Below, piece after piece: positions 1 to 47,326 of a stretch of 47,326 nt of DNA; position 1 is the stretch's first letter; every line of letters begins with the position of its first letter. The position numbers and the translations under genes were made by a program. The stretch comes from Candidatus Omnitrophota bacterium (lineage in GTDB: Bacteria; Omnitrophota; Gorgyraeia; Duberdicusellales; 4484-171): positions 1 to 47,326 of the forward strand of contig JALOCC010000011.1 in NCBI GenBank assembly GCA_023227945.1, given 5' to 3'. Under the pieces are notes generated by a model. The model saw only the letters and a program-made list of their open reading frames with translations. It was not told the DNA's origin and did no database searches.

Positions 1-180
1 TTCCCTCGCGTAATTTGTCCGGAATGTCCGGTAATTGCGGGGACAAAATACTGTAATTCTTTTGGCTTCAGTCAGATATATAATGTCCACCTCTTAAAGG
101 TGGACATTGTGCGGGAAGCTACAAAAAACAGATATAATTTTTGCACCGGGCAGTAATTCAGGCAGTTTCCAGTCACACTC
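1..180. repeat. left-edge intergenic repeat module with hairpin
   Basis: No gene is seen here. The stretch starts with a module containing CCTCGCGTAATTTGTCC and a second TGTCCGG, which recurs near 1296-1340 and 4302-4340, and in weaker form near 38085. It is followed by the hairpin at 82-108. It lies downstream of the minus-strand HEAT-repeat gene that ends at 181. Confidence 0.55.
82..108 (-). terminator. hairpin downstream of HEAT-repeat gene
   Basis: Perfect 11-bp arms AATGTCCACCT / AGGTGGACATT enclose a 5-nt loop. The hairpin sits about 70 nt past the stop of the minus-strand gene ending at 181. The flank on that side is ATATAT-rich rather than a clean U-tract, so it is a weak intrinsic terminator at best. 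The same GTCCACC/GGTGGAC core forms the hairpin at 1366-1406. Confidence 0.45.
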
Positions 181-1107
181 CTATCCCATCCACTGGCCGA
201 TACGATGCCAGTGCATCTCAAGTGTGCGAGAACCAGGGCATCCATTCAGTAAAGCGAAAACCCGCCGCATCTCCACTAGCCCGCCACGTCGGTCTAGTTC
301 CTCTCCGATGTCTCTGGCGATTGGCTCATTGTAAGTGATGGTTTCCTTGTCATTATCCATATAGGCTTTGCATAGTTTCTTGAGTATCTTGATCATCTCC
401 GCATCTCTCATGCTTTCGACGCGTAGGCCTGATTCCTTGCGTTTCCTCTCCCATTGAGCAATTAGGCCTTCCGCAAAAGATGTTTTTGAATACTTCAACT
501 GACTTCTGACGTCATCGCCATACTTCTCCAAAGCAGACATAAGCATATTGGTTGCTCGGTCGTCTGCCAACAGCCCAAGGCCATAGACTGCTCGCAAACG
601 CGTGAGATCATCATCCAGATACTCAATCAATGCAGTAGTTGCTTTCTTGGTGCCGATTCGTGTACAGAACTGCGAAATCTTGTCCGCAAGCGAACCTGCG
701 CTTTCCGCGTCAAACGCAAAGTGTCTAAGCAGAATATCCACCGCACGTTCGTCACCGATTTCCAGAAGAATCCCAATAAGATAGCGAACGTAGGAAGTGA
801 CGGAAATCTTGAGAAAGGGGTGTTCCTCTTGTGAATATTTGTCTTCTCTGGCATCGAAATGTAGCTGATCAAGCGCCTGTATAATTACTGGAACCGCTTC
901 AGGGCCTGCTCCTTTGAGTATATTCTGGGCCTTCTCCTTTTCCTTCTCTGGTATTCCATAGTAGATGTTCGTGCGATACGCATCCACGAGGCACTTAACT
1001 ATTGGATCCCGACTAAAACGATCAGTGGATGACACGATTCTCGTTGGTGTTGTTCCAGTGTCAGCAGTGGTCGTCTTGTTGAATATGGACTTGAACCAAT
1101 TCATCAT
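181..1107 (-). CDS. HEAT-repeat-like protein
   Basis: A 308-residue soluble protein with no signal peptide or membrane segment. The middle (about residues 60-220) is a series of amphipathic helical pairs in the style of HEAT/PBS-lyase repeats. These include an AVPVIIQALDQL block, a DERAVDILLRHF block and an LTRLRAVYGLGLLADDRA block, the last being the typical HEAT consensus. Such repeats are usually protein-binding scaffolds and no catalytic motif is visible. The ATG at 1107 follows a GAGGAAGA ribosome-binding site. The gene is more GC-rich than the bulk of the window, as is its neighbour ending at 1447, and both lie between repeat-containing gaps, which may indicate acquired DNA. Function unknown. 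Confidence 0.65.
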   Translation of the reverse strand: MMNWFKSIFNKTTTADTGTTPTRIVSSTDRFSRDPIVKCLVDAYRTNIYYGIPEKEKEKAQNILKGAGPEAVPVIIQALDQLHFDAREDKYSQEEHPFLKISVTSYVRYLIGILLEIGDERAVDILLRHFAFDAESAGSLADKISQFCTRIGTKKATTALIEYLDDDLTRLRAVYGLGLLADDRATNMLMSALEKYGDDVRSQLKYSKTSFAEGLIAQWERKRKESGLRVESMRDAEMIKILKKLCKAYMDNDKETITYNEPIARDIGEELDRRGGLVEMRRVFALLNGCPGSRTLEMHWHRIGQWMG

Positions 1108-1446
1108 TCTTCCTCTTCTTCGCCTAACATATAATATACGAATTCGTAATTTATGAGTTTTTGTACTGCCGCAAGGTGCAAATTTTGGGTCCCCCTATTA
1201 TTTGTCAAGAAGAAACCTCTCGGTATCTATATGTATGCATTATAGGACTAAATAGTGTGATTATCAAGAAATTCGCATTTTAGAAAGGTTATTTTCCTCG
1301 CTAAATTGTCCAATTTGTCCGCTCGTTTTTGGATAGAAATTACGTAACTCTTTATACGGAAAATTGCTACAAAATGTCCACCCTATAAAGGTGGACATTT
1401 TGTAGCATCAACACCGGCTTATTCTATCTGCCTAGATCCGGTGCGT
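1108..1446. repeat. intergenic gap with dispersed-repeat copy
   Basis: A 339-nt gap without a gene. It carries one divergent copy of the dispersed repeat (AACCTCTC at about 1214, then CCTCGCTAAATTGTCC at about 1296) and the strong hairpin at 1366-1406. The same order (AACCTCTC, TATGTAT-TATAGG, GTGATTATCAAGAAATTCGC, then CCTCGCTAA-TTGTCC) recurs at 4221-4340. Confidence 0.6.
1366..1406 (-). terminator. strong 17-bp hairpin, probable terminator
   Basis: Perfect 17-bp arms (GCTACAAAATGTCCACC and its complement) enclose a 7-nt loop, 40 nt past the stop of the minus-strand gene ending at 1447. On the minus strand the right arm is followed by AATTTTCC, a short T-run, so an intrinsic terminator is likely. 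The core is shared with the hairpin at 82-108, so it may also be part of a mobile repeat. Confidence 0.55.
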
Positions 1447-2106
1447 CTATTTGCCGGCGGGCTTGCCTGCCAAAGTAACTGACCGGATGAAAACTCTAGC
1501 TTCGTCGAGTGGGTATGAGCCCTCTCCGTCAACAAATCCGCCTAGAAAATCCCTTCTGATCACCTGCGATGGATCACTGCCAGTAAAAGTATATCGGGCG
1601 ATCACTGATGCCGTCTGCACGTCTACAAATGTTAAGTAAATATAGTGCTTGTAAGCGTTAGCGCCATTGCCGTTTTTATCGTCATAACAGCCAATTTGGA
1701 CTTTTTCGCTTTCCCAGATAACTAGCGTTCCAACCTCTTCATGGGAGCGTGGACGTAAAGTGCCTGGAAGCTGACGTAGCTCTTCGAGAGCGATCGCATT
1801 TTGGCCGTTCGAGCCACGCCACATCGGAAGCAACTTTCCCCGTATCGTTAGCGGGAGATTGGATGTGGAAGTCTGGACGCGTGATGATCCAAGAGCCGCT
1901 TTTATTATAGTCCCGTATTCGGTTTCATGAGGAACAAATGGTGCAAGTTCCCGTTCGTCTTTCCGTTGGCCGAGTCGACAAACCATGGTGATGACTATAG
2001 GAATGGCGAGCGCTACCAGTACTGAGATGCCGAAAATCAATTTCAGCTGACGCCACTCGGCCTTAGTTGGCATGAAAATAAATGATTTCTTTGATTTGGA
2101 AGTCAT
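1447..2106 (-). CDS. membrane-anchored protein of unknown function
   Basis: A 219-residue protein with a basic N-terminus, a single hydrophobic segment at about residues 22-43 and a long hydrophilic remainder. It is probably anchored in the inner membrane with its C-terminal domain in the periplasm. I recognise no family motif. The C-terminal half (about 95-210) looks like a compact beta-rich domain. No strong ribosome-binding site precedes the ATG at 2106, so the start is moderately certain. The base composition is GC-richer than most of the window. It stands alone between two gaps carrying repeat-like sequence. Confidence 0.55.
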   Translation of the reverse strand: MTSKSKKSFIFMPTKAEWRQLKLIFGISVLVALAIPIVITMVCRLGQRKDERELAPFVPHETEYGTIIKAALGSSRVQTSTSNLPLTIRGKLLPMWRGSNGQNAIALEELRQLPGTLRPRSHEEVGTLVIWESEKVQIGCYDDKNGNGANAYKHYIYLTFVDVQTASVIARYTFTGSDPSQVIRRDFLGGFVDGEGSYPLDEARVFIRSVTLAGKPAGK

Positions 2107-2220
2107 TGCAGTAGTTGTCCTATTGGGACCATCCTATTTGTGGACACCTTATAATCCCAGGATGTCATTTTTGGGAACGTCCCCACGGCACAGGGCGAAT
2201 ACGAAAGCCCGGCCCTCTGC

Positions 2221-2943
2221 CTACATTTTCTTATAAGGAATAGACGTGGCCGGCTCCGAAACAATAGATTCCTCGCTCACTGGATGCGCGGCCAGAAACA
2301 CGGATTTACACGCGTCATATTCATTTTTGATTCGTACATTTAGAGACGTCTTCTTGTCATCACCAGTGTCTACTCTATGTATAAATGTCCCGATGTAGGT
2401 GGCCTTATTCGGAAAAACATCGAATATGACAATTTTGGGATCGGATGGTTCTAATCCTGCACTGTACATATAGGTCTTATATCCTTTGGGGAACTGTAAG
2501 TATGCCGGAGGGAAGGACACGTAATTCGGCAAATAAAACATGAATTCACTTACATAATACCTACCTACCGGTAATTTTGCCGTGAAGTATCCATTATCGG
2601 CTATCTGGGTTTTAAAAGCCAGTTTTCCAGGAAGAAGGATGTTGGTATTAACCGATTGCTCATCGGAATAAGGCGAAACGTGCGTAACAATCATCTGTGG
2701 GCACACAACCCCGAAAAGCTTCTTTCCGTCGTAACGATAAAGATTCCCCTCAATGAGAATTTGCATCTGGCCAAAAACGATCCCTTCCTGTTCGTTCGGA
2801 ATAAACCCTGCCTCAGGATTAGTCGCCATGGTCGCGCATCCGGTGATCCCTAAAATTAATAAAACGCAAAAAGAACCTGCGGCAAATATTTTTCTGAATT
2901 TTATTAAACGATACGATCCGGTCTTTAGCAAAGATGGTTGCAT
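2221..2943 (-). CDS. putative lipoprotein
   Basis: A 240-residue exported lipoprotein. A hydrophobic stretch (about 20-35) ends in the lipobox LGITGC with Cys36 as the lipidation site. The mature part is hydrophilic with several short aromatic/glycine-rich strands (for example LPVGRYYVSEF) that suggest a beta-sandwich or carboxypeptidase-regulatory-like domain. That domain assignment is an inference. The ATG at 2943 follows AAAGGAG. It starts 23 nt after the stop of the Sel1-repeat gene, so the two are probably co-transcribed. I do not recognise the family. Confidence 0.6.
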   Translation of the reverse strand: MQPSLLKTGSYRLIKFRKIFAAGSFCVLLILGITGCATMATNPEAGFIPNEQEGIVFGQMQILIEGNLYRYDGKKLFGVVCPQMIVTHVSPYSDEQSVNTNILLPGKLAFKTQIADNGYFTAKLPVGRYYVSEFMFYLPNYVSFPPAYLQFPKGYKTYMYSAGLEPSDPKIVIFDVFPNKATYIGTFIHRVDTGDDKKTSLNVRIKNEYDACKSVFLAAHPVSEESIVSEPATSIPYKKM

Positions 2944-2966
2944 AACAACTCCTTTTAGTTAGTGGC

Positions 2967-4010
2967 TTACTTGTTCCGTTCGATCCATTCAGCCACTTGC
3001 TTCTTTACTTCTGCAATTTGATCCTTTTTTAATTTCTTTTCAGTTTGCCGCGCACGTATATTAGCTTCCTTATCACCTTGCGACGCGGACAACAAAAACC
3101 ACCTGTAGGCCTCCGCCATATCTTGCACCACACCTATACCCCTGAAGTAACATTCTCCCAAAGCACCCTGAGCCGCAACAAATCCCTGCTCAGCAGCTTT
3201 GCGATACCACTTAACCGCTTCCGCATCATCTTTCCCCACGCCTATGCCATTATAGTAACAGAAGCCTAAATTGAATTGAGAAGCGTAGAAATTCTGCTCG
3301 GCGGCTTTGCGATACCACTTCACCGCTTCCTGCTGATCCTTTTCTACACCTTCACCATTGCTATAACACTGGGCCAAATTATGCTGAGCATAAACATCAT
3401 TCTGCTCAGCGGCCTTACGAAGCCACTTTAGTCCTTCCTGCTGATCTTTCCCTACGCCATCACCATGGAGATAACAGAGGCCCAAATTGGTTTGAGCGGA
3501 TAGATAGTTCTGGTCGGCAGCTTTTCGAAACAATTCTACCGCTTTCTGTGAATTTTTCTTTACAAATTGCCCATCGCGGTAGAAAACACCCAAAGTGTAT
3601 TGAGCTTCGGCGAAATTCTGCTCAGCAGCCTTACAATACCACCTCAATCCTTCCTCTTCATCCTTTTCCACACCTATACCGTGAAGGTAACAAAAACCAA
3701 GACAGTCTTGAGCTGAAAAAAAGTTCTGGTCGGCGGCTTTACGAAACCACTTCACCGCTTCCACTTCATCCTTAGTCACGCCAAGCCTACCTTGCGATAA
3801 TATACGACCAAATTCAACCTGCGCTTCGACATCACCGTTCTCTGCCTTAGCCCGGATCTCGGAAAGCTTCTTACCGTCAGCATCGCTTTGCTGAGCGTAC
3901 AATGTTTGACCGGCTAACATCAGCACCAAGACAAAACCTAATATAAATCTGTTGAATATGCTTCCAGGCGCGCGCGGCTTTAATCCGAATGATTTTCCTA
4001 ATATGCTCAT
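2967..4010 (-). CDS. secreted Sel1-repeat (TPR-like) protein
   Basis: A 347-residue protein. A signal peptide covers roughly residues 1-39 (hydrophobic FILGFVLVLMLAG, cleavage near LYAQ). After it come seven consecutive 36-residue Sel1-like repeats with the pattern AQ-LG-CY-GxGVxKD-EAVKWYRKAAEQ, then a basic C-terminal helix. Sel1 repeats are alpha/alpha solenoids used for protein-protein contacts. Here the protein is most likely periplasmic. The repeats are regular enough to give a 108-nt periodicity in the DNA. The ATG at 4010 follows AAGGAG. It precedes the lipoprotein gene by 23 nt, which suggests the two act together at the envelope. Confidence 0.85.
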   Translation of the reverse strand: MSILGKSFGLKPRAPGSIFNRFILGFVLVLMLAGQTLYAQQSDADGKKLSEIRAKAENGDVEAQVEFGRILSQGRLGVTKDEVEAVKWFRKAADQNFFSAQDCLGFCYLHGIGVEKDEEEGLRWYCKAAEQNFAEAQYTLGVFYRDGQFVKKNSQKAVELFRKAADQNYLSAQTNLGLCYLHGDGVGKDQQEGLKWLRKAAEQNDVYAQHNLAQCYSNGEGVEKDQQEAVKWYRKAAEQNFYASQFNLGFCYYNGIGVGKDDAEAVKWYRKAAEQGFVAAQGALGECYFRGIGVVQDMAEAYRWFLLSASQGDKEANIRARQTEKKLKKDQIAEVKKQVAEWIERNK

Positions 4011-4365
4011 TTTGCTCTCCTTCTTTTGCCGAACATTGCCGTTGTTAGCGATCCAAAAGGGAATTCGGGACGGAATTCGGGGGACACAATACTTAATTAT
4101 TATATAACAACAAAGGGGATAGTTCTAATTTTTTGATAAAAATAGATCTATCCCCTCTCCTTTTTTAACCCGAGCACTCCTGAAACTAAAACAGGGTCCC
4201 AGTCGTATTCCACGAGGGGAAACCTCTCTCTATCTACAAGTATGTATTATAGGGCTAAATAGGGTGATTATCAAGAAATTCGCGGATTAGAGAGGTTAAT
4301 CCCTCGCTAATTTGTCCGTTTTGTCCGGTTGTTTTTGGGTGAAAAATCTGCAATCCATTGAGCTA
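4011..4365. repeat. intergenic gap with dispersed-repeat copy
   Basis: A 355-nt gap with no gene. It contains a dispersed-repeat copy: CGTATTCCACGAGGGGA followed by AACCTCTC at about 4221. A matching GAGAGGTT near 4290 could pair with it (8-bp arms about 60 nt apart). After that comes CCTCGCTAATTTGTCCG at 4302. The repeat runs up to the end of the sigma-like gene, whose last residues may be encoded by repeat sequence. Confidence 0.55.
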
Positions 4366-4818
4366 TTAAGAGATAGCATTGTCTACCTCTCTTGACGTGG
4401 ACATCAGCGATAAATCTGTATTTTTGATACTATATTCACTGTACTGGTTGTAATAGTTTGATTCAACCAATTCTTTCTTCAAAGAATCAATTATAAACCC
4501 ATCGATTCGTTTCCAAATATAAGAAACAAGCTTTACAGGCTTAGGGTTACCTTGCTTATCACAATAATCAAGATTATAGCTTTCAATTTTTTTATAAACA
4601 ACCAATATGGCTTCTTCAAGTAAATCTTCGCCAAATCGCTGAAGCAGTTCAGGAAATACTATTTTGTGAATTCTAAAGATTAAGAAACCAATATAATGAA
4701 AAACAATTTTATCCTTGCTCTTCTTTGATCCTTTTTGAGCCTTATAAATCAAAAGCCTTTCTTCGGATAGAGAAATCTTTGGATAGCATCTGATGACATT
4801 CCTGTAAACTTCCCACAT
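4366..4818 (-). CDS. sigma-70 region-2-like protein, possibly truncated
   Basis: A 150-residue protein. Residues about 17-115 look like the core of a sigma-70 region 2: a helical RLLIYKAQKGSKKSKDKIV block, then FGEDLLEEAILVVYKKIESY, then VSYIWKRIDGFIIDSLKKE. No region 4 (the -35-binding HTH) is present. The C-terminus after about residue 125 is low-complexity and falls next to repeat DNA at 4366-4410, so the gene may have lost its 3' part. No clear ribosome-binding site precedes the ATG. A decayed copy of its middle part lies just upstream at 4836-4926. It could be a remnant of a sigma factor or a phage/mobile-element regulator. The assignment is tentative. Confidence 0.45.
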   Translation of the reverse strand: MWEVYRNVIRCYPKISLSEERLLIYKAQKGSKKSKDKIVFHYIGFLIFRIHKIVFPELLQRFGEDLLEEAILVVYKKIESYNLDYCDKQGNPKPVKLVSYIWKRIDGFIIDSLKKELVESNYYNQYSEYSIKNTDLSLMSTSREVDNAIS

Positions 4819-4835
4819 AAGAAGACAGATATACT

Positions 4836-4926
4836 ATTAATTCTTTTTTCAAAAAATAAATTATAAAAAACATCTATCCATTTCCAAACATACGAAACGA
4901 ATTTAACCAGCTTGAGATTGTCTTAT
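4836..4926 (-). pseudogene. decayed duplicate of the sigma-like gene segment
   Basis: Read on the minus strand, this segment encodes LKLVKFVSYVWKWID and, after a one-base shift, FIIYFLKKELI. This parallels PKPVKLVSYIWKRID and FIIDSLKKELV in the gene at 4366-4818. The copy has no start codon, contains a frameshift and is bounded by a stop. It is therefore a fragment of a second copy, consistent with a tandem duplication followed by decay. Confidence 0.6.
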
Positions 4927-4932
4927 AAACAC

Positions 4933-4957
4933 AAAGCCCACCTAAAAGGTGGGCTTT
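4933..4957 (-). terminator. intrinsic terminator of the NikR-porin unit
   Basis: Perfect 11-bp arms AAAGCCCACCT / AGGTGGGCTTT enclose a 3-nt loop, about 20 nt past the stop of the minus-strand gene ending at 4979. The following minus-strand bases (GTGTTTATAAG) are only modestly T-rich, but position and stability fit a terminator. Confidence 0.7.
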
Positions 4958-4978
4958 GGTTATATCTAACGTAATTTT

Positions 4979-5293
4979 CTATAACGTTTCTATATACTTT
5001 ACTCTTTTACCCGTTACTGCGGCTACCGTTACCATTATCCCCCATATCAGAAAGATAGACAGAGTCATCGGAATACCAACCCTTGCCATTTCCGGTAAAA
5101 CCTCAGGAAGCCCAGCAGTTAGAAATGGTGGATAAGGAACAAATTCGCCGTGAGAGATATGTTCGATTGCCAACATTGCCACTCCGCCCCACAACATTGA
5201 ATTCAACCAATTGAAGTGTAATTTCTCGCTAGCTTTTTTTCCTGCGGCAGTTGTTACTATTGCCGCAGCTGTTGGGACAAGAAAACAAGCCAT
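4979..5293 (-). CDS. small inner-membrane protein, sister of the 5297-5575 product
   Basis: A 104-residue protein with three hydrophobic segments: about 4-16, 29-46 and 72-93. The central segment SMLWGGVAMLAIEHI closely parallels LMLWGAAAMILIDHI in the gene directly upstream, and the last segments (IFLIWGIM / VFIIWGIS) match too, so the two are paralogues. The acidic-His pair (EH here, DH there) inside or at the edge of a membrane helix could be a metal ligand. That is an inference from its place behind nikR and a porin. The ATG at 5293 has a strong AAGGAGG site and only 3 nt separate it from the upstream gene. No known family recognised. Confidence 0.7.
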   Translation of the reverse strand: MACFLVPTAAAIVTTAAGKKASEKLHFNWLNSMLWGGVAMLAIEHISHGEFVPYPPFLTAGLPEVLPEMARVGIPMTLSIFLIWGIMVTVAAVTGKRVKYIETL

Positions 5294-5296
5294 TTT

Positions 5297-5575
5297 TTAC
5301 CTCCTTTTTAAATTTGAAATTAAAAGTGAAATTCCCCATATTATAAACACGGGCACCAACATTGTAATCCCCAATAACGCGCTATTTCTAATCATCCCAT
5401 CTGTTGTTTTCTCCAAAAACGCCCCACCCTCATATCCGAATATATGGTCGATGAGAATCATTGCTGCTGCTCCCCAAAGCATTAAAGCTAAAAAATCTAA
5501 TTTATATTTTTTGGGTAAAACAAATTTAGCTAAAGTTGCGCCTGTCGCCGCGATAGAAGTTGTTGCTAACCACAT
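5297..5575 (-). CDS. small inner-membrane protein, first of a paralogous pair
   Basis: A 92-residue protein with three hydrophobic segments (about 3-19, 28-46, 67-87) and a basic NLKRR tail. It shares the LMLWG-AM--I(D/E)HI core with the next gene. AGGAGG precedes the ATG at 5575, and the porin stop is 13 nt upstream, so the porin and both small proteins form one unit. In the NikR-controlled context the pair might form a hetero-oligomeric inner-membrane component for nickel or cobalt passage. This is inference only, and I know no characterised homologue. Confidence 0.7.
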   Translation of the reverse strand: MWLATTSIAATGATLAKFVLPKKYKLDFLALMLWGAAAMILIDHIFGYEGGAFLEKTTDGMIRNSALLGITMLVPVFIIWGISLLISNLKRR

Positions 5576-5588
5576 ATTAACCTCCTAC

Positions 5589-6935
5589 TTAGAAATCTAC
5601 CTGTGTCCTCATCCCTCCCACAAATACTCCATCTGTATCATCGGCTATGTCTTTTCCAAAAGGATTCCAGATATATTGGAAATCTGGGCTGACGGAAAGA
5701 TGCTTGTTGCAATATATTTTATAATAAGCCTCAAGATGGCCCTCTGTTTTCCCCAAACGTCCGGTAGCTTCTTTGTAATCATCAGAAGGAAAGATTTGGC
5801 CAACAGCAAAAGCCACTACATCATTTTCCCTACCCCAAGGTTTTCCCTCAATCTGAAAGCCTGCGCTCCAGGATTGTTCAAGGGAATAGTTTAAATCGCC
5901 GGTTGCGGTAATTTCCGGATTATAAACCTCTGGATTCTGCCAGCCATAACGGGTAAAGAGAGTCACGACATCGTTGGCTTTCTGGTCAAAACTTAAACCA
6001 AAACCATAGGCATTTTCTTTGGTTTGCGTATCGTCAAGCCATTTGGTATGGTAAACATTATTCCTCCAGCCTAAGATACGGTAGTTACCGGGGAGATTGA
6101 AAAAGTTTGTTTTAAAAGTTACCTGCCCCATACTTACAAGGTTATCGGTAATTTTTTCCCAGTCATTGTTCCCATCAAATACGCCGTAGTTAAATTCAAC
6201 CCACTCTTTCGGCATATAAGCAAGACGTATGCCCATTGTATTATCAGAAAATTCAATTGTCGGTGAATTACGGAAAATTCTGCCTAAAAACTGCGTAGTT
6301 TCATCATTGGCAACGGCGTTATCATCGAAATAAACCGTAGGATCAAGCTTTCCAAAGGTTATGGCTGCCTTATCGTTGAAAAGCCCTTGTTCATACCAGG
6401 CTTCAGTAACTCTGACATTAACATCGTCATCAGCATCACGGTTAACATTACTATACAAGGTAAGATTGTCTTCAAGCCCTGCGCCTTGACCATTTTCAAG
6501 ATGCAGAAAGGCTCTACCGGTTATTTGCTCAAATTCCTTGCCTATCGTAATGTCCGTAGAATATGAGCCATCAGTACGGGAAATGTTCCGGTTGGCATCG
6601 TCTGATGCGTTATTAACATTATTTGTTCCTTGGACGACCATTGTTGCGCCAGCGCTAATATCAAGACCCTTTGCGATTTGTTCAGGAAGCCCAGTTTCAC
6701 GATGAAGCTTTTCATCAAGCTGAGAGAGTTTTGTTTCGTATTGAGAGATTTTGTCTGCCTGAAGTTTTATTGTGCCCTCCTGAGACTTAATGTAACCGTC
6801 CTGCTGGGAAGCTTTTTTTTCTAACGCTTCTATACGGGATTTGAGCTGATTTATTTCATCCTGTATAGATGACTCATCAGCAAGACAAACATTTGCAAAA
6901 AAACAGATACCAATCAAAAATGTAATTATCCGCAT
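5589..6935 (-). CDS. OprB-like outer-membrane porin
   Basis: A 448-residue protein. Residues 1-19 are a signal peptide (cleavage near CLADE). Residues about 20-75 form a heptad-rich coiled coil (INQLKSRIEALEKKASQQ). The remainder is a beta-barrel of alternating amphipathic strands. The last strands (EAYYKIYCNKHLSVSPDFQY then IWNPFGKD and a terminal aromatic TQVDF) are typical of the OprB/carbohydrate-porin family. A terminal Phe is the usual outer-membrane assembly signal. Gene order (nikR, DUF2292, porin, two small membrane proteins) suggests uptake of a metal or metal chelate rather than sugar. The start region lies in a conspicuous hairpin (6936-6973) containing the ribosome-binding site. 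Confidence 0.85.
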   Translation of the reverse strand: MRIITFLIGICFFANVCLADESSIQDEINQLKSRIEALEKKASQQDGYIKSQEGTIKLQADKISQYETKLSQLDEKLHRETGLPEQIAKGLDISAGATMVVQGTNNVNNASDDANRNISRTDGSYSTDITIGKEFEQITGRAFLHLENGQGAGLEDNLTLYSNVNRDADDDVNVRVTEAWYEQGLFNDKAAITFGKLDPTVYFDDNAVANDETTQFLGRIFRNSPTIEFSDNTMGIRLAYMPKEWVEFNYGVFDGNNDWEKITDNLVSMGQVTFKTNFFNLPGNYRILGWRNNVYHTKWLDDTQTKENAYGFGLSFDQKANDVVTLFTRYGWQNPEVYNPEITATGDLNYSLEQSWSAGFQIEGKPWGRENDVVAFAVGQIFPSDDYKEATGRLGKTEGHLEAYYKIYCNKHLSVSPDFQYIWNPFGKDIADDTDGVFVGGMRTQVDF

Positions 6936-6973
6936 CTGGACAACCTCCTTTACTTTTTTCTCTGGTTGTCCAG
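6936..6973 (-). promoter_or_regulatory. hairpin enclosing the porin ribosome-binding site
   Basis: Perfect 10-bp arms CTGGACAACC / GGTTGTCCAG enclose an 18-nt loop, and the 3' arm abuts the porin ATG. On the mRNA the AAGGAGG site lies partly in the loop, and its last GG pairs in the stem. Folding would therefore restrict ribosome access. This suggests translational control by a protein, a ligand or temperature. Alternatively the palindrome is a DNA operator. Confidence 0.55.
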
Positions 6974-6980
6974 TCGAAAA

Positions 6981-7022
6981 AATTACTGTTTAATATCTGA
7001 CACTGCAGGTGCAGTAGTAATT
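6981..7022 (-). terminator. hairpin complex between DUF2292 and porin genes
   Basis: Outer arms AATTACT / AGTAATT flank an inner perfect palindrome ACTGCA-GG-TGCAGT (7002-7015). On the minus strand the outer stem is followed by TTTTTTC. This resembles a weak terminator or attenuator that would lower porin transcription relative to nikR. Confidence 0.4.
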
Positions 7023-7023
7023 C

Positions 7024-7185
7024 TTATTTAAACCGCCTCTTCTCCCTTTTCTCAATTTGTACAACTTTTGAATCATGTATAGTAAGCACTACTTCGCCAT
7101 ATTCTATATTGCCAATCGCCCTTAAAACTTCATGCGCTATGCGTTGTTTTTCTTTTTCTTCTAATTTAAGCGTTTTATTTTCCAT
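7024..7185 (-). CDS. DUF2292 (YezD-like) small protein
   Basis: A 53-residue ORF (start MENKTLKLEEKEKQ, end EKREKRRFK). The pattern IAHEVLRAIGNIEYGEV, then VLTIHDSKVVQIEK matches the DUF2292/YezD family of small basic proteins. Members often sit beside transporters for sulfur compounds or metals, and their function is unknown. It starts 28 nt after the nikR stop and precedes the porin, so it belongs to the NikR-controlled unit. The ribosome-binding site is weak. An in-frame stop two codons upstream fixes the ATG at 7185. Confidence 0.75.
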   Translation of the reverse strand: MENKTLKLEEKEKQRIAHEVLRAIGNIEYGEVVLTIHDSKVVQIEKREKRRFK

Positions 7186-7213
7186 TTGTTATATTTTCAA
7201 AAACTACATAAAG

Positions 7214-7612
7214 CTATGTCGTGCTTATAACCAGTTTTCCGTGCTTAACGCCTTTTAGGGCTATCAGTTTATCTGAAAGCTCCTTTAAATTCTTTGCTTT
7301 CCCCTTTAAGGCAATTATTTCCAAACAATTATTATGGTCTAGATGAACATGCTGGGTAGATAAAATACTATGCGAAAAGTCATGCTGTATATCTAATGAC
7401 TTATTCACTAATTCTCTCCTGTGATGGTCATAGATAAGAATAATTGCCCCGGAAACTTCTTTATTTTTCTCACAAGCTTCTTCAACAAGATTTTTCCTTA
7501 TCAAAAATCTTATAGCTTGTGAACGATTAGGAAATTTATGTACCCCTACAAGTTTATCCAATTTTTTCAAAAGATCATCTTCTAACGATACACCAAAACG
7601 TCTTATTTGCAC
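7214..7612 (-). CDS. nikR: nickel-responsive regulator NikR
   Basis: A 132-residue protein matching the NikR family over its full length. The N-terminal ribbon-helix-helix ([19 protein letters not shown], then [13 protein letters not shown]) binds DNA, and the C-terminal ACT-like domain binds nickel. The nickel ligands of E. coli NikR (His76, His87, His89, Cys95) correspond here to His77, His88, His90 and Cys96 in [10 protein letters not shown]. The start is a GTG at 7612 behind AGGAGG. A NikR-type operator overlaps its promoter (7661-7687), so it is probably autoregulated and also controls the downstream DUF2292, porin and small-membrane-protein genes. Confidence 0.92.
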
Positions 7613-7660
7613 CGAACTCCTCCTTTTTTAGAATTATATTTTGGAAGAACTTAATTTCTA

Positions 7661-7687
7661 GTGTTACTTTTTTATTAATGATAACAC
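7661..7687. promoter_or_regulatory. NikR operator
   Basis: GTGTTAC-N13-ATAACAC is one mismatch from the GTGTTAC-N13/14-GTAACAC motif described for NikR outside enterobacteria. It overlaps the -10 element of the nikR promoter and starts about 50 nt upstream of the nikR GTG. It fits nickel-dependent repression. Confidence 0.75.
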
Positions 7688-7705
7688 TAAATAATATGTT
7701 GTCAA
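7678..7705 (-). promoter_or_regulatory. nikR promoter
   Basis: On the minus strand TTGACA (7700-7705), a 16-nt spacer, then TATCAT (7678-7683). The -10 lies inside the NikR operator. Confidence 0.6.
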
Positions 7706-7765
7706 GCCCATTTAGCATTCTTTAACCGACATGCGGAACTCACATTTTTTTATTATCATTAGTTT

Positions 7766-8587
7766 TCATTCTTTGGCTCTACGATATAAAAAAGAGCCGA
7801 CGAAAAATATAAAATTCACCATCACAATGGTAGCGCCTGATGGAAGATTTAGAACATACGAAGCAAAGATACCTATAATTACTGAAATAACCGCAAATGT
7901 TCCGGCAAGGGCTATGGTTGAACGAAAACTTTTTACTACCTGCAAAGCAGATATTGCCGGCAGGATAATCAAACTTGAAACCAGCATTGTTCCTACGATC
8001 TTGATTCCTAATACTACAACCAGCGAAGTCAACAATATTAAAATCCTATTAACCAAACGTACTTTTATTCCTGACACTTGAGCGTATTCCTCATCAAAGG
8101 TTATGGCGAATAAATCATGGTAAAAAAGCCCGATAATTAAAGCTACGATCAAAGAAATTATAACCGTCATCCAGACTTCAAAGCTACTCACTGAAAGGAT
8201 ATTACCGAAAAGATAACTGAATAAATCTACGTTAAAACCACCGGCGGTGCTCGCAATAATCACTCCAAGGGCTATACCAAAAGATGAAACAAGCCCTATT
8301 GCTGCATCGCCATATACGGCTGCTTTTTCATTGAGCTTAAGGATAAGAAGTGAAGCGAGCCCGACTAAAGGAATAGAAATAACCATTGGTTGAGAGCGCA
8401 AAAGAAGCCCAATGGCTACGGTAGCAAAGCTTACATGGGCAAGGCCGTCGCCGATGAGTGAAAACCTGCGTAAAACAAGGAATACACCCAAACAAGAACA
8501 TCCTAGAGCCATAAACGAACCCGCGATAATTGCGCGTTGCACAAATGCATATTTAAGGGCTTCTTGAATCTGTTGAAATATATCCAT
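7766..8587 (-). CDS. znuB: zinc/manganese-type ABC transporter permease (ZnuB-like)
   Basis: A 273-residue polytopic protein with about eight membrane segments, matching the ABC-3 permease family (ZnuB/MntB/TroC). Typical family blocks are seen: LGCSCLGVFLVLRRFSLIGD near the N-terminus, GLAHVSFATVAIGLL, and a C-terminal VGTMLVSSLIILPAISALQV. It forms the channel for the divalent metal delivered by the binding protein encoded at 9375-10385. Its ATG lies one base past the ATPase stop, so translation is coupled. Zinc is the likeliest substrate given the Fur/Zur-type regulator at the operon head and the His-rich binding protein. Manganese cannot be excluded. Confidence 0.88.
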   Translation of the reverse strand: MDIFQQIQEALKYAFVQRAIIAGSFMALGCSCLGVFLVLRRFSLIGDGLAHVSFATVAIGLLLRSQPMVISIPLVGLASLLILKLNEKAAVYGDAAIGLVSSFGIALGVIIASTAGGFNVDLFSYLFGNILSVSSFEVWMTVIISLIVALIIGLFYHDLFAITFDEEYAQVSGIKVRLVNRILILLTSLVVVLGIKIVGTMLVSSLIILPAISALQVVKSFRSTIALAGTFAVISVIIGIFASYVLNLPSGATIVMVNFIFFVGSFLYRRAKE

Positions 8588-8588
8588 T

Positions 8589-9323
8589 TTAATGCCTGTG
8601 ACAAATAAGGTGTTGGCTTACGCCAAAATATTCAGACATCCGGGGAGATTTACAGAATTCTTCAAATGTTCCGTAAAAAATAACCTGCCGGTCTAAATAA
8701 AGCAGTTTTGAGGCATATTTGCCGACTGAAGCTATATCATGCGAAACCAAAAGTACAGTTACATGTTTTTCTTTATTAAGTTTCTGCACAGTCTCATAAA
8801 ATGTTTCTCGCGACTGCGGATCAAGAGCAATAGTCGGTTCATCAAGAATAAGAACACTGGGCGAATGCACGAGAGAACGAGCTAACAGAACTCTTTGTTG
8901 TTGACCACCTGAAAGTTTGCCTATGGGGCGATCCTTGAGGCTTGTAATCTTAAGCGTCTTCATGATTGCTTCAGCTGCCGCATAATCTTCTTTTGTTAAC
9001 CGCTTGGGGAACTTTTTACAACAATACACCCCGGAAACAACTATTTCCTTAGCGGTAGCTGGAAAACGCTGGTCAAGAAATGACATTTTCTGAGGAAGGT
9101 ATCCTATATGTTTATGTAAAGTAAACCTTGAAAGGCTCTCACCCTGGAAAACAATCTTACCTTCAAAAGAAACCAATCCCAAAAGTGCTTTTACCAAAGT
9201 AGTTTTGCCGGAACCATTAGGCCCGACAATGCCAATGTAATCACCGGCTTCTACTTTGAAGTTTACGCTAGATAACGCTTCAATATTTTGGTATTTAACG
9301 CTTAAGTTTTTTACTTCTATCAT
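8589..9323 (-). CDS. znuC: zinc/manganese-type ABC transporter ATPase (ZnuC-like)
   Basis: A 244-residue cytoplasmic ATPase with Walker A (GPNGSGKTT), Q-loop region (GYLPQKMSF), signature LSGGQQQRVLLARS, Walker B (VLILDEPT) and the switch histidine in LLVSHD. It closely resembles the ATPases of ABC metal importers and sits between the permease and the binding protein. The only ribosome-binding-like sequence (GGGG, about 10 nt before the ATG at 9323) lies in the arm of the hairpin at 9334-9383, so its translation may depend on how that hairpin folds. Confidence 0.9.
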   Translation of the reverse strand: MIEVKNLSVKYQNIEALSSVNFKVEAGDYIGIVGPNGSGKTTLVKALLGLVSFEGKIVFQGESLSRFTLHKHIGYLPQKMSFLDQRFPATAKEIVVSGVYCCKKFPKRLTKEDYAAAEAIMKTLKITSLKDRPIGKLSGGQQQRVLLARSLVHSPSVLILDEPTIALDPQSRETFYETVQKLNKEKHVTVLLVSHDIASVGKYASKLLYLDRQVIFYGTFEEFCKSPRMSEYFGVSQHLICHRH

Positions 9324-9333
9324 TTTTTATTTA

Positions 9334-9383
9334 CCCCGTTAGAAATCTCTAACAATTAAATATCCCCGTAATTTCTAACGGGG
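9334..9383 (-). promoter_or_regulatory. znuA-znuC intercistronic hairpin with alternative folds
   Basis: Perfect 13-bp arms CCCCGTTAGAAAT (9334-9346) and its complement (9371-9383). Two smaller hairpins compete with the long stem: GTTAGA/TCTAAC (9338-9353) and CCCCGT/ACGGGG (9364-9383). The element covers the znuA stop and the GGGG upstream of znuC. It may stabilise the upstream mRNA, limit znuC translation or act as an attenuator. Confidence 0.6.
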
Positions 9384-10385
9384 CGAACACTCAAGGCCGA
9401 CTCTTAATTTATTCAAATTATCTTCCATAATCTCAAGGAAAGTAACTCCCCTGCTTAGCCCATCTTTACTGACATTATGTGCTCCATGAAGCAATTCAAG
9501 TTTAGCTCCTGTTTCGGAAGCAATAGTGCGCGCTATTTTTGGATCAAGCAACTCTTCGTAATAGACATAGTTTGTTCCGGAAGCTTTTAGCTTCTTAATT
9601 AATTCAACTATTGCCTTAGGGGTTGGCTCGGCATTCGGAGAAAAACCTTCATACGGAGAGATATATTCTAATCCATACCTTTTAGCAAAATATCCAAAAG
9701 CAAAATGCCCGCCGTAGATAAGTGTCTTATGCCTGCAGCTAAGAAACGTGTCTTTAAAATGCCTGTCAAGATGGATGAGTTTAGTATTATATTCATTCGC
9801 ATTCTTTAGATAGAAATCTTTGTTGTCGGGGTCTTTATCGGCAAAGGCATCGGCAATAGTTTGCACCATGATTTGGGCATTGCCTAAATCAAGCCATATA
9901 TGCGGGTCTTTACCGCCATGGTGATGGTTATGTTCGTGTTCTTCTTTATGGTGTTCGGCATGTTTATCATCTTCTCTTTCGTGATGCTCTCCTTCTTCAT
10001 GCTCAGCTTCCTCGTTATGGTCTTCTTCGCTCATAAGTTCAACATCTTTACTTGCGTCAACTACTAAAAGATTTTTATTAGAAATTCCTTTAAGTACATC
10101 CTCTACCCATGGTTCCATATATTTTCCAGTGTAAATAAACACATCTGCCTTGCTAATCCTAATAATATCCGCTGGTTTAGGTTCAAAAGTATGTGACTCA
10201 ACCCCTGGTGGCAGTAACAACGTAACGTTTACTTTATCTTTGCCAATTTGTTTTGCGAAATCATAGGTTGGGAATAATGTTGTTATAACTTCAATTTTCT
10301 TCTTGTCTTGCAAGCTTTGAGCCATGATAGATGCTACCCCAACCAAAAATACAAATAAGAAAGCTATAAAAATTTTCTTAAACAT
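9375..10385 (-). CDS. znuA: periplasmic zinc-binding protein (ZnuA-like)
   Basis: A 336-residue cluster A-I metal-binding protein. The signal peptide (residues 1-22, ending IMAQ) exports it to the periplasm. The family start IEVITTLFPTYDF and the ligand-bearing blocks PPGVESHTFEPKP, KDPHIWLD, YGGHFAFGYFAKRYG and ETGAKLELLHGAH are all present. A long Glu/His-rich loop (about residues 120-155, with stretches such as HEHNHHHGG) is the hallmark of zinc-specific ZnuA proteins and may buffer zinc. AGGAGG precedes the ATG at 10385. The hairpin at 9334-9383 follows it, as often seen after binding-protein genes. Confidence 0.92.
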   Translation of the reverse strand: MFKKIFIAFLFVFLVGVASIMAQSLQDKKKIEVITTLFPTYDFAKQIGKDKVNVTLLLPPGVESHTFEPKPADIIRISKADVFIYTGKYMEPWVEDVLKGISNKNLLVVDASKDVELMSEEDHNEEAEHEEGEHHEREDDKHAEHHKEEHEHNHHHGGKDPHIWLDLGNAQIMVQTIADAFADKDPDNKDFYLKNANEYNTKLIHLDRHFKDTFLSCRHKTLIYGGHFAFGYFAKRYGLEYISPYEGFSPNAEPTPKAIVELIKKLKASGTNYVYYEELLDPKIARTIASETGAKLELLHGAHNVSKDGLSRGVTFLEIMEDNLNKLRVGLECSPR

Positions 10386-10399
10386 CTTGTGCCTCCTGG

Positions 10400-10972
10400 T
10401 TAAAAAATACTTTCTAAAAACGATTGTTTCTTTTTTGTGGCCTGAGCATCTTTTATATAAAAAAGTGTGTTCAAATGCTTTTCTCCAGCACCATCGGCAA
10501 ACTGTTCTTTTTTTACAATAAATGTTCCGATTACTTCAACCAACGGCGTAAATGGCGGTTCAACAACATCTCCTTGTTTCATGTCCACGATAACCGTATT
10601 AAATATTGTAGGCTGATTACCCCAACTGCAGCAAGGGCATCCATAGGCATTTTTTGAAACGCCAAAGTTAGAAATTGGCTCTTTCACGTAATAGGCTTGG
10701 GAAGGTATTAAAAAATACCCTGTTATCTTTACTTTCTTTCCGTTTAAAGCAAGGATAGTTTTCGGTATTTCTTTTAAATCTGCCTTATCATCAGTAACAT
10801 AGCGCTCAGTTTTTTCTAATAACTTAAAATCAAGAGTAACTATCTGTTGGCTTTCTTTTGAAGGTTCTTTTTCTGCTGCACCCAATACCGCACTTTGCCA
10901 GATTAATACTGCCAACAAGTATAGTAAGGCTACAGTTTTTACAATAATGCTGTTTTTCCCTTTAATTTCCAT
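10400..10972 (-). CDS. DUF3299-like exported protein
   Basis: A 190-residue protein with an N-terminal signal/anchor segment (about 9-32) and a globular domain. That domain carries LNGKKVKITGYFLIPSQ and the cysteine motif CPCCSWGNQPTIFNTVIV, typical of DUF3299 proteins. These are periplasmic proteins of unknown function often encoded next to zinc or other metal ABC importers. Its ATG overlaps the end of the TPR gene by 11 nt, and znuA follows 14 nt later, so it is translated with the importer. A role in metal handling or in delivery to the binding protein is inferred from context. Confidence 0.75.
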   Translation of the reverse strand: MEIKGKNSIIVKTVALLYLLAVLIWQSAVLGAAEKEPSKESQQIVTLDFKLLEKTERYVTDDKADLKEIPKTILALNGKKVKITGYFLIPSQAYYVKEPISNFGVSKNAYGCPCCSWGNQPTIFNTVIVDMKQGDVVEPPFTPLVEVIGTFIVKKEQFADGAGEKHLNTLFYIKDAQATKKKQSFLESIF

Positions 10973-11567
10973 ATAAATTAATCTGGCCTCCTGCGCTTTG
11001 CTCTGGATAATACTTTTTTATTTCTTGTTGAATTTGCCTCATTTTGAAATTATCACCTAATGCTTTGAAACATTCTTCGAGCATAGCCAGCGCGCTGCGA
11101 TGATAATTAAGTAAATTTACGCCCAAAGAATTACCGTTATCAGGGCCTTTATTCCGTATGTATTCAAAATACGGCATAGCTTTAGCAAACTCTTTCTTTG
11201 AGAAATAAATCATACCGAGATCAAAATTTGCTTCTCTATCATTGGGATTCAACGAATAAACTTTTTCATAAGCAGTTAAAGCTTTACCAATGTCTCCTTT
11301 CTCCCTGTAAGCATATCCTAGAGAAGACCAGACTTTTGCGTTATTTTTATCAATAAAGATGATTTTTCTGCATACTCTTATGACTTCATCATAAGAAGCG
11401 CAGGAAAAATATGAAGCAGCCCGTACAAGCATTTGTTGAGCTATAAATGGTTTTAATAAAAATAGCAGCGGTACAACAATAAGCACACTTATCAGCCATC
11501 GCTTAAACAAGCTATGAGAAGAGTGATGATGGTGCTCTTGGCCACACGTACATTTCTCTAAAGACAT
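10962..11567 (-). CDS. membrane-anchored TPR protein with His/Cys-rich N-terminus
   Basis: A 201-residue protein. Residues 7-17 read CTCGQEHHHHS, a likely metal-binding tail on the cytoplasmic side. A transmembrane helix follows at about 26-44. The rest holds TPR repeats (AKVWSSLGYAYREKGDIGKA, then ANFDLGMIYFSKKEFAKA) facing the periplasm. GGAG precedes the ATG at 11567. It sits between a CcdA-like gene and DUF3299 in the Zur-type operon. A scaffold role for zinc handling or for maturation of periplasmic metalloproteins is plausible but unproven. Confidence 0.7.
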   Translation of the reverse strand: MSLEKCTCGQEHHHHSSHSLFKRWLISVLIVVPLLFLLKPFIAQQMLVRAASYFSCASYDEVIRVCRKIIFIDKNNAKVWSSLGYAYREKGDIGKALTAYEKVYSLNPNDREANFDLGMIYFSKKEFAKAMPYFEYIRNKGPDNGNSLGVNLLNYHRSALAMLEECFKALGDNFKMRQIQQEIKKYYPEQSAGGQINLYGN

Positions 11568-11582
11568 TCTTTCTCCATTCTT

Positions 11583-12284
11583 CTATGCAAGCATTATCAG
11601 GAATATTCCGGTAACTATTAAAATATTACCTGCGATAAAACCGATAGCTGTTTCAAGCCGCTGGGTCTGAGGCATTATGTGTTTCAAAATGCTGGTTGAG
11701 AAACCTATAACTAAAATTGGGACGCTTTGGCCGATAGCAAAACTAATAAATATCAGGCCTGAATAAAATAAAGATCCTTTAATTACCGCTAAACTCGCTA
11801 TTACCATCAGTACTGCTCCGCAACAGGGGCAGGCAGGCATTTCTAAAAAAGCGAAAAATATTCCCAGGGCAAATGCTGAGTGAATAGTTTTAGCTTGTTT
11901 TATCGTTGCATCGCAGCGTTTGTGAAACCAGCTTTGACCAGCAGGTATCAATCCTGCAAAAAGAAACCCTCCGATAAACAGTAAAATTCCTAAGCTTAAA
12001 TAAAGGTACCTGCTGATTTGGATAAATTTTCCGGCAAGATCAGTAATAAGCCCAAACAAAAACCCGATGATAGTATAGCTGACAATCAGCCCACAGATAA
12101 AAGCCAATGAGAGATGCATTCCTTTTTTTCTAGACTCTGCTCCCGCGGCAACATAACCCCAAACAACAGGAAGCCTGGCGATAGTGCAAGAACTTAGTGA
12201 CGCAACAGCACCAGCAAAAGCCACCGCCGCTAAAACTACCGGAAATGAACCATTAATTAATATATTCTGAATAGAAGAAATCAT
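11583..12284 (-). CDS. CcdA/DsbD-like transmembrane protein
   Basis: A 233-residue protein with six predicted membrane helices. It matches the cytochrome-c-biogenesis/DsbD transmembrane family, whose two conserved helix cysteines carry electrons across the inner membrane. Here the candidates are SSCTIARLPVVWGY in helix 1 and MPACPCCGAVL in helix 4, the latter with three cysteines. It could keep the CPCC motif of the neighbouring DUF3299 protein or other periplasmic thiols reduced. AAAGG precedes the ATG at 12284. No cytochrome c biogenesis genes are nearby, so a thiol or metal role is likelier than haem attachment. Confidence 0.75.
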   Translation of the reverse strand: MISSIQNILINGSFPVVLAAVAFAGAVASLSSCTIARLPVVWGYVAAGAESRKKGMHLSLAFICGLIVSYTIIGFLFGLITDLAGKFIQISRYLYLSLGILLFIGGFLFAGLIPAGQSWFHKRCDATIKQAKTIHSAFALGIFFAFLEMPACPCCGAVLMVIASLAVIKGSLFYSGLIFISFAIGQSVPILVIGFSTSILKHIMPQTQRLETAIGFIAGNILIVTGIFLIMLA

Positions 12285-12345
12285 TTTACCTTTTACTTAC
12301 TAACAATCTGAGTTAGACCCTATTTGGATACATACTTAAATGATT

Positions 12346-12645
12346 TTAATAAAGGGCATATGGCGGGGCACGGGAAATATTAGCGGAAAGCAAAATCTTA
12401 ACCAATGGAATGGTGGCTAGAATGTCAATGAAACTGACGACATGGAATATAACGTAAAATATAGCCGCAAAGAAAAATATAAATGCTGCATAGTACAGCC
12501 AAATACAAATCGGGCACTCATGTGCATCGTTTCTATCGTGATGCAGGCTGTGTACAAACGGATGGAATATTACAATCCCAAGAAAAACAGCAAAAACAAC
12601 TAATAATAAAAAAGATATTTTCTTTCTCATTTGCACTTTGAACAT
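12346..12645 (-). CDS. small His/Cys-rich membrane protein
   Basis: A 99-residue protein with an N-terminal membrane helix (about 10-30) and a second hydrophobic segment (about 49-75). Between them lies HPFVHSLHHDRNDAHECPIC, a dense cluster of His and Cys that would face the periplasm and looks like a metal site. It overlaps the end of the regulator gene. The ATG at 12645 has a nearby GAGGG, but an internal ATG at 12630 forms an ATGA overlap with the regulator stop and would give 94 residues. I do not recognise a named family with confidence. Its place second in the Zur-type operon suggests zinc sensing or transfer. Confidence 0.6.
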   Translation of the reverse strand: MFKVQMRKKISFLLLVVFAVFLGIVIFHPFVHSLHHDRNDAHECPICIWLYYAAFIFFFAAIFYVIFHVVSFIDILATIPLVKILLSANISRAPPYALY

Positions 12646-13043
12646 ACACCCTCTATTTGCAGATGATGCGTCTCGACTTTAGCTTTAAGATTCTTCTTAA
12701 TAAATTCCGATATACCTTTAAAGTTACAAAAATTAACTTCATCAACCTTTTTGCATTTACGGCAAACAAAATGATGGTGATGCGTGCCGGGAGAATCACA
12801 TAGCGCATAGCACAATTGGCGGTCAGAAGATAATGATTGCACTAAAATCCCTGCTTTCTTAAGTTCATCCAATATCCGATATACAGTCGGTAACCCTATT
12901 TTAGGAAGTTTTTGTTTTAACTTATTATAAATATCGTAAGGCCCCATTCGCATGCCAGACTTCAAAAATAAACCTATAACCGCTTTACGCCTTGGGGTTA
13001 TCTTTAATTTATTCCTTTTGAGTGTTTGAAAATATTCTTCCAT
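12627..13043 (-). CDS. Fur-family metalloregulator, probably Zur
   Basis: About 138 residues from the ATG at 13043 (146 from the upstream ATG at 13067). The winged helix carries KITPRRKAVIGLF and IGLPTVYRILDELKKAGI. The C-terminal dimer domain has HHHHFVCRKC and GVCSKC, whose two CxxC pairs form the structural zinc site. It heads the operon with znuACB, so a Zur (zinc uptake) role is the best guess. The promoter (13073-13100) predicts a transcript start near 13066, at or inside the upstream ATG, which is why I prefer 13043. A 25-bp palindrome covering this point should serve autoregulation. Confidence 0.82.
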   Translation of the reverse strand: MEEYFQTLKRNKLKITPRRKAVIGLFLKSGMRMGPYDIYNKLKQKLPKIGLPTVYRILDELKKAGILVQSLSSDRQLCYALCDSPGTHHHHFVCRKCKKVDEVNFCNFKGISEFIKKNLKAKVETHHLQIEGVCSKCK

Positions 13044-13052
13044 AGACTTATT

Positions 13053-13077
13053 ATAAATAGAAATCATTTCTATTTAT
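13053..13077. promoter_or_regulatory. Zur/Fur-type operator palindrome
   Basis: Perfect 12-bp arms ATAAATAGAAAT / ATTTCTATTTAT around a single central base give the 7-1-7-type Fur-family box. It overlaps the -10 element and the predicted transcription start of the znu operon, an ideal repression site. Confidence 0.75.
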
Positions 13078-13100
13078 ATCATAATTAAAAAACGTGTCAA
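13073..13100 (-). promoter_or_regulatory. promoter of the zur-znu operon
   Basis: On the minus strand TTGACA (13095-13100), a 16-nt spacer, then TATAAA (13073-13078). The -10 is covered by the palindrome at 13053-13077. Confidence 0.65.
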
Positions 13101-13131
13101 TAAAATATTTAAATACGGTTGGGAGTTAATC

Positions 13132-13623
13132 TTAAGACAATTTTCCTATTTTGACTCTTTGGGGTGTCCTATTGTTCTGGAAATGTTTTTTGAGCCATCC
13201 GTTTTTTACATGTTTACGATAATCAAAATAAGCTACGTAGGGTTTAATATCTAATAGTAGTGTTTTATCAAGCATGTCTACTTCTGAAAAAATAATAGTG
13301 CTGCCTATAACATCTTTTAGTTTAACGATAGAGAATCCAAGATGATTTGGCCGATGAGGACTTCTTATCGCGAATATACCATGCTCGACATCTTCGAGGA
13401 ATGGCTTGCCAATAAGTTTCTCTTCTTTTGAACGGTTAAAATAATAAATTAAGATTAAATGAGAGAATCCCTTGATATCTTTAAGGCCTTGTTTATATCG
13501 TGGGAATATTTCTATTCTTCCCTTAACGCCTTTTTCGAACTGCCCTTGAATGGGCATCCCCTTCGACTCTTTATAGGGCGTATGGATTATTCCGATAGGT
13601 TTTAGTTTAATTTCTTTTTTCAT
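13132..13623 (-). CDS. trmO: TrmO-type tRNA N6-threonylcarbamoyladenosine methyltransferase
   Basis: About 163 residues from the second Met (168 from 13638). It matches the TsaA/TrmO (UPF0066) family: LKPIGIIHTPYKESKGMPIQ at the start, FSHLILIYYFNRS in the middle, the SAM-site block FAIRSPHRPNHLGFSIVKL and then LDIKPYVAYFD. The E. coli homologue methylates t6A37 of tRNA-Thr. In bacteria beyond enterics, and in archaea, these proteins also sit near metal genes. It stands alone just upstream of the zur promoter. The ribosome-binding site is weak for either start. Confidence 0.85.
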   Translation of the reverse strand: MKKEIKLKPIGIIHTPYKESKGMPIQGQFEKGVKGRIEIFPRYKQGLKDIKGFSHLILIYYFNRSKEEKLIGKPFLEDVEHGIFAIRSPHRPNHLGFSIVKLKDVIGSTIIFSEVDMLDKTLLLDIKPYVAYFDYRKHVKNGWLKKHFQNNRTPQRVKIGKLS

Positions 13624-13729
13624 TACAGAAATTAACATATCGAACTACGTTCCAGCAGATCTCGACGCTTTGCTTGAGACAATTTACTCCAACTCCAGTT
13701 TACACCTTCTGATTGAGCATTACTCCTAG

Positions 13730-14179
13730 TCACGAAATATCTCTATTTGCCTTCGCGAATAAAATATATTCTTTCAGACGAATCATCAAACCGCCTAAAA
13801 AACTAATGGAAGCTATTATAAAACACCAAAGCATAAAAAGCGCAGAGATAAATACGGCGTTTCCTATATTTTCCGGAAGATGATAGTGACCAAGATGTCT
13901 CTGAACATAAAAGTATAAATTTTCCGCTGAAATATGCGCCATAATCACTATCAGGATTTTTGCGTAAAATCCGGCGAAAAGACTTAATATCGTCTTAACC
14001 AAATAATTAGCTCGCAAAATTAATAAACCGGCCGGTACACCTAAAAAAGCGCAAGCAAGAAAGAATGGCTCTATCCGTTGAGGAAGGAAACCCTGCCAAC
14101 CTAAAAATAAATCCAGCGTAATCGCCGCTATTGCGAAGCAAAAAATAATTAAACCGATGTTTATTTTAATAGCTAGCAT
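13730..14179 (-). CDS. four-helix membrane protein of unknown function
   Basis: A 149-residue protein with four predicted membrane helices (about 5-25, 38-53, 61-82, 107-134) and a short polar tail. A loop contains HLGHYHLPENIG with three histidines. I do not recognise the family. It starts 19 nt after the stop of the SpeD-like gene, so the two are probably one unit. It might transport or be coupled to a product of that enzyme. This is only positional inference. Confidence 0.55.
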   Translation of the reverse strand: MLAIKINIGLIIFCFAIAAITLDLFLGWQGFLPQRIEPFFLACAFLGVPAGLLILRANYLVKTILSLFAGFYAKILIVIMAHISAENLYFYVQRHLGHYHLPENIGNAVFISALFMLWCFIIASISFLGGLMIRLKEYILFAKANRDIS

Positions 14180-14198
14180 AAAAATGGCGCATTCTTTT

Positions 14199-14558
14199 TT
14201 ACCTTACGAGAAACCGCGCTTTAACATAGTCAGCCTTAAAAAAATCTTTGGTAAACTTTTTAGCCACAGATGGATTAAATGGTTTACAAGAAAATATATT
14301 TATATAAGAAATACGCCAATGTTCAGAAAAATGAGCGGTGATAGAGCTGGTTTCGATAAACTGCGCGAGAGAATAACCTTTTGTGTGCGGTTTTTGTATG
14401 CCGAAGTAAGGCAAAAATAACTTACCGTATTTTACCATATCAATAAGCGGACAAAGTTTATCCACATATTCTTGAAGTTTTTTCTTGGATGTCATTACCC
14501 CTAAATCACAACCATGCAAATCCATTATGAGTTCATACCCAAAAACTTGTTTTTTCAT
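14199..14558 (-). CDS. divergent S-adenosylmethionine decarboxylase (SpeD)-like protein
   Basis: A 119-residue protein with the general SpeD layout: GYELIMDLHGCD at the start, a central SLAQFIETSSITAHFSEHW block and a C-terminal ISYINIFSCKPFNPSVAKKF block like the DIFTCG region of SpeD. In classical SpeD the ESH segment is cleaved so that its serine becomes the pyruvoyl cofactor. Here the region reads ETSSITAHFSE, so the exact processing site differs. It may be a neofunctionalised pyruvoyl decarboxylase or an inactive relative. AAGGAG precedes the ATG at 14558. No other polyamine genes are nearby. Confidence 0.65.
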   Translation of the reverse strand: MKKQVFGYELIMDLHGCDLGVMTSKKKLQEYVDKLCPLIDMVKYGKLFLPYFGIQKPHTKGYSLAQFIETSSITAHFSEHWRISYINIFSCKPFNPSVAKKFTKDFFKADYVKARFLVR

Positions 14559-14586
14559 TTAACCTCTCCTTATTTTTGCTACTAAA

Positions 14587-14754
14587 TTAAATAAAATTAG
14601 GACAAATGTATCGAAAATGCGTTGGCCCTTTTGTCTTTATGATATTTTTGCTGCTGCATTTTTTACATTTAGGCTTTATCTTTTTAGAATGCCTCTTTAT
14701 GACTACATTAAAATTTATTCCACAATTATTACAAAAATAATTATAAACAGGCAC
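14587..14754 (-). CDS. FmdB-like zinc-ribbon small protein
   Basis: A 55-residue ORF starting with GTG at 14754 (MPVYNYFCNNCGINF) and ending at 14587. Cys8, Cys11, Cys30 and Cys33 form two CxxC pairs (CNNC, CKKC) as in FmdB/CxxC_CxxC_SSSS zinc ribbons, which start MP-Y-Y-C--C. A third element is TKGPTHFRYIC. It begins 23 nt after the metallo-beta-lactamase stop, and a longer FmdB protein lies just upstream of that gene. The ribosome-binding site is weak. Confidence 0.65.
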   Translation of the reverse strand: MPVYNYFCNNCGINFNVVIKRHSKKIKPKCKKCSSKNIIKTKGPTHFRYICPNFI

Positions 14755-14777
14755 TTTAAATATCTTTTGTTCTTAAA

Positions 14778-15488
14778 TTATACCTCTATAAAACTACCTG
14801 CTACGGCTTTAATAAAATTATTTCCATATTCTTTCTTAAATAATTTAGTTGCTAACCTGCCCGTACAATGCATAGACATAACTTTTTCAACCTGATATAT
14901 CTTAAAAGCAGAAATGATACTCTGAATTCCCTGCTGAGACTCATCCTTTAAATGGAAACCTCCGGCTATTAAATAAATTTGCTCATAAAAATGCTTACGG
15001 ACATTATCAATAATTGTAGTTATTCCCGGATGGGCGCATCCTGTAATTACAGTTAAACCTTTCATTGTTTTTATCACCAGCGACTGCTCATAAATGATCT
15101 TGCCTTCGTATTCACCTTTTAACTCACTAGTGGTGCATATGGTGTCTGTAATTCTTGTCGGTTTATCTACCTCAACAACTCTAGCCCCAAACGACTTAAT
15201 TCTTTCTTTAGTGTCTTGTTGAAGATTCGAGCAGATATATATTGTTAAATCTTTACATTTATTAATTATATTCCACAGCCCGGAAATATGGTCCCAATGA
15301 TTGTGAGAAATAATAATATGTTTTATTTTATTAAGACTTATCTTATATTTTTTGATATTTCTTAAAAAGACGTCCGGGTCACCAAAAGTATCAAATAAAA
15401 TATCTTCCCCTATCAGAAAAGATACCCCCCATTTTCGGATAAACCGCTCCCATTTGCTTGAACCAACTGCAATAATCTTGATATTCAT
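14778..15488 (-). CDS. metallo-beta-lactamase-fold hydrolase
   Basis: About 236 residues from the ATG at 15488, chosen because it overlaps the FmdB stop as ATGA. The metal motif HNHWDHISG follows IIISH. The downstream ligands are likely the His of GCAHPGI, and the Gly-His of AGGFHLKD together with the late MSMHCTG. This pattern is that of the dihydropterin/beta-ribofuranosylaminobenzene-phosphate synthase-like subgroup of the fold. The substrate is unknown. It lies in a run with FmdB, NifU-like and HypA-like genes, suggesting a role linked to metal cofactors. Confidence 0.8.
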   Translation of the reverse strand: MNIKIIAVGSSKWERFIRKWGVSFLIGEDILFDTFGDPDVFLRNIKKYKISLNKIKHIIISHNHWDHISGLWNIINKCKDLTIYICSNLQQDTKERIKSFGARVVEVDKPTRITDTICTTSELKGEYEGKIIYEQSLVIKTMKGLTVITGCAHPGITTIIDNVRKHFYEQIYLIAGGFHLKDESQQGIQSIISAFKIYQVEKVMSMHCTGRLATKLFKKEYGNNFIKAVAGSFIEV

Positions 15489-15733
15489 CGCCCATATCCT
15501 TTTGTATCGTGGCATGGCGGCTTATCGCAGCGCTCAGTTCTTCCGCAACAGGTTTTACCACCCTGCAAACAGCCAATACTGTTGTTGATAGGAACAAATG
15601 TTTGAGAAAATATTTTTTCTAATTTTTTGCTTTCACAAAAGCTACACTTTTTTTCAAGTTTATTTTGCCCAACGCCGATAAGAAATTCACTGATTTTTCC
15701 GCAATCTTTACATTTAAATTCGTAAATAGGCAT
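15485..15733 (-). CDS. FmdB-family zinc-ribbon protein
   Basis: An 82-residue protein beginning MPIYEFKCKDCGKISEFL. The first CxxC pairs with CSFC about 22 residues later, the usual FmdB putative regulatory zinc ribbon. The C-terminal part is unusually cysteine-rich (GKTCCGRTERCDKPPCH), which may bind a further metal or Fe-S centre. Its stop overlaps the start of the metallo-beta-lactamase gene by ATGA, and it starts 5 nt past the NifU-like stop. Function of the family is poorly known. Confidence 0.8.
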   Translation of the reverse strand: MPIYEFKCKDCGKISEFLIGVGQNKLEKKCSFCESKKLEKIFSQTFVPINNSIGCLQGGKTCCGRTERCDKPPCHDTKGYGR

Positions 15734-15738
15734 ATTTA

Positions 15739-16143
15739 TTATTTTTTTAGTAAATAGTCCGCTATGGCCCTATATAAAGTACTGACCGCAAGGATTGAAC
15801 AATGTAAATGCTCGAAAGAAAGATTTTTAAGTTTCTTAATAACTTCTCCAGCAGAAATCGTCAAGGCCTCATTGACTGTTTTATTATGCGCAAGATAGGC
15901 AACCATAAGCCCGCACATCCTTGTTTCTTTACAGCCATCTGTATAACATTTTACTTCAATAATTATTCCTTCTTCTATAACCAAATAAAACTCCATTTCG
16001 TCACCGCAAGGGCCGATAAATACAGCGCAAGCGGTGGGATCATTCATTCTGCCGAAAAATTTTTCTTTCTTAATAATGCTTGATATCGGGGTGGAAAAAT
16101 TAAAATTGCTTACGTTACTCATACCTATCATATCTTTACCCAT
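15739..16143 (-). CDS. NifU/IscU-like Fe-S scaffold protein
   Basis: About 134 residues from the ATG at 16143, which has GAGGTG five bases upstream and overlaps the HypA-like stop. The three scaffold cysteines of IscU are in place: GPCGDEMEF (with its Asp), YTDGCKETR and EHLHCSILA. The spacing fits the NifU N-terminal fold, so it could assemble Fe-S clusters. It lacks the LPPVK chaperone motif and has a long N-terminal stretch before GRMNDP. No IscS/NifS cysteine desulfurase is present here, so sulfur would come from elsewhere. It may be dedicated to the metal cluster of this region. Confidence 0.78.
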   Translation of the reverse strand: MGKDMIGMSNVSNFNFSTPISSIIKKEKFFGRMNDPTACAVFIGPCGDEMEFYLVIEEGIIIEVKCYTDGCKETRMCGLMVAYLAHNKTVNEALTISAGEVIKKLKNLSFEHLHCSILAVSTLYRAIADYLLKK

Positions 16144-16486
16144 TTTGCACCTCAATTGACTCAACAAAACATTCGGGGGTTTCCTTAACAGATAAATTTG
16201 CGCTTTGACATTCCGGGCAGGAAAAAATCATTTTTGCCGAAAAGAATGCCTTTCTACACGAATTACATTTAATTTCAATTTCACTGGTCTTAATATCCAG
16301 AACAATACCCTCTAAGTTAGTTCCTTCAACCGTTGCGCCAAAAGTTTCTTTTAAAGTTTCGGGTTTGACGTGGCTTAAAGGGCTTAGCTTTACATTAATG
16401 GCGCAAATACGCGTATTTTTTCCTAATTCTTTAAGCTTATTATTCGCAACTTCTTGTATCTGTTTAGCAAATACCGTATCATGCAT
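16136..16486 (-). CDS. HypA-like nickel metallochaperone
   Basis: A 116-residue protein starting MHDTVFAKQI, with the His2 that HypA uses to bind nickel. The zinc domain has CNSC and CPEC pairs at about residues 74-93, and the SPLSHVKPETLKETFGATVEG block is typical. HypA hands nickel to hydrogenase or urease maturation factors. No hydrogenase or HypB is in the window, although NikR is, so the client is unknown. It is longer at the C-terminus than classical HypA, with ETPECFVESIEV. It is tightly packed between the ATPase and the NifU-like genes. Confidence 0.8.
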   Translation of the reverse strand: MHDTVFAKQIQEVANNKLKELGKNTRICAINVKLSPLSHVKPETLKETFGATVEGTNLEGIVLDIKTSEIEIKCNSCRKAFFSAKMIFSCPECQSANLSVKETPECFVESIEVQNG

Positions 16487-16508
16487 AAACTATCTCCTTG
16501 GTAGATTC

Positions 16509-17369
16509 TTAACCAACATTATTTACTACTGTTTCCCAAATCGCAGTAATTTTTTCGCGAATAATGCCGCTACAAAATTCAACTGCCGGTACAGTTTTAA
16601 CTATTGAACGGTTAACCTCTAAAGAAAAGGGTATCTGGCCTATAATATTGATGTTTTTGACTTTGCAAAACTCTTCTATTAACTTAGAGTTTTGTAGATT
16701 CAAATCGTATTTATTAATTACGACCCCTGTCTTAATATCAAAATGCGCGGCCACTTCTAAAACTCTTGTCATATCATGTATGCCCGATACTGTCGGCTCA
16801 GTAACAATGACAGCTAAATCAACCCCGGATAAAGAAGCAATTACCGGGCAGCCTATTCCTGGGGGGCCGTCTATAATTATATAATCTGTTTTTTCTCTGT
16901 CGGCAATTTCTTTCGCTACCTGCCTGATTTTTGAGACCAGTTTTCCTGAATTTTCAGAAGCTATGCCTAACTTAGCATGCACAAAGGGGCCATATTTACT
17001 TTCTGAGATAAACCACTCGCCGGATAAGTTTTCTTCCATAGCTACGGCGTTTGCCGGACATATATAAACACATAAACCACAGCCTTCGCAAGAAATAGAA
17101 TCAACCGCAAAATTCTGATTTATAGCGTTGAAACGGCAAGCTTTAATGCACTTGCCGCATTCTTTACAAAGCGCTCTATCAATTCTTGCTGTCTTTCCGC
17201 TTTTAAATTCATTACGTTCTTTAATCTTCGGATGTAGCAAAAGATGCAAATCTGCGGCATCTACGTCGCAATCAACCATAACTTTATTCCTGGCTAAGGC
17301 AGCAAAAGAAGCAGAAAGAATGGTTTTGCCGGTGCCGCCTTTTCCGCTAATAACAACGATTTGTTTCAT
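16509..17369 (-). CDS. MinD/Mrp-type ATPase with ferredoxin insert (second copy)
   Basis: A 286-residue P-loop ATPase. It has the deviant Walker A GKGGTGKT (residues 8-15), the DCDVDAADLHL switch, a two-[4Fe-4S] ferredoxin insert (CKECGKCIKAC and CEGCGLCVYIC at about 68-106) and the DGPPGIGCPVIASLSG block. Such proteins occur in pairs with NifX-like proteins in anaerobes and are thought to act in Fe-S or metal-cofactor handling. Its start overlaps the C_GCAxxG_C_C gene as ATGA. The paralogue at 17730-18596 shares all motifs, so the two may work as a heterodimer. Confidence 0.88.
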   Translation of the reverse strand: MKQIVVISGKGGTGKTILSASFAALARNKVMVDCDVDAADLHLLLHPKIKERNEFKSGKTARIDRALCKECGKCIKACRFNAINQNFAVDSISCEGCGLCVYICPANAVAMEENLSGEWFISESKYGPFVHAKLGIASENSGKLVSKIRQVAKEIADREKTDYIIIDGPPGIGCPVIASLSGVDLAVIVTEPTVSGIHDMTRVLEVAAHFDIKTGVVINKYDLNLQNSKLIEEFCKVKNINIIGQIPFSLEVNRSIVKTVPAVEFCSGIIREKITAIWETVVNNVG

Positions 17370-17719
17370 TTATTTTTTACCCCAACCAGAAATTCAGTTG
17401 CTTTTTCTACGCAGCTTACACAGGGAATCTTTCTTTTAGAACGTATTTCTTTGCATGTAAGCGCACTTGCGTGGGTAGTAAAGAAATTTTTGCACTCTTC
17501 AAGTTTATCTTTTCTTGTCTCCTCAAGAATATACAATGCAGCATACAGGCTGCCGCAATATCCATTCGGAGCTTTACCCCCACCTGCACCGGTATGAGCG
17601 TTAATGGCTTCTTCGGGTAATTGAAATAGCTCCCTGCATGCGGCAATAACTGCCTGGGCACAATTTAAACGTGGGCCATTTTCTCCTAAGAAGTACTGTC
17701 GCGCTTTTTTGACAATCAT
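17366..17719 (-). CDS. C_GCAxxG_C_C family redox protein
   Basis: A 117-residue protein with the family cysteines: LNCAQAVIAAC near the start, GGGKAPNGYCGSLYAA, then CKNFF, LTCKEI and IPCVSCVEKA. Members are thought to bind Fe-S clusters or act as redox proteins, but none is well characterised. It lies between the two ferredoxin-type ATPases, overlapping the second by four bases, which suggests it works with them. AAAGG precedes the ATG at 17719. Confidence 0.8.
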   Translation of the reverse strand: MIVKKARQYFLGENGPRLNCAQAVIAACRELFQLPEEAINAHTGAGGGKAPNGYCGSLYAALYILEETRKDKLEECKNFFTTHASALTCKEIRSKRKIPCVSCVEKATEFLVGVKNK

Positions 17720-17729
17720 TTTAATACCT

Positions 17730-18596
17730 TTATTGAGTATCCTCTTTTTTAGCTAAGCAATTAACACTTTGAAATATTTTGTTAAATATCTGTTTATATC
17801 CCGGTATCGCTTCGACAATATTTATGCCTCTAGAATAAGATTCGGCAATCTTCATATCAAAAGGAATTTGCGCAAGAACAGGAATTTTTTCCTTTAAACA
17901 ATATTCTTCAACCTCTCCATTTCCTATATCTGAGCGGTTAATAATAACTCCAAATGGAATGACTAACTTTCGCACGACTTCAACAGCTAGAATCAGATCG
18001 TTAAGACCAAAAGGTGTGGGCTCAGTTACCAAAATACAGAAATCACTTCCTTTAATCGATGCAATAACCGGACAGGATGTTCCAGGGGGAGCGTCAATAA
18101 TTACTGTTTTGCTGGGACTGCTATAATGTCTGACCTGACGGATTAACGGCGGTGACATTATTTCACCAATGTTAAGTTTCCCATGAATAAATTCGATATT
18201 AGCGGCATGCCCAAACTCTATTACTCCAATTTCCTTATTCACTTCATTGATAGCTTCTTGCGGACACAATAGGCTACAAGCGCCGCAACCATGGCAAAGA
18301 TGAGAAAAAATCAAAACTGAACCTTTTTTATTTTCTGTTTTAGGTAAAACCGCGATAGCATTATAAGCGCATACCTTGGCACATTTACCGCAATAATCAC
18401 ATTTCTCTTCATTAACCTTTGGAACAGGAATAAAAGCCTGCTTTCTTTCTTCTATTTCCGGTTTTAAAAATAAATGGGCATTCGGCTCTTCTACGTCACA
18501 ATCTAGTAATTGCACATTATCTAACGATAACGCTAAATTCACCGCAACTGTGGTCTTACCGGTTCCGCCTTTTCCACTTGCAACTGAAATAATCAT
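17730..18596 (-). CDS. MinD/Mrp-type ATPase with ferredoxin insert (first copy)
   Basis: A 288-residue paralogue of the 16509-17369 product. Walker A GKGGTGKTT, DCDVEEPNAHLFL, ferredoxin insert with CDYCGKCAKVC and CHGCGACSLLC, and DAPPGTSCPVIASIKG are all present. It starts as an ATGA overlap with the methyltransferase stop and is followed 10 nt later by the C_GCAxxG_C_C gene. The pair plus NifX-like proteins resembles clusters seen in methanogens and anaerobic bacteria. Electron transfer coupled to ATP-driven cofactor insertion is a reasonable hypothesis. Confidence 0.88.
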   Translation of the reverse strand: MIISVASGKGGTGKTTVAVNLALSLDNVQLLDCDVEEPNAHLFLKPEIEERKQAFIPVPKVNEEKCDYCGKCAKVCAYNAIAVLPKTENKKGSVLIFSHLCHGCGACSLLCPQEAINEVNKEIGVIEFGHAANIEFIHGKLNIGEIMSPPLIRQVRHYSSPSKTVIIDAPPGTSCPVIASIKGSDFCILVTEPTPFGLNDLILAVEVVRKLVIPFGVIINRSDIGNGEVEEYCLKEKIPVLAQIPFDMKIAESYSRGINIVEAIPGYKQIFNKIFQSVNCLAKKEDTQ

Positions 18597-19204
18597 ATTA
18601 ATAGATGATAAGCGATTAAAACTTCCTGAAATTGGCTTTTATGTTTTTCTATCTTAAAGCCTTTGGTAATTAAATGCTTCTCTATGTCCGCTAAGGTAGT
18701 TTTGCTTACTTGATGGGTATTTCCTTCGCTTTTGTGTATTGTATCCATTAGTTGAAAACCCTCCAGAGTAAAATCGCTTAAAACAATTCTGCCTTCAAAA
18801 GAAAGCACACGGATAAACTCATCCATAACTTTATAAGGATTTGTAAGATGATGGAGTGTGTTGACGGAAAAAACCATGTCAAAAGTTGCATCTTTAAAAC
18901 TTAAATGTTCGCCGTTTTCAATCCGGAAATCAACCAGGCTATCTAAACCAAAATATCTTAAGATAAGTTTAGCAAATTTTTGTTCTTCTTCGGAAATATC
19001 GAAAGTAGTAAAACGATAGCCTTGCTTGGCAAGGCTAAGCGCAAAATGCCCTTTGCCGGTTCCGGCCTCTAAAATATCTCCAAAGAGAGGCTGGGCTTTT
19101 GCGACAATAAATTCTCTTTCTTTATCGATATCGCAGCCAAAACTTTTATATAAGGCTTTACGCTCTAAATACCTTTGATGATTTTCTAAGACTTGTTTCT
19201 CCAA
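18593..19204 (-). CDS. class I SAM-dependent methyltransferase
   Basis: A 203-residue protein with the SAM-binding motif I FGDILEAGTGKGHFALSLA, motif II FTTFDISEEEQ and the later FDMVFSVNTLHHLTNPYKVM block, the Methyltransf_11 style. The substrate is not evident. The TTG at 19204 has AAAGGAG about 13 nt upstream, so the exact start is uncertain. It lies inside the NifX/MinD cluster and its stop overlaps the first ATPase gene, so it probably belongs to the same pathway. Confidence 0.8.
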   Translation of the reverse strand: MEKQVLENHQRYLERKALYKSFGCDIDKEREFIVAKAQPLFGDILEAGTGKGHFALSLAKQGYRFTTFDISEEEQKFAKLILRYFGLDSLVDFRIENGEHLSFKDATFDMVFSVNTLHHLTNPYKVMDEFIRVLSFEGRIVLSDFTLEGFQLMDTIHKSEGNTHQVSKTTLADIEKHLITKGFKIEKHKSQFQEVLIAYHLLI

Positions 19205-19253
19205 GATTTGACTTTAACTCCTTTGATATTTGCGCCATAGATAGCAAAATGAT

Positions 19254-19505
19254 TTAATCATGCTCTTCAAACATTTTGTCTTGAGTTTGGTCATTCTTTC
19301 TAATCCACTCTATCAACATTGCCGTATGTTCTTTTTCTTCGTTCATATTGTGTGCGAGAATTTTCTTCAGTGATTCATCATTTGTAGCGTCAATACGTTC
19401 CTGATAAAAATCTATTGCTTCAAGCTCTTCTCTCAAAGACTTCCTTGCTCTTTCCAAATCAAGATGTTTTGGGTCTATTTTTTCAATCGGCTCAAAAAAC
19501 GGCAT
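19254..19505 (-). CDS. encapsulated-ferritin-like (EncFtn) protein
   Basis: An 83-residue two-helix protein. EELEAIDFYQERIDA and AHNMNEEKEHTAMLIEWI match the encapsulated ferritin of Rhodospirillum rubrum. Its iron ligands Glu32, Glu62 and His65 and entry-site Tyr39 correspond to Glu27, Glu57, His60 and Tyr34 with a constant offset of five, and Trp38 is Phe33. EncFtn forms a decameric ring of dimers with ferroxidase activity and normally needs an encapsulin shell for storage. No encapsulin gene is in the window, and the C-terminus (DKMFEEHD) lacks a visible cargo-loading peptide. AAGGAGG precedes the ATG at 19505. Confidence 0.82.
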   Translation of the reverse strand: MPFFEPIEKIDPKHLDLERARKSLREELEAIDFYQERIDATNDESLKKILAHNMNEEKEHTAMLIEWIRKNDQTQDKMFEEHD

Positions 19506-19525
19506 AAAACGCCTCCTTAATATTA

Positions 19526-19894
19526 TTATTTTCCCATACCAAATTTTGACTTTACGCTGGGAGCTTGGGTAATTTTAAGTTTTCCGGCTTTATATTGTTC
19601 TATTGCCTCTTTAATATTACCTGATACACCAGTATAAATTTCAATACCCGCAGCATTTAGAGTTTGATACGCATTCGGGCCTACGTTGCCAGTTAAAACA
19701 GCTTTTGTCCCATAAGACGCTACGAACTGGGCAGATTGTATTCCTGCGCCACCTTGGAATTGCGCGTTGTTATTTTCCTGAGCTTCAAAGTTTCCTGTTC
19801 CAGTATCATAAATGATAAAATAGGCGCATCTTCCAAAACGGGAGTCAACAGTTGAATCCAAGGTCTTGCCAGAAGAGGTAATGCAAATTTTCAT
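19526..19894 (-). CDS. NifX/NifB-type dinitrogenase Fe-Mo cofactor domain protein (second)
   Basis: A 122-residue single-domain protein. MKICITSSGKTLDSTVDSRF, then FGRCAYFIIYD, GGAGIQSAQFVASYGTKAVL and GNVGPNAYQTLNAAGIEIY are the family blocks (RNase H-like fold). In nitrogen fixers such domains carry FeMo-co precursors. In non-fixers with MinD-type partners the ligand is unknown and no nitrogenase genes are visible. AGG precedes the ATG at 19894. It is paired with the similar gene at 19911-20276. Confidence 0.85.
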   Translation of the reverse strand: MKICITSSGKTLDSTVDSRFGRCAYFIIYDTGTGNFEAQENNNAQFQGGAGIQSAQFVASYGTKAVLTGNVGPNAYQTLNAAGIEIYTGVSGNIKEAIEQYKAGKLKITQAPSVKSKFGMGK

Positions 19895-19910
19895 CTTTTA
19901 CCTGCCTTTT

Positions 19911-20276
19911 TTAGTGACACTCTCCGCCATGCTCATGGCAAGCATCTAAACCGCCTAAAGTATTTTTCAGAAAATCATCAATAGCATCTTTTACTTTTCC
20001 GGAATACCCGAATACTTGTACTCCTGCGCTAGCAAATTTAGCTTGAGCGCCCATTCCCATTCCTCCGGAAATAACATGAGTTATTTTGTGTTTTAGGATT
20101 TCATCTACAGCCACACAGCCACCGCCACCATGAACAGCGTTATTAACAACTGTACGCACGCCCTTAACCTTATTATTCTCGATATCAGCCAGTAAGAAGT
20201 ATTTACATTGGCCGAAATGCTGCGACACATTTCCATGGATACCGCTATCTTCATCTAAAGTTATACCTAGTCTCAT
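19911..20276 (-). CDS. NifX/NifB-type dinitrogenase Fe-Mo cofactor domain protein (first)
   Basis: About 121 residues from the ATG at 20276, which AAGGAAGG precedes at good spacing (a TTG at 20282 is also in frame). It shows MRLGITLDEDSGIHGNVSQH, FGQCKYFLLADI, GGGGCVAVDEILKHKITHVI and SGGMGMGAQAKFASAGVQVF. The end CHEHGGECH adds a His/Cys metal site absent from its neighbour. Probably a cytoplasmic carrier of a metal cluster handed over by the MinD-type ATPases. Confidence 0.85.
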   Translation of the reverse strand: MRLGITLDEDSGIHGNVSQHFGQCKYFLLADIENNKVKGVRTVVNNAVHGGGGCVAVDEILKHKITHVISGGMGMGAQAKFASAGVQVFGYSGKVKDAIDDFLKNTLGGLDACHEHGGECH

Positions 20277-20329
20277 AATCAACCTTCCTTTTTCTATTTG
20301 CTAATTTAAATAGAGAGCTACCTTCTCTA

Positions 20330-20689
20330 CTATTCCTTATTAGACTGTTTTTCAAGAATTGTTATTCTTTGCTTAACCTCATTAAGTTCTTTTTCCAAAA
20401 CCGAAGCTTCTTCTTTTAACATTTGCGTTTCTTCCTTTGCGGTTAAGCTTGCTGAATTAGCAGGGTACAATCCTCTCCCAAAAACAGGATAACCCAAAGA
20501 AGCTCTTTGCCGGCCGGTCAACCCGGTTGCGTAGTATAAATTTCTGCATCCTCTGCCGCCGCCCCTATTAAAAAATCTTCGGCTAGAAACCTGAGATTGT
20601 ATAGCACCTGTTGGCATAACACAAAAACCTCTTCCACCCCCACTCATAGGGCCTAAACCTGCCGGGCCTGTTCCATCAAATCTTGGCAT
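20330..20689 (-). CDS. DUF5320 family protein
   Basis: A 119-residue protein. The glycine-rich N-terminus MPRFDGTGPAGLGPMSGGGR, followed by GFC, and a C-terminal coiled coil (about 83-116, KEEASVLEKELNEVKQRI) are typical of DUF5320. These small proteins accompany NifX-like and MinD-type genes in anaerobes and have no known function. The ATG at 20689 has a strong AGGAGG. A Fur-type box lies 22 nt upstream (20711-20725), so iron or another metal probably controls the unit that starts here. Confidence 0.82.
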   Translation of the reverse strand: MPRFDGTGPAGLGPMSGGGRGFCVMPTGAIQSQVSSRRFFNRGGGRGCRNLYYATGLTGRQRASLGYPVFGRGLYPANSASLTAKEETQMLKEEASVLEKELNEVKQRITILEKQSNKE

Positions 20690-20710
20690 ATTATACCTCC
20701 TCTTTGTTAT

Positions 20711-20725
20711 TGGAAATCATTTCCA
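20711..20725. promoter_or_regulatory. Fur-family operator upstream of the DUF5320-NifX unit
   Basis: Perfect 7-1-7 palindrome TGGAAATCATTTCCA between the fur stop (20749) and the DUF5320 start (20689). It nearly matches the box in front of the adjacent fur gene (TGGAAATGGTTTCCA at 21253-21267), so that regulator probably controls both. Confidence 0.72.
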
Positions 20726-20748
20726 TTAAATAGTCAAAAAAATATAGT

Positions 20749-21225
20749 TTACTTTCCTTTCTTGCTACATTTTCCGCATGTTCCGTAAAACTGGATTAAA
20801 TGGTTATTGATTTTAAAATCATATTTCTTTGATAAACCTTTTTCGGTTTCCTGCAACAATTTGACTTCCTCATCAATAAAATCAGTATAATCAATCACTC
20901 TATTGCAGGAAGTACAAACCAAATGATGGTGATGATTATCCTTTTTCGGGCCTTCTGCCAATTCATACCTTGCCCGGCCGTCGCCAAAATCAAATTTAAA
21001 CACCAGACCTAAATTAACTAAAATATCTAAAGTCCTGTAAATAGTAGTTAAACCTATATTAGGATATGAAGGATGAACCTTCATATAGATATCTTCCGCG
21101 CTTAAATGCTTCTCTGCTTTGGATAATACGTCAAGAATTGCTTCGCGGCCCATAGTAATCCTATAACCGCAACCCCTGAATTTCCCCTGCCACCAAGGTG
21201 AGCCCCTACAATTTCTATTTGGCAT
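20749..21225 (-). CDS. Fur-family metalloregulator (second)
   Basis: A 158-residue Fur/PerR-type protein. The winged helix has RITMGREAILDVLSKAEKHL and GLTTIYRTLDILVNLGL. The metal region reads DNHHHHLVCTSC, and CGKC near the end completes the structural zinc site. The N-terminus (MPNRNCRGSPWWQGKFRGCG) is unusual, glycine/cysteine-rich and recalls the DUF5320 start. AAGGAG precedes the ATG. It differs from the Zur-type protein at 12627, and its own boxes (TGGAAAT...) differ from the Zur palindrome. It probably senses iron or redox state for the NifX/MinD cluster downstream. Confidence 0.88.
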   Translation of the reverse strand: MPNRNCRGSPWWQGKFRGCGYRITMGREAILDVLSKAEKHLSAEDIYMKVHPSYPNIGLTTIYRTLDILVNLGLVFKFDFGDGRARYELAEGPKKDNHHHHLVCTSCNRVIDYTDFIDEEVKLLQETEKGLSKKYDFKINNHLIQFYGTCGKCSKKGK

Positions 21226-21252
21226 ATCGCTATCTCCTTAATAAACTGTTAT

Positions 21253-21267
21253 TGGAAATGGTTTCCA
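21253..21267. promoter_or_regulatory. Fur-family operator upstream of the second fur gene
   Basis: TGGAAATGGTTTCCA, palindromic except at one pair, lies five bases downstream of the -10 element of this gene, over the predicted transcription start. Confidence 0.7.
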
Positions 21268-21272
21268 TTTTT

Positions 21273-21301
21273 AATATAACATAATCGCTCATTTTTGTCA
21301 A
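21273..21301 (-). promoter_or_regulatory. promoter of the second fur gene
   Basis: On the minus strand TTGACA (21296-21301), 17-nt spacer, TATATT (21273-21278), a near-consensus sigma-70 promoter directly upstream of the Fur box. Confidence 0.7.
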
Positions 21302-21379
21302 GGGGGATTCCTAGCCATAACAACGCGACATGATTAGCAGGTAATCTTTTTGCATGCAGCTTAAGTGAGGCTAGAGAGT

Positions 21380-21517
21380 TTTTCACAATCCTCTCACGAG
21401 GGCAGACATATTCAACAAGGGGACGACCTCTCTGTAAACAGCTCTTGGAAAGTTAGAGAACCCTTCTTTATCCACTTCGAAGAGCAGACATATTTCACGA
21501 AAGAGCACCCTCTCCGT
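21380..21517. repeat. 82-bp-period repeat, two units
   Basis: Two units in register, with the anchor GGGCAGACATATTC at 21400 and GAGCAGACATATTTC at 21482, exactly 82 bp apart. The first unit carries ACCTCTCTGTAAACAGCTC at about 21426 and the second CACCCTCTCCGTTTAC. The gap between fur (21225) and the MATE gene (21518) has no ORF. Confidence 0.7.
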
Positions 21518-22870
21518 TTACAACTTGGTCGGTAAAGAATTGTAAGATGCTTTCTTGAGAATCTTCCCTGTCCATACAATCCCTATAACGGCGGAACATA
21601 TATCAGTCATCAATCTTCCCCAAAAAACACCGGAGATGCCGAAAAATTTCGCGCCGAAATATGCTAAAGGTATCATCAAAACAATCATGCGAATCGTATT
21701 TAGGAAAGCGGAAGAAATCGGCTGATGAATGCCTATCATGCAAAAACCGGCATACCGATGCACCTCCAAGAACCCGTAACCAAAACATGTAATGTATATA
21801 TACCGCACTAAGATATTGACGACTTCCGGATCGGATGAAAACAGCCTGCCAAGCGGACGCGCGATAAACAAGAAAACTCCCGCAATGAAAAAGCCGAATA
21901 TAAGCGCAAACAACATAGCGCCTTTACGCACAGCCTTGATCCGGTCAAAACGTTGCGCCCCGTAATTCTGGGCTACGAACGGGACCAAGGACATACCTAC
22001 TGTCATCGGTATCATGAAGGCGAACATCTCGATGCGGCTGGCAACCCCGATAGCGGCAACCGCGGCTTTACCGAACCCGGAAACTATCTTGATAACTATC
22101 GCGGCGGAAAATGGGGTTAGAATAGAGCTTAACGTGGTGGGTATCCCTATACGAAGGATTCTCCGCCAGGATGATATAATCCGTTGGCGGGAATGCGAAA
22201 CAAAAAGAATCAACTTGTATTTTTTATGGATAAAATAGAATGCCCCCGCCAATACCAGCGCTTCGGAAATAACCGTGGCTAATGCCGCACCCTGTATTCC
22301 CATCTTCGGAAATCCCCACAATCCAAAAATCATCATTGGATCGAGGATAAAATTGAACACAGTTCCCCCGACCATCAGGACGCTTACCGCTTTAGTATTG
22401 CCCGTACCGATAATAATATCAGCGAACATCATTTGCACGACTCGGATGACCAACCCCCAATACCAAATCATCATGTATTGCTGCGTCAAAACAAACACTT
22501 CTCCTGCCGCGCCTAGCCGCATGAAAAGCGGCTTTATCGTAAGAAAACCAACCACCATAAGACACAAGGCCAAACTTGAAGACAAAAAAACCGCATGCGT
22601 AGTAATGCGCGCAGCGGTTTGTTGTTTACCCCTGCCCAAGGCATGTGCCACTACAGTCATGGCACCAGTCCCCAGCCCACGCATGATAAACCCCAAGAGC
22701 ATGACGACTGGAAATGTAAACGACATCGCTGCCAAAGCGTTGGTGCCTAACCGTGAAACAAACCATGTATCGGTCAAATTATACGCATTCATGGCAAATG
22801 TCCCAGCTAACATCGGAACAGCCATGCGTATTATAGTCGGCAAAACCTTATCTTTTACTAAAAGCGCCAT
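21518..22870 (-). CDS. MATE-family multidrug/cation exporter
   Basis: A 450-residue polytopic protein with twelve predicted membrane helices. Family features: VLPTIIRMAVPMLAGTFAMN with LTDTWFVSRLGTNALAAMSF in the first half, and the internal repeat IGIPTTLSSILTPFSAAIV with GKAAVAAIGVASRIE in the second. It would export drugs or metabolites against Na+ or H+. AAGGAG precedes the ATG at 22870. It has its own promoter (22941-22968) and seems to be a single-gene unit followed by repeat DNA. The gene is somewhat richer in GC than the neighbouring Fe-S cluster. Confidence 0.9.
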   Translation of the reverse strand: MALLVKDKVLPTIIRMAVPMLAGTFAMNAYNLTDTWFVSRLGTNALAAMSFTFPVVMLLGFIMRGLGTGAMTVVAHALGRGKQQTAARITTHAVFLSSSLALCLMVVGFLTIKPLFMRLGAAGEVFVLTQQYMMIWYWGLVIRVVQMMFADIIIGTGNTKAVSVLMVGGTVFNFILDPMMIFGLWGFPKMGIQGAALATVISEALVLAGAFYFIHKKYKLILFVSHSRQRIISSWRRILRIGIPTTLSSILTPFSAAIVIKIVSGFGKAAVAAIGVASRIEMFAFMIPMTVGMSLVPFVAQNYGAQRFDRIKAVRKGAMLFALIFGFFIAGVFLFIARPLGRLFSSDPEVVNILVRYIYITCFGYGFLEVHRYAGFCMIGIHQPISSAFLNTIRMIVLMIPLAYFGAKFFGISGVFWGRLMTDICSAVIGIVWTGKILKKASYNSLPTKL

Positions 22871-22940
22871 CTATCTCCTTCATTTAAAACCGCACACACA
22901 TAAAAAAACTTACTCCCATTCTGCTTCCAATAATTTATTT

Positions 22941-22968
22941 ATTATAGCGGAGGGAAACAAAAAGACAA
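22941..22968 (-). promoter_or_regulatory. promoter of the MATE gene
   Basis: On the minus strand TTGTCT (22963-22968), 16-nt spacer, TATAAT (22941-22946), about 70 nt upstream of the MATE ATG. Confidence 0.5.
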
Positions 22969-23096
22969 CTCAAGAGGCATTACGCTAAATAATACAGCTA
23001 TTTATAAATTTGAAGGCGTATCTCTATCAAAGGCAGGCATAACCGATAAAAGGATGTCTCCCCGGTATACAGTTATCGAAAAACTTATTTATTTCT

Positions 23097-24008
23097 CTAC
23101 CATGCCTTTTTGACTTCATCGGCTAAACGTAAATCGTCTACAACGGCCCTACCCTTTAGAGTAAGGTATCCTCCTATAAGCATACCGTTTGCGCCAGCCA
23201 TGAAGGCCATGGATTGGAAATCTTTTAATATCGATTCTCTGCCCGCAGCTACCTTAATTATCTTATCTTTTAATATAATTCGAAATATCGCGATAGTCCT
23301 TATGATATCACTTGATGACAATGGGGTGAAATTTTCGAATGACGTCCCTTTTATAGGCATAAGAATATTTAAAGGTACGGAATCTACTTTCAATCTTTTT
23401 AATATTAGTGCCATATCTATTCTGTCATCCCAATCCTCCCCCATACCGATTATGCCGCCGCTACAAACCTCTAGCCCCACTTTTTTAGCGGCTTTTATTG
23501 TATCAATCCTATCCTGAAAAGTATGTGTTTTAACAATCATGGGAAAATATCCGGGAGATGTCTCTATGTTGTGATGGTATCTGGAAACACCTGCTTTTTT
23601 AAGCATGGCCAAACTATCTTCATTAAGCTTCCCCAGAGAAGCGCACATTTTTATACCTATTTTTGAACGTATTTCTGAAACGGCTTCAATAATTTTCTTA
23701 AAGTCGGCCGCACCAAGGACATTGCCGCTTGTAACGATATCAAACCTGTGCGCGCCCATGTCTTTGGCGCATTTGGCACTTTTAAGTATCTCTGCTTTAC
23801 TTTTAAGAGAATACGCTGATATATCTGTTTTGTGATGTACCGATTGAGCGCAGAATTTACAATCCTCACCGCACATTCCGGACTTAGCGTTCATTATATT
23901 GCAAAGTTCTATTTCCGAACCTGCGTTTTGGCTCCTTATCCGGTTTGCCCTGGATATAAGCTCCGTTAATGGAAGTTGCAACAATAATTTTATTTTATGT
24001 TTATCCAT
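23097..24008 (-). CDS. bioB: biotin synthase
   Basis: A 303-residue radical-SAM enzyme that inserts sulfur into dethiobiotin. The SAM cluster cysteines are Cys46, Cys50 and Cys53 in GMCGEDCKFCAQS. Further family blocks are MCASLGKL, RYHHNIETSPGYF, EVCSGGIIGMGE, VPLNILMPIKGT and VAAGRESI. Three of the four E. coli auxiliary-cluster ligands seem present (Cys128, Cys188 and Arg260 equivalents), but the Cys97 region reads RFDIVTSG, with Asp in that place, as in some anaerobes. No other biotin genes adjoin it. GGGA precedes the ATG. Confidence 0.9.
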   Translation of the reverse strand: MDKHKIKLLLQLPLTELISRANRIRSQNAGSEIELCNIMNAKSGMCGEDCKFCAQSVHHKTDISAYSLKSKAEILKSAKCAKDMGAHRFDIVTSGNVLGAADFKKIIEAVSEIRSKIGIKMCASLGKLNEDSLAMLKKAGVSRYHHNIETSPGYFPMIVKTHTFQDRIDTIKAAKKVGLEVCSGGIIGMGEDWDDRIDMALILKRLKVDSVPLNILMPIKGTSFENFTPLSSSDIIRTIAIFRIILKDKIIKVAAGRESILKDFQSMAFMAGANGMLIGGYLTLKGRAVVDDLRLADEVKKAW

Positions 24009-24057
24009 TTCTCGCTTTCCCTTATAAAGAAAAAATTGGGCATGACAATTTTTATAG

Positions 24058-24753
24058 CTAGACTTTAGCGCATAAATATTCTGTTGTACAAGGCGAAATC
24101 ATATTCTTCTTTACGATGGAAAAACCGGCTTCTTTGAGAAAGAGTTCCATGTGTGTTTTGGTAGTACTAAACTCATCACGTATATGCACAATGGCCTCTT
24201 CTGATATTTGTTTAACTCTTTTTTGCATTTCTGCTATCCAGGCATCGAAATATTTTTCGTAGTCTTTTATGGGAAAAGAAAATACCACATCAAAAAGATA
24301 AAATTTCCCCCCATTTTTTAGTGCGGTATTTATTTTTCGTAAAGCAATGAGTTTCCAAAAATCAGGCAAATGGTGTAATGCCACTACAGAAACCACGGCA
24401 TCTGCCTTCTTTCCTCTATGATCGTACGAAAGAAACCCGGCGCAAATTGTTTCAATATTGTTTATCTTTTTTTCTTTAGCCTTTTCTCTTAGAAGATTAA
24501 GCATCCCCTCGGAAACATCGACGGCTATCACTTTTTTGCATCGGGAAGCAGCATTGATAGCAAATGCGCCTGTCCCGCAACCTATATCAATTATCGTATC
24601 GTTCGGCATCAAATTGAGTAATTTGACAATATGGTTTGCCTCTTCTTTATAATTTCTGAATTTTTGATGCGCGACATCATATTTTTTAATTATTTCGATA
24701 TCGGAATAGTCTATACCGCAATGCTCCTTTTCATTAAATATCCAATTCTTCAT
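24058..24753 (-). CDS. class I SAM-dependent methyltransferase
   Basis: A 231-residue protein with motif I DTIIDIGCGTGAFAINAA, motif II VIAVDVSEGML and the ADAVVSVVALHHLPDFWKL block. The N-terminus (DYSDIEIIKKYDVAHQKFR) resembles uncharacterised methyltransferases of anaerobes. It sits 49 nt before bioB. A BioC-like role is conceivable, but the characteristic BioC N-terminus is not seen and the substrate is unknown. Confidence 0.75.
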   Translation of the reverse strand: MKNWIFNEKEHCGIDYSDIEIIKKYDVAHQKFRNYKEEANHIVKLLNLMPNDTIIDIGCGTGAFAINAASRCKKVIAVDVSEGMLNLLREKAKEKKINNIETICAGFLSYDHRGKKADAVVSVVALHHLPDFWKLIALRKINTALKNGGKFYLFDVVFSFPIKDYEKYFDAWIAEMQKRVKQISEEAIVHIRDEFSTTKTHMELFLKEAGFSIVKKNMISPCTTEYLCAKV

Positions 24754-24780
24754 ATTGCGATTATCCCAAAAATTTGCGTT

Positions 24781-25218
24781 CTATTGCTTGCCTGCGTTTT
24801 TGCTGCCATTCAAGCCTTTCTCAGTTTTTATCTTGTAAAGAGTCCCCAAAGCTTCTGCAATAATAGCATTGCCCGAATAGACGCGAGACCCTATGATAAC
24901 CGCCCGGCTTTTTTCTTCTTTTAGGCTAGTTTCAATATGCAATCTATCTTTAATGTGCACTGGATTACGAAATACAATTTCTATACGAATTGTTCTTACG
25001 TCTATTTTAAGCATCCTCACGGCAAAAAATGCAAAAGACTCATCAATGACAGCTGAGATGACTCCGCCATGGACAAGGCCGGGCGGGCCTTCGTGGCTTT
25101 GATTTGAATCGAACTCACCAACAAGTAGGTTATTTTTAATTTCAAACTTGAGTTTCAGGCCGACAGGATTGTCAGGACTGCATCCAAAACAATTTTTTAC
25201 ATGCGCTGTTTCTGACAT
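24781..25218 (-). CDS. PaaI-type hotdog thioesterase
   Basis: About 145 residues from the ATG at 25218 (a TTG at 25227 is in frame). The start NCFGCSPDNPVGLKLKFEI and the core GPPGLVHGGVISAVIDESFA match the PaaI/4HBT thioesterase family. VHGG and the following acidic residue are the active-site region. It should hydrolyse an acyl-CoA-type thioester. It lies between two methyltransferase genes with short gaps (12 and 27 nt), so the three are likely co-transcribed. Confidence 0.8.
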   Translation of the reverse strand: MSETAHVKNCFGCSPDNPVGLKLKFEIKNNLLVGEFDSNQSHEGPPGLVHGGVISAVIDESFAFFAVRMLKIDVRTIRIEIVFRNPVHIKDRLHIETSLKEEKSRAVIIGSRVYSGNAIIAEALGTLYKIKTEKGLNGSKNAGKQ

Positions 25219-25230
25219 ATGGAACAAAAA

Positions 25231-25965
25231 TTAATTAACTGGCTTCTTGGCAAGAATAACCCCAAAAACCTTATGCCGAGATACCCTCCTGATGCTAACC
25301 GGGCCAAAACCTGCTTTTTTACAAATATCAGCCCACTGTTTAAAACTCAGGCAATATTCACCCTGATTAAAAATATGTTTCTTACCGTTATCATACATTT
25401 GGGAAAATGCTTTCACGCCTGCGTCTTGCAAGGCAGGAATCCACTCCTGCTCCAAGGCTTTAACGATGCGCTTAAGCCTTTGGGGATCGGTATGTTTACC
25501 AGTACTATCCATATCAATCTCTCCGATTATAAAAATACCTCCGGGTTTTAGAATCCGAAAAATAGTTCTTACTACTTGCAACTTGTCTCTAAGATGATGC
25601 AATGCCACGGAAGAAACTACTATATCAAAAGTATTTTTCTTAAAATTTAATGAGTTGGCATCTATCAAACCAACGGAAACTTTATTGTGTAATTTCAGCT
25701 TTTTTATCTTGTCTTTGAAAATATCCAGCATCTCTTTAGAATAATCAACTCCTATAATAGCGCAATCTGATTTCTGTAAAAGTCTTAAACTAAGAAGCCC
25801 TGTTCCGCAGCCGACATCCAATATCTTATCTCCGTCCTTAACTTTGGAATTGCTCGCGATCAGGTCCAGCAAATCTCGATGAAAACTGATTTTTCCTAAT
25901 GTCTGGTCGTATTTATTTGACCAGCAATTAAACCAGGATTTGGTTGTTTTACTGTTAACTTTCAT
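25231..25965 (-). CDS. class I SAM-dependent methyltransferase (UbiE-like)
   Basis: A 244-residue protein. Motif I KILDVGCGTGLLSLRLLQ, motif II AIIGVDYSKEMLDIF, motif III FDIVVSSVALHHLRDKLQVV and LKPGGIFIIGEIDM are typical of Methyltransf_11/25 and the UbiE group. The N-terminal WFNCWSNKYDQTLGKISFH is common in such enzymes acting on lipids or small molecules. AAAGGAG precedes the ATG at 25965. A TATAAT element (about 25993-26005) with a weak -35 lies upstream, so it probably starts the unit running to the thioesterase. Confidence 0.8.
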   Translation of the reverse strand: MKVNSKTTKSWFNCWSNKYDQTLGKISFHRDLLDLIASNSKVKDGDKILDVGCGTGLLSLRLLQKSDCAIIGVDYSKEMLDIFKDKIKKLKLHNKVSVGLIDANSLNFKKNTFDIVVSSVALHHLRDKLQVVRTIFRILKPGGIFIIGEIDMDSTGKHTDPQRLKRIVKALEQEWIPALQDAGVKAFSQMYDNGKKHIFNQGEYCLSFKQWADICKKAGFGPVSIRRVSRHKVFGVILAKKPVN

Positions 25966-26037
25966 AAATCTCCTTTTATGATTATTTTTTTATTATATCA
26001 CGAGGAATAAAAACGGCAAAACTAACTGTAGAAATTA

Positions 26038-26200
26038 TTCCTCTCGCAAGGGTGGATACATTCAACAAGGGGACGGCCTCTCTAGATACAAATATTTTTT
26101 AATTTGAGAGGTTCCCCTATCTCCTTCGAAAGGGCAGAAATAATTCATAAGGGACGACCTCTCCGTTTACGGCTAAAGTGAAATCAGAAAGGTTTCTCTA
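26038..26200. repeat. 82-bp-period repeat, two units
   Basis: Anchors GGGTGGATACATTC at 26050 and GGGCAGAAATAATTC at 26132 are exactly 82 bp apart. CCTCTC at 26077 can pair with GAGAGG near 26106. The 267-nt gap (25966-26232) otherwise shows only the promoter region of the 25231-25965 gene. Confidence 0.7.
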
Positions 26201-26232
26201 ACCTCATCATCCCTCTTAATTCGACAAGTTCT

Positions 26233-26568
26233 CTATATGGAATACCATAGGCTTAATACCGGATCTTTCCCGGCACCAATACGCCTAAAATCAACAAGTG
26301 ACAAAGAATTTGAAAGTGTATCCAAGATTTCCGGGCATCTCTTTCTTAATGAGCCCCCATTTAGAATTTCAAGTGTCAAATTTTCTCCTTCGCTGACCTT
26401 GACTGTCGTCAGGCTACTATCAGGATCATCTATAGACATCATACGAATAATCCAAGCGTCCATATTTCTTCCGTAGCAATCCGGGAATCCAAATACCTCC
26501 GTAAAAACATCGTGGAAAGAATCCCAATCTTTTATGGCATTTCCATCAATTTTTATAAGTTTCGTAAT
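26233..26568 (-). CDS. barstar-like protein without a canonical start codon
   Basis: The open frame runs from a stop at 26596-26598 to 26233. It encodes KLIKIDGNAIKDWDSFHDVF, FGFPDCYGRNMDAW and a C-terminal half, about 111 residues, matching the barstar (barnase inhibitor) family. No ATG, GTG or TTG occurs before the family core; the first ATG (26463) would cut it away. An ATT at 26566-26568 with AAAGG just upstream is the best start candidate. The barnase-contacting Asp (NLDALWDC in barstar) is not conserved: the region reads NMDAWIIRM. No RNase partner is nearby. It may be a pseudogene, an ATT-start gene or an orphan antitoxin. Confidence 0.6.
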   Translation of the reverse strand: MTKLIKIDGNAIKDWDSFHDVFTEVFGFPDCYGRNMDAWIIRMMSIDDPDSSLTTVKVSEGENLTLEILNGGSLRKRCPEILDTLSNSLSLVDFRRIGAGKDPVLSLWYSI

Positions 26569-26603
26569 ACTAACCTTTGCAAAATGATATATAATCTAAA
26601 AAA

Positions 26604-27824
26604 TTAAAATCCCATTAAACCGCAACAACGCGTACATTGAGGAAGGACTCCGTCGTGTTTGATAAGTAATTTTCTGAATTTAATCATTTTCTCGCCATTC
26701 CAGATATCGAGTATTTTTGCTTCATTAATATTGCCCACCTTCACATCGATAAAGTCTCGACAAGTTGTTATATCGCCATTAGGCATGATATCCATCATAA
26801 CAAAAGGTGCCGGGCAACGTTTATAACCAAAAGTTTTTTCAGGATACAAATAATAATCCCTGACATCATTGCCATGTAAATCAGGAACAACGATATATTC
26901 GAAAGGCCAAGACTTTCTTCGAATATTCTTTAATGCCTTGCTAAAACGCTCTGCGTCCTGACTACTGAATGTCTTAGCATAAGACTGCCAGGTAAATGCA
27001 TCTGCATCTAGTTTTTCTTTTATAATTTTGCCGTGCTCACGGCCAATACGTTCTGCGGTAAACCAGGAAAGATAAACAACAACAAGATCAGGGACTATTG
27101 TTCTATTAAGTTCAAAAGTTTCCTGAAGATAATCAACATTTACAGGAGAAAGCGTTAATGAAGTAAAAATATAGGGCTTGCGTGAACCAGAAGCCTTTTT
27201 CAGTAAACGCAGTTTACATAAACCTTCAACCGCAGTTTTATATGCTCCCTTTAAACCGCGACACTCATCATGGATATATTCTGGGCCATCAAATGAAACC
27301 AGTACCATATCCCAGCGGTTACGTACAATTTCTGAAGCATAATCTTTAAGTTTAACGCCATTAGTAACAACGGTAGCCATCGAACCTTTTTGTTTAATAT
27401 AATTCACCAGCTTAACAAAATCTGGATACAAAAACGGCTCTCCACCTGTAAAATAATAAACGGGTTTATAATGGCTAAGCTGATCGACTACTTCTTTATA
27501 TTTCCTGTAAGGAATGTTACCAAACAAAGATTTTCCTCTTTCTCCATGCATATATCCATTTTTGCCATATTGACCGCAAACAGCACAGCGGTGGTTGCAA
27601 ACATTAGTGATACGGATACTGACTTGAAACGGAGGTTTAGAACTCTTGCCATCGCCTCGTTCATAATCCTTATTCACGCCTCTATGTTTATGATACAGCC
27701 CTCTAAGAAGCGGGGAAATAATATCGGGAGTTCTAAAGAAACCTTTTAAAAGTAATTTTGCCGGAAATTTACTACGCATAATATTTTTTTGATTAAAAAA
27801 ACCTGTGCCATTTTTGCCAGTCAT
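26604..27824 (-). CDS. radical-SAM/SPASM-domain protein
   Basis: A 406-residue protein from 27824, or 391 from the internal ATG at 27779. The radical-SAM cluster is CNHRCAVC (Cys76, Cys80, Cys83). A TGGEPFLYPDF block and the C-terminal SPASM/Twitch cysteines in RCPAPFVMMD, ITTCRDF and LPQCTRCCG follow. These enzymes modify peptides, proteins or complex metabolites. No precursor peptide is recognised nearby, though the DUF2934 gene precedes it. The hairpin at 27825-27845 ends exactly at the upstream ATG and leaves no ribosome-binding site, which favours the internal start. Confidence 0.8.
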   Translation of the reverse strand: MTGKNGTGFFNQKNIMRSKFPAKLLLKGFFRTPDIISPLLRGLYHKHRGVNKDYERGDGKSSKPPFQVSIRITNVCNHRCAVCGQYGKNGYMHGERGKSLFGNIPYRKYKEVVDQLSHYKPVYYFTGGEPFLYPDFVKLVNYIKQKGSMATVVTNGVKLKDYASEIVRNRWDMVLVSFDGPEYIHDECRGLKGAYKTAVEGLCKLRLLKKASGSRKPYIFTSLTLSPVNVDYLQETFELNRTIVPDLVVVYLSWFTAERIGREHGKIIKEKLDADAFTWQSYAKTFSSQDAERFSKALKNIRRKSWPFEYIVVPDLHGNDVRDYYLYPEKTFGYKRCPAPFVMMDIMPNGDITTCRDFIDVKVGNINEAKILDIWNGEKMIKFRKLLIKHDGVLPQCTRCCGLMGF

Positions 27825-27845
27825 CCACGGGCAATAAGCCCGTGG
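27825..27845 (-). terminator. GC-rich hairpin before the radical-SAM gene
   Basis: Perfect 8-bp arms CCACGGGC / GCCCGTGG with a 5-nt loop. It lies 52 nt past the DUF2934 stop and directly abuts the annotated ATG of the radical-SAM gene. There is no T-run, so it may be a processing or regulatory hairpin rather than a true terminator. Confidence 0.45.
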
Positions 27846-27897
27846 AATTCTGACAAGGTGGTTAATGGCAACCTAAATCACTTTTTATCAGCTAATA

Positions 27898-28065
27898 TCA
27901 CTGATTAGATTTAGGATTTTTTTTCATCTGGCTTTTAACAATTTTTTCAGCCTGCAGCCAGTAATCCAAGTCACGACCCTGTTTACAGCCATCTTTCTCC
28001 CAAAGCTCCTTTGCCTTTATCCTGATATCATTAGTCAAATCAATACCTTCGCTTTGCTTTTTCAT
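27898..28065 (-). CDS. DUF2934 small protein
   Basis: A 55-residue ORF starting MKKQSEGIDLTNDIRIKAKE and containing LWEKDGCKQGRDLDYWLQAE. This is the DUF2934 pattern (R-A-E-W--G---G-D--DW--AE). Members are small, of unknown function, and common in Gram-negative genomes. The ATG at 28065 has an excellent AGGAGGGG site. It lies 51 nt after the patatin stop. Confidence 0.8.
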   Translation of the reverse strand: MKKQSEGIDLTNDIRIKAKELWEKDGCKQGRDLDYWLQAEKIVKSQMKKNPKSNQ

Positions 28066-28116
28066 ATCCCCTCCTTTTTTGTTAGTTAAAACAGTTTTTA
28101 TTTACAAAACCATTTT

Positions 28117-29346
28117 TTAATTTTTATTTATTCCGGGTGGTACTTTTTTCCAATTATAGCCATGTTCGGCTTCTTCAAAACCTAGATCGAAAAGTGCGCG
28201 CATTTCAAGAGGATCGAAAAGTTCTTTTGCTTTCGACACATGAGTTACGGGGATATAAGCAAGATTAAAATCACCTCTGCCTAACTGTGTAAAAATATAT
28301 AGTTGGTATATGTCGCCCATACTTTGGGCATTAATCATTGTATCCACGGCGCGGCCGGCAATAGCTGAAAGCTTATCCGGTACTTCTTGCCATACCGCGT
28401 CTACATAGCCATTCCTGATAATATAAATCTTATAATGCAACCTGGAGGCATCAAAACCTTTTTCTTTTATGGCTTTATCAATGCCATGGAGAACATCGTA
28501 GAGAAAAAATACCTGCCTTACCACTCCGCCGTCAACATGCATCTCGTCATACATTTTATCATTAACTTTTGCTTCAAAATATACCGGGGGAAACGCGATG
28601 GGAATAGAAGCCGATGCCAATATAATTTTGCGAAATAACTTTAAGGCTTTATCATCGCCTATGGATGCGATTTTACCCATATCCCAAATAACAAACCGTT
28701 GTGCATCAAGATTTGTAGTGCCAATATAGAGCCTGCGACCATTACTATGCTCAACAGCTATCTCTTTTAATAATTCTTTGTCGAAATACCGCCCGATAAG
28801 AGCCTCTAACGGCTTGGTGCTGGCAATAGAATTTTTAAATGGGATTACCAGTAGAGGGGATCGTATGCGCACAATATCTTTTGTCGAATATTTTGTGGAA
28901 AATTCTTTTAATTTACCGTCGTATTTACTTCCCAAAAAAGCAAATGGCGCGATTATCGCTCCGGTGCTTATGCCAGTAACAACCTTAAACTGCGGCCTCA
29001 TTCCTGACTTCGACCAGCCGCTAAGCAATCCTGCACCATAAGCACCATTAGCGGCGCCACCCGAAATGGTAAGCATAGAATATGTCCGATTGTTTTTAAA
29101 ATCAAAAAATGATGGTCCTCCTTTTTCCGCTTGCTCAAGCAACCTCAAAAAATCTTTTTTGAAAGAATCGCTTGGGACGCCGCTTAGTGTTCTTATGCCC
29201 TGCATACCGAAAATAGCAGCATTATTTAATGAATCTACGGGAACAGCGTGCCGAACAGTTGCACAACCGGAAACAAGAAAAACAACGGTGCTTAACAGCA
29301 ATAATCTTTTTTTATTTTTGAGCGTGCCAAAGCTAATTTTTTTCAT
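28117..29346 (-). CDS. patatin-like phospholipase lipoprotein
   Basis: A 409-residue lipoprotein (lipobox FLVSGC, Cys28) with a patatin domain: oxyanion loop SGGAANGAYGAGLL, nucleophile GISTG, and catalytic Asp in HVDGGVV. It would act as an acyl-ester hydrolase on lipids in the periplasm or outer membrane. Its start overlaps the MarR stop as ATGA, placing it at the end of the TolC/RND run. A role in remodelling membrane lipids together with the pump genes is possible. Confidence 0.88.
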   Translation of the reverse strand: MKKISFGTLKNKKRLLLLSTVVFLVSGCATVRHAVPVDSLNNAAIFGMQGIRTLSGVPSDSFKKDFLRLLEQAEKGGPSFFDFKNNRTYSMLTISGGAANGAYGAGLLSGWSKSGMRPQFKVVTGISTGAIIAPFAFLGSKYDGKLKEFSTKYSTKDIVRIRSPLLVIPFKNSIASTKPLEALIGRYFDKELLKEIAVEHSNGRRLYIGTTNLDAQRFVIWDMGKIASIGDDKALKLFRKIILASASIPIAFPPVYFEAKVNDKMYDEMHVDGGVVRQVFFLYDVLHGIDKAIKEKGFDASRLHYKIYIIRNGYVDAVWQEVPDKLSAIAGRAVDTMINAQSMGDIYQLYIFTQLGRGDFNLAYIPVTHVSKAKELFDPLEMRALFDLGFEEAEHGYNWKKVPPGINKN

Positions 29347-29774
29347 TTTTCTAACGAATTTACAAGTATCAAAATACCTTTTTCCATTGCTTTCTTTTCT
29401 TTTTCCTGAAGAGAACCGAAAAGCTTATTAAACAATTTCTCTTTATGCTCTGTAAGCCTCTTGAGACAGAGCCTGCCATTATCAGTAATTGCAATTATTA
29501 TTTTCCTGCGGTCATCTTCGCTTCTTTGACGTATGACTAATTTATTTTTAACAAGTTTATCTACTATGTTAGTTGCGAATGCTCCGGTAATGTTCAAGTT
29601 ATTTTTTATCCGAGACATCTCCGCAGATGGGACGTTGGACAAAAAAGATAAAACTTTGTATTCGGAGAAAGTAATTCTTTCGAGCAAAGAATAGTGACGG
29701 GTTTTCAGATAAAGAATGCGTAAAAGTTTTTGTAGCAGCTGTGAAAATCTTGCATAGTAAGCTTTGTCAGACAC
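29343..29774 (-). CDS. MarR-family transcriptional regulator
   Basis: About 143 residues from the GTG at 29774, chosen because AAAGGAG precedes it at ideal spacing (a TTG at 29792 is also in frame). The winged helix shows LSNVPSAEMSRIKNNLNITG, IVDKLVKNKLVIRQRSED and DRRKIIIAITDNG, the typical MarR wing. It lies between the HD-GYP and patatin genes and may tune this part of the run. No palindromic operator was identified near it. Confidence 0.85.
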   Translation of the reverse strand: MSDKAYYARFSQLLQKLLRILYLKTRHYSLLERITFSEYKVLSFLSNVPSAEMSRIKNNLNITGAFATNIVDKLVKNKLVIRQRSEDDRRKIIIAITDNGRLCLKRLTEHKEKLFNKLFGSLQEKEKKAMEKGILILVNSLEK

Positions 29775-29792
29775 CGAAGACTCCTTTATCAA

Positions 29793-30347
29793 CTAACGAA
29801 AAACAGCTTTGGCAATTTTTGAATCATACAAAATGCCGCTATTTCCTTTAATTTCCTTAAGCGCATCGTTCATGCTTAGAGCCGGGCGATATGGCTGCAT
29901 TGAAATCATTGTATTTATCACGTCGGCAACCGCGACAATTTTCGCCCCATAAATGATATCCTTATCCTGTAAACCGAAAGGATACCCGGAGCCATTAACG
30001 CGTTCATGATGCTCAAGCACAATCCGACAAACAACAGGGTCCAATTTTGCCTTTTTTAACAACCTGCACCCTAATTCCGGATGTTTTCTCATAAACGCAG
30101 ATTCTTTTTTATCCAAGGCGCCTGGTTTGTTTACGATTTTCGCAGGCACTTGGGTTTTACCTATATCGTGAAGAATGGCTGCGTAGCTTATGATTGTAAT
30201 TTCTTCGTAGCTTAAACCGATCTCTTCTGAAATTAAGCAGGTAAAATTTGCGACTCGTTCCCCATGAATAAAAATTGCTTTATTTTTATCTTGTAATTTC
30301 TTAATAACAACGGGAAAAGTAAAATTTTGTGTTGCTAAGCTACGCAT
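29793..30347 (-). CDS. HD-GYP-type phosphohydrolase domain protein
   Basis: A 184-residue protein with the HD metal site (ERVANFTCLI, AAILHDIGKTQVP) and the HD-GYP extension ESAFMRKHPELGCRLL, IVLEHHERVNGSGYPFGL and VAVADVINTMISM. HD-GYP domains hydrolyse cyclic-di-GMP or related nucleotides. The GYP loop reads GSGYPFGL as in active enzymes. No receiver or sensor domain is attached. Its ATG overlaps the radical-SAM stop by eight bases. Confidence 0.85.
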   Translation of the reverse strand: MRSLATQNFTFPVVIKKLQDKNKAIFIHGERVANFTCLISEEIGLSYEEITIISYAAILHDIGKTQVPAKIVNKPGALDKKESAFMRKHPELGCRLLKKAKLDPVVCRIVLEHHERVNGSGYPFGLQDKDIIYGAKIVAVADVINTMISMQPYRPALSMNDALKEIKGNSGILYDSKIAKAVFR

Positions 30348-31785
30348 TATTGCTTATAAAGGTCCGTTTTAAAGAATCAGCCAACCTGCCTTTTTTTATC
30401 TCACGGCTGATAGTTGCATAAAGCAGGCGCGGGATTACTATAGAAAGCGACAGAACTTCACTAAAGGTGAAAAATTTAGTTACGAAAATATTCTTCCATA
30501 AAATCTTTAAATAGCGTGACGGCGTGTAAAAAGAGAATTTTATGGTCCGGCCTATTTTCTTAAGCGCGGGGTAATCGTACATATCGGAATAAAACTCCCC
30601 CCTGTCGGTGATGTGATACCCTGGTGAATTTTGCGCTAAAGACCGAAGGGGAGAAAATTTCTCTATGCGAAGTTTATTACAGGCAATTGAATCAACCCCG
30701 ATTTCTTTGGCAAACTGCGCGATATAAAGCATCTCTTCTTTTGTTTCGCCAATGTTACCGTAAATGAAATATCCGCTGTAATATATCGGGTATTTAGTAA
30801 GTACCTTAAATGCATTTCTTATTGTTGCCGAATTAAAACCTTTATCTAACTGGGCAAGTATCCGGTCATGCGGAGATTCTACACCAAGTAAAAGCGCCTT
30901 AAAACCGGCTTTTACCATCTTCTCCAGAAGCTGCGGACGTTTTGAAATTTCTAGCCGCGCCTGGGCGACAAATCTCTTTTTTATTTTATTTTCGATAATC
31001 TTATCGCATAATTCCTCTGCCCGTTTCATGTCAGTAAACAAATTGTCATCGCTAAAAAGAATAACCTTGGCAGAGATAGTCTTAAGCTCTTCAATCACTG
31101 AATCAACGCTTCTGGCGGAATAGGTTCTTTTTTGGCCAAGAGGATTTAGGTTAAAGGTGCAGAATTTACAATTATAGGGGCAGCCTCTCGCGCTTAGAAC
31201 CGAATCAAAGGTAAGGTCCATTATATTTATACCGTTTACGCTAAGCCGGTACTCATTATTGCGTAAAGCGCGGTCTGGAGCAGGAATACCTTCTACATCA
31301 CGTAGCGAGCGGTTTGCATTGTGTATAATAGTTCCGTTTTCTCTGTATGAGATGCCCAAAATATTTTTTAATGGCACGCCTTTTAGTATCTCCTGTATGG
31401 TTTCTTCCCCTTCGCCTCTGACGATAATTTTAATCGGCGGGCAGGTTTTAAATAGTTCCTCTGTCATTTCTGTTGCCTTATATCCTCCAACAACCAAAGG
31501 GATATCCTCCGGCATGCAGGAAAGCAACCCGCAGATTTCCTTAAATTGCCTGTCCCAGCCGATGGTTACACAAATAATATCGATTTCCCTTTTTATAAAC
31601 TCAAACAAATTAACCGGGTTGGTTAATTCTTTTTCGTAGCGAAAATCAAGCAGGGTTATTTTATCAACGCAGCTTTTGGCGCTGGTTGCAACATATTCCA
31701 GTCCGGTAGGCGGAAAAAGCTTCATTACGCTGGTGGCATGGTTTTCGATATAAGGATTTAAAAACAGGGCGTGTTTATACTTCAT
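30340..31785 (-). CDS. B12-binding-domain radical-SAM protein
   Basis: A 481-residue protein. Residues about 1-150 form a cobalamin-binding-like Rossmann domain (NPYIENHATSVMKLFPPTGL start, IPLVVGGYKATEMTEELF). Then comes the radical-SAM core with the cluster cysteines in RGCPYNCKFCTFN. The C-terminal 100 residues contain a basic, partly hydrophobic segment (KFFTFSEVLSLSIVI) that may attach it to the membrane. Such enzymes include methyltransferases and hopanoid- or antibiotic-modifying enzymes. The substrate cannot be told. It follows the RND gene by 24 nt and is probably part of the TetR-controlled run. Confidence 0.85.
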   Translation of the reverse strand: MKYKHALFLNPYIENHATSVMKLFPPTGLEYVATSAKSCVDKITLLDFRYEKELTNPVNLFEFIKREIDIICVTIGWDRQFKEICGLLSCMPEDIPLVVGGYKATEMTEELFKTCPPIKIIVRGEGEETIQEILKGVPLKNILGISYRENGTIIHNANRSLRDVEGIPAPDRALRNNEYRLSVNGINIMDLTFDSVLSARGCPYNCKFCTFNLNPLGQKRTYSARSVDSVIEELKTISAKVILFSDDNLFTDMKRAEELCDKIIENKIKKRFVAQARLEISKRPQLLEKMVKAGFKALLLGVESPHDRILAQLDKGFNSATIRNAFKVLTKYPIYYSGYFIYGNIGETKEEMLYIAQFAKEIGVDSIACNKLRIEKFSPLRSLAQNSPGYHITDRGEFYSDMYDYPALKKIGRTIKFSFYTPSRYLKILWKNIFVTKFFTFSEVLSLSIVIPRLLYATISREIKKGRLADSLKRTFISNNA

Positions 31786-31809
31786 AAATAAAACTTCGGT
31801 TACTGCCTT

Positions 31810-34800
31810 TTAATTAGAGAGTTGTTTTTTAAAGATAAACCATTTCTCAAAACGCACTAAATACCAAAAAACAACCGGGACAAAAACAAAAGTAAATATA
31901 ATCGAGGCGAGCATCCCGCCGGTCATCACCGCACCCATGGATTTCTTTGCCTCCATAACTGACCAAAGTTGCGGTAACACACCCAAGATAATCGCCAGAG
32001 AAATCATCATAATTGCCCTAAATTTTTCTGAGGCTCCCAGCCACAAAGCTTCCTTAACCGGAATGCCTTCTTTCATTTTAATCAATGTATAATCCAAAAG
32101 TAAAATTGCGTTATTAACCACCATGCCTACGAGCATAATCACGCCCATCAATGAGGCAACATTAATAGACTGCCCAAAGAAGAACAACCCCAGGATCATA
32201 CCGGCGACAGAAGTCCCTACGGTAGTCATAACTGCCCAGGGATATGCCACAAGTGAATCCATGAGCGCGCATAAAAGCATAAAAGTCAGGATAATCGCAA
32301 GCATAAAAGCCTTGCCTAACTCCTGATTGGTTTCGCTCATATGCTCGGAATTCCCTACGTAACGATACCCGTAACCGGCGGGAAATTGTATGGCTTTAAA
32401 TTGCTTATCAAGTATACCCGTAATAATGCCCAGTGAGCTTTTACCAAGGAATCCGTCAAGATGGATAACCCGCATTCTGTCGCGATGACGTATAGTAGGT
32501 ATTGCTTTTTCAATTGTTAACTTGCCGAGTTCATCAAGCGGAATAAGCCCTTTACGGGAAAGCATAGACATTACTTTTATGTCATCGAAATCCTGCGCAT
32601 ACGTATCGTTTAACTCAATATTAATCTTGTATTCCTCGCCTTTTTCTTTATAGGTATTGGAATCTTCTCCGTAAACTGACGAACGGAAAACTGACCCGGC
32701 GGAAGCAGCATTAACTCCGTATTCGACAAGTTTTTCCTGTAGTGGCTTAAGCCGGATTTCGTTGCGAGGATATTTGTAGGACAAAATAACGCTTCGAAAA
32801 TATCCGCTTTTCTGCATCAAGTCTTTTACCTGCTGTGAAAGCTTAATCATAGTATCGTAATCTATGCCGTACAAGTCTATAGCTACATCTCCTGTACCGG
32901 CCTCGGCAGAAATGCCCCGGTCGTAGCTTACCTCGACATCCGGAATTGTAGCTATAAACCTGGTAAGCTCATCCATAATTTCCACATCTTTTCTCTTTCG
33001 TTCCTTTAGCGATATCAAATCAAAAGTTATCTTGGCATTCTCTACTCCGTTTATTCCAATCCTTGTCAGATAAGATTTTTTCTCGGGAATTTTATCAAGA
33101 TACCCCTCAATTAATTTGCAGGTTTCAAGAGTACGTTCAATAGTAGAACCCTGCGGCAAGACCAGGTTTATAGTAAATTGATCTTCATCATACTTCGGGT
33201 TGAAATCACTCTCGATATATGGCACAAGCATTAAGGCTCCAAAAAATATCAGCACAACAACAAGTATGGTTGTCTTAGGATATTGGAAAATGAGTTCAAA
33301 AATATGCTTATATTCTTTCTTCAAGAAGCCCATGATAGAATCGATAGCTTTACGTATATAATGTAACGGCAACAATAATCTGCTCAGAAAAAGATTTGAC
33401 TTTTTAGTGCCTGATTTATCTTTTGCTTTAGGCCTAAGTATTGTGGCGCACATCATAGGGGTTAGGCAAAACGAAGCCAATATAGAAAAAACCGTAGCAT
33501 AGATGACGGTTAAACCAAAAGACTTCATAAAGACTCCGACAATTCCGCCCATCATAGAAAGCGGCATAAAAACAACCAGATTAGTGCCGGTAGCAGCAAT
33601 AATCGGCACAACTACTTCTTTGGTACCCTCGATAGCAGCCATCTCGGGATCATCGTGGCGCTCTAAATGCACCAATACATTTTCGATAATAACAATGGCA
33701 TTTGAAATCAGCGTTCCAAGCACTGACGCGATGGCAAGCAGAGTTAACATGTTAATTGAAAACTTGGAAATCCACATCGGAAACAGTGTCGAAATAATTG
33801 AGGTAGGGATAATGATACATGCAATAACTGCGATATCCCACCTGCCGACAAAGAAATAAAGAATTGCGGCGGTAAGCAAAAGGCCGACAAGAATACTCCA
33901 GTTGGTATCATTGGTTTCATTAATAATAAATGTTGTTGTGTCTGTGGCGATATCCAGCTTCATCCCCTGCGGCAGAATTTCTCTGAAAGAATCCATGCGG
34001 CTGCGCATTTGCCGGGCAATGGATATTGCATTGCCGTCGGAAGCTTTATTAATAGAAATCCCGACAACGTTTTTCCCGTTATATCGCGCCATCGAATCAA
34101 TTTTTTTGTAGCCATCTTCAATAACTGCAATATCTTTTAACTGGAATCTTGTCCCGTCAGAGGAAACCAGCTTCATATTGGCAATTTCATAAATACTTTC
34201 AAACTCCCCGGTAAACCTGGCCCCCAGGGAACTGAAGCCTTTTTCCAAATCTCCGGCAGGAATGTTTTTGTTTTTCATCAGCATAGCATTAACTACTTCT
34301 CCGATACTGATATAATATTGTTTCATCAGCATCGGGTCCAGCCATGCGTTGATTTGGCGTTTTTTACCTCCATAAAGATCAACTTTTGCAACTCCGGCAA
34401 TAGAAGAAAATTTATTTTTTAAGACTTTATCGGCATATTCGTAGAGATCGCGGTCATCCACAGTATCGCTCGAAAGCATGAGTTCCATTACCGGCACAAT
34501 TAGAGGGTCATATTTTTCAACTACAGGTTTTTCTATTGAATCCGGCAGGTCATTAAGTATCGCGTCCACCTTATCTTTTACTTCGATAGATTTAACATTA
34601 ACATCGGCTTCGATCAAAAATTCGATAGAGGTATAAGCTAAGCTGTCATAAGCATAGCTTTTAATTTTTTTGATTTCGGATATTTCGGAAACCGCGTCTT
34701 CAATTTTCTTCACGACCAGAGTTTCTACTTCAAGCGGAGTTGCACCAGGGTAAATTATTGAAACCGTAACGATAGGAAAGTCCATCTTGGGAGTTTTTTC

Positions 34801-34896
34801 GACAGGTAAATTAGAATAGCTATATACACCCAATACCACAAATACCAAAACTAACATTATGGTGGTAACACGGTGTTTTACAAAAAATTCTATCAT
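31810..34896 (-). CDS. RND-family efflux permease (AcrB-like) lacking TM4 aspartates
   Basis: A 1028-residue inner-membrane pump of the hydrophobe/amphiphile RND group: N-terminal MIEFFVKHRVTTIMLVLVFV, twelve predicted helices and two large periplasmic loops (TPLEVETLVV porter region). AcrB uses Asp407 and Asp408 in TM4 and Lys940 in TM10 to pass protons. Here TM4 reads GTLISNAIVIIENV, with Ser398 and Asn399 in place of the Asps, and TM10 reads GMVVNNAILLLDY, with Asn for Lys. Energy coupling must differ or be lost. It works with the adaptor and TolC-type genes upstream. Confidence 0.9.
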   Translation of the reverse strand: MIEFFVKHRVTTIMLVLVFVVLGVYSYSNLPVEKTPKMDFPIVTVSIIYPGATPLEVETLVVKKIEDAVSEISEIKKIKSYAYDSLAYTSIEFLIEADVNVKSIEVKDKVDAILNDLPDSIEKPVVEKYDPLIVPVMELMLSSDTVDDRDLYEYADKVLKNKFSSIAGVAKVDLYGGKKRQINAWLDPMLMKQYYISIGEVVNAMLMKNKNIPAGDLEKGFSSLGARFTGEFESIYEIANMKLVSSDGTRFQLKDIAVIEDGYKKIDSMARYNGKNVVGISINKASDGNAISIARQMRSRMDSFREILPQGMKLDIATDTTTFIINETNDTNWSILVGLLLTAAILYFFVGRWDIAVIACIIIPTSIISTLFPMWISKFSINMLTLLAIASVLGTLISNAIVIIENVLVHLERHDDPEMAAIEGTKEVVVPIIAATGTNLVVFMPLSMMGGIVGVFMKSFGLTVIYATVFSILASFCLTPMMCATILRPKAKDKSGTKKSNLFLSRLLLPLHYIRKAIDSIMGFLKKEYKHIFELIFQYPKTTILVVVLIFFGALMLVPYIESDFNPKYDEDQFTINLVLPQGSTIERTLETCKLIEGYLDKIPEKKSYLTRIGINGVENAKITFDLISLKERKRKDVEIMDELTRFIATIPDVEVSYDRGISAEAGTGDVAIDLYGIDYDTMIKLSQQVKDLMQKSGYFRSVILSYKYPRNEIRLKPLQEKLVEYGVNAASAGSVFRSSVYGEDSNTYKEKGEEYKINIELNDTYAQDFDDIKVMSMLSRKGLIPLDELGKLTIEKAIPTIRHRDRMRVIHLDGFLGKSSLGIITGILDKQFKAIQFPAGYGYRYVGNSEHMSETNQELGKAFMLAIILTFMLLCALMDSLVAYPWAVMTTVGTSVAGMILGLFFFGQSINVASLMGVIMLVGMVVNNAILLLDYTLIKMKEGIPVKEALWLGASEKFRAIMMISLAIILGVLPQLWSVMEAKKSMGAVMTGGMLASIIFTFVFVPVVFWYLVRFEKWFIFKKQLSN

Positions 34897-34922
34897 AGCG
34901 CGCTGCCTTTGGTATTGGTTTA

Positions 34923-35609
34923 CTACGAGGCTCTATCAGAAATAATATTCACTTTATCGCCCTCTGATAAGATACTGCGGCCTCTAAAAACAATTAAATC
35001 GCCGGGATTAATTCCTTCGCTGATAACCGCGCCGTAGCCGTTACGCAAAGCAACTTTTACCTGGATCTTCTTGGCTTTTCCATCTTCAACTTTCCAGAGG
35101 TAATATTTATCTGCAGAAAAATCCAAAATTTCATTAGGTACTACCAGAGCGTTGGGGATTGTTCGCGTACAAACAAATACAATCGCAAGGGCCTGAAGAC
35201 TTAACGTTTCATTAAATTCTATCTCCACAGGAAACATTCCGGTGTCCGTATCTAATCCTGCGGCAATACCGATAATGATCGCGCACGGTTTGCTCCTATC
35301 TGCACAAAAAACTTCCTGGCCTTGTTGAAGCTTATCTTTGATATCTCCCGTAACGAACCCTTTGGCAATTTTTCCGAAAACTCCGCGCACAGTAAGTTTC
35401 GTATACACAGGAACGCTCCGTGGCAAAACCTTTTCCACAGTTACAGGCTTACCTAGCTTGTTCCATTCGGAAACAAAACTAATAATCGTACGGCTGCGGG
35501 AAATGTTCACCAGCGCTATTCTCACAAATACGGAAAGAATACAAAAAATGATTATCGCCGCGTATATTTTTGCTCTTCGATTAAGATTCTTTATTAATAT
35601 TTTTTTCAT
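34923..35609 (-). CDS. short periplasmic adaptor (HlyD/AcrA-like)
   Basis: About 228 residues from the ATG at 35609 (a TTG at 35624 is in frame). A membrane anchor (about 18-40 of the longer form) is followed by beta-barrel and membrane-proximal-like sequence with ALVVPNEILDF, YYLWKVEDGKAKKIQVKVA and GINPGDLIVFRGRSILSEGD, as in AcrA-type adaptors. The lipoyl domains and long coiled-coil hairpin that normally contact TolC are not visible, so it is roughly 120-150 residues shorter than usual. The reading frame is intact, so this is not simple decay. It overlaps the tolC end. Confidence 0.75.
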   Translation of the reverse strand: MKKILIKNLNRRAKIYAAIIIFCILSVFVRIALVNISRSRTIISFVSEWNKLGKPVTVEKVLPRSVPVYTKLTVRGVFGKIAKGFVTGDIKDKLQQGQEVFCADRSKPCAIIIGIAAGLDTDTGMFPVEIEFNETLSLQALAIVFVCTRTIPNALVVPNEILDFSADKYYLWKVEDGKAKKIQVKVALRNGYGAVISEGINPGDLIVFRGRSILSEGDKVNIISDRAS

Positions 35610-36942
35610 CGTATTGCCCTGCAATTAATTTTTCTATTCTCGCCAAAGTTATGTTAATGCTAAATAAAGTCATTTCTTTATTGAGCCTTTGATTAGTCAA
35701 AAGAAGTTCTGCGTCATTTAAATCGGTTAAAGTCACCTGACCGGAAGCAAACATTTCCTGCATCTGTTTAAAGGACTCTTCGGCTAAATTCACGGCATCG
35801 ATATTCGCTTTAAGGTTTTCTTTATACTGGTCGTATTCCAGGAAGGCTTTTTTAAGCTCCAGCAGCAGGTTTCTTTCCAGTTGTTTCTTTTTAAGAACCG
35901 CGATTTCTTTATCGGCTTTGGATTGGCTAAGCTGCGCTTCTTTTTCCCCTCCTTCCCAAAGCGGAATGCTAGCCTTAAGCCCTGCGACCGAATAATTATC
36001 TAATTCATCATTATTTAAGAAAGCATGCTCGTTAGACCCGCCGCGATAACTCCAGGAACCAAAAGCAGATAAAGTAGGCAGAAAACTAGCATATCTGCTT
36101 TTTACTTTTTCTCCGGCTGATTCAACGGTTTTATCTAAACTGCGTAGAGAAGGCTCATATTCATACATTGCAGTTACCAGTGTTTCGTAATTATAATCAT
36201 TGTATTTCCCCTGGAAATCACCCACAAGTTCAATTTCACGGTCAAGATTTATATCGATAACTCTTCTTAAGGTTTCCATGGCTGCATCAAATTCTGTCCG
36301 GGCTTCATTCACGGTAGGTATCCGGCTGGCTACTTCGGCATCCATTCTGATAATCTCATATTTAGGGCTTCTGCCGCCGTATGTACGCTCACTCATCAGT
36401 TTTTTATTTTCAAGAACATTCGCATATGATTTCTCAGTTATAAACAAAGCATTCCTGGCCAGCACGCTGCTATAATAGCTTAATTTTGCGGCATAAATGA
36501 CTTCTTGCTTGCTTGCTTCTTTATTAAATACGCTTGCCTCAACCGCGCTCCTGGCTGAATTAACTGCATATATAATTTTGCCAAATGACCAGATAACCTG
36601 AGAAGCACTTACTCCACCATTAAACTCATGGTCAGAATATTGAGTTGCTGCCTTATCGGGATAACCCAGGTTATTAGTCCAAGTTGTTTCCGCGCTTATA
36701 TGAGGCAGCATCCCTGAACGCACTTCCCTGTAAACCCCTTGGGTTCTATTTACTTCCTGCGCTTTTATTTTTAGTTCTTCGCTGGTATCTAAGGCGCGGT
36801 TAATAGTTTCGTCGAGGCTTACCTGCAAAACAGGCTCTTTTTGCTGGGTCTGCGGGAAAACATTATTAGAGACGCCGATTATGTTAATAATTATATAGGT
36901 AACAATGGGAAGTTTTCTTCTCATTCCTCTCATATAAATCAT
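35581..36942 (-). CDS. TolC-type outer-membrane efflux protein
   Basis: A 453-residue protein of the outer-membrane efflux family with a signal peptide (about 1-28), then two internally similar helical/coiled-coil halves. Typical blocks: SLDETINRALDTSEELKIKA early, and ASIPLWEGGEKEAQLSQSKA followed by YDQYKENLKANIDAVNLAEE in the second half. It provides the outer-membrane exit for the RND pump. Three ATGs close together (36942, 36933, 36924) could start it. Promoter and TetR operator lie upstream at 36997-37050. Confidence 0.88.
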   Translation of the reverse strand: MIYMRGMRRKLPIVTYIIINIIGVSNNVFPQTQQKEPVLQVSLDETINRALDTSEELKIKAQEVNRTQGVYREVRSGMLPHISAETTWTNNLGYPDKAATQYSDHEFNGGVSASQVIWSFGKIIYAVNSARSAVEASVFNKEASKQEVIYAAKLSYYSSVLARNALFITEKSYANVLENKKLMSERTYGGRSPKYEIIRMDAEVASRIPTVNEARTEFDAAMETLRRVIDINLDREIELVGDFQGKYNDYNYETLVTAMYEYEPSLRSLDKTVESAGEKVKSRYASFLPTLSAFGSWSYRGGSNEHAFLNNDELDNYSVAGLKASIPLWEGGEKEAQLSQSKADKEIAVLKKKQLERNLLLELKKAFLEYDQYKENLKANIDAVNLAEESFKQMQEMFASGQVTLTDLNDAELLLTNQRLNKEMTLFSINITLARIEKLIAGQYDEKNINKES

Positions 36943-36996
36943 TATTTCTATTGGTTAATGCGCTTTTGCTGGCATTTATTATGAACCTTATATCAA

Positions 36997-37018
36997 TAGA
37001 TGAACATATGTTCATCTA
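36997..37018. promoter_or_regulatory. TetR operator upstream of the tolC-adaptor-RND operon
   Basis: A perfect 22-bp palindrome with core TGAACATATGTTCA, four bases past the -10 of the operon promoter. It shares the TGAAC-N4-GTTCA half-sites with the box in front of the tetR gene (37766-37779), tying this operon to that regulator. Confidence 0.78.
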
Positions 37019-37021
37019 CAG

Positions 37022-37050
37022 AATATAACATTCATTTTATTCATTGTCAA
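37022..37050 (-). promoter_or_regulatory. promoter of the tolC-adaptor-RND operon
   Basis: On the minus strand TTGACA (37045-37050), 17-nt spacer, TATATT (37022-37027), immediately upstream of the 22-bp palindrome. Confidence 0.72.
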
Positions 37051-37123
37051 GGTAATTTAATTGCAGCAAATAACTCTGTTACGGATTTATTGAAGTTGAG
37101 CCTAAGGTGGGCTTAAGGTGAGG

Positions 37124-37735
37124 CTATTTATTCGCAGCGCCATTTAGAAACAATCTAATAATAACACGGGAAGAATCAGCTAAACTTTCTTTCTTATTGT
37201 CCTTTTCTTGCAGCCATTTAATGCCGATTGTTTTTAGCATGGAAACAAGAACATCCCCAAGCTGTCCAGCCTTAAAATCTTTGCTGACTATGCCCTGGCC
37301 TTGCGCATACTTAATCAGGCCGACTACATATTCTTGCATCTGTACGCCGATAGAAGACCCCATAACTTTTCTTTCTGCCACTACCTCGCTTTGCTCTGAA
37401 GCAAATATCTGGAAAAAATTCTGATTGTTCTCAAAAAAAACTAAAGTCTCATGCACGAGAATTTCTAATTTTTTTCTCGCTTCTTTGGTTTGGCTTGTTT
37501 TGTCTTTAATCGTAAAAAACAGGCTTTTAATCTTTTCTTCAAGTAAAGCGAAGTAAAGGTCTTCTTTATCCTTAAAATGCAGGTAAACAGTCCCTATCGC
37601 ATATTGAGCCTCTTTAGCGATATCTCTTATGGTTGCCTTATGATATCCTTTTACGGCAAAAAGATGCTCTGCTGCTTTAAAAATGTCTGCCCTGCGTAAC
37701 TGCCTGTCTCTCTCTTTTCTACTTGATATAGCCAT
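37124..37735 (-). CDS. TetR-family repressor of the efflux operon
   Basis: A 203-residue regulator. The N-terminal HTH (LRRADIFKAAEHLFAVKGYH, then TIRDIAKEAQYAIGTVYLHF) is classical TetR/AcrR, and the C-terminal helices form the ligand pocket. AAAGGAG precedes the ATG at 37735. TGAAC-N4-GTTCA palindromes occur both in its own promoter region and before tolC, so it probably represses itself and the pump until a substrate binds. Confidence 0.9.
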   Translation of the reverse strand: MAISSRKERDRQLRRADIFKAAEHLFAVKGYHKATIRDIAKEAQYAIGTVYLHFKDKEDLYFALLEEKIKSLFFTIKDKTSQTKEARKKLEILVHETLVFFENNQNFFQIFASEQSEVVAERKVMGSSIGVQMQEYVVGLIKYAQGQGIVSKDFKAGQLGDVLVSMLKTIGIKWLQEKDNKKESLADSSRVIIRLFLNGAANK

Positions 37736-37765
37736 TTTACTCCTTTGTGAACATTATCTAACTAA

Positions 37766-37779
37766 TGAACGCTCGTTCA
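37766..37779. promoter_or_regulatory. TetR operator upstream of tetR
   Basis: Palindrome TGAACGCTCGTTCA, seven bases past the -10 element of the tetR promoter, with the same half-sites as the operator at 36997-37018. Confidence 0.72.
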
Positions 37780-37786
37780 CAAATAG

Positions 37787-37815
37787 AATATACCCTCAAA
37801 ATTTGTTTCTGTCAA
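37787..37815 (-). promoter_or_regulatory. promoter of tetR
   Basis: On the minus strand TTGACA (37810-37815), 17-nt spacer, TATATT (37787-37792). Confidence 0.7.
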
Positions 37816-37830
37816 GATAACTTCTCCAAT

Positions 37831-38165
37831 TCAAGAGGTAACTCCCCTCACGAGGGCAGACATATTCGACAAGGGGACGGCCTCTCTGCATACAGCTCTT
37901 GGAAGGCTAGAGAACCCTTCCTTGTCCGCTTCGAAGGACAGACATAATCCATAAGGGGATAGCCTCTCTGTAAACAGCTAAAGTGAAATCGGAGAATCTT
38001 TCACAATCCCCTCACGAGGGCAAACATAATTCATAAGGGGACGGCCTCTCTGCGTACTGCTATTGGTAAATTTGGGAAATATTTCCTCGCTTAATTTATC
38101 AGTTTCGTACACTATTTTGGGGTTAAAAATACGCAAGCAATTGAAAGATAGAAACTTAATATGTG
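37831..38165. repeat. 82-bp-period repeat, three units plus tail
   Basis: The best-preserved array. Anchors GGGCAGACATATTCG (37854), GGACAGACATAATCC (37936) and GGGCAAACATAATTC (38018) are each 82 bp apart, with CCTCTCTG following at +27 in every unit. A CCTCGCTTAATTTATC tail at 38085 links it to the modules near 1, 1296 and 4302. The gap from tetR (37735) to the antiporter (38204) has no gene. Confidence 0.8.
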
Positions 38166-38203
38166 TCCCTCATCAAAAAGTAAACAAACTAATTGTTTTC
38201 TAG

Positions 38204-39673
38204 TTACACTTCTCTATTAAGATGTGCCAGCATTTTCTGAATTATCAAAAAATCTTCAGTATTTGCAAGCACCAACAAAACATCGCCGCCTTCTATAATC
38301 GTAGATCCGGATGGTATAACAAATTTATCGTTTCTGGAAATAAGCACGATAAGGCATTTTTCGGGAACACCTAAATCGCTAATCCTTTTCCCCACGGCTT
38401 CTGAGCCATACGGAACAATAGCATCCGTCAATTCCGCATTAATACCTTCTGTTTTTTCGAACTCAATTGGATAGCGCGTTTTATTGACCAAAGGAACATC
38501 CAACTTCAATACTTTAGAAACAATTGGAATGGATGTTCCTTGAATAAGAACCGATGCAAAAACAACGAAAAACACAATATTAAAAATGATATCCGCCTGC
38601 GGAATGCCAACCATAAAAGGAAATGTTGCCAAGATAATCGGGACTGAGCCCCTGAGACCGACCCAAGCGATCATAGTTTTTTTGCGTATATTCATTTTAA
38701 ACGGCGATAAACACAACAATACGCTGATAGGGCGAGCAACTACCATAAGAAGAATGGTAAGCAATAAGCCTGGCCCTATTAACGGAAGGATATGGGAAGG
38801 AAAAACTAGTAAGCCCAAGGTTACGAACATAGCAATTTGCATAAGCCATGCTAAACCATCATGAAATCTCATGATCATTCTTTTATTTGGAAACTCCGCC
38901 TTCCCCAGCATTAAACCCGCAAGATAAACTGCAAGTATTCCATTGCCTTTTAAAAAGACAGCGATTACGTACGTTAATAGGACAAGTGAGATCATTACTA
39001 CCAGATAAAGTCCTTCATATTCCAGCTTCAGGCGGTTAATAAGAAATACAATGGCTCTAGCCATTAAATATCCTACGAGTGCGCCCATGCCCATATCCAG
39101 CATGAATTTGGGAATTAATGCGACAATACTCATGTCTCTTACGGTTAGAAGACTAATAAAACCTACCGTCAAAAAGACAGCCATCGGGTCATTGCTGCCC
39201 GACTCAAACTCAAGTAACGGTTTCAATGGCTTTTTAAGGCTTATACGTTTTGATCTTAGAATGTTGAATACGGCGGCGGCATCGGTCGAAGAAACTATAG
39301 AACCAAGAAGCATTCCCTCGAGAAAAGAAAATTTTAAAATATATACTGCAAAACAGCCTGTTATGATTGCGGTCAGTAAAACTCCGGCCGTCGAAAGGAT
39401 AACTCCCGGCCAAACGACCGGCTTGGTATCTTTCCAATTAGTATCAAAACCTCCTGAAAAAATAATAAAAATAAGAGCAACAATACCGATGGATTTCGCT
39501 AATTGTGCATTATCAAAATATATCTGACCCACCCCTTCCGATCCAGCAAGCATTCCGATCGCTAAAAATAACAACAAGACAGGTATGGCGAATCTATCTG
39601 AGAACTTGCTTGAAACAACACTCACGAATATTAATACCGCAACCCATAATAAAATCGTTTCAATTGGCATCAT
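38204..39673 (-). CDS. K+/H+ (CPA1) antiporter, NhaP2/CvrA-like
   Basis: A 489-residue protein: about twelve membrane helices (residues 1-385) of the CPA1 exchanger type, then a cytoplasmic TrkA-C/RCK-like domain (about 395-485, DAIVPYGSEAVGKRISDLGV and VIPSGSTIIEGGDVLLVL). Transport motifs include SIVSSTDAAAVFNILRS and LEFESGSNDPMAVFLT, whose Asn-Asp pair is the ion site. It resembles potassium/proton antiporters CvrA/NhaP2, used for K+ and pH balance. No good ribosome-binding site precedes the ATG. A 13-bp hairpin lies about 85-115 nt upstream. Confidence 0.88.
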   Translation of the reverse strand: MMPIETILLWVAVLIFVSVVSSKFSDRFAIPVLLLFLAIGMLAGSEGVGQIYFDNAQLAKSIGIVALIFIIFSGGFDTNWKDTKPVVWPGVILSTAGVLLTAIITGCFAVYILKFSFLEGMLLGSIVSSTDAAAVFNILRSKRISLKKPLKPLLEFESGSNDPMAVFLTVGFISLLTVRDMSIVALIPKFMLDMGMGALVGYLMARAIVFLINRLKLEYEGLYLVVMISLVLLTYVIAVFLKGNGILAVYLAGLMLGKAEFPNKRMIMRFHDGLAWLMQIAMFVTLGLLVFPSHILPLIGPGLLLTILLMVVARPISVLLCLSPFKMNIRKKTMIAWVGLRGSVPIILATFPFMVGIPQADIIFNIVFFVVFASVLIQGTSIPIVSKVLKLDVPLVNKTRYPIEFEKTEGINAELTDAIVPYGSEAVGKRISDLGVPEKCLIVLISRNDKFVIPSGSTIIEGGDVLLVLANTEDFLIIQKMLAHLNREV

Positions 39674-40165
39674 ATAACAACACCCTGAGACAATCCTACT
39701 TTAACTATCATCATCGTTCCTATTGTTTTGAATTCTACCGGCATACTACGCGCTACACTTACTATATATCTAAATATATAGTAAGTTAAATCAAATGTTT
39801 TTTCAATATTAAAATGTTATTATATGCTGGCTCATCCTTAAACATGAATATAGCCCGCTAATAGGGAGAACCACTTTATTTACAATTTAAATAAAATTTA
39901 GGAAACTTGCACCGCCCTTACCAAGGGCAGAAATAATTCACAAGGGGACGACCTCTCTGTAAACAGCTATTTGAAAATGTGAGAGGCAGTTCGACTCCCA
40001 TCACCAGCCCAGAAATATGGCGCGGCAGAAAAACTCTCTGTATACAGGTATTTACAGAATTCAACTCCAGGGGAGAAATGACAAGACGTGATTATCAGTG
40101 AAGGTGGGATTGATTTTACACAAGCGAACCTTCTTTGTATTATATATGACGTTTTGTTTATTCAA
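39674..40165. repeat. gap with hairpin and two units of the 82-bp repeat
   Basis: A 492-nt stretch without a gene between the antiporter and the RelA/SpoT cassette. It contains the hairpin at 39757-39786 and two repeat units anchored at 39925 (GGGCAGAAATAATTC) and 40007 (GCCCAGAAATATGGC), again 82 bp apart. CCTCTC at 39952 can pair with GAGAGG near 39981. Confidence 0.65.
39757..39786 (-). promoter_or_regulatory. AT-rich 13-bp hairpin upstream of the antiporter
   Basis: Perfect arms ACTTACTATATAT / ATATATAGTAAGT with a 4-nt loop, 84 nt before the antiporter ATG. It could be an operator or part of the leader. There is no T-tract to support a terminator. Confidence 0.45.
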
Positions 40166-40858
40166 CTATTTTGTTTTATGAGATTCAAATATTGAATCTA
40201 CAAGGCGAGTACAACCAGATGCAATCCTTGCTAAAACACGCAATTGTTCTTTACAGTGAACGTTTTTTGTCTCGTAAGGATAATTTATAACATGCGACAC
40301 CTCACCCCACACTTCTTCCATTAGGGTTCTTATTTGTAATTCACATGTCATGGGGGTTTCACGCTTCGGTTTCAATATGTAATGAACACTTGTATATTGG
40401 GAAGGTATAAAAACTGCTTTGATGCCCAACGTTTGAAAAAAAGCTTTATTCTCTATATCCCAAGTGTAAGCCACGGGCTTCCTTATTAATGTCCAAAAAT
40501 GTTCTCTAAATACTTTAAGGACTGCGGGATGGATTTCTAACATTTGCTTAGTATGCAGATGTAGAATTCTGATGCCAGCTAAATCATTAATTTGACTAAA
40601 CAAATTTTCTGCTGTAATTCGAAATGGTTTCTTTTCTGAAAGATTTCTTCTTGCAATTCTTTCCAGCTTGTCTTTTAAATGCTTTGGATCTTTTTTCCGC
40701 ACCTTAATCGAATGTATTAATTTACGAAGATCTTCATTTTCCATAAGATCGTTCGTAAGATTATCTGCTATGTTTTTAAAATTATCTAAATTGTGTACGT
40801 ATGTTTCTATTGCGTTTTCTATCTGGACATTTATTTTTTTATTTAAACTCTGGGGCAT
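40166..40858 (-). CDS. RelA/SpoT-type nucleotide (alarmone) synthetase
   Basis: A 230-residue single-domain protein of the RelA/SpoT nucleotidyltransferase fold, without hydrolase or regulatory domains. Visible motifs: VRKKDPKHLKDKLERIA (ATP-binding basic region), INDLAGIRILHLHT, YTSVHYILKPKR and CELQIRTLMEEVWGEVSHVI, which hold the expected Asp, Arg, Tyr, Glu-Gln-Arg and His residues. It should transfer pyrophosphate to a nucleotide (pppGpp/ppApp) or, as in ToxSAS toxins, to tRNA. It follows the ParA-type gene by 3 nt with no ribosome-binding site of its own, so it is translationally coupled. It is the likely effector of the three-gene cassette. Confidence 0.85.
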   Translation of the reverse strand: MPQSLNKKINVQIENAIETYVHNLDNFKNIADNLTNDLMENEDLRKLIHSIKVRKKDPKHLKDKLERIARRNLSEKKPFRITAENLFSQINDLAGIRILHLHTKQMLEIHPAVLKVFREHFWTLIRKPVAYTWDIENKAFFQTLGIKAVFIPSQYTSVHYILKPKRETPMTCELQIRTLMEEVWGEVSHVINYPYETKNVHCKEQLRVLARIASGCTRLVDSIFESHKTK

Positions 40859-40861
40859 ATT

Positions 40862-41854
40862 TCAGTTTGTTTCTATTTTTTGAATAACGGCTTCTGCAAT
40901 ATCTTTGAATGCTTTATCCGCTTCTCGAACGAGAGTTTCATTACCTCCGACAACTTTCCATAAAGGCGTTCCTTGTTCTTGTGCTAACGGTATGAGTGTT
41001 GAAAAATCTTTTACTTCCCCCAGCTTGGAATGTTGGACCGATTGAGGCGCTAATGAAACGTCCAATTTACGCAAGAACGCAATGATATCACTATGTAACT
41101 GCTTTTCAAACTTCGCAACATATCTAGCATGTGTTTGAACTATTACTTTTCCGTACGTCTTAAATCGCACTGGAATATAGCCTAAAAATCTTGGCCTACC
41201 TAAAAGAAGGTGGGCACCATCTGGCGCAATTGCAGATATTGATTCCCAATCTTTAATCCATGAGCGTAACGTAACCCCAAGAGTTTTGAGTGCTCTTACA
41301 GAAAATAAATCGCAGGCTCCAGGGATAATAAAATAATCGCAATCCATCAAAATTGCTCTATTTAGAGGGCCAATATTTGGACCCGTATCATACAAAACGA
41401 AGTCGACGTTTAAACCAGACGCCACTTCATCAACCAACGAACTTAGGGCCGATGTTCCATCAAAACCCTTAATTTTTCTTTGGAAGCAAGCCGACCAGAA
41501 GTCTGAGAGCTCAGATTCAAATTCAGAAAGCCTGATATCTCCTGGCAATAAATGAAGTTTAGGAATGTTTAAAGGAATGGCGGAAATTTTTTTCTGACCA
41601 CCGCGAGCTTCTACGATTGGTTTTAATGCAGACCAAATTGTTTGACCATTGGAGGCGTCTGAATGGTCTAAAAGACTATTTACCACCGCATCTTCAATTA
41701 AATAAGAAGTAAGATTACACTGCGGATCGGAATCTACCAGTAATACTGAGCGTCCTAATTTAGCTAAAGCAGCGGCTATATTAATCGTAAGTGTAGTTTT
41801 TCCAACACCACCCTTATGATTAAATATTGAAAGTCTTACGGCTTTACGCTTCAT
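40862..41854 (-). CDS. ParA/Soj-type ATPase of the RelA/SpoT cassette
   Basis: A 330-residue P-loop ATPase: deviant Walker A NHKGGVGKTTLTINIA (residues about 12-27), VDSDPQCNLTSYL (Walker A'), VLYDTGPNIGPLNRAI (Walker B) and DYFIIPGACDLFSVRAL. It is longer than chromosomal ParA, with an extended C-terminal half (GYIPVRFKTYGKVIV, PLAQEQGTPLWKV). No ParB or parS-like repeat lies nearby, so a partition role is unlikely. It starts as an ATGA overlap with the upstream gene. As sensor, switch or antitoxin for the RelA/SpoT protein it would define a new type of cassette (inference). Confidence 0.85.
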   Translation of the reverse strand: MKRKAVRLSIFNHKGGVGKTTLTINIAAALAKLGRSVLLVDSDPQCNLTSYLIEDAVVNSLLDHSDASNGQTIWSALKPIVEARGGQKKISAIPLNIPKLHLLPGDIRLSEFESELSDFWSACFQRKIKGFDGTSALSSLVDEVASGLNVDFVLYDTGPNIGPLNRAILMDCDYFIIPGACDLFSVRALKTLGVTLRSWIKDWESISAIAPDGAHLLLGRPRFLGYIPVRFKTYGKVIVQTHARYVAKFEKQLHSDIIAFLRKLDVSLAPQSVQHSKLGEVKDFSTLIPLAQEQGTPLWKVVGGNETLVREADKAFKDIAEAVIQKIETN

Positions 41855-42405
41855 TTTGACTCTTGTTGTGGAGTTTTTTTGCCCTGTGACTTTTTCCTTG
41901 TTCTTTGGGCACGCTCCAACACTGCTTTGGCAGCGTTGAGATCTGGTAATGCTTGTACATACTGCTCACCAAGTGCACTTAACTGTTTACTTCCTCCCCC
42001 AGCTGGCACCAAAAGTCTTTTATTCGCTGCGTTTGTAACTGCAAACCCAGGGTTTGAAAATTTTGGTTGTGCTGCTTCTGTATTTAATTTGCTCAAATCA
42101 AGAGTTTTAAAATGAGGGGTGTTGCGGTAATGACTCAAATAATATGCTAGACAGGCAATTCTTTGAATGTCTGTTTTAGGATTTTTGTCTAATAGAAATT
42201 CTTTTGGTGATCTTTCTTCACGATCTGAAAAATTTAACTCAAGACTATTGTTGCTAACAGGAAATGGTTTATGCAGATTGACTTCGTTTAGCTTAAGAAA
42301 TGTTATAACTGATTGAAGTATTCTTGATTGAGTATCCGGATCAACTCCTGACAGGCTCGATATAATTTTATTAAAAACACCCAATTCGATATTTTCATTT
42401 GTCAT
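41851..42405 (-). CDS. first protein of the RelA/SpoT cassette, probable winged-helix
   Basis: A 184-residue soluble protein. The N-terminal helices (LSGVDPDTQSRILQSVITFL) are followed by a polar linker and then an apparent winged-helix domain (about residues 75-165). That domain shows TDIQRIACLAYYLSHYR, PKFSNPGFAVTNAANKRLLV and KQLSALGEQYVQALPD, an arrangement of helix, Asn-Pro turn and wing ending in L--G--YV--LP seen in many small defence-associated proteins. The tail is basic (RTRKKSQGKKTPQ), suggesting nucleic-acid contact. Strong AGGAGGG precedes the ATG at 42405. Probably the autoregulator or antitoxin/sensor. Confidence 0.6.
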   Translation of the reverse strand: MTNENIELGVFNKIISSLSGVDPDTQSRILQSVITFLKLNEVNLHKPFPVSNNSLELNFSDREERSPKEFLLDKNPKTDIQRIACLAYYLSHYRNTPHFKTLDLSKLNTEAAQPKFSNPGFAVTNAANKRLLVPAGGGSKQLSALGEQYVQALPDLNAAKAVLERAQRTRKKSQGKKTPQQESK

Positions 42406-42778
42406 CGTTTGTCCCTCCTATTTGTAACTTAAAAATAAAAATCAGAACATTTCAAAAAGCATCACTAGGTTTATATTAATTAGCATCTGCCCTCTCCAGT
42501 ATTCTTTACGAGTCTATATCTCTGGGAGCAATAGGCATATTATATACCAAACAGCACAAATATCAATAAATCAAGCATATAAGAAACAGTTTTATAGCCA
42601 CTTTTGTCGCCTTTTCTAGGAGTTATATCCCTCTACTTATCGATAATTTAGAGAGCTATACAATGTTACCTCTTTCTTAATGCAAACCTTTTTTGAGCTG
42701 TTTTACTGTATATCACGAGAGGTAATCTCTATAAGACGCCCAAAAATACAATGCTCCAGAAAGACTCTCTGTATGCAA
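42406..42778. repeat. gap upstream of the cassette with a repeat unit at its far end
   Basis: A 373-nt stretch without a gene. It holds the leader and an unclear promoter of the cassette on the minus strand (TTGAAA near 42450 with a weak -10). At 42735-42778 there is a partial repeat unit: GCCCAAAAATACAATG at 42738, then CCAGAAAGACTCTCTGTATG, parallel to the unit at 40007-40050. The cassette is thus bracketed by similar repeats. Confidence 0.5.
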
Positions 42779-43534
42779 TTAAAATTTCCAGCCCTGAAGT
42801 TTCTTTATAAAATTATAATTCGTCATATCGCAATGAATAGGAGTAATTGAAATATAGTTATTACGAATAGCTTCAATGTCTGCATCTTCTTGATTATCCG
42901 ACTCTATCGCTTCGCCAGTAAGCCAATAGTAGATACGCTTATGAGGATCTTCTCTTTTATCGAATCTTTCCTTGATAGCTGTTTTACTTTGCCTGACTAT
43001 TCTAATGCCTTTTATGTGTTTTTTGTCTACGGCAGGGATATTCACGTTTAACAATGTTCCTTCTGGTAATCCTTTATTATCTAAGATTGTCTTTGTAAGT
43101 TTTTTGGCAAAATCAGCTGCAATGGTATAATTTGGGTTCTCAAAAGTCGCTAAAGAAATTGCAAAAGAAGGAATACCTAGAATTGCACCTTCAGTTGCTC
43201 CGGATACTGTTCCAGAATATAAAACGCTGTAACCCGTGTTCGGCCCAAGGTTAATGCCTGATATTACTATATCCGGGCGTTTCTTTAAAATAGCTCTTAT
43301 GGCAAGTTTTACACAGTCAGCAGGGGTGCCGGTAGTAGCATAACCAAAGAATTTACCTTCTCGGTTTACGGACTTAACTCTTAAGGGATCGGAAAGTGTA
43401 ATTGCATGGCCTACGGCGCTTCTTTCGGTATCGGGGGCGACTATGGTCACATTGCCAATTTCCTTGAGTGATTTATATAAAGCGCGGATACCTTCTGAAT
43501 AAATACCGTCATCATTTGTTAAAAGTATATTCAT
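42779..43534 (-). CDS. surE: 5'/3'-nucleotidase SurE
   Basis: A 251-residue protein matching SurE over its full length. The metal site is NILLTNDDGIYSEGIRAL (Asp-Asp pair). Other blocks are ERSAVGHAITLSDPLRV, GTPADCVKLAI, VISGINLGPNTGYSVLYSGT and VSGATEGAILGIPSFAISL. SurE dephosphorylates nucleoside monophosphates and short polyphosphate. The ATG is 4 nt past the HNH-like gene, so the four genes up to 45102 probably form one operon. Its place beside the alarmone-synthetase cassette may be coincidental, as repeat DNA lies between. Confidence 0.93.
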   Translation of the reverse strand: MNILLTNDDGIYSEGIRALYKSLKEIGNVTIVAPDTERSAVGHAITLSDPLRVKSVNREGKFFGYATTGTPADCVKLAIRAILKKRPDIVISGINLGPNTGYSVLYSGTVSGATEGAILGIPSFAISLATFENPNYTIAADFAKKLTKTILDNKGLPEGTLLNVNIPAVDKKHIKGIRIVRQSKTAIKERFDKREDPHKRIYYWLTGEAIESDNQEDADIEAIRNNYISITPIHCDMTNYNFIKKLQGWKF

Positions 43535-43538
43535 TGTT

Positions 43539-43946
43539 TTACCGTTTCCAAAATTTTATCTCAAAAGCCTTCTCATCAATTTCTTTACCTTTAAAATGTT
43601 CTGCTAATTGAAAAATAATTGCTTTGAACTCATTTTCATCCATGTCTGATTTCATGTCATTTAGAATGGCAGCTGCCACTACAATGTCATCCTCCTTTCT
43701 AGGAATTCTATGATCAAACGTTAAATAAAGTGGGTCTTTATGGTTATTTTCAACTAACTTTATCCCCGTATAATAACAACGAAAGGAATTACCATCCCAA
43801 GCTCTTTTTAAAGCTTGGATTCGTGCCTCTTTATTAATTTTTGCTCGCATATCAACCCTATCTATTAACTTTTTACAGCGCTTGCAGTAATTAGCCAGGA
43901 AATGAGTAGAGCCGCGGCAGATTGGGCATTCTTTAGAATTTTTCAT
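43539..43946 (-). CDS. HNH-like zinc-ribbon protein
   Basis: A 135-residue protein. The first 30 residues hold a zinc ribbon (CPICRGSTHFLANYCKRC). The middle has FRCYYTGIKLVENNHKDPLY, then LTFDHRIPRKEDDIVVAA, which is an HNH-endonuclease-like core (Cys-Tyr-Tyr-Thr-Gly, then Asp-His-Arg-x-Pro). The last conserved His/Asn of the HNH motif is uncertain, so nuclease activity is not assured. It is co-oriented and tightly packed with the HD gene (15 nt) and surE (4 nt). Possible roles include DNA processing in a mobile element. Confidence 0.6.
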   Translation of the reverse strand: MKNSKECPICRGSTHFLANYCKRCKKLIDRVDMRAKINKEARIQALKRAWDGNSFRCYYTGIKLVENNHKDPLYLTFDHRIPRKEDDIVVAAAILNDMKSDMDENEFKAIIFQLAEHFKGKEIDEKAFEIKFWKR

Positions 43947-43961
43947 AGTATTGCTATATAA

Positions 43962-44567
43962 TTAATCATTTTCTTTTTTATAATAATCCGTATCTTCCTG
44001 AATAGGACGACCTTCTTCATAGATACAGGCAGTCCAGTTGTCAGCAAACTGCACTAAAAGTGTAAGCGGCACTTCTCGATGCGCAACTTCTTTGTTAGCC
44101 TCCACATACTGGCCATCATGATAAAGAATAGCTTGTGCTTCTGAATCTGACAAGGGGATGTATTTAGCAATAAGATATAGGCTACGTACAGCCAGGTTCA
44201 TATAGGTTTCTTCTGGATTAACCTTATAAGTCATCCCTCTTTTCTCCACTTCCCATTGATTAGTATTTTTCAGGTATCGTGGTTTACCCGGCATACCGAT
44301 TTTGCCCACATCATGGAAAAGCCCTACGATGACACAGGATTCTTCCGAAATTTGCGGCGCAAGAGTTTCGCGTAGCTTTAACAGGGTTTCCGCAACGCCT
44401 ACGCTATGCTCCAACAAACCACCTTCGCTATTTAGATGAAACCTTGTACTCGCTGGGCTCGTTAGCCAACTGGTTTTCTTTTCAAGCATATCAACAAAAG
44501 CATCAAATTCTTCTTTACGCTTAACTATTTTTTTCTTTAACTCTTCGTATCTTTCTTTAACAGTCAT
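43962..44567 (-). CDS. HD-domain phosphohydrolase
   Basis: A 201-residue protein with the HD signature: NSEGGLLEHSVGVAETLLKL, VGLFHDVGKIGMPGKPRY and later AILYHDGQYVEA. The His...HD...Asp metal site is complete. It is most likely a nucleotide phosphohydrolase of the type seen in phages and mobile elements. AGGAGAG precedes the ATG at 44567. It lies between a restriction-nuclease-like gene and the HNH-like gene. Confidence 0.8.
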   Translation of the reverse strand: MTVKERYEELKKKIVKRKEEFDAFVDMLEKKTSWLTSPASTRFHLNSEGGLLEHSVGVAETLLKLRETLAPQISEESCVIVGLFHDVGKIGMPGKPRYLKNTNQWEVEKRGMTYKVNPEETYMNLAVRSLYLIAKYIPLSDSEAQAILYHDGQYVEANKEVAHREVPLTLLVQFADNWTACIYEEGRPIQEDTDYYKKEND

Positions 44568-44574
44568 TTCTCTC

Positions 44575-45102
44575 CTATTGTTTTAAAAATTCCGATATGT
44601 AGTTTAGCAACCCCTTATCATTGAAATTTGTTTTATTTCCATAAAATATTTTATATCGACTAATATTGCTTCCCTTTACAGGGATTATATCTTGAATAGA
44701 TTTTTCTATCTTATCCCACTGTTTTGTTTTTGCCGTTTTATCAATTTTCAATTTCAAGCTATCTAATACCTGAATGAATAAAACTGAATCAGCCATTCCG
44801 ATAAGATTACTGCCTTCAGATTCATGAATAAAATATTTCGATAAAGCTGATGTTAATAATTTTCCACAAATTTGTGTTGGTTTAATGTTTGCTTCTTCTA
44901 TTTCTATAATAACTTTAATCTTATTATCGACTGTTATCAATAAGTCAACATTGCAATATTCTGTTTCTCTTGATCGTTCCCCTGAACAGAATAAAGGTAT
45001 ATGCTGGCCGCCACCACAAGCAGGATCCTTGATTATTTTGCAATTCGGAAATACGGTATTGTTAATTAAATCTCCAATTTTCTCATGAAAAGGATGCTCC
45101 AT
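44575..45102 (-). CDS. putative PD-(D/E)xK nuclease
   Basis: A 175-residue protein. ETEYCNVDLLITVDNKIKVI then IEIEEANIKPTQICGKLLTS resembles a PD-(D/E)xK catalytic core, with Asp in NVDLL and Glu in IEIEE as metal ligands, Glu taking the Lys position. The upstream DPACGGGQHIPLFC and SRETEY segments suggest a restriction-endonuclease-like family. No cognate methyltransferase is in the window. AAGGAG precedes the ATG at 45102. Its transcript should start near 45213 and pass through the hairpin at 45132-45161. Confidence 0.55.
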   Translation of the reverse strand: MEHPFHEKIGDLINNTVFPNCKIIKDPACGGGQHIPLFCSGERSRETEYCNVDLLITVDNKIKVIIEIEEANIKPTQICGKLLTSALSKYFIHESEGSNLIGMADSVLFIQVLDSLKLKIDKTAKTKQWDKIEKSIQDIIPVKGSNISRYKIFYGNKTNFNDKGLLNYISEFLKQ

Positions 45103-45131
45103 AATTATTCTCCTTATGTCCTAAAAACACA

Positions 45132-45161
45132 AAAACCTTTGCCTCTCTTGGCAAAGGTTTT
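45132..45161 (-). terminator. terminator-like hairpin, possible attenuator
   Basis: Perfect 12-bp arms AAAACCTTTGCC / GGCAAAGGTTTT with a 6-nt loop, followed on the minus strand by TTTTTGTGTTTTT (and on the plus strand by TTTTACTTTTTT). It could end the upstream gene (45259). However, a promoter at 45220-45248 lies between that gene and the hairpin, so it also sits in the leader of the gene at 44575-45102. Confidence 0.75.
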
Positions 45162-45219
45162 ACTTTTTTAACGTCCAGGTTCCCCCTATCAACTCAGGAC
45201 CACTTCCTAAATTAATGTT

Positions 45220-45248
45220 AATATATACCCCTTAAATACCTTTGTCAA
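45220..45248 (-). promoter_or_regulatory. promoter of the nuclease-HD-HNH-surE unit
   Basis: On the minus strand TTGACA (45243-45248), 17-nt spacer, TATATT (45220-45225). The predicted start near 45213 gives a leader of about 110 nt. Confidence 0.65.
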
Positions 45249-45258
45249 CATTTTCCTT

Positions 45259-46236
45259 TTACCTCGATAATTTAGCAAATTGGTTGAATTTAAGCGGTAT
45301 ATGATCGTTTGTAAAGTAGAATTCGATTTCCTGGTAGCGGTCCTGTAAATTACATGCTTTAGCAAATTTCTCATGAAACGCTGGAAATTTATCAGGGCCG
45401 TTAATTAAAATAAGCCTAGTCCTTCTGCGCACGTCAATAATATGTTCTGGGAAAAGCATAGCAAGGCCTCTTTTATGGTCTTCAACCCAATTGCAGTAAT
45501 CAAGCCCCTGGAAGATTACGCTTTGTAACCGGGCATTTAATAATTTCTCATATTTTAGCTCTATTACTGTAAGCCATTTGCGTTTACGCTCAAGGGCAAG
45601 GATGTCGATAACTTCAGATTTCTTTGTGCCTTCACCTGCCGGCAATTCAAAGTCAAGAACAGTATAGTTATGGCCGCCTAATTCTCCACCGGCCTTAAGA
45701 TATTCTATTACTGCTGACTGAAGATCCACTACTTCATTTTTTATCTTAAGAGTTTTGGTAAGATTATTTTCGTAATGTTCACTTATGCGTTTAAAACGCC
45801 CCTGAATAGACTTGAAGCGGTAAACATTAATAAACTGTATCAAGCGAATATCCGGGATTGCCGTTTTAAGCAGGCGTATCTTCCGTAGGAATACTTCATC
45901 AAATGAATGCCCGAGTATCATAAGCGGCACAGCATTATTACCAGCTGATATTTTATTCCAATGCTCAAATACTAAAGGTAAGAGCTCTGTTTGCAAAGGT
46001 GTAGGTAAATCCCTCAAGTTCGTCCCAGAACCGCCATAACCTACTATTGCGGCAGGTAATTGCCTATTTTTGACGGATAGATATCCTTTGTAAAAGACAA
46101 GATGGTTAGAATGGCTCGGAGATTCTATTGTGATACCAATGTTATTTTTCAGATAATCGAGGATATAGTCAACAAACTCATAATGCCCGAGTAAATTAAT
46201 ATTAAATCCAGATTTTTTTTCCAAACTGTCAACCAT
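45259..46236 (-). CDS. PD-(D/E)xK nuclease-like protein
   Basis: A 325-residue protein. The C-terminal half holds KKSEVIDILALERKRKWLTV then IELKYEKLLNARLQSVIFQG, a D-(x)n-ELK core with a following Gln (SVIFQGLDYCNWV), as in Mrr/RecB-type PD-(D/E)xK nucleases. The N-terminal half (LLGHYEFVDYILDYLKNN) is helical and unassigned. It might be a restriction or repair nuclease. No ribosome-binding site precedes the ATG at 46236. It ends just before the promoter at 45220-45248, so it is a separate unit. Confidence 0.7.
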   Translation of the reverse strand: MVDSLEKKSGFNINLLGHYEFVDYILDYLKNNIGITIESPSHSNHLVFYKGYLSVKNRQLPAAIVGYGGSGTNLRDLPTPLQTELLPLVFEHWNKISAGNNAVPLMILGHSFDEVFLRKIRLLKTAIPDIRLIQFINVYRFKSIQGRFKRISEHYENNLTKTLKIKNEVVDLQSAVIEYLKAGGELGGHNYTVLDFELPAGEGTKKSEVIDILALERKRKWLTVIELKYEKLLNARLQSVIFQGLDYCNWVEDHKRGLAMLFPEHIIDVRRRTRLILINGPDKFPAFHEKFAKACNLQDRYQEIEFYFTNDHIPLKFNQFAKLSR

Positions 46237-46325
46237 ATAAAAACTTTTAAAAGCTCATGGCACGATATATATAATTTTGTAAGATTTTCTAAAACAAGTA
46301 GAGTATAAATTAAAACATAATCTCT

Positions 46326-46721
46326 CTATCTATTCATTAGTTTAGGTTGTGATAATGTTTCTTTTATTTTCTCTAAAATTGTGTCTTCGTTAATAAGAAA
46401 ACCAGTTGCCTTTAAGGTAATTTTTGTCTTGTCATCTCCTACATCGCTGAAGAAAACACCGTAATGACTCCAATAATGCTCTGGATAAAGTGAACCTAAA
46501 ATTTTTTTATTTTCATAATCTTTTTTAAGCACATTTATTCCCAAATCACGGAAGACTTCTATTGCTGCGCTGAAAGCTTCATCATAGGAACTATTTACCA
46601 CTATTTCTTTATAATGTTTATGTTTTTCTAGGTTATTAAGATAAATGTCACCCTTTTCAGATAAACTCGCACAGCCATTCAACAATATCAGAATAAATAT
46701 CAGATAAATTATTTTTTTCAT
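46326..46721 (-). CDS. small lipoprotein
   Basis: A 131-residue lipoprotein from the ATG at 46721, chosen because TAAGGAGG precedes it. It begins MKKIIYLIFILILLNGCASL, whose Cys17 is the lipidation site. The mature part (YDEAFSAAIEVFRDLGINVL, then KDYENKKILGSLYP) resembles small envelope lipoproteins with one alpha/beta domain. Upstream in-frame codons reach 46955 but lack a ribosome-binding site and would put a helix before the signal peptide. Function unknown. Confidence 0.78.
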   Translation of the reverse strand: MKKIIYLIFILILLNGCASLSEKGDIYLNNLEKHKHYKEIVVNSSYDEAFSAAIEVFRDLGINVLKKDYENKKILGSLYPEHYWSHYGVFFSDVGDDKTKITLKATGFLINEDTILEKIKETLSQPKLMNR

Positions 46722-46791
46722 ACACCTCCTTACTAGAAATATTTTTTGACTCTCTACCAATAGTATATTTCTATTTATATTCCATTTTGGC

Positions 46792-46810
46792 ATATTCCTT
46801 ATGGGAATAT
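46792..46810. promoter_or_regulatory. inverted repeat in the divergent lipoprotein/XRE promoter region
   Basis: ATATTCC-TTATG-GGAATAT lies between the minus-strand lipoprotein gene and the plus-strand XRE gene, 29 nt before the latter. It is a good candidate operator for the XRE regulator. A weak plus-strand promoter (TTGGCA, 17 nt, TACCAT) spans it. Confidence 0.5.
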
Positions 46811-46838
46811 ACCATATTAGCTGGCATATAGCAAGGAT

Positions 46839-47060
46839 ATGAACAAAACAATATATACCAAAGGGCATAAAGCGCTTGTAGACAAATTGATCGAAGCGCG
46901 CCAAGATATGGGGCTTAATCAAGAGGATGTTGCGAAGTTGCTTGGCCGAACTCAATCTTATGTTTCAAAGATAGAATCCGGCCAACGCAGAATTGATATA
47001 ATGCAGTTAAAAGAATTTGCGAAAATTTACAAAAAGAGCCTCGATTTCTTCGTTAAATAA
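46839..47060 (+). CDS. XRE/Cro-type HTH regulator
   Basis: A 73-residue DNA-binding protein, the only clear plus-strand gene. It starts MNKTIYTKGHKALVDKLIEA. The HTH is LNQEDVAKLLGRTQSYVSKI followed by ESGQRR, as in single-domain Cro/C1-type regulators found in phages and restriction or toxin loci. AAGG lies almost at the ATG, so the translation signal is weak. It is divergent from the lipoprotein gene and convergent with the terminase end, so it may be a mobile-element regulator. Confidence 0.88.
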   Translation: MNKTIYTKGHKALVDKLIEARQDMGLNQEDVAKLLGRTQSYVSKIESGQRRIDIMQLKEFAKIYKKSLDFFVK

Positions 47061-47090
47061 TATACTCCTTACTGTTTATCGCTACCTTAC

Positions 47091-47326
47091 CTAATAGATC
47101 TTTATCTCTCCTATCTCTTCTGCCAATCTTACACACATTTCTAAAGCATCAGGGCCATCATCATGTTTAGCACGAGGGAAAAATTGCAATTGTTCCAAAA
47201 GAAGTTTGTGGTTTTCATTTAGCTTCAATGAACCGATTCTTATAAGCGGCTCAACGCTCTGAATCCTTTTGTATTTATCCCCCGTATTCTTGATAGCCTC
47301 AAGAGGCAAGTAAATGCCTCTTTTAC
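47091..47326 (-). CDS. phage terminase large subunit, C-terminal end (truncated by window edge)
   Basis: The open frame enters from beyond position 47326 (in-frame residues KRGIYLPLEAIKNTGDKYKR at the edge) and ends at 47091. GDKYKRIQSVEPLIRIGSLK, then LLLEQLQFFPRAKHDDGPDA with DALEMCVRLAEE, matches the C-terminal nuclease part of phage terminase large subunits, where HDDGPDAL carries a catalytic Asp. The N-terminal ATPase lies outside the window. This marks the edge of a prophage or phage-derived element. Confidence 0.75.
   Translation of the reverse strand, partial: KRGIYLPLEAIKNTGDKYKRIQSVEPLIRIGSLKLNENHKLLLEQLQFFPRAKHDDGPDALEMCVRLAEEIGEIKIY

Follow-up and report, generated by a model that had tools for sequence, protein, structure and literature searches.

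On the minus strand of the window (the whole stretch of 47,326 nucleotides from a Candidatus Omnitrophota bacterium that we analyzed), ORF calling and the sequence place three genes in the order X, ParA, RSH, from 42405 to 40166. X (41851..42405) encodes a basic protein of 184 amino acids which, given a structural model, we describe as a winged-helix protein; the predicted winged-helix domain spans residues 76-158 (41932..42180). The middle gene (40862..41854) encodes a ParA/Soj-type ATPase of 330 amino acids (Pfam AAA_31, 1e-28; phrog_164, ParA-like, 8e-43), with a deviant Walker A motif, KGGVGKTT, at residues 14-21 (41792..41815). The last gene (40166..40858) encodes RSH, a stand-alone RelA/SpoT-type synthetase of 230 amino acids (PF04607), whose synthetase core at residues 54-197 (40268..40699) is marked by residues that are invariant among the aligned proteins. 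X and ParA overlap by 4 nt (ATGA), and ParA and RSH are separated by 3 nt. A ribosome-binding site (AGGAGGG, 42413..42419, minus strand) is placed 7 nt before X. A first-pass annotation of this DNA had described the same arrangement of three minus-strand genes, with the overlap, the 3-nt gap, and the AGGAGGG site, and the ORFs and the sequence bear it out. A promoter-like site on the same strand about 130 nt upstream of X (TTGATA-16-TATAAT, 11/12, 42539..42566) should be considered weak because such sites are present in the stretch at the number expected by chance (11 found, 10.3 expected).

We scanned seven neighbors of the operon in the window. Four of them match known families (SurE, an HD-domain protein, a TetR-type regulator, and a sodium/proton exchanger), and no defense gene was found among the seven. 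Between SurE and the HD-domain gene (43539-43946) lies a gene for a 135-amino-acid protein with a four-cysteine cluster, which has only weak matches of the DnaJ type of zinc domain. Rfam and tRNA scans were empty. The window also contains a repeat, with a core like CTCTCTGTA(A/T)ACAG, on the plus strand at 21428, 37882, 37964, 39953, 40034, and 42765. In two pairs, the cores lie 81-82 nt apart, and a stretch that resembles a tRNA T arm lies between the cores at 39953 and 40034. Two 40-nt copies of the repeat bracket the cassette (31 of 40 positions are identical, while the best of 200 shuffles gave 26). We rejected these flanking copies as ends of the cassette or as proof of its insertion: the core recurs elsewhere in the window (21428, 37882, 37964, and 39953), so we treat the repeat as a dispersed intergenic one.

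When we used the ParA protein as the query against a collection of genomes, we obtained 66 loci, 22 with ParA proteins that are 50-63% identical and 44 that are more distant. The 22 closer loci, one additional locus (L091), and the window make up a set of 24 triad-type loci. X, ParA, and RSH are present in the same order and on the same strand at 22 of these 24 (20 of the 22 from the ParA query, L091, and the window). One of the two exceptions begins at the start of ParA, at the end of its contig (L011), and the other is a decayed copy with a truncated ParA and no RSH (L019). The first-pass annotation had suggested that the three genes form a system, in which case the three families should be found together elsewhere, and this is what we see. 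The genes are also close together: the gap between X and ParA ranges from -29 to +23 nt (19 loci) and that between ParA and RSH from -4 to +26 nt, with one outlier of 104 nt (18 loci), with the starts chosen mechanically in both cases.

Across the 22 complete trios, the distances between proteins are correlated for ParA and RSH (0.76), for X and ParA (0.50), and for X and RSH (0.46), and 0 of 2,000 permutations gave values as high. Shared ancestry alone could explain part of these correlations. Among 1,765 flanking ORFs (from 23 loci and part of the window), which we clustered by blastp at 1e-6, we found no fourth gene that is common to the loci. Only one cluster, a DNA methylase (L001, L002, and L008), reaches three loci. 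We therefore take the unit to be X, ParA, and RSH.

The trio is sparse. In five draws of genomes, each of which included its center genome, we found a close X in 1 of 294, 2 of 247, 1 of 296, 1 of 200, and 1 of 297 genomes; without the five center genomes, the count is 1 of 1,329 (scoring covered only some of the first-look candidates in many genomes, so these counts may miss some copies). The 22 loci from the ParA query carry 12 phylum labels, and the complete trios carry 11, plus the window. Because 20 of the 22 records are metagenome bins (the two isolates are Mycobacterium and Tardiphaga robiniae), single phylum labels may be wrong. In particular, because the phylum and class draws share genomes, at least one of the titles Marinimicrobia and Gammaproteobacteria (L013) is doubtful. 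In the ParA tree, Boseongicola (Pseudomonadota) joins Vicinamibacterales (Acidobacteriota) with support of 100/99, and Marinimicrobia joins Tardiphaga (97/95). As these supported pairs join different phylum labels, we read the trio, from its sequences, as a chromosomal accessory unit that has probably spread by horizontal transfer.

The first-pass annotation had also raised the question of defense-island neighbors. From 140 ORFs of 170 amino acids or more around 22 loci, we chose 80 flanking proteins (38.0 kilo-residues). The controls were 80 proteins (34.1 kilo-residues) encoded some 18 kb or more away from the trio in 11 of these genomes. At a threshold of 1e-10, we found 85 PADLOC families among the flanking proteins versus 9 among the controls. 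The contrast is rough: we counted families rather than proteins, and a single large helicase or methylase matches many models. Defense models are matched more often near the trio than in the control regions. HmaA and HmaB lie directly after the trio of L008, a fused type II methylase-restriction protein flanks the trio of L054, and methylases flank those of L001 and L002. Among ten flanking proteins that were picked by hand, six had matches (one of them weak) and four had none. The phage integrase family accounts for 3 of the 80 flanking proteins.

ParA has intact ATPase motifs. The KGGVGKTT motif, the deviant Walker A that is a feature of ParABS systems, is invariant in all 20 aligned members, and we take Lys14 and Lys19 to be its signature lysines. 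The closest solved chain is 3pg5 (7e-47 with the family profile). In PADLOC-DB 2.0.0, no system model is matched over its full length by X, ParA, or RSH; at an E value of 0.001 or better, the only matches are to two PDC-M28B models and cover about 40 residues in the ParA P-loop. In a tree of the ParA proteins, which was rooted at the midpoint and from which L053, L060, L065, and L066 were left out, the 23 triad ParAs form one clade with support of 100/100 and with the phyla mixed.

A HEPN protein is encoded just downstream of ParA at 33 of the 44 distant loci versus 0 of the 22 triad loci, as counted with a profile built from ten of these proteins. (L053, in which ParA is split, also has a HEPN protein.) The 33 HEPN-linked ParAs and the ParA of L021 form a separate clade (100/98), which does not include the ParAs of the window and the other triads, and the union of the two groups (with L021) has support of 97/92. 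We compared eight of the HEPN proteins to Pfam, and all of them match PF18735, seven above the cutoff and that of L031 just under it (28.0 vs. 28.4 bits). Three of the eight also have a weak match to the MAE_28990/MAE_18760-like family. At L021 (7941-9970), where a Burkholderia ParA sits beside the HEPN-type clade, a 311-amino-acid protein of no assigned family replaces the HEPN protein. A Thiomargarita contig (L022, 6158-9672) has two tandem ParA-HEPN pairs.

The first gene differs at another locus. In a genome from the order Burkholderiales (L117, 4326-7092; the draw was made on the order of Burkholderia sp. WSM2232), an AbiTii gene (2.7e-40) is followed, after 164 nt, by ParA and RSH genes that overlap by 4 nt, and X is absent. 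With the triad profile, this ParA reaches a score of 341 bits, between those of the triad ParAs (403 to 558 bits) and those of the HEPN-linked ParAs (142 to 200 bits). The RSH from L117 is 59% identical, over residues 29-221, to an RSH from Caballeronia (L067), and proteins of this kind were found in 2 of 250 Burkholderiales-order genomes at 1e-20, one of them weakly. In the Caballeronia locus (6865-7974), which is on a replicon from the plasmid collection, ParA lies upstream of a close RSH, and X is missing from the replicon. This ParA is broken close to its start, near the Walker A motif, and in the tree it sits on a long branch outside the triad clade. Judging from these sequences, the pairing of the ATPase with its effector and the identity of the first gene both seem to vary between related loci, with thinner evidence for X. 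What X-ParA-RSH, AbiTii-ParA-RSH, and ParA-HEPN have in common is a ParA directly before the effector.

The model of X (mean pLDDT of 82.7) consists of a winged helix plus helices. X has no significant match in Pfam, NCBIfam, or PADLOC, and Foldseek alone gave nothing significant, so its assignment as a winged helix comes from the predicted model and lists of folds, not from family libraries. At the level of the model, the winged-helix call of the first-pass annotation holds, and we predict that X is a DNA-binding protein with a basic tail. Judging by the family libraries and the model, we recognized none of the known antitoxin domains (pZFD, Tis1, and Panacea/PAD1) in X. Searches of 72,556 plasmid records, 50,697 phage records, and viral contigs gave no X. 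With E ≤ 1e-3, X has 2,397 homologs, of which the best 120 were listed.

We read ten loci with more remote X-like proteins. At five of them (L084, L090, L118, L126, and L131), the X-like protein is encoded directly before a protein of 243-313 amino acids. Some of these neighbors have nuclease or HEPN-like features and others are of no assigned family: the X-like protein of L084 precedes a DUF4145-like protein (under the cutoff for that family), that of L118 precedes a pP_pnuc_1 nuclease whose gene adjoins a type I restriction specificity gene, and the neighbor in L126 has an R-N-x-x-H stretch, as seen by eye. This pattern is only a lead because the other five loci (L085 and L127-L130), as judged by eye, do not have such a neighbor. 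One 1.6-Mb genome (G1710, with L125 and L127-L129) contains four X-like matches, which suggests that there is a wider family of small winged-helix proteins around X. The neighbors of the three X-like loci that we read in this genome look ordinary.

PF04607 is the sole family above its cutoff in the 230 residues of RSH, and there is no hydrolase or regulatory domain. As the first-pass annotation had stated, the catalytic motifs are intact: 14 core residues (R54, K56, K64, D92, G95, R97, Y155, H159, E173, Q175, R177, W184, E186, and H189) are invariant in 19 of 19 aligned rows. S157 and R67 are each present in 18 of 19 rows (with Thr and Asn, respectively, in the remaining one). The closest named relative is 87% identical over the whole length and is labeled as Candidatus Omnitrophota, in keeping with the origin of the window in that phylum. 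RSH has two PADLOC matches, near E = 0.02. The cues to its substrate diverge. The modeled fold is of the RelQ type and is nearer to RelQ/RelP than to CapRel and FaRel2, but the catalytic His is followed by Tyr-Pro in 18 of 19 members, versus Tyr-Lys in the RelP and RelQ-type chains that we compared. Trp133-Asp134 is invariant (19 of 19). The first-pass annotation had linked RSH to the ToxSAS toxins; because its fold is nearer to RelQ/RelP, that name is not yet justified. Related synthetases of 343-389 amino acids, in which an N-terminal synthetase part is followed by a long extension, are found on two plasmids and in one genome (L068, L069, and L092).

We propose, at roughly even odds, that the cassette is an immune or growth-arrest switch in which ParA and the predicted DNA-binding protein X restrain RSH until a signal of infection or damage arrives; the similar inference of the first-pass annotation is thus supported in part. 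RSH would be the effector, and we predict that it is toxic. ParA would be the nucleotide-driven controller of RSH, since it is retained in loci that have a different effector (HEPN) or a different first gene (AbiTii). The winged helix and basic tail of X might anchor the complex on DNA, or inform it. The trigger would be something that alters the state of the DNA, or the nucleotide or DNA state of ParA, and that thereby frees RSH. The freed RSH would then transfer pyrophosphate to a nucleotide or to the end of a tRNA, and translation and growth would stop. A broader reading, which is possible and which we put forward tentatively, is that wHTH-ParA-synthetase, AbiTii-ParA-synthetase, and ParA-HEPN loci belong to one modular immune family. 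A ParA clamp bound to the nucleoid would use exchangeable sensors to read the state of the cell's DNA, and upon attack on that DNA or its replacement the clamp would release interchangeable effectors that stop RNA and translation.

The main rival to the immune or growth-arrest switch is a regulatory and non-toxic one, in which ParA and the winged-helix protein sense the state of the chromosome or of the cell cycle and tune the (p)ppGpp made by a RelQ-like synthetase. The RelQ-like fold of RSH would fit, but we consider this explanation unlikely: the trio is rare and has mixed phylum labels (with a close X in just 1 of the 1,329 non-center genomes), the kin of its ParA pair with HEPN RNases, an AbiTii gene lies upstream in L117, and 18 of 19 members have Tyr-Pro, not Tyr-Lys, after the catalytic His. 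Another explanation is that RSH and X form a toxSAS toxin-antitoxin pair, with X alone as the antitoxin and ParA as an accessory, such as a maintenance factor. DNA-binding antitoxins are common, and X is the first gene of the operon in 23 of the 24 triad-type loci (the other one starts at a contig end). Two loci with ParA-RSH and no X nearby (L067 and L117) argue against this, as does the finding that it is the distances of ParA and RSH that track each other best (0.76), and we view X as the sole antitoxin as quite improbable.

We rejected partition as the main reading. If the locus were a partition remnant, then ParA would stabilize a mobile element and the synthetase would be a passenger, which might account for the ParA-type ATPase with its motifs, for the integrase family among the flanking proteins (3 of 80), and for the related ParA-RSH pair that a replicon from the plasmid collection carries (L067). 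However, neither ParB nor any other fourth gene was found to be common to the loci, so there is no sign of a partition locus. (A direct search for ParB was insensitive, as we used two single-sequence queries and neither found the other's ParB; we relied instead on the all-against-all comparison of the flanks, in which no cluster besides the methylase reaches 3 loci.) Also, allowing up to 3 mismatches to the parS consensus, there is no parS-like 16-mer in the window and one in the 23 related loci (L007). Together with the absence of X from the plasmid and phage records that we searched, this makes a partition remnant very improbable. Finally, chance adjacency of unrelated genes, for which nothing speaks except the rarity of the trio, has a negligible probability and is refuted by the conservation of the trio at 22 of 24 loci, across 11 named phylum labels and the window, with reading frames that overlap or nearly touch.

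The known role of ParA ATPases is to move DNA. In the loci described here, one distinct ParA clade goes with an alarmone-type synthetase and the sister clade goes with HEPN RNases, a pattern suggesting that control of toxic effectors is a more general role of ParA-type ATPases. If so, the DNA-responsive cycle of a partition-type ATPase would be a new trigger for abortive immunity or dormancy, and the alarmone field would gain a subfamily of synthetases with a RelQ-like fold in a toxin-like setting. If the modular family is real as well, then chromosome-partition ATPases would be a general chassis for abortive immunity.

Among known systems, ParABS partition shares the ParA with a deviant Walker A motif, but a conserved adjacent ParB was not found here among the flank clusters (blastp at 1e-6). 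RelQ and RelP, the housekeeping small alarmone synthetases, share the RelQ-type fold with RSH at about 20% identity; RSH differs from them by its fixed three-gene operon, by Tyr-Pro in place of Tyr-Lys (18 of 19), and by the invariant Trp133-Asp134 (19 of 19). The toxSAS toxins (FaRel2, PhRel, PhRel2, CapRel, and FaRel), which were reportedly surveyed by Jimmy et al. in 2020, resemble RSH in having a stand-alone RelA/SpoT synthetase domain and in being encoded in an operon with a small partner gene. Two of the features by which a toxSAS is defined, a stand-alone SYNTH domain and a conserved adjacent partner gene (22 of 24 loci), are present in the trio. In contrast to the toxSAS operons, a gene for a ParA ATPase lies in between, no pZFD, Tis1, or Panacea domain is recognized, and the fold of RSH is further from CapRel and FaRel2 than from RelQ/RelP. 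CapRel also has a fused C-terminal antitoxin domain, with chains of 343-344 residues, while RSH ends at residue 230 without it. As for the AbiTii abortive-infection family, the AbiTii gene of L117, 164 nt upstream of ParA-RSH, is in the place that X holds in the window and in the triads.

The NTP-dependent conflict systems known as VMAP ternary systems have MinD/ParA-like domains and RelA nucleotidyltransferase domains among their effectors (PMC7159879). There, both kinds of domain are parts of large multi-domain proteins, with the ParA-like ones predicted to be inactive, whereas the cassette has separate genes and intact ATPase motifs. The first-pass annotation could name no known type for the cassette, but the layout does have a relative, the ParA/Soj-HEPN dyad of the MAE_18760 family, which was proposed in 2013 to be a toxin-antitoxin system with ParA as the antitoxin (PMC3710099). 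In both cases a ParA/Soj gene adjoins a small effector gene, and the sister clade of ParAs has the layout of the dyad. The effector of the dyad is a HEPN RNase, with no X gene seen in the sections of PMC3710099 that we drew upon, while the effector in the window is a RelA/SpoT synthetase. Also, Table 1 of that paper lists PF18735 (RiboL-PSP) with ParB, while the HEPN partners in the sister clade match PF18735 beside ParA. We found no description of the wHTH-ParA-synthetase trio, or of its kinship to the HEPN dyads, in the openly licensed literature, a weak absence in that many of the search results were unrelated. Stand-alone toxic synthetases and ParA-HEPN dyads are already in print; what appears to be new is the trio itself and the link between it and those dyads.
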